From: Halichondria panicea
Taxonomy: Eukaryota > Porifera > Demospongiae > Suberitida > Halichondriidae
Length of the DNA: 64,000 nucleotides
Reading direction: 5' to 3'
NCBI RefSeq assembly: GCF_963675165.1
Contig: NC_087386.1
Coordinates: 3,102,169 to 3,166,168, forward strand
Below are positions 1-64,000 of the stretch, one piece after another. A program made the translations under genes and the position numbers. Under the pieces are notes generated by a model that made no database searches, was not told where the DNA came from, and worked only from the letters and a program-made list of their open reading frames with translations. The first letter of the stretch is position 1. Each line of letters opens with the position of its first letter.

Positions 1-678
1 AGTGACAATGAAGTATATAGGCAGTGATGATGCTGCGATTGAAAGACAGTTATGAGAGAGAGTGAGGAAAACTCTCACTGGATAAATACAGGCGTATATA
101 TAGATAAACTATATTGCAAGTAGATAATAATCGCTATAGTTAAGCTTGTAGATTGTACACCATCGTCTCTAGATATATATATGTCCTATATATAGCTGTA
201 ATGCAGGTGATTCTGGTGCATCCAAGCACTTCCTGACACAGTAATTTATGTTGCTTACATTTTATAGAAGGCAAGCATGATTATATCTCTACCAAAGATT
301 GGATAGCCCCAATAAAAAAGACTTACTACTGTCGTGGCCGTACCGTTACCATACCGTGACAATTAATCTGTCAGTATATGTAAAATGAATAATTATGTCA
401 ATAATTTTTTTACACCATAATTATAATTAAATACACCAAGCCACAGGTGTTTCAACCATTGACGAAAAGTCTGTCAAAGAAAGAGATTCCATGAAGTGTT
501 CTGGCATTAGCGAAGATGAGGTGCAAAAATAATTATATCAATAGTTCTCGACTCAACCAGAAAATCAAAGGAAGATTTGAGAATAAACCATCCAATGCAT
601 TCAAGCAATCCTTTTATAGCATCAAGTTCATATAATGAGCATTATGCATGGACTATCCCTATCCCGTAGACATACAAA
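1..678. repeat. Left arm of a long inverted repeat
   Basis: This arm pairs, with many small gaps and substitutions, with the reverse complement of about 3196-3815. Matched landmarks include the GCCCCAAT...ACCGTGACAAT...CTGTCAG block at 309-375 against 3479-3540, the TGAAGTGTTCTGGCATTAGCG...TAGTTCTCGACTCAACC region at 490-560 against 3330-3400, and the GCAGTGATGATGCTGC block near 21-36 against the 3780s. The arm probably continues left of the window. The layout resembles a foldback-type or long-TIR non-autonomous DNA transposon, but no transposase is visible. Confidence 0.7.
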
Positions 679-3195
679 GCAAGATAATAATATATAATTA
701 TATATACAACGTATACATACCAGACAGGCTTTAATATGGGGCTGTTAAATTGTTAATTGTGTCATTGAAACTTAATTATCCAACTGATAGCCTCCCTCAC
801 ACGTATATAGGGCAATATTCTAGATTTATATATTTTAACAGATACACCAGAGAGGCCGGTATAGTGGATCAACCAATCCTTATTATATAACTATACTCCA
901 ACCGCCACTTCTTGGTTTTATTCTCTCTCACAGCCAACTATATAGTTATAAGCCGCCTATTTGATCCACAAGTAACTTTTTTTTACAATTCAAGCTATAT
1001 AACTTCAGCAGTAGCTACTTCCACCCAATCATCTCCCTAAGCCTCCCAATATGTTAAAACTGCCTGTTTATATAGAACTAAAAACAGACAACATCAGCTA
1101 TTGTATATATACAGACATGCAACGGCCACAACAGCGTCCTTAACTGGTTCACCAAGGAATAAGACATAACGTTAAAAACTTGCATGGATTAAGGAAATAT
1201 ATACACTACTATCAAGCTATGCAAACTAGAGGAACTGCAATTACAAAACCAATCCCTGCATTATCCTAAAATTGATTATGACACACATGCACCTATAGCA
1301 CAAACTCTAGCAGCCAACCCCAAAAAGCTGTTCTCTAAATCCACTATACCTATGCCCTTGTAACAGATGTATCGTGAACTGCATGCATAAGAACTTACCA
1401 GAACTATAGCTATAGCGTTAACAATCTGTCTATAATGTTATGTGTTTGTCCATTACAATTATGTGTTTTATACTCAGCGGCATCATATTAGTGATGCCTG
1501 TCTGTCGGTCTCAACTAATTGCCAAGCCCTTCTTTCTTTTTATATCATCACCTCTAAATTGAATAATCAAAGAAGACAAGGGAATCTGTATACACGAACA
1601 AATTCTTCATTCCAAAGTCTAGTATAATTATATGCATGCATGATATGTATAATTATGTATGCCTATAATATATATCAGCAGAGAAAAACTATACCGATAT
1701 ACCTCTATACAAAAATGTGCACAAAGTAATATGACTCGCGCATGTGATGAAGTATACTGTAAACTTACTAGTAATCTCCTAGAAAATGTTAACCGTGACG
1801 TTTTTAGGGGTGCATGTACAATGACATCTGATTCTAGCTATATATTCGTTCGCGTTCAACGTTCAGAGCTGCTCACTGCACACTGATAGAAGACTATCTT
1901 TTCACAAAAATCATAAATAGAGACAATAGTCGGGTTGATCCTCTTCACTTCCACTCTTTACTCACTGCTAACAAATTCTGTGCGTTGCGTAATGTGTGCG
2001 CAAGCTTGCACAATTGACAGGATATCACGTTACTTTGTGCACAGTTTTGTGTATAGAGGTATTGGTAGTTCGACACTCTTCTCTTCTTATATTATTTATA
2101 CTCTTGCCGTTAACGTAGTGCTATATTAATGCGAGATATATACTAACTAATACGAGCGGTTATGATAATTATTACATCGCACAATTAATTAGAGGCCTGC
2201 ATGCAGGGAACAATTCCCATTGAAATCGTACATGGCATTTATACTAGACGAAATATGCTAATGGCATAAATAAATGTCACATAACATTTTATAGGAGCCT
2301 TAAAATTGGCCAAAATACATAATTTTATATGCTCGTATATTATTTCTAGCACAATACGTATACGGTATCTCACATAATACCATGGCATAGTTATAGCCAT
2401 GGGTATACATGTATAACATGCACTCAGCCATTTCATATAATTATCAGTTCACCAATAGTGTGTAATGCCATTCACATGCATGCACATAGTACAGGTAACA
2501 GAGCTTTTCCAGTTTGAAAGAGTATGCCCTATATAATTATTTAAATACACTAGCTGAGTTTTGAAAAAAGTGAGACAAATTGTATGACACTATTTAGATG
2601 CTTAAAACTACTGGAATGTTTTAACTGCATGTTCCCATATAATATGCATAAATGACCTGATCATGACATCTTCAGCAGATTACATCAAGAACGAAGACAT
2701 TATCAAACTTCATTCTTCTATAAATAATTCTCATTGGACACATGCATGCATGCAGGACACCATCAATGTGTACATGCAGATACAATCAACTGATTTCATA
2801 CCTCACAGAATCAATTGGTTTCTAAATTAAACAGTCACATGCATTGCAGTTATAGCAGATCTATATAATTATAATTATATAGAGAATGCACAGTGTTAAT
2901 TATTACAGCATAAAACAATTTATGCATGCAGTTACCTTGCCCTAGCTGGGATTGAGATGTCTCAGTATAATTATATAGCACTGCTTCAAATAATTTTCAC
3001 TTTCAGCGTCATAGTGACACACACAACTCAGAACGTCTTTCACACTCAAGCCGAACCAGAAATCCAAAATTAACAAAAATCGAAAATCAGCAAAAAAATC
3101 TGGAGACGCAACTGCTGATTGCTTTGTTGCTTTGTGCAAAATGAGATACCTCGAAAAGACATCAATGCGCAAGACATTATCCACTTGCAATTGTA
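679..3195. other. Gene-free interior between the inverted-repeat arms
   Basis: About 2.5 kb of AT-rich sequence with only short, unconvincing open frames (the longest are about 60-80 codons). I see no splice-consistent exons and no recognisable protein motif. It holds one member of a dispersed family: the block near 2211-2320 starts with CCCATTGAAATCG and ends with GGAGCCTTAAAATT, as in other copies at about 27555, 37212 and 51868. Short palindromic words (ATAATTAT, GCATGCAT) are frequent, as in the rest of the window. Confidence 0.5.
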
Positions 3196-3815
3196 CCTAA
3201 ATTATATGTCTATATACAGGATAGTCTATCATGCTCATTAGAACTTGATGCTAAGGATTGCTTGAATGCACTGGACGTAATTATTAAAGCATGCATGGTT
3301 TTCTCAAATCTTCCTTTAATTTGATTTTCTGGTTGAGTCAAGAACTATTGATATAATTATTTTTGCACCTCTAATGCTCGAATTTCTTTTTAATCTCCCT
3401 TTGATGGCATCCTTTTTCTTCTGTACGCAACAAATGCGCTTTTCTTTCTGGTTGGTTAATGGGTTTCAATTTCACCCACTGACAGATTGTCACGGTATAT
3501 GTGTATGGTATAGTAAGCCTTTATCATTGGGGCGCTCCGATCGTTGGTAGGGATATGCTTGCATGCCTTCCAATATGGGGACGATTATTTTAAGAAACTG
3601 GCCTGGCACGTATTACCACAAAACTAAAACTATAAACGTAGCATAACCATTACGTAATTAACACACTGTACACATCGACAGTTTAATATGTTGTAACTAT
3701 AATTATGCCTGTATACCTCTGATTCAGCACATTCTAAGCATTCCTCACTCACTCTCATATCTTCTTCAATCTCTAGTATTGCAGCATCATCATGCACTGC
3801 CTACTTCATGATAAT
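3196..3815. repeat. Right arm of a long inverted repeat
   Basis: Reverse-complement partner of 1-678. The landmarks appear in reversed order: ATGCTCATTAGAACTTGATG (3230s), GATTTTCTGGTTGAGTC (3322 on), CTGACAGATTGTCACGGTAT (3479 on), and TCACTCACTCTCATATCTTC (3750s). Divergence between the arms, including short indels, suggests an old element or one not under gene conversion. What follows to 3988 is unremarkable AT-rich DNA. Confidence 0.7.
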
Positions 3816-3988
3816 TATCGTCCTGCTTAATATCCATACCTATATACATCTATAATTATTGTATAGCTGTAGACTATAATATATACATAACTGGACTTGA
3901 CTATATAATGAAGATCGTTTGTGTATCATTACTGTGTTGGATCCTGGTATAGAATTTACCTTATATTAAGGGGTGTTTCAACAAATGT

Positions 3989-5760
3989 TCAGGGTTTCCG
4001 TTTACGAATCACTGCTCTCGGAAAGTCAACAAGTTCTAGTCAATTAAAGTAACCTCAGAATTGTAAACTTGGGTATATAATTATATAGGTATTAATTGAT
4101 ACATGCTTGTCTAAGAACAGCACTGAACATTTTCAGGGTCAAGTTCCGCACTGCATGCTCTCGGAAAGTCTGAAAAGTTGCTCAGCATGTTCCCAGTCAA
4201 TTAAATTAACCCGAGAAGAGTGTATCAATGTATTGGTTGATACCTGCTGGTCTAAAACCAGCACTAAATATATTTTCTGGGTTTCCGTTTACGAAGCACT
4301 GCTCTCGGAAAGTCTGAAAAGTTGCTCAGCAATTTCTTGTCGATTAAAGTAACCTCAATCTTAATTGGGCATATCAACGTATTGGCTGATATACCTGCTT
4401 GTCTAAGACCATGCAGCACTGACCATATTTTCAGGGTTTCCGTTTACGAATCACTGCTCTCGGAAAGTCTGAAAATTTTCTCAGCTATAGTTCTTGCTCA
4501 GCAAGTTCCAATCGATTAAAGTAACCTCAAAATTGTAAACTTGAGTATAATTATATCAAATACTGGCTGATATCTGCATGCTGAATATATTATTTTTCAG
4601 GGTTCCCATTAACGAACCACAGCTCTCGAAAAGTGAAAAAGTTGCTCAGCAAGTTCCAGTCGATTAAAGTAACCTCAGAATTGTGACTTGAGTATAATTA
4701 TATAAAATACTGGCTGATACCTGCATGCATGTCTATAGACCAGCACTGAATATGTTATTTTTCAGGGTTCCCGTTAACGAACCACAGCTCTCGGAAAGTC
4801 AGAAAAGTTGCTCAGCAATTAAGTTCCCAGTCGATTAAAGTAACCTCAGAAGAGTCATATTGGCTGATATCAGCATGCATGCATGTCTAGACCAGCACTG
4901 AATATATTGTTTTTCAGGGTTCCCGTTAACGAACCACAGCTCTCGGAAAGTCAGAAAAGTTGCTCAGCAAGTTCCAGTCGATTAAAGTAACCTCAGAATT
5001 GTAAACTTGAGTATATATATCAACATACTGGCTGATATCTGCATGCATGTCTAGACCAGCACTGAATATATTGTTTTTCAGGGTTCCCGTTAATGAACCA
5101 CAGCTCTCGGAAAGTCAGAAAAGTTGCTCAGTAAGTTCCAGTCGATTAAAGTAACCTCAGAATTGTAAACTTGAGTATATATATCAACATACTGGCTGAT
5201 ATCTGCATGCATGTCTAGACCAGCACTGAATATATTGTTTTTCAGGGTTCCCGTTAACGAACCACAGCTCTCGGAAAGTCAGAAAAGTTGCTTAGCAAGT
5301 TCCAGTCGATTAAAGTAACCTCAGAATTGTAAACTTGAGTATATTTATCAACATACTGGCTGATATCTGCATGCATGTCTATAGACCAGCACTGAATATG
5401 TTATTTTTCAGGGTTCCCGTTAACGAACCACAGCTCTCGGAAAGTCAGAAAAGTTGCTCAGCAAGTTCCAGTCGATTAAAGTAACCTCAAAATTGTAAAT
5501 TTGAGTATCACTGAATATATTCAGGGTTCCCGTTAACGAATCACTGCTCTCGGAAAGTCAGAAAAGTTTCTCAGCAAGTTCCAGTATACATAACTTATTG
5601 GCTGATACTTGTCTATAGACCAGGACTGAACATAATTATTTCAGTTCCCGTTCTCGAACCATTTTTCTGACTTTCTGAGAGCCATGATTCATGGCTCTCA
5701 GAAAGTCAGAAAAGTGGCTCGGCGTGTTCAGTAGAGCCAAATAACCTCAGGACAATAAAT
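3989..5760. repeat. Satellite of about 12 units, roughly 110-166 bp each
   Basis: Each unit opens with TCAGGGTTYCCGTTWACGAA, followed by CACWGCTCTCGGAAAGTC, AAAAGTTGCTCAGCAAGTTCC, CAGTCGATTAAAGTAACCTC and a variable AT-rich part ending GACCAGCACTGAATAT. Unit starts are near 3989, 4133, 4275, 4431, 4597, 4762, 4914, 5078, 5242, 5408, 5521 and 5641. Central units are most alike (164-166 bp spacing) and edge units are shorter and diverged, the usual pattern for unequal exchange. The last unit carries a perfect hairpin (5662-5713). Open frames inside it (for example 4107-4519) follow the repeat and are not taken as genes. Confidence 0.9.
5662..5713. repeat. Long perfect hairpin in the last satellite unit
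   Basis: The sequence reads CTGACTTTCTGAGAGCCAT, then a short centre, then ATGGCTCTCAGAAAGTCAG. The arms are built from the satellite's own TCTCGGAAAGTCAGAAAAG block, present once forward and once inverted. The inversion occurs only at the right edge of the array. Confidence 0.85.
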
Positions 5761-6115
5761 TGGGGAGTCAGTATAAGTAGGAGTTAGGTGACTGGCTGAA
5801 TTAACACACCTTAATAATAATTATGATAATCATACTAAATCTAGCTCAGTGTACAGACATAATTACTGCAGACATGTGCAAGTAGCTAGCTCTATACTGC
5901 AGACAATGAAGAGTCTACTTACCTGACTCTTAAAACTAGGCTGGCCAGCTCTCTACTTACTAGTAGAGTGATCAGGCAAGAGCATCTCATTACATCTGCG
6001 CAAAGTCAAGGGTTAACCTTGGAATGCATTGCCCTGCTACGCCCACTCATTTAACCTTCACTTCCGCTTTTTCCGATTTCTGGCTTTCTGGTCCTACATG
6101 CGCATGCGCACCGAG
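5761..6115. other. Intergenic stretch without a recognised gene
   Basis: AT-rich sequence between the satellite and the truncated pseudogene. Near 6086-6121 it contains the terminal motif CGCATGCGCACCGAGGCATA, which also ends the dispersed repeat copies at 16722 and 19828. Here it marks the point where pseudogene exon 3 breaks off. Confidence 0.5.
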
Positions 6116-7079
6116 GCATAATAAAGCTTAGATAGAAATTGAGATGCAAAAAGATGCTTTCGATTGACTCTGCTTTTTCAAACAAGGAATACTTCGATAT
6201 GATAAAATCTTTATTTTCATTTGTCATAGAGCTTGGCAATATCATGAGTGTTTGGCGGAAATCAGCCACAGGTATTTGTTTCTCAGTTATTTCTTTGAGA
6301 GCCACCTTTCGTAGATCCATAAACCTTGTTTCAAATTTGTTTATGCAGTCAGCAGTTGTAGTGCCTAATAAAATGAAATGTACATGAGTTATCAAAACTA
6401 CGTTAAAAGATTACCAGAGGTGATAGTCTATCTATTGTACTGTCAGAAACAATAATTATCAAGTTCTTGATAATATTGAATCCATGCATAATTATACGGA
6501 GCTACTAACCTGGTGCAGGTGACAAGGACACAGCGTCTTCTTTATTCAGCTCACTGGCTTGTGTCTGGATGACTGGAGCACAAGAAATGATGAAAACACA
6601 GATTGTAGCTATTTATAAAGTAACTCACAAGTCCTACACACTTGGTCAGCCAAAGCTCCTTCACGAAGACTAAGCAAAATCTTCAACAACGGCCGATAAG
6701 TGAGGTCAACGATTTTGTATTCCCATTTCTTCAGAGCTTCATACATGGCCTGTTGATTGCCAATCCTAAAGGCACAATCCTTAAGATCCTCTATATCGGC
6801 ATTATTGAGATCAAACCCTAAGCTTCTATAACAAACTTTTTATAGCTGCCAAGTACACCAGCCAGGCTCCACAATTGTTCCTGCTCAATTCTTTGGTCTA
6901 GCTGGGTGTCTGTTACCCCAGTCTTCTGCTTCAGAGTATCAATATCAATATTGAGCTGGCTATATCTTGAATATGGAGTGCCGTTTGTATCAAAATCCTT
7001 TTTTTAAGGAACATTGTCCACGAGAAGGCGCTATTCCTCGAGCCACAGATATTTACTAAACATCCGTCTTATAAAAGCA

Positions 7080-8068
7080 GTGCAAACAGTAAAAAGCAGT
7101 GATATTTAGTAAAAAGCAGTGATATTTAATAAAAAGCAGTGATATTTAACTAAAAAGCTTAGTAAAAAACAGTGATGTTTAGTAAAAAACAGTGATATTT
7201 AGTAAAAAGCAGTGATGTTTAGTAAAAAGCAGTGATGTTTTAATAGTAAAAAGCAGTTAAAAAGCAGTGATGTTTAGTAAAAAGCAGTGATGTTTACTAA
7301 AAAGCAGTGATGTTTAGTAAAAAGCAGTGATATTTACTAAAAAGCAGTGATGTTTACTAAAAAGCAGTAGTAAAAAGCTTAGTAAAAAACAGTGATGTTT
7401 AGTAAAAAGCAGTGATATTTAGTAAAAAGCAGTGATGTTTAGGCCACTCCAAGTGATACTCTGGTTTCTGGTCCTGAAGTTTTTCTAATTGCATGCGGGC
7501 GGGCGGCTTTTCTCATTATGTCATTATCAATTTCACCTTATGAATCTCATTATTTTGCAAATGAATATCATTATCACACTATTTTGTACCGCATGGACCA
7601 TTCTGCGCATGCGTAGTAGAAATAATGAGATAGAAATCCAATAATGAGATAGAAATCCAAGAATAAAATCTGATGCGGGCGGTGGACCAGAAACCAGAGT
7701 ATCACTTGGAGTGGCCTTACTAAAAAGCAGTGATATTTAGTAAAAAGCAGTGATATTTAGTAAAAAGCAGTGATGTTTACTAAAAAGCAGTGATATTTAC
7801 TAAAAAACTTAGTAAAAAACAGTGATATTTAGTAAAAAACAGTGATGTTTAGTAAAAAGCAGTGATATTTAGTAAAAAGCAGTAATGTTTAGTAAAAAGC
7901 AGTTAAAAAGCAGTGATGTTTATTAAAAAGCAGTGATGTTTACTAAAAAGCAGTGATATTTAGTAAAAAACAGTAATGTTCAGTTAAAAAGCAGTGATGT
8001 TTATTAAAAAGCAGTGATGTTTACTAAAAAGCAGTGATATTATTTTAGTAAAAAGCAGTGATGTTTAG
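7080..8068. repeat. 20 bp satellite inside the inverted-repeat element
   Basis: Head-to-tail units of AGTAAAAAGCAGTGATRTTT, with G/C variation at the TTTA(G/C)TAAA junction and occasional AAAAAAC for AAAAAGC. There are around 45 units on both sides of the nested MITE. Two inverted fragments (CACTGCTTTTTAGTAAACAT at 8111-8130 and the next) lie near the right end. There are no spacers of unique sequence between units. Confidence 0.92.
7442..7716. mobile_element. 275 bp Harbinger-type MITE nested in the 20 bp satellite
   Basis: Perfect terminal inverted repeats of about 33 bp begin GGCCACTCCAAGTGATACTC and end at the mirror-image GAGTGGCC. They are flanked by TTA on both sides (7439-7441 and 7717-7719). 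Removing the element and one TTA restores a normal 20 bp satellite unit. A TTA (TWA) target duplication with G/C-rich TIRs is characteristic of PIF/Harbinger elements. The interior has a short direct repeat (ATAATGAGATAGAAATCCA twice, 7620-7660) and no ORF. Confidence 0.85.
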
Positions 8069-8206
8069 TCCTTCGACCTACTTGTATATTTGACGACCAT
8101 AACTAATATCACTGCTTTTTAGTAAACATCACTCACATGACTGCTTTTTACTAAAAAGGATTTTGATACAAACGGCACTCCATACTTGTAGCCATCTTGT
8201 AGACTC

Positions 8207-8571
8207 TACAAGACCCGCCCCTTATTTTCCACATGCATTCCTAGATCCTGTGGAAATAATTGTTTTAGCATGAAGTAATGATTTACAAAGATGCACACAC
8301 CTCCACACACAGACTGACAAGACAGTGGCGGCCCACCACATGTACCTGGCAGCAGTGGTGGTGGCAGCTCTCAGTCTGTATAGTGTTCACACTGGGCATA
8401 CTACTCACTGACAGACCAACAGACACTAAACCTAGCGTTGAGTAGTTAGCTCTGTTTCATTTAATAGCCATTTTGTAAAAATTGTACACAAGGTAATTAA
8501 AAAGATATACTAATAAGATGCATGCATGAGGTGAGTACTATAAGAGTGAATCTTCATCAATTCGGAGTTTC
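8207..8571. other. Spacer between the pseudogene and the intact copy
   Basis: No gene recognised. This is the region 5' of the pseudogene copy and 3' of the intact minus-strand gene. It would include that gene's 3' untranslated region (below 8572). A short GGCAGCAGTGGTGGTGGCAG run lies near 8350. Confidence 0.5.
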
Positions 8572-10755
8572 TCACTCGACTCGTCTTGTCGATGAGAGAC
8601 TCATTGGTGATATTTCGTATCCGAATGATTGTTCATCGATTAATAGTTCATCGATTAATAGTTCATCTAGATGTGATACATAATCAGACTCCGCAGAGCT
8701 TGGTGCTAATGTGGTATGACATGAAGTGTATGAAGACTGCAAGTAGATTGGTTCCTTGAGACGGTCAATCACAGTCATGGTAGCAGTGGGTGGAAGCTGG
8801 TCGTGAATTGAAGTGAAGATATTTTGCACGGACATAGAAGAGGATGCCAGTTCGTCCCATATGCCAGTCACTCTTCTCATGATCTCATCACTGAGATAAC
8901 TAATAAAACCAATAATGTAGTTTTCCCAGATTGCTTCAATGAACTGAAAAACATGGTGTTTAGAAGAAAAGGAAACGAACAAAAATATTTTTGGGTTGTT
9001 GGCAAGGTGTGTGGCAATAGGAGGGAATAGTGGTGCCATAATATCTTCCTTGATGTTGATGTCACCACAAGCAGTGTGCAGATCATTACCCTCTCCTCTT
9101 CCAGATACCGACACTATTATGGGGTGGTGTTTCAGCTTAACAAGATCTACAGCTTGCATGTATGCCTTTAGTGTTAGTTTATCTCGAGGCTCGTATACAG
9201 CAAATCTCAATGTATCCATGAGCATGTATGTAAAGATCAACGAATGATTTGTTGCAACAATAGCAAGTCCACGATGATTAGGTTCGAGGTCAATTGTTCG
9301 CTTCATTTCATCCGCTATCCTTTGATGTGGTTTAAGAGAGGTCACAGCTTCAGCTCCAATCATAGCACCACCAGATCCCTCTATACCTGATTGACTAACC
9401 TGTAGAGAAAAATTCATTGGATAAGGAGCAGAATTAAACACTTACCTTTACCATCGGGTAGAGACATTTTCCTTCGAGTGATAGTTTGAGAATATTGTTG
9501 CTTAAAAAGAAAGAAGCTGTTTTCTTCTGCACTTGATCACTGATCATTGCTACTACAGCAGCAGGCACTAGCCATGTAACCAGTAGTGAGCTCTCCTGGA
9601 GGTCAAACAAAGAAAGGGCTAGCGGGGAGAGCAAGCACCTTTTGGCAAGGCCTTTCCTGTACGTGTCTACGTCTTCAAGAGTTGCAGTCTGAACATCACA
9701 AGCAAATTTCGCTTTGATACGAGAGTAACCAACAGGAGTATCTGAATTTCTAGGAAGATGGCCAAGTGCTTCGCTAACGGGGGTGTTCATTCTGAAGTGT
9801 CTCATGTCTTCTGCATAGCTGCTCATGTCTCGTTTCAGACTATCACTACCAAATTGCTCTATGATATGCTCAAGAAGGCTGAAATCAATAAAACTCAGGT
9901 AGAAATTGAGATGCACAAAGATGCTTTCGATTGACTCTGCTTTTTCAAACAAGGGATATTTTGATATGATGAAATCTTCGTTTTCACTTGTGATAGGGCA
10001 TGGTAAATTCATGAGTGTTTGGCGAAAATCAGTCACAGGTATTCGTTTCTCAGTTATCTCTTTGAGAGCTATCTTTCGTAGATCCCTAAACCTCGTATCA
10101 AACTCTTTAATGCGGTCAGCAGTTGTAGTGCCTATGATTATGTTATGATTACCCTATCAAAGCTACGTTAAAGCTGTACCTGTCGCCAAGGAATTTGGTA
10201 TGTCATGAATTGGTGGCAGTGATATTCTACCTATGGTACAATAACAATTAATTGATAACGAATCCATAATTGTACTGAGCTACTAACCTGGTGCAGGTGA
10301 CAAGGACACAGCGTCTTCTTTATTCAGCTCACTGGCTTGTGTCTGGATGACTGGAGCACAAGAAATGATGAAAACACAGATTGTAGTTATTTATAAAGTA
10401 ACTCACAAGTCCTACACACTTGGTCAGCCAAAGCTCCTTCACGAAGACTAATCAAAATCTCCAACAACGACCGATAAGTGAAGTCACGGATGACATTTCC
10501 CCATTTCCTTAAAGCTTCACACATGGCCTGTTGATTTCCATTACGCTTAGAGGCAATGGTCTCCAGATCTGCTATATCGGCATTATTGAGATCAAACCCT
10601 GGCTTTCTAACAAACTTATTGTAGCTGCCAAGTAAACCAGCCAGGCTCCACAATTGTTCCTGCTCAATTCTTTGGTCTAGCTGGGTGTCTGTTACCCCAG
10701 TCTTCTGCTTCAGAGTATCAATATCAATACTGAGCTGGCTATATCTTGTAGCCAT
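8572..10755 (-). CDS. Death-domain protein with a catalytically dead caspase-like C-terminus
   Basis: Four exons (10407-10755, 10288-10350, 9446-10131, 8572-9399) join in one frame to give about 641 residues. The start ATG at 10755 opens MATRYSQLSIDI. Residues about 1-100 fit a Death domain: LWSLAGLLGSYN, then LRKWGNV and LLEILISLREGALADQV. Residues 138-366 form a middle region I cannot name (FRQTLMNLP, FSLLEHIIEQFGSDSLK, SLLVTWLVPAAVV). Residues about 405-560 read like a caspase p20/p10: RGLAIVATN, KLTLKAYMQAV, PKIFLFV, then ENYIIGFIS and GIWDEL. The catalytic positions look lost: the SHG motif reads VSGRG (near residue 466) and the QACRG Cys aligns with Phe about 510. I infer a non-proteolytic adaptor or regulator of death or immune signalling. 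There is a short LLIDE duplication near the C-terminus. A retrotransposon sits directly against the start codon, and a broken tandem copy lies downstream. Gene structure is firm; the caspase homology is moderate. Confidence 0.7.
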
Positions 10756-10982
10756 CTTGTAGCCTCGAGGCCAGACTCCTCCCCGGGTCAGATCACGTGC
10801 TATTCTGTCTCCGCTTCTCTACTCAGTTTTTGTTGATGATCTGCTTGCCCAGCTACAGCGGCCTAGGTGCAATGGTTGGCTCAGTCCACTGTCCCTCCCC
10901 AATGTATGCAGACGATCTTGCTCTCATTGCGGACTCACCTGAAGGGTTACAGAAGCTTCTTGATATCGTCTCTCATTATACC

Positions 10983-11747
10983 AGAGATACAAAAGAAAGG
11001 GGATTGGAAACGAAATTTTTACGAAATTTTTGCGTGAAGCATTCCGTGTTATAGGGCGTGGCTAAAACTACAAAGGATTATATTTATAGTCAGCATGCTC
11101 ATTACCAGTCTTGACTGCTCTACAATGTGCTGTACATAGAAACAGTGAAATTGATCATTTTTAATGTTGATTTTTCTAAAAAGTAAAGAGAATTTAGCTC
11201 TAAAAAGTCGACTAAGCCATGCAGCCACTATTACTAGACAAATAAATGCTATGCAAGAAGAAATAGCCTTTACTATGAAGTCGTAGGAGGGACAGGCCCG
11301 TGGCGTGTCTAAAAGTATACTAAAGCAGTTTGAAGGACTATACTGCAAACGTTTATGAACAGTACAGCTTATTTATAGCATGAAGCCATTCTATGTAGCA
11401 CTTAGATACATAATAACCAAGTCAAGCAATGTCCTTTGCTGTTTTGACTTCACAGGAGGGACAGAGAAAAGTTGACATAGAGTAATTCAAGCTAAACTCA
11501 AAAAAATTGGAAACAGAGTAAAGACAACGGACTTAGAGCTTGTCAGTGGTATAAGCTTACTTCTCTCAAGTATCTCCCAGGCCCTGAGTGATCTCTAGTG
11601 GATAGGAGAGCTAGAAACCAGGGATACAAAACTTTTCCATGTAATTATTTGCGAGCGCAATAATTACACGGAGTGCTTCACCGGATGTCAGTCCTTTTAC
11701 ATAGGGCGTGGGCGGTCGTTTCCAATCCCCTTTCTTTTGTATCTCTG
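10983..11747. mobile_element. 765 bp non-autonomous DNA transposon, 8 bp target duplication
   Basis: Terminal inverted repeats AGAGATACAAAAGAAAGGGG (left 10983) and its mirror CCCCTTTCTTTTGTATCTCT (right, ending about 11746), continuing as ATTGGAAACGA. ATTATACC flanks both sides (10975-10982 and 11748-11755). The TIR resembles that of the neighbouring 2.5 kb element, so this may be a deleted relative. Subterminal GTGAAGCAYTCCGTGT blocks are also inverted. It contains no convincing protein. Confidence 0.85.
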
Positions 11748-12142
11748 ATTATACCATAGATAAAGAAGAGAGGGATTGGCAACGGAAGTAAATTTCATGT
11801 AAATTTGCTGAACGATGTGTGTTGCCCCCCGAACTACGCCGCGGTTGCCCTTCCCCACGCCCACCAATGAATTACTAGGCAACCAATGTGCATGCACAAT
11901 GGCTGAAGCAGGTTCAAGCTGTTGCTGAAGTTGACTTTCAGATGCTGTCAGAAAAGAAATATCCAAGAAAGAACTACAAGTAGATACTACTCGTGCAAAG
12001 AAGGCTAGAGAAATTGGACAGCATTTGTTGTTGTTTGGTAAAGATGATGATCTTTTTGTTACATTTTGTCAAACTTTAGTAACTGCCCTGAAGTCCTGTT
12101 TCACAGCTTAAGGTCAAAAAAACTGCTGAGTTAAAGCTGTGG

Positions 12143-12824
12143 ATGGCATATCATACAGTAGCTACAAGCCAAATAAGCACTCTTTGGACTCAACTGTGTT
12201 TAAACATTGAGACTTTGGGAAAGGATCCTTTACTAATTCAGAGTGTTGCTAGATCCCTTTTTGAGATGTTACTGAAGAAACAGTTTGGCTGTGATACTGG
12301 TCCTGTGACTCGTGCAGCTACTGTTGATGTCGAATTTAATAAAGATGAGTTAAATGCACTGCGTTATGCATGTGGATACGTGGCGCTTAAGCTTCTACGC
12401 AAGTACGAGAGAGAGAGAGAGAGAGGAGGCGAAAAATTTGATCAATTTGAGATGTGTCTTGGAGAAATGGCTGTCATGGGAGAACCAACAGATTTTACTC
12501 AATACACTACAGAGTGGATGGGGTTTATTCCCATTGAATGACGAATCTTTTCGATTTTTTTGTACTGTGGAAGGTGTTGTTCGCACTACATTACCAAGAG
12601 TTGTTGTCTCTGAGGATTCTAACTGTAACAGAAAGACAATTGTTGATGCCGTCGGACAAAATGAAAATGTACTATTCTACTGGAGTTTAGTTTCTCAAGA
12701 TATTGATGAAGAAGAGTGGTCTTCTGAATTGTTGTCGGAGACAATTAATTTGTGGGTAACAATTCGGGGCTTCTCATTGGCATCACATTGGTTGGAGGCA
12801 TACAAACGTGCACAAAAAAATTAG
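12143..12824 (+). pseudogene. Frameshifted ORF of unknown function inside the P-like element
   Basis: The reading frame from 12143 (MAYHTVATSQIS, LFEMLLKKQFGC, NALRYACGYVALKLLRKY) stays open to about 12515. There it continues into a second frame that runs to 12824 (LFPLNDESFRFF, IVDAVGQNENVLFYWSL, GFSLASHWLEAYKRAQ). The shift falls in the GGGG run at about 12517-12520, where one fewer G would keep the frame. A GA microsatellite (12408-12425) lies inside the coding part. I do not recognise the protein. The opposite-strand transposase fragment suggests a two-gene element carrying an accessory or captured gene. Confidence 0.5.
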
Positions 12825-13144
12825 TGAAGAAGAGCACTGGTATCAGGAAGACACTGAGCTAATTCGTATTTTGCATTCTATATAATTATGTATTTTGTAA
12901 TAATAATTAGAAGTCAAGGAAATATTATAGGCGTCAACCATTGCATGTACAATTAATTATAAAAATAAATGTACTGCATGTATCTATAGAGTTGGCTATT
13001 TAGCATTGGTCTTTCTTGAACACTTTCTTTTTGGTAATGGGGAATTCATATCGTCATTAACTGTGATGTCTTCGTCTCTAAACAATTGCCTCTTTCTGCT
13101 AGAGTTCCCTCTCACTGGGTTTAAGGCCAAACTCTTTTGAACCC

Positions 13145-13562
13145 TCAATGCATTGGCATTTCAGAGGCACTGTTAATTGTGGGATTTTCATTTCTATGTC
13201 CTCTTGCCCTTTGTTGGCCAAAATAATTCTCCAATGGGTCTTGGGTTAACCGCTCACTTAGTAAGAATAAACTTTCTTTCTCGTGCTTGGTCAGCAAATA
13301 TTGACTGAGCTCAACAAATGAGTTAACTACAATGAGAAAGTGGAGACGTAAACCCAATAGACAGTATACATGCACACCAGAAATTTACCAGTAAGTTTGA
13401 GGCCTTCAAAGGTTTGAGTATACTTATGGTGAAATGATGGTATTTCCAATCTGAGCCGGCAGATCTAACCTTTGCCTCATTTTCCCAGTCAGTTAAATAT
13501 TGCAAAAAATCATCTCGTAACCACTGTTGAAGCAAAAAATACACTTTCACAACGTACCACAA
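13145..13562 (-). pseudogene. Transposase C-terminal fragment, P-element/THAP9 type
   Basis: Two minus-strand segments. The upstream one (13390-13562) reads FLLQQWLRDDFLQYLTDWENEAK and then KASNLLVNF. The downstream one (13145-13325) reads VNSFVELSQYLL, then LLSERLTQDPLENYFGQQRA and GHRNENPT. The QDPLENYFGQQR-x5-RNENPT signature resembles the C-terminal region of P-element and THAP9 transposases. A short intron or gap near 13326-13390 separates them. No N-terminal THAP zinc finger or complete catalytic core is seen, so the copy is not autonomous. Confidence 0.6.
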
Positions 13563-14334
13563 CCAACTCTAGCTACGGCATAAAAACAGTACACACACCA
13601 AATCTAGCTACCTTCTTTGTCCAATAACGGTATACTTTATAGAGCAAATTCTCGGCTTTCTGCCCATGGGCCACTATTTCTCCTGTGGAAGGATTTAATA
13701 ATTGTTGACAGGTCATTTCTATGCATTGGTCATTCAATAATAGGTGTCAGTGATCTAGACATCCACATACAAATCACTAGGAAGCAAATGGTACATAGCC
13801 AAACACACTATCGCAAACTATCGTCACTATTTCATCACTATTTCAATGCCAATTGCACTTGAGCTATTCAAGCTTTCATTGTTTATTTCTATCAATCAAC
13901 ATGTCTGTTAAGCTTTTATATACAGTAAACACTATCAATACAATGAACTTGCTTTTCAGAGGTACATAGCCAATTCCACAATTCCAAAAACACTTACTTT
14001 TAAAACAAGCGCCCAACTAGAGTCAAACGTCTTTAGCTAACAAGATTACTAGCCACGTGGCATACATAGTATACTATTTAAAGTCTTTATCCATATAAAA
14101 TCCTTTGTTACTGTACAGAAAAGGCATAAAACACTTTCCCGCGAGGCAAGCGGGAGTCTCTGGAGGGAAACCGCGGCGTGGTTCGGGGGACAACACGCAT
14201 CGTTTTGAGATTTAACCACACCCCCTGCACAAAAGTCTACGTTTTGACTTCCGTTGCCAATCCCTCTCTTCTGATTATACAAGTACATGGCGATATGAAA
14301 TTAACCCCTCCAAGTCGGCAGTCATGGTATTTGG

Positions 14335-14369
14335 TAGCCTCGAGACCAGGCCGATCGGCCTCGAGGCTA
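14335..14369. mobile_element. 35 bp palindromic insertion with 9 bp target duplication
   Basis: The insert is a near-perfect palindrome starting TAGCCTCGAG and ending CTCGAGGCTA. GGTATTTGG flanks both sides (14326-14334 and 14370-14378). Without the insert and one duplicate, the LINE frame reads on without a break (VMVFGESTRS), so the empty site is known from the host protein. Similar palindromes occur at 46222-46292 and partly near 26065-26095. Confidence 0.75.
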
Positions 14370-15659
14370 GGTATTTGGTGAATCAACAAGGTCACGTACC
14401 TCTGGACGCCAGTCCTGTTCCTTCTCTGTTTGCTCGGAAATTATCCAGGAGGTAGATAGTTACAAACACCTTGGTGTCCTTCGCTTAGTGTCTACTTCTG
14501 GCTCCCTCAGAATCTCGGGACGCTGCTCAGCGGGTAGGAGTGCTTCTTTGCCCTGAACTCTGTGGGCGCAAGGTTCGGCTGCCTCCACCCAATCACCTCT
14601 CACAAGCTTTACTCCTCACTCTGCCTTCCAATTATGCTCTACGGATCAGAACTCTGGTCCCTAACAAAGAGCGATCTCAACATGTTGGAGAGAACTCACA
14701 GGAAACTACTTTGCACAATTCAAGGCCTGCCTACCAGATGTCCGTCACTCACCCTCACCAGCCTTATTGGCTCGTTGGAGATCTCGGCATTGGTGGACTG
14801 CAGACAGCTTTGTTTCATTAACTCTGTTGCATGCATGTCTTCAGAAGATCTCCCGAAGAAGATTATGGTAAAAAGACTTCTTGCTGACTCTCCATCCAGT
14901 CTGTTAAAAACATGGTCCACACTCGTCTCATCTCGTTGCTACTCTTCACTCTCGTCTATGATCGCAAACGGGAAAAACAAAGGATCTTTTAAGGCAGCTG
15001 CAAAGAAATTTGTACTAGTCACGCAATACATCAAGATGACAGACACATGCACAAATCTCCCTATCTCATCCCTCCCCGCCCATCTAGGTCGCCCTTCGAT
15101 GCTATGGTCATGCTGTCAGCTGGATTGTTCTCTGCATGGCCCCTCAAATTTCAGAATCAGGCTCCTAGTGGGCTGTGACGGGCTGGAGCTGGATGCGTCC
15201 AGGTTTAGATACCGCAACAGAGGAAATATCTCTCCCGGGGATGCATCGTGTAAACTATGCAACACTGAAGAAGAATCACCTTCACACTTTTTAGTAAGTT
15301 GCCCTGCTCTCTCAGCGTGCAGACATGTTCTCCTGCAGGATGCCCCAACCTGCGTCAGTGTTCACCTCCCCCACGACCCAAGGGCACTACATGACACCCT
15401 CTACAATCTCCTGCAAGGCCTTGTCTGGCTGAAAGCTGCCCACGCGCAAGAGTGGCTCTTGCTCTTCATCAAAGATCTAAGGCAAACCCGCGCTGATCTC
15501 CTTCTCACACGCACATTGGTTTAAAGCTCCACCCTCTTGCTGCGTGTTATAATACCCAATTTCAATATTCTTTTTTGTCTGCCCAATGGGCTACTCTTCA
15601 TTAATTGGAGGCTACAAAGAAGAAGCAAGGGAGTGGTCTGGGACCAGATAGCCATCTTG

Positions 15660-16150
15660 CAGAGCAGAGGAGGTTGGTCCTTTTAATGACATTCCAGGCC
15701 AAATTGCTTTTCGTTTTTGCTGACTCAGCAGTATAACTGACTGGATCTAGCTAGTATGGGTATTATGTGCTGATAGGGTTAGGTCCAGTAACCATCATAG
15801 ACACCAAACACAACTAGCTGTCAACAGATTCAGCGACAGAAACCGTGCAGAAATATTGTCTCATGAATCAGTCGCCCTCTATAACATAGACTCGTGATTA
15901 GGCCGCCCAACTTTTAGAGGGCGGCTAAAATAGAGACTAGTGAAGTATACAGTTGTTGTTTGCCAAAATTAGAGTATAATATTATACGTATTTGTATCTA
16001 GGGCCTAGGGGGGGGTACTCTTTTTGTAAACTGGTATAGAAAATAAACATTCAGGGGTACACTTTTTAGTGTAGACTATCACTTGGGGTACTCTTATCAG
16101 TTTAGGTACACAAATAATTCTTTTGACGGTACCTACTCTTCCATATTATA
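15660..16150. other. Intergenic stretch without a recognised gene
   Basis: This lies beyond the LINE target duplication and, before that insertion, would have been the upstream region of the Death-domain gene. It holds a small hairpin (GCCGCCC...GGGCGGC, about 15902-15928) and a G run at 16009-16016. No exon is visible. Confidence 0.45.
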
Positions 16151-16722
16151 ATGAAAGCACCGCAGGTGCTGATGCCTCGGTGGAGGTGCCAAAGCTACAT
16201 AACATAAAACTACTAGCTAGCTTTTATACACTGTCACATTGATTATAATTATCATGATGAGAACATTATTTTTTAATTTTGCTATTGTGAAACTCAAATA
16301 GTAGGTAATGATCGACCATGATTGTTGTTAAAAACGATCGATGCCAAAAGTTCAAGTTTAGCTGCAAGTCAGCAGAGCCTTGCAGCTCTCTTCTCACTCT
16401 TGTAGCTAGCGTTCTAGTGCAGAGCTAACTACTAAGTAGAGTAGCAACACTCGGTGAACAAGTTTTGCTACGGACTCTTCTGAAAAGGCTGCAATGGCAT
16501 TCCAAGTAAGCAAAACTCAAGAACGAAGCTTTATTTTGCAAATCCACAAATAGCATGCCAAGAAAACATGACTAGAAGCCTATAGAAACTCTTACTTGCA
16601 CTTCATTGATCCTTGAGCAGCTGAAATAGTCTACACACACACACACACACACAGACACACAAACACACTACGTACCGTACCGTATAGACTTACCTCGCTT
16701 GCGCATGCGCACCGAGGCATAA
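16151..16722. repeat. Dispersed repeat, family R1, copy 1
   Basis: Begins GAAAGCACCGCAGGTGCTGA and TGCCTCGGTGGA, and ends TTGCGCATGCGCACCGAGGC. The ends are partly inverted repeats of each other (TGCCTCGGTG and CACCGAGGCA). It shares long blocks with 19311-19828: ATGATTGTTGTTAAAAACGA, AGCGTTCTAGTGCAGAGCTA and GGCTGCAATGGCATTCCAAG. A CA microsatellite (16632-16652) precedes the right end in every copy. Its right end lies 130 bp upstream of the ACTR6 start codon. Confidence 0.8.
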
Positions 16723-16852
16723 CTAGATCTAGCTCTATACAGCCTCTCATCTGGACACACTTCTGCAGTCAAGGTGCGGCTAATTTGTGAGTGGTACATG
16801 TGTACATGTGTGTGGCCATAGCATGGCATGTGGTGGAACGTACCTCGCCTCG

Positions 16853-18219
16853 ATGGACACAATCATACTGGACAATGGGGGATATTCTCTGAAAGTTGGT
16901 GGCTCTCCTAGCGACTCACCCAAAGTTCTTCCTAACTGCATAACCAGGTTTGTTCGATCAAAAATCTATGATCAAAGCTAGTCTCTGCAGTTCTGATAAT
17001 TATAAATCACTACAATAATAATTTAGGCATTTTAAACCCTAAATGAATTGGTAGGCTTTGTAGTGTTATCTAGTGTTATCTAGTGTGCTAACACAGCTGC
17101 CTTTATCCATGCCACAGGTCAAAAACTGAGCGTCGAAAGAACTTCATCTCAAATCAAGTCGACGATTGTAAGGACCTCTCTGGTCTCTATTACCTTCTTC
17201 CGTTCCAAAAAGGCTACCTGGTCAATTGGGACACTCAACGACAAATATGGGACTATGTGTTCGGGCAAAACATTCTCAACATCAAAACCTGCAATCACTC
17301 GCTAATTGTTACTGAGCCGATTTTCAATTTTTCTTCAATCCAAGAAAACATGGACGAGATTTTCTTTGAAGATTACAAATTCCAGGCTCTTACAAGACTA
17401 CCTTCATCTACACTGTCATCGCACAATTACTCGCACACGCATTCCAATACTCTTTGTACTCTAGTGGTTGACAGCGGCTACTCCTTTACACACATTGTCC
17501 CACATTTCAGAAACAAGATGATCCCAAACGCTACGCTAAGAATCGATGTTGGTGGAAAACTTCTCACCAACTATTTGAAAGAGACAGTGTCTTATAGACA
17601 GCTCCATGTTCTGGACGAAACGTATGTGATGAATCAAGTGAAGGAAGATGTCTGTTATGTGTCGGGGGATTTTCGGAAAGAAATGCTGTCTACACATGAT
17701 AGGGGCAACTCAATTTCGTGCGAGTACGTCTTGCCGAACTTTAGCCACCACAGAAGAGGGTACGTAAAAGATCGCGAAGATAAGACAAAGAACATGGACG
17801 AGCAAAGTTTGGTGCTTGGTGTAGAGAGAATAGCAACTCCAGAGATTCTTTTTTACCCTTCAGACATTGGAGTCGAACAGATGGGTATTCCTGAAGCCAT
17901 TGTGCACTCTATATCACTGACTCCCAAAGAGATGCATCCTCATCTTTACTCTAATATTGTCTTAATGGGGGGGAACGCCATGTTCAGTGGGTTGAAAGAT
18001 CGAGTGGAAGATGAGGTCAGAAAGTTGGCTCCCTCGGACTATACTGTCTGTGTTACTGCGGGTGATGATCCGATCACGTACTCGTGGTTTGGTGGGAGGG
18101 TTGTGGCTGACGAGACGAGTGATGTGGAACCAGTCACATCTGCGGAGTACAAGGAGTTTGGCCAAAACATTTGCCTGAGGAAATTTGGTGAACAGATAAC
18201 TTGGTGTCCTGACATGTGA
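16853..18219 (+). CDS. ACTR6: Actin-related protein 6 (ARP6)
   Basis: Two exons (16853-16947 and 17118-18219) join inside an Arg codon and give 398 residues, against 396 in human ARP6. Diagnostic stretches are MDTIILDNGGYSLKVG, LLPFQKGYLVNWDTQR, IVTEPIFNFSSIQENM, VVDSGYSFTHIVP, VGGKLLTNYLKE, QLHVLDETYVMNQVKEDV, EILFYPSDIGV and ITYSWFGGR. ARP6 is a nuclear subunit of the SWR1/SRCAP remodelling complexes that deposit histone H2A.Z. The ATG at 16853 gives the family's N-terminus; an in-frame ATG at 16787 would add an unrelated 22-residue leader and is rejected. The start lies 130 bp from a dispersed repeat end, so the promoter may overlap the repeat. Orientation is tail-to-tail with GUSB. Confidence 0.96.
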
Positions 18220-18702
18220 TGTTTTTTCCCCCACATGCATAAATTAATTATTATCGTATTTAATATCAATAATTATGACCTGTCAGGTATATATATTACC
18301 GGTATAACAATATCCTCATCAGTGTTTTAATCATATAAACGTTGTCATACATTATTTGTTTTGCATGCAGATGACAATTGATGCGGTATAGTTAGCTATA
18401 TAATTAGTCAGGCCACGCCCTTCCAAAAAAAGAGGCTGGGTACGAAAATAACTGTATAGCAGGGAATTATCGGGGTACAAATTAATTTTAGTCAATTTGT
18501 GGATCTTATTTTCGTGGTTTGTGTCTTGCACTTGCAGGTAAAGCTCAACATCGCTTGTTTCGTGGGTAAAATATTCGTGGTCCAGTGTTCAACACAAAAA
18601 CCACGAATATTTTGCCCCCAGAAAATTACCAGCTACACAGTATACAGTGGAAATGATGCACCCGGAAGTAAGTAATTAAAAACACAAAATTAGATTTTCA
18701 GT
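18220..18702. other. Tail-to-tail spacer with a fold-back repeat
   Basis: Lies between the ACTR6 and GUSB stop codons, so it holds both 3' untranslated regions. From about 18447 to 18650 it carries a diverged fold-back related to the TACCGTATAGCG family: GTATAGCAGGGAATTATC on the left, GAAAATTACCAGCTACACAG on the right, and an inner pair AATATTCGTGGT/ACCACGAATATT. I saw no AATAAA for ACTR6 close to its stop. Confidence 0.5.
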
Positions 18703-19759
18703 TTACAAGTTTGTTTCGACAGGACAGTGACTGGCGTAATGACCTATAAATGGTGTATCGTAACACAGTTGCACTCCAGCTGCCAGAGAGTGATAACGGG
18801 CTCTTATTAAGTTGGCAGATGCCTTGGGTTTTCTCTGTCTTGTCAACACTCCTTTCTTATTGCCATTTACTCGAGTGGTTGCTGTGGGGAGGAGAGGAAT
18901 AGATCACCTTACCTTAATTAATGTCTACAATGAAAGTTTCGTTTGTATATTATAGATGTACATATAATTATAGTAATACGTATACTGTATATGTATGTAC
19001 GTACATGTACAAGTAAGCTTCTAAATCGGACTATGACATTAAGAAGATAGTACACAAGTCACGCAAATATTCAAGACCTCCTTTGTACAGGAAAAGTGAT
19101 TAAGCAGACACGTATATAATTATGGTACGATTTATACCTTGTTTTGTTTCAAAATCGGCAAAGGTCCAGACCATTTCTCCTACTAAAAACTTTTTCTTGT
19201 ACATATCAAACACAGAGAACATATGAGCGAACAACTCCACCTGTGAGGAGGGGGCGTTAGTCTATCAGAGTGAACAACATGGTACATGAACATTACTGAA
19301 ACACCTGCAATGAAAGCACCGCAGGTGCTGATGCCTCGGTGGAGATGCCAAAGCTACATAACATAAAGCTACTTTTAATAGCAGTCCAATAATTACAATC
19401 GTGCATGCAAACTCAAAGAGTGGGTAGTGATCGACCATGATTGTTGTTAAAAACGATCGATGCCAAAAGTGCAAGTCTAAAATTAATGGCTGCTATCTGC
19501 AGAGCCTTACAGCTCTCTTCTCACTTTTGCAGCTACCAATAGCTAGCGTTCTAGTGCAGAGCTAACTACTAAGTAGAGTAGCAACATTTGGTAAACAAGT
19601 TTGGTTACGTGCTCTTCTGAAAAGGCTGCAATGGCATTCCAAGTAAGCAAAACTAGGCATAACTCGAGAACAAAGCATTATTTTACAAATCCACGAATTA
19701 AAATCCAAGTAAACATGACTAGAAGCCTATACTTGCACTTGATTCATTCTTGAGCAGTC

Positions 19760-19793
<34 letters not shown>

Positions 19794-22700
19794 GTATACC
19801 TCGCTTGAGCATGCGCACCGAGGCATAATTACCATTGCACTGTGTATAGCAACATACAAGCTGCAAGCTGTAGATAATGGTACACATACATTTTATGACA
19901 GGATTCTCAAACTTCTGTGACTGCATGAAGCATTGCTAATACTATATTGTCCGTAAACCAATGTCCATGTACTAATTAAGTATTGTGACACAACAGAATT
20001 GTGTAGTTGTAAAGCAATGTATGCATCTTACCTGATACTCCTCAGAGAACATCATAGCGGGTTGCTGCAAAGTTGGAATAGATGTGCTGATCAGAATTCA
20101 AAGGTGATACGTAATGATCAAACTTAAAAGTGCTACACACAACCATTGTGCTACATAGGCCTGGCGGCCTATGCCACTATTTTCGATTAACCTACAACCT
20201 GTAAGTGGTCATTATCTCAAAACTGTTCTCTAGACTCTTGCAATTAGAATTGTACCTCGTGTATCCCAGAAACAGCTTCAGCCCCGTACTCGGCGATGAT
20301 AATGGGTTTCTTATGGTGGGCGTGCCAATCATCCAGCTCATGTGGCAGCAACCAACGGATGGTCTCCGGGTGACCAGGGTCACGGTACCAACCATAGTAC
20401 TTGTTCAAGCAAATCACATCCATGTACTTCATCTGCAGTGCACATAAATTATCATGATACATTGTACTGTTGGACTAGTTGTCACAAGTAGAATTCTTCT
20501 CTAAAACTGAAATCTATGTACGTACATGTATAACTAATTAGGAGCTATCGCAAGTTGCCAGAGTATACAATGAAGTGAAGTACACAAGGTAAACGCGAAT
20601 GAGCTACAAGATAAACTCATAATTTAAATAATGTAACATTGTACGAGCACGTCTTGAATTCGTACATGCAGTGACTATAAGAGTCGAGAAAAACTGGAAA
20701 TAAATTCACTCACAGCCAGTTCCTTGTCACGGGATACCCTGTTGACGAAAGTGATAGGTCTGGTGGGGTCCAGGTCTCTAGACATTTCCGACAACTTCCT
20801 ACAGAGTGGTGTATGATTGCAATCAGCTTATACAAACAAACAGGACACGTACATTAAGAGTGTATGGGACATGGCACTTGATTTAAACATACGGGGGGAG
20901 GGGGGGGAGGGGGGGGGGGGCATGACTACAGTTGAAAACTGGCCATTACCGCACAGAGGAGTATAGATGCAATGGAATCGCAGCTAACTCCTTCTATCGC
21001 AGTTAGACTAGTGTTATAAGGCATGGTTTTGTGATTATGCTAGTGTACTCCACATACTTGAAGTAGTTATCGGCAACCGTGAGCTTTGTCGTGGGCTCGT
21101 TGGCAAGTGACCACATGACAACTGAGGGGTGGTTTTTGTCACGCCCAACCAGCTCTCTCATCACCGCCATGTGGTGCTCCAGAGTTTTGTCATCAAAGTT
21201 CTCTTTCCTGGAAAAAGGGGATTAACATTCTGTCAGTAGTGAATAGTGGTGCAGTACAACTATTGGCTATTATTATAGTGCTCCCTGATATAAAGCAGTA
21301 CACTCCACAACACACACAGTGCATAAACAGTACGTATTGCAATGCAAATGAAACGTAGTGCGATTATGGCGCAACAAACCTTGGATATAATTATGAGCTT
21401 CTGCATACAAGTAGATTAAGCACCCGCGGTGCAGTGTTGCCTCATGCAAGTTTTCTCTCTTGCTCAAACAGTATTTAAGTGTACGTATCCATGGTAGTTT
21501 AGTTACTAGATCTAATTGAGTTAGCAGAAAGTATCCCAGTGGAATGGCTGGAGACCACTGAAAGGACATTGAGCCATGTTGGATTCTTGAGCAGTTACAG
21601 CTAGAATTCGCACACACACACACACACACAAACTAGCTTTACCGTATATTACTGGCGCACGCGCACTGAGGCATATTATCGTTCAAAGAGAAACAGTGTA
21701 AGTACACATGCATAAGCAGTCACGTACAGTTTGAGTCCGACTGCTGGAGTCTCATCAATGACTACGATGCCGTACTTGTCACAGAGCTGCATCTGCTCCT
21801 CTGAGTATGGGTAGTGACTGGTTCTGATCGAGTTCGCTCCTAGCCAGAGCAGGAGGTTCAGGTCCTTCATCAGCAGTGGGTAGTCTAGACCCTTGCCTCG
21901 AATCTGCATGCATTGTCAATGTACTACTCAGTTGAGGATAAGAAAGCAACCAGGATTGCTTGTTGAATGTCTTGCTAGTCACCAGAATGGGGCTGCAATA
22001 ACTCAATCAGTACAGTTCCCACAATAAAATATTTTCTTCTCAACAAAGATGCATGCACAATGTAGTTTGTGGTGCTTACATAATATGTTATAGTTATAAC
22101 ACGGGCACAAGGGATGTATGGAATATATTGCACTGAAACATGAGGGCGTAAGCCCCGAGGGCTGAGTGCAATATATGCCATACATCCCGAGTGCACGTGT
22201 TATAACTAGTTTATATCCTGAGGGCATAGCAACGTAACACTGTCTTAGTAACACAATATAAACTGCACAAAAAGATGACAAAGACAACTCTACACAGCTC
22301 CATCTCTTCTCTCTTCTAGACGCCAGTATATGCAGCGTATAAGATTGGCATGACCGACGAATGGCTTGACACAAAATTGTTGGAGTTCCAACGCTGAAAC
22401 CACTGCAAAACAGCCCCACCCCACTTCTGGTGCTGCAAAACAACCCCACCCCACTACTGCTGCAAAGAAACAGCCCCACCCTACTTACTATTGCTGCCGA
22501 AGAAACAGCCCCACCCCACTACTCGTGTAACTGCTGCGAAGAAACAACCCTCCACTATCCTCGGCATCACAACCAAGCCAAAGAAGCTCGCCTCTACACT
22601 GCTGCAAAACAGCTCAAGCCCCCAGCAAAAAGAGCCGCTTCTAGTGCTATGGTGAAGCAGAATTGACATGCATCACGAAGTCGAGGACTAGGTCTAGGAA

Positions 22701-25700
22701 CACAGAATTTTCCCTAAAATGAGCCTTGGACAATTTTAAAACCTGCATGGTTGCAAAGAAGAAACTCCAGCAGTGCTGAACATTCCTGCATGGCTGGACT
22801 TACTTTGATATTTCTCATAATACAATACTTAATTTAATTGTCTGTCTAATGCCGGAGGGGCGTTTTGTGGTTAGTGCATTATGACTTTGCGGTCAGTGCA
22901 TTATGACTTTCAGCAGTGCATTATGCTGCATATTGCACTTGGCAACAACGTAGCAACGGGATATAATATAATATTACATCATTTTGACTAACGTATACAT
23001 ATTATACAACTCCACTCACGTCAGCATCTTCGTGTTTTCCAAATCCGTGAAAGTAAAAAGGCTTATTATTAATGAGGAATTGCGTCTCCTTCACCTCCAC
23101 TGTTCGTATGCCCACAGGCAATCTGTACTGATCCTCCGACTCACCAACTGTCAGTATCACCTGCATCATTAGATTAAAAGGCTTATACAGTAACTGCAAC
23201 AGCTATATACTAGTAAGCATACTCCATAGAAACTGCATCATTAGTTCATATGTATGAACTATAGTTTCTGGTAACACTATAAAATTGCTGAGGTTACAAA
23301 ATGATGTAACATTGTGGTTAGCCAATAAACAGTGGTCCTGGCCAGGAATCTAAACCAATAGCTCATGCGCATTTGATAATGTTACTTGCTCTAGTTAGCC
23401 GATGTAAAGTGCATGGAATCTAACAATGCGCATACTCTACTGCGGTCTTTTGCACTGGCATTATATTCTAATTTCTTACACTCTGAGAGAATGTGACTTG
23501 GATGAGATAAGCCGGTTATTTTGTTGGTGGTATTAGAGCATCATCAAAAAATGCGAATTATTTTGTACAATAGAATCTACGTCACTATTCTGAGCTTTAC
23601 AAATACTTAGAATACGAAATATTTATTTGGTAGCTCACAAAAGTTTGGACAACAACCGCTATACGATACTCACTATTGTAACCACAACCATTCAGATACA
23701 GGCGCTAGCAATAACAATGCTGATAATAATTATTGGGCAAGCTTGAATGATGTTATACCACATTCCATATGGCACTGTTGTTATTTAGCTTTTTGATGTG
23801 CATGGCTTCACTGTGCAATAATTACATGATCAAATTACTTGCATTGTGTGGTTTCTTCAATTTTTTGCTGAAAACATGCAACTTATAACTATATGAAAAA
23901 CTACGATAGTTAGGTTGCTTGCTGAGCCGCTAGTATACTGTATAGCGGGTATATTTCGATGGTATAAATGTTCGCGGTTTTTGCTGATCAAGCATGTACC
24001 GCGAACTTTTATAACCACAAAATTAATATCGCATGCATGCTGCAAAAAGGCTGCTATTTCACGAAAAACAAATCCGTGAAAACCTTTCTAACGGGATTTG
24101 GTACTTATAGCTGGCTAGTATCATCACTCGTCACAGTGACGTCCGGTTTCTAGGTGGAACTTAAGTTATAAGCGTAACCTGGAAGTGCGCAAGTGCATAT
24201 ACCCTAATTAGTTAATACCAGTTTCCACGGTATTATAATTTACATACCTACTGCATGAGAATTGCACAATGGTTTATTGCTCATGCCACTGTGTCACACA
24301 TAATATTTAGCCAAGACCACAGGCACTTACACATGTACATATACTACATGTACATCATTTACTTGTTACACGAGAATATCCATCTGCACATGCTCACCTG
24401 TAAGGTATAGAGATACCCCGGTGTATCACTCATTGTCCAGGGCCACCACAGCTGTGGGTGCTGGACTATCAAATCCCCACGCACATGAGTGATACACCCC
24501 TCTTCACTGCACATATTGACGCTATGATTGGTCGTTACTTCCACTCCTCTCTTGCCTAGTACAGTAACATTAGCCAAAGCCTCTCCTGAGTGAGAACCTC
24601 TTATCTACATGCAACAAAATATATACAATTCAAGAGGCGTCTAACTGATGAAACCCTCCCTAAATTATACGAGTATATGTGTATGTGGGGCAGTGCCTAG
24701 CATGGAAACAGCCTGAGGAATAGATGCAGATTCTATCTCTGTGTCTGCAATTTAAAATGTTCTGCTCAATTTTAGTGACCTCTAGTGTGTAGTGCAGAGT
24801 GGCAGATCCGTCAGAATTCATACTGGTGACGGTGGTGATGTCATCCAGATGAATGGAGGAGGGGGTGGTGTAGAGCCTCACTGGCCGATGGAGACCGGCA
24901 TAGTTGAAGAAATCCATCTGGATTTCTTGCACAAAGTAGCCCTCTGGGTAGGGGGGATCATAGAAATGTAGGGAGCCTGCATAAAACGTGATAATACAAT
25001 GTCGTAATGCGTTAGAAGAAATTTGGTCCAGAGGACATAAAATGTCACTCCTACGTTGAACCAACCAGATTAGTATTAATAATATGCCAAGCAAAACAAT
25101 TAATAAAAAGCAAGGCTACACAAAAGTTGTTCTGGCTCACCAGGGGGTAGAGTGTGTGGTCCCAGTGTATTGTTGATGGCCACTGTGAGAGTGTTGGGGG
25201 CTCCAAACACAGAGTAGGGGGTTACATCGCCCTCAAACGGCAGGTGGCCCCCCTCGTGCTCAGTGAACTGCTTGCCGTTCATCCACTACAGGACAAGAAA
25301 GATTGCATAACTTATTTTATAATTATACACAAAGTTACATCTGGCTATCCACACCCGGTACCCTGCCTGTTTAGAGACACGTACAGACAACATTTTTCAT
25401 GTGCCTGAATGGTATAGTGTGTGCATTGTCTCCAAATACTTTGTGGGACACAGAAAACATTTATGGTAGTACAGATGAGATATAAAGCTGCACAATGCTT
25501 AGGAATACTCACAGCAATAGCATTGTAGTGGGCACTGCCAAACCGGAGCATGATTCGAGTGTCTCCATCAGCCCAAGATCTTGGTAGCCAGAACTGTCTC
25601 TGGTACCAGACCCACCCCACAAAGTTCCTCAACAGAGGGTCTGTTGTGATGTCGTTGAAGCTGGAGGGCACCGGCATTAGTTGCACCTCTCCAGTCTGCG

Positions 25701-25958
25701 TGTGTGCGTGAGTGATTGCAGGGTGCGTGAGTGATTGCAGGGTGCATAATCCAGTACCTTGTGCTTTAAACTCACCTTTGAAAGAGGTTGCTTGTACCAA
25801 TTCTTCTCGAATCCTTCATTTCTGTTCGGGGAGAAGTCAGCTCTAAAGTGCCACAGACCAGCTAGCTCCTTCACCTCTCTGTTGCTGGACTCCCGAGGAA
25901 ATAGTAGTCCTCTCCCTACAGGCAGAAGCAACACTACCAACACCAGCCAAGACTCCAT
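18703..25958 (-). CDS. GUSB: Beta-glucuronidase (lysosomal, glycoside hydrolase family 2)
   Basis: Thirteen exons, 5' to 3': 25776-25958, 25513-25695, 25141-25285, 24780-24976, 24398-24604, 23020-23160, 21728-21903, 21058-21207, 20714-20798, 20256-20432, 20032-20064, 19138-19240, 18703-18881. All phases join, giving 652 residues (human 651). The protein removes terminal glucuronic acid from glycosaminoglycans. It starts with a hydrophobic signal peptide ([17 protein letters not shown]). It then shows the family blocks [73 protein letters not shown] and AEYGAE. The acid/base Glu is about residue 448 (NEP) and the nucleophile Glu about 537 (EYGAE); their 89-residue spacing equals human E451/E540. 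Introns hold a G-run, palindromic elements and an R1 repeat. It shares a 583 bp head-to-head promoter region with the FUBP gene. Confidence 0.97.
19311..19828. repeat. Dispersed repeat, family R1, copy 2 (in the GUSB intron after exon 11)
   Basis: Same order of blocks as copy 1, from GAAAGCACCGCAGGTGCTGA through GAGCATGCGCACCGAGGCAT. Differences are a shorter left half and a CA tract of about 17 repeats (19760-19793). It lies inside the intron between GUSB exons at 20032 and 19240, in the orientation opposite to the gene. Confidence 0.8.
20888..20920 (+). repeat. Poly-G run in a GUSB intron
   Basis: An almost pure guanine tract broken by single A residues (GGGGGGAGGGGGGGGAGGG and onward) on the plus strand, so C-rich in the GUSB transcript. 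It could form G-quadruplex DNA on the non-template side. It is also a place where sequencing length errors are likely. Confidence 0.85.
21415..21676. repeat. Dispersed repeat, family R1, partial copy 3 (GUSB intron)
   Basis: Keeps GCACCCGCGGTGCAGTG and TTGCCTCATG on the left, TTGAGCAGTTACAGCTAG and a CA tract (21611-21629) on the right, and ends GCACGCGCACTGAGGCATA. The middle blocks of copies 1 and 2 are mostly missing. Confidence 0.6.
22085..22975. repeat. Palindromic element with C-rich minisatellite (GUSB intron)
   Basis: A strong inverted repeat at about 22090-22212 reads GGGATGTATGGAATATATTG on one side and CAATATATGCCATACATCCC on the other, inside outer arms GTTATAAC/GTTATAAC. It is followed by a C-rich minisatellite (22403-22560; repeated CAGCCCCACCCCACTACT with GCTGCAAAGAAA). 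Downstream come GCAGTGCATTATG repeats (22870-22930) and GGATATAATATAA at 22970. The whole may be one non-autonomous element of about 0.9 kb. The minisatellite's open frame (22430-22666) is not taken as a gene. Confidence 0.55.
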
Positions 25959-26541
25959 TGAGAAATGGGCTCCTTGTCAGCTAGCTAGCTGGCCAGCAAT
26001 GCAAGCATAATGAATGACAGAAATTTTTGTTTTGTTTTCCTGGCCCATATTTTGTAACAGGAAAAAATCGGCCTGGGACCGAGCTGCTATCTCGAGCCAC
26101 ACCCCCCTCTTTGACTCACGAGACTGTACTCCCATGCTCGTGTAGATATCCAAAGCTGGAAAGTTTCTCTCATCTTGAGGCTAGGCTGAACAAGGAAATT
26201 CTGGTATTAGCATGAGTGTTGGAATGGAGCAGGTGGCAGAAGCCCTCAAGAGGGCGCAAGAGGCGAGCTGAATAATGCTATAACACACACACAGGCTAGA
26301 TCTGCTAGATATGACTATGTACTTTAATATGTACTAGGTAGCCTAGAGTTTTTTGTTTGTATTTTAATAGTAATATTTCATTAAAAGGAGGAATACAAAA
26401 TAAGTTATCGTACTTCTAAAAGACGCCACCTGGAGATTTCTCCCATATAGATCTATAAGGCACCATATAAAATCATCGGTTATTTCTTACACTAGCCTCA
26501 AAAACGTAATTATTAAAAGCGGCGCATTATTTAGAAAAAAT
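25959..26541. promoter_or_regulatory. Shared head-to-head promoter region of GUSB and the FUBP-like gene
   Basis: Only 583 bp separate the two start codons, so both promoters must lie here or overlap the first exons. A block at 26068-26095 (AATCGGCCTGGGACCGAGCT) resembles the palindromic element at 46222-46292. I see no clear TATA box at the usual distance for either gene. Shared regulation is inference from layout only. Confidence 0.45.
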
Positions 26542-29500
26542 ATGGTAAGTAGCTTAAATGTTTACTGTGTTGATTGTGTTGGATGTGTGTAGCCGGCCGG
26601 CTATGATCCACTGTTCATGTTGTACATTTCACTTCAGATTGCTGCGAAGATGGCACCTCCCGGTGGAGCGCCCAATGGTGGAGATGGTTAGTGATTAGTA
26701 CTCTCTGCGTGAATGCCTAAGTCAATTAATGTGGCTAAAATTTACCCTAATAAAGGAGGCAGAAAAAAAATTGTTCAAATGGCTGGATAAATAGCTTGGA
26801 GGCGCATTTGGTAACAATTTAGGGCAAGAAAAATTAGACAGTTCAGTTATGGCGCTAAGATTAGAGTGGTACCTTTATTATACTTTTACGGCACATTAAA
26901 TTTTAATTTTGTGTTCTTCTCTTTGTAGACAACGGCTCAAGAAAGAGGCCATTGGATGAAGGTTTGTTATAATTATTCTTTGGCCTCTTAACATAATTAT
27001 GTCAAGTAGTTTCCGGATGAATAGCCTCTGTATGTTTATTATAATTATATGACCTTTGACTTCATGATTTGCTGCTGAGTGGTTCAGTCTTACGATAAAA
27101 CTTTCATCCTGTAATCCATGTACAGTCTCATTTAATTACACGTGTATATATAATTATACCACGCACGTACTGATTATTTGGCTGCCTGGCTGCATTGTAT
27201 ATTCTATACCCCCCCTCCCGCCAGGAGATGATGGTCCTCAAATGAAGAAGCAAAGCATGGACAACTTACCTGGCGCCAACCCTCAAGCCATTGCTCAGGC
27301 AGCCATTGCTAAACTGGCCCCCGTGTAAGTACAAACCTAAGTGTCAATTTTTTTCTTGAAAAGGGGTGGCTCTATACGGTGTGATGTCAGGTGGCTTGTG
27401 GTTTCAGCTGTATGTTTGCCCTTGCCTGAAGATAAGAAGATTGGTTTGCTGACAATGTGATAACGGGAAACATAATTATTCATAGTGCTAGAAATGCTAG
27501 AAATGTATGCATGATGCTAACTAATGCGTGAGCAGCTATCATGTTTTGTCGAGACTTGTATAATCCCATTGAAATCGCTGCCTTTAATCGATTAAATTCA
27601 TTACTGCATTCGCAATGTGCAGCTGTACTCCAAAATGGCGCTTGCTCAATTATGCATTTTGGTCGTATTTTTGAGCTCTAAAATTGTATTTTTATCTCAC
27701 GTTTTAGTTCTATGGTATGAATTTTTAAGACCAAATTGTATGCTGCATTGTATACAGCACATGCATGGTGTGGAGTACATAATTATTGTGTGTTGTACCC
27801 AGAGGAGATTAGACACGCTTCATCATTCACATGGCATTCTTAATTTCTTGGCATCATCTTACCATAGATGCGTACTGAACAAGCATTGGCTACCTCTGAG
27901 CTTATAACACCTAACTTTAGACCAGAATCAGCTAAACCATAGGGCAGCGTATAGTTCAGTGGTGTTAGATGCAGCTTTACTACACTGGTTGACAAGATAC
28001 TAGTAACCTATGCCTTGATAACTAGTCAAAATAGAGGGGATTGCTGGGTTATGAAAGCTTTATATTCAGAGAGTCACAGAAATTCTGCCTTCAGTGTCCA
28101 ATGAGTGTGCAAAACTAAAAGTTCACGATTGTCAATAAAACAATGCCAGCTCAGCAAAACGTAGTGCACATGATTATGTCCAACCTCTTCTAGGTTGTTG
28201 TACCAATTAAATAACAGCAAAAAATTATTACTCCTGTACATGTGTATGGTACTACTTTTACTGTAACTCCATGGTTACAGGGTTGGAGCACAGTTGGGAA
28301 TGAGCCAGATGATCACCGTGGACATCAAGATACCTAACAGAATGGTGGGGCTAGGTGAGTTATCGTATGTAATGTATAATTTTGTACACACAAATAATAA
28401 ATATACGTAACTATTATTGGCTAATGTCTAACTGTGTGATACAACTAGTGTGCGTATTGCCGCCTCATAGTGTTTGTACAGGTGGCATAAATAATTGTAA
28501 TGTGATTCCCATGGTGTTTTTTTTGCCTAGTGATTGGTCGTGGTGGTGACATGATCAACAAGCTGCAGGCAGATTCAGCAGCCAGAATTCAAGTGGCCCC
28601 AGGTATATTAATTTTGTGTTGAATACGAAATTGGGTAGTTTATACGAAATCAAAACTTATAATAACAGTACATGTACAAATGTATGTGTGCACACCGAAT
28701 ATGAGTGAATTCTGTACACGGAATTGCAGTGGTATTATAGTTGTATGGGGGGAGGGGATTATCCGTTGATTTATGTAAGTGAAAATACCACATACGTAGT
28801 ACATGCTTGTGGACTGATCTTCGATGTATGTTCTATAGACGGCAGTGAGATCAGTGGTGAGAGAGGAGTCACCATCTGTGGGACCCCAGAGACTGTCGAG
28901 TGAGTCGATGTGTTAATCACAACTGCTTGGTCGATGTATGTTAGGCTGACAGCTTACGTGCGTGCTGTGTGTACTGCCAGAGGTGTAAATAACACATCTT
29001 GATTGCCCTGGCAACATAATACATTTTGTTAAAACTGCCATCAAGTGATATCGGTTGGACACTATGTCCTTAGTAGTCTCTAGGGATTTAGAAAAGGTAA
29101 GGTAATTACTTAGCTCATAAGATAGACGCTTACCTAGTCGTCTTGTCACTCTACTACCTACATAGCTATATATATATATATATATATATATCTAGGTTTG
29201 CTCTTGTACATTGAACGAAGACACATGGCTGATACAAGTATTTTAATTATTGACTTCGATTTGCATGCTAGGACACTGACCGAGCAAGTAGATGGCCGGT
29301 TAAATATCTACTCTTGTGTACCTGTATGTAGATTTCCATTGCCTTGTTACGATGATTATCCCATAATGTTTGTGCAGGCGTGCCAAAGCCCTTGTAAACA
29401 GGGTTATTGAGGAAGCAGGAGGAGCAACCAGTGTGCAAGTGAGTGAAGAACTAGTGTGCTATAGGGGGTGTACAATTCCTTTTAGTTGTGTATGACTTAC

Positions 29501-32500
29501 ATGTACACATTCTTATTATCACAGGCGAATGTAGAGCCGGGACAAGAAGTAAGAGAGATGATGATACCAGCAAGCAAAGTCGGGCTGATCATAGGTGAGC
29601 CAGTATGTGAAAACATTGTGCTGTAGGTTAAGAAGGCTTAATTTTAGTGGACACATGTATAATTATTATTCCGGTGACCATCACCGCTACTCATGACTGA
29701 CATATTCCTGTTATTTTGTATCACCTGAGATCAAACGATTGTGTGGTTACCTTTGGTCCTGTTTTTTGTCCGTAGGAAAAGGAGGAGAGATGATCAAGAT
29801 GTTACAGGTATATATAATTATGATGTGCAATTTTTATTGCATGCACATAATTATGTACCGAGTATGATACAGTATGTAGTCTGTAATGAATTTTCCAATG
29901 CTATGGCTATGGCTAGGAGCGAGCAGGCTGTAAGATGCAGATGATTCAAGATGGGCCGTATGCCCATACCCCAGAAAAGCCGCTCAGAATGACTGGTCGA
30001 GCTGACTTCTGCGAGGTGTGTGTGTGTGTGCAGAAGGAGTGGTGTGTGTGCGTGTGGGAAGGGGAGGGGGAGGGGGAGGGAGGAAGTGTGGGAAGGGGAG
30101 GGGGAGGAGGAAGTGTGGGAAGGGGAGGGGGGGAGGAAGTGTGTGTTCTGCACAGAGAGTGTTCTGCACAGAGAGTATGATAGCTTTGTTTTAATTTATA
30201 TTATCTCTTTCATCTCACAGAAAGCGAAGCTGTTGGTAGCTGAATTGATGGATCAAAAGGAGATGGAGGTGAGTGGTCTAGACTCTTTATCTTTTACTCC
30301 GACTAATGTGATCCTACTTACTTTCATACAGGCTCGAGGCATGACAACTTCTGGTGGTCGTGTTGTTGAGGTAACATTATGATTCTATTTACATTGTAGA
30401 GGTAGCATGTACGTGTAAGTATGTTCGTTCTGATATATACCTAGCACCACACTTGTGATCAGTGTGTTCTACATGTAGTACCGTATAGTGAGCAGTGGCG
30501 TATCCAGCTAGGGGCTCAGGGTGCTAAAATTATTACTATAACTTACTGTTTAACTGTGAGCTGCATTTCCTCTGGTGGATAATTTTCGTGGGGTACAATG
30601 TAATATATTCGTTGTTTTCATGGGCAAGCTACCCTCCACAAAATTTCCCCCACTAAAGCAGGCGTGGTTACTGAAACACATGCAATGCAGTGCAGGCAAC
30701 AATGAATTCAAACGAAATTTTGTACTCACGAAAATCGCTATTTGAGAGTTAAACGAATGTTTTACCACATGAAAATTACCTGCTATACTCTAACTGTATC
30801 AGTACCGTATAACGGGTTTCGTTGGTGCAAATTTTTGTATGAACTATATACCATTTAAATATTTGTACAGATAGAATAATTTCGTAGTTGTATGATGCTC
30901 TACAATACAAAATATACGAAAATTTCCACCGTACGAAAATAACCCGCTATACAGTATAATTATGTCAGTATGTGGCATTTATGATGGGTCTATACCATAG
31001 GTACAAGTTCCTAAAAGTCTTGTAGGCTTTGTGATTGGCCGTAATGGAGAGCACATCAATAACATTCAAAACACTTGCGGAGTCCGTCTTCAATTCCAGA
31101 GTGGTGAGTTTATTGTATTATCAAAAGTCCTTGGTAATAAAACTCAGTATGTGGTGTTTATACAGTACATACATGTAGTAGAGATGTATGTCCATGCATG
31201 TACTTGACAATCCTGTGTTGAGTTGCATTGCCCTCTATTGTAGATAATCCTGGTATGGAGTACCGGATAGCCACGATCACTGGGCCACATATGGGAGACA
31301 ACTGTGAGAGGGCGCGGAAGATGATCGACGAGATCGTGGGAGAGGTTAGGACCAAAGATCTCAATGTAATTAATGCCTGTGTTTTGTTCGATTTAGCACC
31401 CCATTGTACAGTTAGTAATACCGTATAGCGGGAAATTTTTGTGAGGTGCAAAATAGCGCGTTTTTCGAGGGTAGAGCTGTTAACGTGAACATTAAAACTG
31501 GGATAAACTCCCATGCAAAGCTATTGGTAGGTGTGGTTTTTAGGCATTGAAACGCGAATGTTAGAACATCCTACGAGAGCTCTGGAGCCAAATAGCACCT
31601 GCAAAAATGTCCCGCTATACGGTAGTTGGTGTGATTTTACGATGGACAGTCATTTTACTTGTCTGCATGTGGGTTAATTGTGATCAGTCTGTGCTAGTTA
31701 ACATTGTACACCCTTGTGTGTTCAAATACTCGTATACATGGAACATGTACTTGTTCAAGCATTCATTAGAAGCACGTACAAATATTTACCTACACGTAGT
31801 ACCAGGAGTGCATGAATAGAGATGTACATGTATTGTCACTTGTACTTGTGAACTATTTTGATTAACATATTCTGTAACACTTGTGGTCACTGTTTGCACC
31901 TTATAGCGCCATGGAGGAGGAGGTGGTATGGGTGGCGGTGGTGGTATGGGGGGTGGCGGAGGCGGCGGCGGTGGTGGTGGTGTTGGTGGTGCTGCTATTA
32001 TGGCTGGGGGGTACAGACCACACGTGGAGTTACCCAATCCCACTGGGCCTGGAGTGCAGTCCATACAATTCCCTGTACCTAGCACCAAGTGTGGACTCAT
32101 TATCGGGAAAGGTAGGTGTTTGTGATTGTTAGTGATTGTTAGTGGGTCGTCATAATCACTGATTCGTGATCGATACTGTATCGTGTTGCTTCTCGTGGTT
32201 CTATTGTTTAATTACGTTAACTCTTTACTAGTCAAGAGCCCATTTGAGTGTGTATGATACTTTAGAACTATTTATGTATAATTATACTCAAATGTACGCC
32301 TTGATGATGTATGTTTATACCCTGTGTACAGCTCACTGCATTGTATATTTTACATAGGGGGTGACACTATCCGCCAGCTTCAAGTTCAGTCTGGATGTCA
32401 TATCGAGCTGTTCCGAGGAGCTCATCCTAGCCCAAACGAGAAGCTATTCAACATTAGAGGTGTGTATTGTACATGCATGCAGCTCAAACAATGCCTGTTT

Positions 32501-33688
32501 GTCAACCTCTGTAGGTAGTCCCCAGAACATCCAACATGCCCAAGCTCTCATAAGGCAGAAATGTGAAATGGTAAATATTGTACTCGGTATAATTAATGAG
32601 TGTTTACTTTAACGCTTTCTTCTACATGTACATGTAGCCCCCTGGTGAAGGTGGTGGATTTGCAGGACAAATGGCGGGGTAACTACTTGTCCTTAAATCA
32701 TTTCATTCATTGTAAATTGTGCTTTAATTGTAACCTGTTGTTTCTCTTCTTAGCGTGCCGTTTCAAGGAGGCGTGTTCCAACAGGGTGGAGCTAGTCCCT
32801 ATGGTGGTGGTCAGCAGGGCTGGACGCAGTACCCATTCCCTCAGAGCTTTGGAGCTGGTGGACCACAGGTTAGTACATGCGTTGGGTAGTTGACTACAGT
32901 ACTGGTAATTTAACACTCCGTATTTTTCTTATCTCACAGCAACAAAGTGGAGATCCCTGTAAGTCACCATTCTGTGTGTATTATAATTATTATACGTGTA
33001 CCATGGTAAATATACATGTACGTGTATGTTTGTTTTTGTGCTGGTGATATAGCTCCTCTAATCCTGCATGTTTACGTTTTTTGTAGCTCACCAAGCTGCC
33101 TGGGCTGCCTACTACCAGCAGTTGTATACAGCACAGGCTGCTCAAGCTGGACAGCCATGTAAGCAGCGCACACATGAAAGTGGTGTGGTGGTTACTCATA
33201 ATAATTATGTTTTATGCCTCCGTGTGCACATGCGCAAGCAAGGTATACGGTAGTGTGTCCGTGTGTGTATGGTGTTACAGCTGCTCGATGATAAAATTAA
33301 TGAAGAGCAAGTAAGAGTTTCTATAGGCTTCTAGTCACAGATTGCTATTAGTGGATTTACACTTTGTTCTTGAATTTTGCTTACTTTGAAGGCTGTTGCA
33401 GACCCTGGCGTAGCAAAATTTGACACTGTAATGTAAATTGTAACGTACATGATTATTCTCCCCTGCAGCAGCTGGCCCTGGAGGTCAACAACCCCCAGCA
33501 CCTGGGGGTGCGCAGAATGCTGATGTGCAGGCGCAGTGGGCAGAGTATTACCGTCAGCTGGGTCAGGCCTATTACGGGGGACAAGGGGGCCAGCCGGGGG
33601 AGCAACCACCTCCTGAACAGAAGGTGTGTTTGTGTTGTCATGATGTGTGCAATGATGATATTGAATAATCCATTCTGCTTTTCAGTGA
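26542..33688 (+). CDS. FUBP/KHSRP-like RNA- and ssDNA-binding protein with four KH domains
   Basis: Exons: 26542-26544, 26638-26686, 26929-26961, 27225-27324, 28281-28354, 28531-28602, 28839-28899, 29378-29438, 29525-29594, 29776-29807, 29917-30015, 30221-30268, 30332-30370, 31001-31103, 31244-31344, 31907-32111, 32358-32459, 32515-32570, 32638-32678, 32754-32868, 32940-32958, 33087-33158, 33469-33623, 33686-33688. They join to 570 residues. The four KH loops read VIGRGGDMI, IIGKGGEMI, VIGRNGEHI and IIGKGGDTI (KH domains about residues 72-142, 152-222, 248-313 and 355-430). A glycine run separates KH3 from KH4. The tail has two Tyr-rich FUBP motifs (AAWAAYYQQLYTAQ and AQWAEYYRQLGQAYY). Vertebrate relatives (FUBP1-3, KHSRP) act in transcription, splicing and AU-rich mRNA decay. 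Exon 1 carries only the ATG and the last exon only the stop; translation could instead start at MAPPGG in exon 2. Confidence 0.95.
27555..27640. repeat. Member of a short dispersed family (CCCATTGAAATCG ... ) in a FUBP intron
   Basis: CCCATTGAAATCGCTGCCTT followed by TAATCGATTAAAT. Related copies lie at 2211-2320, 37150-37212 (inverted: CCTCGATTAAACGCCGCGAT, TTTCAATGGGGA) and 51868-51950 (TTGAAATCAAAGCGTTTAAT through GGAGCCTTAAAATTAGC). The copies differ greatly in length, so the full consensus is uncertain. Confidence 0.5.
29166..29191. repeat. TA microsatellite in a FUBP intron
   Basis: About 13 consecutive TA units in the intron between exons 7 and 8. Confidence 0.9.
30056..30140 (+). repeat. 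G-rich purine minisatellite in a FUBP intron
   Basis: Repeats of GTGGGAAGGGGAGGGGGAGG on the coding strand directly downstream of a GT-rich donor region of exon 11 (donor at 30016). Several runs of four to five G are close enough to form a G-quadruplex in the nascent RNA. The proline-rich frame on the other strand is an artefact of this repeat. Confidence 0.85.
30803..30956. mobile_element. MITE of the TACCGTATAGCG family (FUBP intron 13)
   Basis: Left end TACCGTATAACGGGTTTCG; right end GAAAATAACCCGCTATACAG followed by TA. The ends are inverted repeats and the element sits between TA dinucleotides. A similar diverged fold-back lies just upstream (about 30588-30790). Confidence 0.65.
31419..31624. 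mobile_element. MITE of the TACCGTATAGCG family (FUBP intron 15)
   Basis: Left end TACCGTATAGCGGGAAATTT; right end AAAAATGTCCCGCTATACGG then TA. A TA duplication would fit the Tc1/mariner superfamily. Confidence 0.8.
33209..33340. repeat. Dispersed repeat, family R1, inverted partial copy 4 (FUBP intron 22)
   Basis: Reads TTATGCCTCCGTGTGCACAT, GCGCAAGCAAGGTATACGGT, and then TAAGAGTTTCTATAGGCTTC. This is the reverse complement of the right-hand end of copies 1 and 2. Confidence 0.7.
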
Positions 33689-34578
33689 GACCTATTGTTG
33701 AATGATGTATTGCCAATTCTCTCTTGCTGTTTGATTGAATGCTGCTATTTGCTTGCTGTTTGCTCTGTATATTGGACATGCTTGTTTCTTTGTGCACTTT
33801 ATTTACATAAAATAATATGTATTCCTTTCTACATGTATATTGTATTATGAATCACACACATTAGAGATTGTTTGACTCCGAGTAACCAGCCTCATTGACT
33901 GTAAATACTAATATCGTCTACCTAACAACCGTGTGATGTATTGTTTACTGTTGCATGTATATACAGTACTGTAACTCAGTAATGTTACTTCATCCTGTCA
34001 GTTGGACAGCTGAGGAACAGTGCTGAGTCTAACCTCTGTGCAACCACACCAGAAAGGATGAGGTGAAATACCATGCTGTGTGTGGTTGTGCACATGACTT
34101 GTTCTGCTTTGTGATGTGTGCATGTGACTTTGCTGCTGACTTTGAACTTGTATGCTGTTACTTGAGTGAGCATTTCTTAAGACAAGTTGATTTTACAGTT
34201 GCTTATAGGCACGTACCACTGACCTGCCGAGACTGAAAGCGTCAGAAGACACTTTGGAACATTATTTAATAGTGCCACATGAAAACGCTTGTCGATCGTG
34301 AATGATGTGATCATGCAATAAATGACATGACGTTATCGTTATTGTTTATTTGATTTGATATGCAAAAATGAATAATTATAATCAATGATTGGTCTTGGAT
34401 AGGGGATATAGATGTGATTAATAATTATTGCTCTAACTCTAAGCACTGAACAACACCCTCTTTGGACACTTATTATGATTAGTAAAACTGACGACCCGAT
34501 TCAGACAAGGTCAGAGGTCATACATACTTGGTGTGCCTCATCTTCGCACTGTTCACAGGATCTCAAAGACAAAACAAA
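33689..34578 (+). other. 3' region of the FUBP-like gene and spacer to PSMD13
   Basis: The FUBP stop is at 33686-33688. The first likely poly(A) signal I see is AATAAA at 34317-34322, making a 3' untranslated region of about 630 nt. The remaining 250 bp to the PSMD13 start would contain the PSMD13 promoter. No other gene is visible. Confidence 0.55.
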
Positions 34579-37500
34579 ATGTCTGTCACTGTTTACATTC
34601 AGAACCTGAAATCAAGTGCTGGTATAGCTGGTGATGTTGGAGAGTTACTGGGACAAATTGATGAGTTACACTCTAAAAAGTTAGCTCGAAGTGTTTCCTG
34701 AATATACACTTGCGATGTGTTCAATTTTAATCGTGAAAAGAGGGATTGGAAATGGAAGTACCCCTCCATGTGGTTTAATTGAGGGCGTGTTCCTACACGA
34801 ATAAATAATTATCGTAATTGATGTAATTACAGCAGCCACCATAAATTTGCCACGTCATAATTTTTGGCCCTAAAAGAAGCGCCTTAAGTAATTATTTTGC
34901 TGGCGCTTATAAAAAACAATTACCGTATATCTTCTAATTTATCGAACACTTCTAATCCCCGGACACTCTTTTGGGCAATTTTCGTGGACACTCCAGTGCT
35001 TTAATATTACATTTGTTCTAAATATCCGGACAATACTTGAGTTACATTCACAGACGGCAAGTAAGACTTAGAGTGCTGCAGTTAGATAGCTTTGAGTAGC
35101 TAGTTTTAGATAGCTATTCAGTCATAGCTATTCAGTCGCACACTGTTCTATTAAACTTAGCTAGCTCGCATGCAGCTGCTTGTTCTAATTATTCCGGACA
35201 CTTCGCATGCTCTATAAAAATCTGTTCCAATTATACCTGGACAATTTCCAAAATAATTATTTTTTGCTGTCCGATAAATTAGAAGATATACGGTATAACT
35301 GCGTATTTTTTACTTCCTTCACATACTCACTGAACAATTGTTTGACCCATAGCTACAGTCAATGAATGTTGTTCACCAGTCAGCTCTCAACGGTGCAGCT
35401 AGCAAGTAAAACTGAGCCCATTTTTTCTAATAGCTGTGGAACATACGCGCCACCATAATTATGCGCCAGTTGGATATTTGGTGTTCTAAAAGATGCGCCA
35501 AATATGAAATTAAATTCTTTATTAATTTTTTCTGGCACTGTGATCAATTACGGTAGTTGCAAGACTAGTAGTGTCTGTGAGGGTGAGTAGTATTATTGGA
35601 CGAGTAGCGATGCTGTATTGATGGTTAGATCCGGAGGATGCAAGTCAGAGTAAAACCACAAAACCAAAATAACTGTGTCTTGGGTGAGATCCCTTCTTAA
35701 TCCAGCTAGCGCATAATTATATTGCCAGTCCATGTCTAATAAGTTGGAAAGGAGATTTGGTGCTAATAAAAATCTTCCTGGTGCATTTAACAGAATACAC
35801 TAACACTGTAAATTACATAAAATACATAAAGTTTTCTACCATCCTTTAATAATATTTTGTGGTGTATTTGACTTATACGGTACAGTGTATCTAGTGTTCA
35901 ACTCACTGCCAGCACTGTAAAAAAAATTTCGTAGTGCGACAAAATCTCAAAATAGTCGAAGGGTACGGTTAATGGTGCCCAGTGTCTGTAAATGAATTAT
36001 CATAATTCTTCGATATAAGGCCCCCCTGGACATTTCTTCCATAAAGTGCCATAATTACATCATTATAAGCGAATAATAAACCCATAAATTTAATTTCGCA
36101 TGCATGCTGCTGCAAAAAGGCTGCTATTCCACGAAAATCTTTTTAACAGTCTTTCCACAAAAATTTATTCCCTCGAATTACATCAGCTATACGCTTATAA
36201 TTATGAGTAAGTTGTATTTATGTGATAGATAGGTATTATAGCACGGAAGGGACTGTATAACTTTTACTACACTCTTGTTACTTTGACAACGACACATAAT
36301 GACCCTACATGTGGTGTGATTTATGGATAGATTTGTAGCTTTGTTTATTGTACGAGATGTTTCTTTAGAATGTGGCACCAGTTGACTGAAGCTGTCCTCA
36401 CCATTGTCAAGACTGACTTCCTACAGCAGAGTGGACTCATGGAGGTACGTGTACATGCATGTCATGGGCTATATATTAAGCATGTTAATGTACCTTAAAT
36501 GAAAAGCGATGGTGGTTTCTTCTTTCACCATGAATTCGTTTCATACCGTGCAGTTTTATAAGAATGTCCTAGTGGACTTTGAGCACAAGTAAGTGTGTTA
36601 GTTAAAGCTACACAGGCAGTGGTACTTTATAATCTTATTGTCCTGTAGGATAAATCCTCTTACACTTGTGGAGATCATACTGTACCTCATCAGAGAAATA
36701 ACAGGTACATGTACGTATAGTATTTCATTGGTACATTACACTTAATCTGAACTCTGCTGTTATTCTTGATTAAACTTTGTTTGTAAAGTACACTTTTTGG
36801 CTACCAAATACACTAGCTAGTGTTGTCGTTTTCAAATGTAGTGATTCTTGTCTCATTTGATACAGATCCCAATGAAGCAATCACATTCATGGAGGGCATA
36901 AAAGAGAAGGTATAGTTACTGCATATTATACAGTTGTTGTAGCCAAGTGTTGGTGTTACATATTACTTCATTATACGTGTATGTATATAATTATATATAC
37001 AGGTCAAGAACAACATGGAGGCCAAAGTTCTGTGTATGATATCAATAGGAAGCTTCAATCTTAAAGTGTCCTCTCTCCAAGCTGTCAAGGTTTGGCTTAC
37101 AATGTATACATGTATATGCGAGCATAATATTGCGTTGTGATCAATTTAAAGCTACGAAAACGTTACGCGATTTTTATTGATTTATTTCCTCGATTAAACG
37201 CCGCGATTTCAATGGGGATTGTACTGGCCTCAAATAAAGCCAATAATTGAGCGATACAAATTTATGCAATATGATAGGCGCTCGCATAAAATTAGTTTGC
37301 ATCACGCGTACATTTCTAGCACTACGGTATTAATTGAGTACCTGATATCTTACTCCTTTGATAATACCAAACTTAAATGCATTGTGTATGTGCATGTTGG
37401 TGCACAGACATTAAGCATGCATACATTATAATAAATACATGTACACTAGTTTATAAGTGAACTTTGTAAGGGCTTTCTGGCCATCTTGACTATAAATTGC

Positions 37501-40500
37501 AATGTCAGTGCACTTTTAGCCCGTAAATACAGGATGCGTAAGTAAGTTCACACTCTTTCACACAGAGTGTAGTTGAGGAAGCTGGCAAAGAGCTGGACTC
37601 AGTGAGTGGAATAACCAAGGTGCACGCAAGATACTACGATCTCTGCAGCAACTACCACAAGGTAAAGTTGTATGACTGTGTGAAATAGAGTCACATGATT
37701 GTCGTTCATTCTGCTCCCTCAACGTAGCTACTGACTTTATTACCTGTTGGTTACAATTATGTTTGCCTTATTGACGCAGTTGGAATCGCGTCAGTCTCAT
37801 AATCTGAAGGTCGTGAGTTCGCTTGCGCCTCACAGGTGGCATTTATTGAACTAGCAACCTTTATACTAAAAAAGCTGTCAGCAGCACGACAGTTTCATAA
37901 TTTAAAGGTTGTGAGTTCAAGCCTCACAGGTAGTATATGTTTTACCAGGAGCACATCTTTATATGCTCCTGGTTTTACTCAATTCAGCTAGCTACACACC
38001 CAAAAAGCTGTTGCTATGATACCGTTATACTTATGTGTGTGCCTCCTTGGCGCAGTTGGCAGCGCGTCAGTCTCATAATCTGAAGGTCATGAGTTCGAGC
38101 CTCACAGGTGGCATATGTTTTGCGCAATTCAGCTAGCACACACCCAAAAAGCAGTTGCTATGTGATACCATTATATCTGTGTGTGTGCCTTCTTGGCGCA
38201 GTCGGCAGCGCGTCAGTCTCATAATCTGAAGGTCGTGAGTTCGACCCTCACAGGTGGCATATGTTTTGCACAATTCAGCTAGATACACACCCAAAAAACA
38301 GTTGCCATGATACTGGTATACATGTGTGGTGCCTCCTTGGCGCAGCGCGTCAGTCTCATAATCTGAAGGTCGTGAGTTCGATCCTCACAGGTGGCATATT
38401 TTTTGCGCAATTCAGCTAGATACACACGCAGTTGCTATGTGATACCGTTATATCTGTGTGTGTGCCTTCTTGGCGCAGTCGGCAGCGCGTCAGTCTCATA
38501 ATCTGAAGGTCGTGAGTTTGACCCTCACAGGTGGCATATGTTTTGCGCAATTCAGCTAGATACACACCCAAAAAAACAGTTGCCATGATACCGTTATACA
38601 TATGTGGTGCCTCCTTGGCGCAGTTGGCAGCGCGTCAGTCTCATAATCTGAAGGTCGTGAGTTCGACCCTCATAGGTGGCATATGTTTGCGCAATTCAGC
38701 TAGATACACACCCAAAAAAACAGTTGCCACGATACCGTTATACATATGTGGTGCCTCCTTGGCGCAGTCGGCAGCGCGTCAGTCTCATAATCTGAAAGTC
38801 GTGAGTTCCACCCTCATAGGTGGCATATGTTTTGCGCAATTCAGCTAGATACACACCCAAAAAAACAGTTGCCATGATACCGGTATACGTGTGTGGTGCC
38901 TCCTTGGCGCAGTCGGCAGCGCGTCAGTCTCATAATCTGAAAGTCATGAGTTCGACCCTCATAGGTGGCATATGTTTTGCGCAGTTCAGCTAGCTATATA
39001 CACCCAAAAAACAGTTGCCATGATACCGTTATACATGTGTTGTGCCAGCCTCCTTGGCGCAGTCGGCAGTGCGTCAGTCTCATAATCCGAAGGTCGTGAG
39101 TTCAAGCCTCACAGGTGGCATGTGTTTTACTCAGCTACACAAATTTAATATCACATGCATGCCGCAAAAAAGCTGCTATTCCGCACAAATTTAATCCGTG
39201 AAAAGTTATCTCAAAATAATACCCTCTATACGGACGATATAATCTATACGGACGATATCTGCATGTGTGTGCCTCCTTGGTGCATCAGCCTCATAAAATG
39301 CCGCCTTAGAATTAACTAGCACTTGTCTTGTAACAGATTGAATTGTGTGTTTAGGTAATGATGTTTTTGACTGAGAGTGTTCTTGTTATACCCCTTAAAA
39401 TCTTGCTCTGATAGATATTTCTCTACTTTCAGATTCGAGCTGACCATACTGCGTACTATCACGATGCTCTGCATTTCCTAGGATGTATTGATCTTGCTGA
39501 TTTGTCACGTGAGTGCATATAGAGTTGTTATCAGTAGACGGTAGCATAATTTTAAAACAGTACTGGTCACATGACTGTAGGTGACGAGCAGACAGACAGG
39601 GCTTTCAGTCTGGGGCTGGCTGCTCTTCTGGGCAAGGACGTCTACAACTTTGGAGAATTGGTGAGGGAGTGTATCAACACCCAAAGCATATTCTGCATCT
39701 TTTACATAATTATGTGCAATTCATAATTATGTGCAATCATTTGCAGCTTGGCCATCCCGTGATCCGAGTTCTTCAGGGAACAGATAAGCAGTGGCTGATT
39801 GATGTTATGTATGCATTTAATGCAGGTGAAGCAATGTTACAGTAACATGCATGCACATGTAGGTGCTCTAGTTTTCTTTATAGTTCTGCATTTTCCCCTA
39901 CCCATTTCAGGAAACATTGAGAAGTTTGAGAAGCTTGGCCCCTTGTGGCAGCAACAGGTGAGCTAGGGAGCTAAGGGCATGTGTTGTACATGTAGCAGTT
40001 TTACAGTTGCAGTGTTGATCCTCTTAGCTAACTATGTATTATTTGTTGCATGTAATAGTTTTATGATCATTGCTACAGCCTGATTTGTTTCAAAACCAAG
40101 ACAATCTATTGCGCAAAATTCGTCTGCTGGCATTAATGGAGGTATGTATGAAAGTAGTCAGTGAGGAAAATTATCATATCGTATAACTGAGTCTTCAATG
40201 AACTGCCTACAGCTTGTCTTCAGAAGGCATGCCCATGATAGGAGTGTAACATTCTCTGATGTCAGTAAAGCTGCAAATGTTCCAGAGACTGATGTACGTT
40301 ACTCACTTGTGTATTGTATTGCAAGGCGGGGTTTATACTAAAGCACAGCGTAATTATTCATGTACATGTATAAATAGTACGTACCTTCACAACATGTACA
40401 TAATCTGCAGGTTGAGATGCTGGTTATGAAAGCTCTGTCCTTAGGATTGGTGAAAGGTAAGTAAATACTTTATAGCTATTCTTGTTTGTTTAATAAGTTG

Positions 40501-40845
40501 CTTTAGGGCAAATTGATGAGGTACGACAGGAGATAGCCATGCACTGGGTACAGCCACGGGTGCTGGACTTGACGCAGGTGCGGCAAAATACTGCATAAAA
40601 AATTATGTGAATGCATGTATGTCATGTTGTAACAATGCTCATTTATGATAATTTATTTTGCTGGTTTGCCATGTTAAGATTTACTTGCTTGATTTTACTG
40701 CTTGATTATTGCTATTTGCAAAACGTTTCTGTGATTACCCCAGGCGGAGAATCTGAAAGACCGGATGAATGAATGGTGTGGACAGATCAAAAACACCATA
40801 CACTATGTTAAAGACGAGGTTCCAGATGCGATACTGTCCCACTGA
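34579..40845 (+). CDS. PSMD13: 26S proteasome non-ATPase subunit 13 (Rpn9)
   Basis: Sixteen exons: 34579-34679, 36369-36444, 36554-36588, 36649-36704, 36866-36909, 37003-37089, 37566-37661, 39433-39508, 39581-39660, 39747-39825, 39911-39957, 40079-40141, 40213-40293, 40411-40456, 40507-40577, 40744-40845. They join to 379 residues (human 376). Family blocks: LWHQLT-like MWHQLTEAVL, INPLTLVEIILYLIREITDP, HARYYDLCSNYHK, AYYHDALHFLGCIDL, RAFSLGLAALLG, NFGELLGHPV, QWLIDVMYAFNAGN, LLRKIRLLALMELVF and MLVMKALSLGLVKGQIDEV, then HWVQPRVLDLTQ. The C-terminal half is the PCI domain. Rpn9 is a structural lid subunit of the 19S regulatory particle. Intron 1 holds a MITE and a transposon end; intron 7 holds a tRNA array. 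The stop lies only 343 bp from the PIK3C2 start. Confidence 0.97.
34736..34760. mobile_element. Isolated transposon end matching the P-like element
   Basis: AAAAGAGGGATTGGAAATGG closely matches the terminal repeats of the two transposons at 10983-11747 and 11755-14273 (GAGGGATTGGCAACGG and GGGGATTGGAAACG). No partner end is obvious nearby, so this is a remnant. Confidence 0.45.
34921..35295. mobile_element. 375 bp MITE in PSMD13 intron 1
   Basis: Ends TACCGTATATCTTCTAATTT and the mirror AAATTAGAAGATATACGGTA, about 24 bp perfect. Inner repeats of GGACACT/GGACAATT occur around CCGGACA words. The left terminal bases (TACCGTATA) are shared with the TACCGTATAGCG family, but the rest differs, suggesting a second family mobilised by the same transposase. 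Confidence 0.8.
37150..37212. repeat. Inverted copy of the CCCATTGAAATCG family (PSMD13 intron 6)
   Basis: Reads TTATTTCCTCGATTAAACGC and CGCGATTTCAATGGGGA, the reverse complement of the copies at 27555 and 51868. Confidence 0.5.
37765..37841 (+). pseudogene. tRNA-Met(CAU)-like pseudogene, copy 1
   Basis: Retains CAGTCTCATAATCTGAAGGT and CTCACAGGTGGCA. The acceptor 5' side reads GCCTTATTGACG and the T-arm contains extra bases (TTCGCTTGCGCC), so it should not fold normally. It is the first unit of the array in PSMD13 intron 7. Confidence 0.7.
37870..37934 (+). pseudogene. Degraded tRNA-Met-like fragment, copy 2
   Basis: Only CAGTTTCATAATTTAAAGGT and TGAGTTCAAGCCTCACAGGT are recognisable; the 5' acceptor side is lost. 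Confidence 0.6.
38041..38113 (+). tRNA. tRNA-Met (anticodon CAU), array copy 3
   Basis: 73 nt, with acceptor 5' GCCTCCT and 3' AGGTGGC plus discriminator A. The anticodon loop is CTCATAA, and B-box region GAGTTCGAGCC. It matches animal elongator tRNA-Met except that acceptor pair 4:69 is U-U (usual U-G or similar). TTTT follows within 10 nt as a Pol III terminator. Confidence 0.85.
38187..38259 (+). tRNA. tRNA-Met (CAU), array copy 4
   Basis: 73 nt; differs from copy 3 by GCCTTCT at the 5' end (a wobble pair), GTCGG in the D loop and TTCGACC in the T loop. TTTT follows. Same 4:69 mismatch. Confidence 0.82.
38331..38396 (+). pseudogene. tRNA-Met-like, D-arm deletion, array copy 5
   Basis: Reads GCCTCCTTGGCGCAGCGCGT: about 7 nt of the D loop and stem are missing compared with its neighbours, and the rest is intact. 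It is unlikely to make a normal tRNA. Confidence 0.75.
38464..38536 (+). tRNA. tRNA-Met-like (CAU), array copy 6
   Basis: 73 nt, but the T loop reads TTTGACC in place of TTCGACC. This changes the conserved C56 and weakens the B box. Possibly inactive. Confidence 0.65.
38609..38681 (+). tRNA. tRNA-Met (CAU), array copy 7
   Basis: 73 nt with GCCTCCT, CTCATAA loop, TTCGACC and CTCATAGGTGGCA. The T-stem closing pair becomes a G-U wobble relative to copy 3. Confidence 0.78.
38753..38825 (+). tRNA. tRNA-Met-like (CAU), array copy 8
   Basis: 73 nt; the T loop reads TTCCACC in place of TTCGACC, altering the conserved purine 57, and CTGAAAGTC replaces CTGAAGGTC. Reduced confidence in function. Confidence 0.65.
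38898..38970 (+). tRNA. tRNA-Met (CAU), array copy 9
   Basis: 73 nt; TTCGACC T loop intact, with CTGAAAGTCATGAG in the variable/T-stem part. Same 145 bp spacing from the previous copy. Confidence 0.75.
39048..39120 (+). tRNA. tRNA-Met (CAU), array copy 10
   Basis: 73 nt; GCAGTGCGTCAG in the D stem, CATAATCCGAAGG in the anticodon arm, TTCAAGCC T loop. TTTT follows the gene. This is the last full unit; a short fragment (GCCTCCTTGGTGCATCAG with CCTCATAA) lies at about 39270-39297. Confidence 0.78.
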
Positions 40846-41188
40846 TCATAAACTGTTACTATTTGAACTGAACGATTCTAGCTAGACACTCAATTATTAT
40901 TATTATTCAAGAAGTCAAATACCAAATAACTACCAAGATCTACCACAGTAGATATTATATATCAATTGCAATTCTGAATCATACCAATTATAATAATAGC
41001 CAGTGTATATGTTTTACTTGCACCAATGCATGAAATCACTGTTTGCACAAGCCCAACTCTTTGTGTTTCCAGGTGCATAATTATAATGAATTGTACATTT
41101 AATTCTCACTACCTTTACCCTAGATCTAAAAGAGAGCTTGTATGTTTTATTAAAAAGTGCAGTTGCTGCATAGACTACATCCAAAGCC

Positions 41189-55145
<13,957 letters not shown>

Positions 55146-55593
55146 TCATTACATGTATGGTTTGTACTATGATCGCTGGGCTTTCGTTTTTTACTTTTGA
55201 ATATACAAAGATTTGGATGACAACTCGCATAAAATTCAAGCTAGCCTTAAGTCTAGAGCCTGTAGATAGCTTTGTGCATAGTTGGTGAAGAATTTCAATT
55301 GGTCCAGAGATTGACCAGTGCATGCATAATAATTATAAGCTTTGTTGCAATGGTTATATGGATAGTGTTAAAAGTGTTAGGCTAGCCTCCTAAAATAGCA
55401 CCACTTTCGTACGTTTTATAATTTTTAGCAATTGCTTTCTCTGATATCGCTTCTGGATGAGAAGTTGAAAAATAACCGTTAATGCAAACCACATAGAATT
55501 ATGCATGTGACATGATCACATACGTACTTTAGTTATTACATCAAACAATAAATCTAGCTTTAAGTTTCAACAAAACAAGAACCAATTCATACC
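55146..55593. other. Tail-to-tail spacer between PIK3C2 and SKIV2L
   Basis: Only 448 bp separate the two stop codons. An AATAAA at 55547-55552 lies about 400 nt past the PIK3C2 stop and within 45 bp of the SKIV2L stop, so the two 3' untranslated regions probably overlap. Confidence 0.55.
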
Positions 55594-63388
<7,795 letters not shown>

Positions 63389-63670
63389 CTGCATGAGTAG
63401 AATGAGTACAATTGCATGTTTTGAGCTGTTTCCAATAATAATTAATGACTCCAGGATCGAGGCTAAACAGAAACATGCCAATGAACAGAAATTGATGACC
63501 CCACCGTAAGTAACATAATTATTATGAATGGATTTCACTTCTCAATTTCAAACTATGTATCAACAAAATTAACAATGTAATAGAAAAAGAGATTCAAACA
63601 ATGGGAAACCAGCCCATAAATTATAATAAACAACCTAATTATATTAATTTTCTAGAATGTTTGCTGAGTC

Positions 63671-64000
63671 TCAATTGAGTTCTTTGAGGAGGGTCTTGAG
63701 GTCTTCAACAGATGATTCTTTCACGATTTCTTTTTCGAGAGGTTCCACAGTAACGTGCTTATCATTGCTGATGATTCCAAGAATTTCTTTAGGCAGAGTG
63801 ATTTTTTCCTTGGTATATCCCTCCATCATGGACACAAGTTCTTCTGTCGACTGAGCAATGGCAGAGTTTCGGAATGCAAAGATGAAAGCAGCTTGAGATG
63901 ACTCTCGACATTCCTCCTCGCTTCTAAACAAGCCACTCGCTCTCTCATTGAACAATTTCTCCATCAAGGTAGAACGATATGAGCTTTTTGTTTGGAGAAC
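63671..64000 (-). CDS. Unrecognised C-terminal coding segment, open to the window edge
   Basis: A minus-strand frame stays open from 64000 to a stop at 63671 (109 codons). It has no ATG, so it is a last exon or a partial gene. It reads EKLFNERASGLFRSEEEC, AAFIFAFRNSAIAQSTEELV, GYTKEKITLPKEI and ends VEDLKTLLKELN. I do not recognise it. It falls where the next upstream SKIV2L intron should be, on the same strand, so it may be a nested gene's final exon. The acidic, helical end (VEDLKTLLKEL) looks like real protein rather than random frame. Confidence 0.5.
   Translation of the reverse strand, partial: VLQTKSSYRSTLMEKLFNERASGLFRSEEECRESSQAAFIFAFRNSAIAQSTEELVSMMEGYTKEKITLPKEILGIISNDKHVTVEPLEKEIVKESSVEDLKTLLKELN

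Follow-up and report, generated by a model that had tools for sequence, protein, structure and literature searches.

Most discussion of pseudo-caspases treats them as single conserved regulators; cFLIP, for example, carries tandem DEDs and is encoded by a single gene. In vertebrates, cFLIP-L (CFLAR) is described as containing a caspase-fold domain without catalytic activity, encoded next to the caspase-8 gene (PMC11121540). In the sponge Amphimedon, proteins joining a Death-like domain, a TRADD-N domain and a variable C-terminus are reported by Kaur 2021 (eLife, PMC8195603), who count 357 TRADD-N proteins of the NCOA6 clade in that animal. Raised column entropy in TRADD-N itself is taken there as diversification, and the terms 'positive selection' and 'hypervariab' are absent from the main text of that paper. 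Here we describe a gene from the sponge Halichondria panicea that combines these themes. It lies in a stretch of 64,000 nucleotides (the window, whose positions are used below) on contig C10 (G000:C10) of a 131-Mb assembly, the genome searched in this work. Its architecture is already in print; for a dead, diversifying caspase cleft we found no description in the literature searched.

Results

Gene structure and family

The minus strand of the window between 8572 and 10755 holds four exons with GT-AG introns (exon borders 10755-10407, 10350-10288, 10131-9446 and 9399-8572) that form an open frame of 641 amino acids followed by a stop. The frame is not a product of chance, because the borders transfer to 18 other copies bearing exon 4 with the splice dinucleotides kept, the exceptions being a few borders that are deleted or shifted. 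Exon 2 measures 63 bases in 20 of 20 aligned copies, counting the truncated twin listed below. The four caspase landmarks named in a preliminary description of this DNA, RGLAIVATN, KLTLKAYMQAV, PKIFLFV and GIWDEL, are all present in the 641-aa translation. The features are as follows.

10407-10755, minus strand: exon 1, residues 1-116, probable Death domain, with ATG at 10755, a GT donor and a sub-threshold match to Pfam Death
10288-10350, minus strand: exon 2, short linker of 63 bases with AG/GT borders
9446-10131, minus strand: exon 3, residues 139-366, middle domain, with relatives in NLR-like and kinase genes of the same genome
9755-10129, minus strand: N-terminal part of exon 3, residues 139-263, predicted to form a helical bundle and perhaps a further Death-superfamily domain of DED/PYD-like type
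9446-9754, minus strand: C-terminal part of exon 3, residues 264-366, probable TRADD-N-type domain, from the turn Ser and the architecture
8572-9399, minus strand: exon 4, residues 367-641 and stop, dead caspase-like domain with tail
8740-9294, minus strand: caspase-like core, residues 402-586, with GLAIVA, PIIVSV and PKIFLF aligned to caspases and NYIIGFI aligned via the bridging family
9208-9252, minus strand: loop after the first strand, residues 416-430, hypervariable
9061-9105, minus strand: loop after the third strand, residues 465-479, hypervariable, with the His-equivalent column R467 at 9097-9099
8932-8976, minus strand: loop after the fourth strand, residues 508-522, hypervariable with indels, with the Cys-equivalent column F510 at 8968-8970
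8857-8901, minus strand: loop after the fifth strand, residues 533-547, hypervariable with indels
6120-6970, minus strand: truncated tandem twin that retains exons 1 and 2 plus the beginning of exon 3

The coding tail of exon 4 contains a 15-bp tandem repeat (8631-8667) that encodes the stretch ELLIDELLIDE, and this tail differs from those of the aligned paralogues. At the 5′ end of the gene, a plus-strand open frame with the motif YADDLALIA begins (10752-11054), which we take to resemble a retrotransposon reverse transcriptase; it gave no Pfam match at E<=0.01. The truncated twin is 86-97% identical to the gene at the DNA level in the three longest repeat blocks and 77% in a fourth, and no exon 4 match was found within its span. 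Two arrays of 20-bp units, each of ~18 copies, lie between twin and gene (7088-7442 and 7717-8069), and a 164-bp tandem repeat occupies 5000-5508.

A six-frame search with exon 4 returned 33 matches, several being pieces of one copy. Fifteen copies form a tandem array on contig C8 (6.714-6.757 Mb) with a spacing of 2.3-3.3 kb; further matches comprise two copies on C11, another copy on C8, the window gene and fragments, and three diverged family loci lie at C10 2.89-2.92 Mb. Complete open genes are read in 8 of the 19 modelled copies that bear exon 4 (WIN, C8a07, a11-a15 and C8b). The other 11 show stops, frameshifts, deletions or truncations under the borders lifted from the window gene, and a few of these broken readings may stem from the lifted borders, as the copies were left unrepaired. 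Adjacent DED and caspase ORFs with STHG and QSCRR, presumably one gene, occur at L034:2505-5420 (C10:2920505-2923420; DED 2.1e-32, caspase 2e-31). A diverged family member lies on the same strand, its Death-like exon ~350 bp from where these ORFs end. Elsewhere, two active caspase genes are present as identical translated copies ~10 kb apart (L028/L029 and L031/L032, C11:1.829-1.845 Mb), which reflects either recent duplication or an assembly duplicate.

The Death-like exon and the reused middle domain

The Death domain proposed earlier stands in part. The Pfam Death profile matches exon 1 (E 0.0008-0.0009, 19.7-19.9 bits), yet the score falls below the curated cut-off of 22.6; of the 12 copies aligned, 4 give a match at E<=0.05, including the window gene. 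From its sequence, exon 1 is probably a Death domain.

For exon 3 the suggestion had been that the middle domain may be new, and this is rejected in view of relatives elsewhere in the genome and the published Death-like/TRADD-N architecture. As a query, exon 3 gives 94 matches in the same genome, some of them two pieces of one copy. Related sequence precedes a NACHT-LRR region (L044), an LRR region (L045) and a protein kinase (L035), the domain context having been read at the loci opened, and near C16:5710171 a NACHT lies ~2 kb downstream of middle-domain sequence. The genome appears to hold a large NLR-type expansion, with 102 NACHT matches above the cut-off from 102 scored of 265 candidates. 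A separate locus on C8 (L037, ~5426.3-5427.6 kb) carries a Death-like exon with 93% identity to the window gene and a middle exon with 79%, and an exon 4 match is absent within the 10 kb examined.

Neither exon 3 nor exon 4 matched any Pfam family at E<=1, and exon 3 gave weak DED-like fold matches. No convincing match for TRADD-N was obtained for exon 3 in Pfam, NCBIfam or the PDB, and the PF13820 profile matched nowhere, controls included. The position of exon 3, between a Death-like exon with its sub-threshold match and a variable C-terminus, agrees with the published account of TRADD-N proteins (Kaur 2021, PMC8195603). With the strands placed by eye, a Ser at a position that fits the turn between strands 2 and 3 of TRADD-N is invariant in 8 of the 8 divergent copies having the segment; the structural model of this part has block means of 32-37 and is unreliable at the Ser turn. 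Position and the invariant Ser together point to the C-terminal part of exon 3 as a probable TRADD-N-type domain.

Exon 4 is a caspase homologue that has lost the catalytic pair

Direct searches link exon 4 to caspases weakly. Pfam caspase matched none of 12 family members, a single-sequence PDB search with exon 4 gave no match, the family profile returned caspase-3 as its sole PDB row (E 0.61), and the single-sequence AlphaFold (AF2) model was too poor to use (pLDDT 34, pTM 0.24). Homology is accepted because profile comparison and a bridging family link the chain, and at this level we regard it as established. A profile of 15 copies aligned to 11 caspases of the same genome with E 2.4e-4 (Prob 43.5%, 103 columns), and a broader set of 12 with E 0.0012 (Prob 19.6%, profile-profile). 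Trimmed to the core, the 15-copy profile reached E 3.6e-5 in hhalign (Prob 71%, 53 columns) and the broader set E 1.2e-4 (Prob 55%, 53 columns), and in each case 0 of 100 column-shuffled controls scored as high. The bridging family is a second, more caspase-like dead family adjoining the diverged C10 members. It matches active caspases (E 2.5e-5), the window gene (E 2.7e-8) and array members (values as low as E 3e-16), and its alignment to caspases reaches Prob 93% (E 4e-7). At E<=10 the PDB search with this family lists nine rows: seven for caspases, one for a kinase and one for cFLIP. The cFLIP row (3h11) is the best, a weak match at E 0.17, and no row falls below that value. The caspase-like C-terminal segment recognized in the preliminary description is thereby upheld. 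Loci of the second dead family (L017:3282-3806, L018:2139-2861 and L019:3952-4719) read SGQVAG at the His place and MAYTG or MAYTD at the Cys place, and occur as separate genes or as a second domain.

In the profile alignment with caspases of the same genome, R467 falls under the catalytic His and F510 under the Cys, and neither is a catalytic residue. Gaps in the Cys loop make the placement of F510 the less certain of the two. The Gly noted earlier at the His position, G466, sits one column from R467 and is invariant among 15 copies, and with either residue the earlier reading that the catalytic residues are absent holds. Fifteen of the 19 copies were compared at the catalytic columns; the alignment omits the remaining four, whose exon 4 frame is short. 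An H stands in the His column of 3 of the 15 and a C in the Cys column of one, and no copy has both; one omitted copy likewise reads H in the His column, the fourth to do so. The first loop of the window gene is shortened and lacks the R-x-G of active caspases. A QxC(R/Q) motif is present in 12 of the 12 active-caspase loci fetched (from 33 matches) and absent from the dead family. Judged by its residues, the product of the window gene would be non-proteolytic, a conclusion these comparisons support.

Diversifying selection centers on the former active-site loops

Site models M1a and M2a, written for this analysis, were compared over codons 402-586 of exon 4. A class with ω>1 is favored with 2ΔlnL of 97.8 in the 8 intact copies and 154.5 in 15 copies, seven of the latter sequences coming from genes broken elsewhere. 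Among 31 data sets simulated under M1a the maximum 2ΔlnL was 10.2, each fit having begun from a single starting point. Applied to the other exons, the test gave 4.6 (8 intact copies) and 11.4 (14 copies; p 0.003) for exon 1, and 7.6 (8 intact copies; p 0.023) and 5.7 (12 copies) for exon 3, where ω is ~0.5. Two of these four tests are nominally significant, and exons 1 and 3 carry some signal. Gene conversion in tandem arrays can mimic positive selection. Recombination as the sole source of the signal is rejected, since three segments of exon 4, each with its own tree, all remain significant (p 1.5e-3 or less); gene conversion may still contribute.

Flagged codons cluster in the loops after strands 1, 3, 4 and 5, whose bounds were chosen once variability was known, though by strand ends. 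These loops contain 18 of the 26 flagged codons in the 15 copies (44 of 166 tested codons; Fisher 6.6e-7) and 14 of 19 in the intact copies (48 of 170 codons; Fisher 1.6e-5), and none of the 26 falls in the stretches leading into strands 3 and 4 (445-460 or 480-507). Gaps affect 64 of 108 loop columns versus 3 of 125 elsewhere, 36 of the 64 arising from a single insertion in 3 copies. The framework is nearly invariant, with many columns fixed (e.g., KHHPI and EDI-PLFPPIATHLA-NPKIFLF). Counting estimates of dN/dS are 0.71 for the framework and 1.36 (0.99-1.88) for the loops together, the interval of each single loop including 1, and dS is about twofold higher in loops (0.30 vs 0.15); they match the site models in direction only and are weak. 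A ω>1 class also appears in a control set of six active tandem caspases from the same genome (2ΔlnL 28.5), where AHG and QACQG are invariant and unflagged, the reverse of the pattern in the dead family. The signal of diversifying selection in exon 4 thus far exceeds that in exons 1 and 3, and it is concentrated in the loops around the dead active site. As placed by alignment, these loops would lie around that site on one face of the fold.

Discussion

The gene has a four-exon structure ending in a caspase homologue that has lost its catalytic pair, the family has expanded in tandem, and the middle domain is reused in other genes of the same animal. The reading that we favor, on which confidence and doubt are evenly balanced, is that the product is an adaptor whose dead caspase cleft provides a variable surface for binding. 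It would act as a cytoplasmic innate-immune adaptor or receptor in which a Death-like signaling module and a TRADD-N-type bridge are fused to a caspase-fold domain that has lost its cutting activity, the same Death-like/TRADD-N-type cassette apparently also being joined to NACHT-LRR and kinase regions. The former active-site loops would now serve as a binding surface that has diversified, with a different cleft on each paralogue for a different ligand, possibly a protein of a pathogen, an inhibitor of caspases or a marker of self or non-self. Ligand binding could then be relayed through TRADD-N to Death-domain assembly. The loop diversification fits a recognition surface because variation concentrates at the positions by which an active caspase would hold its substrate. 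A non-proteolytic role under selection, as proposed in the preliminary description, agrees with the retention of an intact dead caspase homologue, yet a conserved scaffold would not predict that the loops diversify fastest. The broader proposition, that an early-branching animal recruited a dead protease as a variable recognition domain, deployed as an adaptor array with loops positively selected on a frozen framework, we hold with slightly more doubt than belief. If true, a tandem family with selection on the rim of a dead active site would amount to a novel means of building a variable surface for innate-immune recognition, and would provide a concrete, testable case for the role of variable C-termini in TRADD-N proteins.

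An unlikely alternative is a cFLIP-like regulator, recruited through its Death-like module, whose dead caspase domain would partner an active caspase and modulate the activation of that enzyme. The weak cFLIP match that heads the PDB rows of the bridging pseudocaspase family (3h11; 7 of the 8 other rows being caspases) and the ~350 bp between diverged members and DED/caspase ORFs, as vertebrate cFLIP is reported to adjoin caspase-8 (PMC11121540), point in this direction; however, the window gene lies ~187 kb from the DED caspase and has no Pfam DED, and a heterodimer partner is expected to be conserved at the dimer interface and not diversified at the cleft across an array. More doubtful is an integrated decoy, a caspase mimic that triggers its Death module on binding pathogen inhibitors that plug active sites. 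Selection centered on active-site loops and the fusion to a signaling cassette would both be accounted for by such a decoy, yet the loops are unlike an active caspase cleft, with His and Cys together in no member and the shortened first loop of the window gene missing R-x-G. Allorecognition, that is, discrimination of self from non-self between individuals and not pathogen sensing, appears improbable given domains of cytoplasmic type, even for a tandem, fast-diversifying family in a phylum for which allo-incompatibility is mentioned (Kaur 2021, PMC8195603). Neutral drift of a dispensable dead enzyme, suggested by frameshifts, stops or truncations in 11 of the 19 modelled copies under lifted borders, is very improbable and is rejected, as the ω>1 class is recovered in intact copies alone (2ΔlnL 97.8, null maximum 10.2), many framework columns are invariant and exon 3 has ω ~0.5.

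Comparison with known systems

A dead caspase-like domain behind a probable Death-superfamily front end is common to cFLIP-L and the window gene. The two may differ in DED content, the window gene having a weak Pfam Death match in exon 1 and no Pfam match but weak DED-like fold matches in exon 3. Unlike the family of the window gene, cFLIP is not known to form a diversifying array. The analogy to cFLIP drawn when a single gene was in view is only partly apt for an array with diversifying active-site loops. Active caspases (Peptidase_C14) of the same genome share the homologous core with the dead family and differ from it in the catalytic pair. Like the Death-NACHT-LRR arrangement of sponge NLRs, as presented in a Dysidea NLR paper (PMC12909245), the middle domain precedes NACHT and LRR at L044; unlike these NLRs, the window gene itself has no Pfam match to NACHT or LRR. 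The nearest described proteins are those of Kaur 2021 (PMC8195603), where caspase is listed among potential enzymatic effectors and diversification is placed in TRADD-N; here the caspase is dead, its active-site loops are diversifying and exon 3 shows little diversification. Read as a recognition surface, the dead cleft may be likened to the variable loops of dedicated immune receptors.
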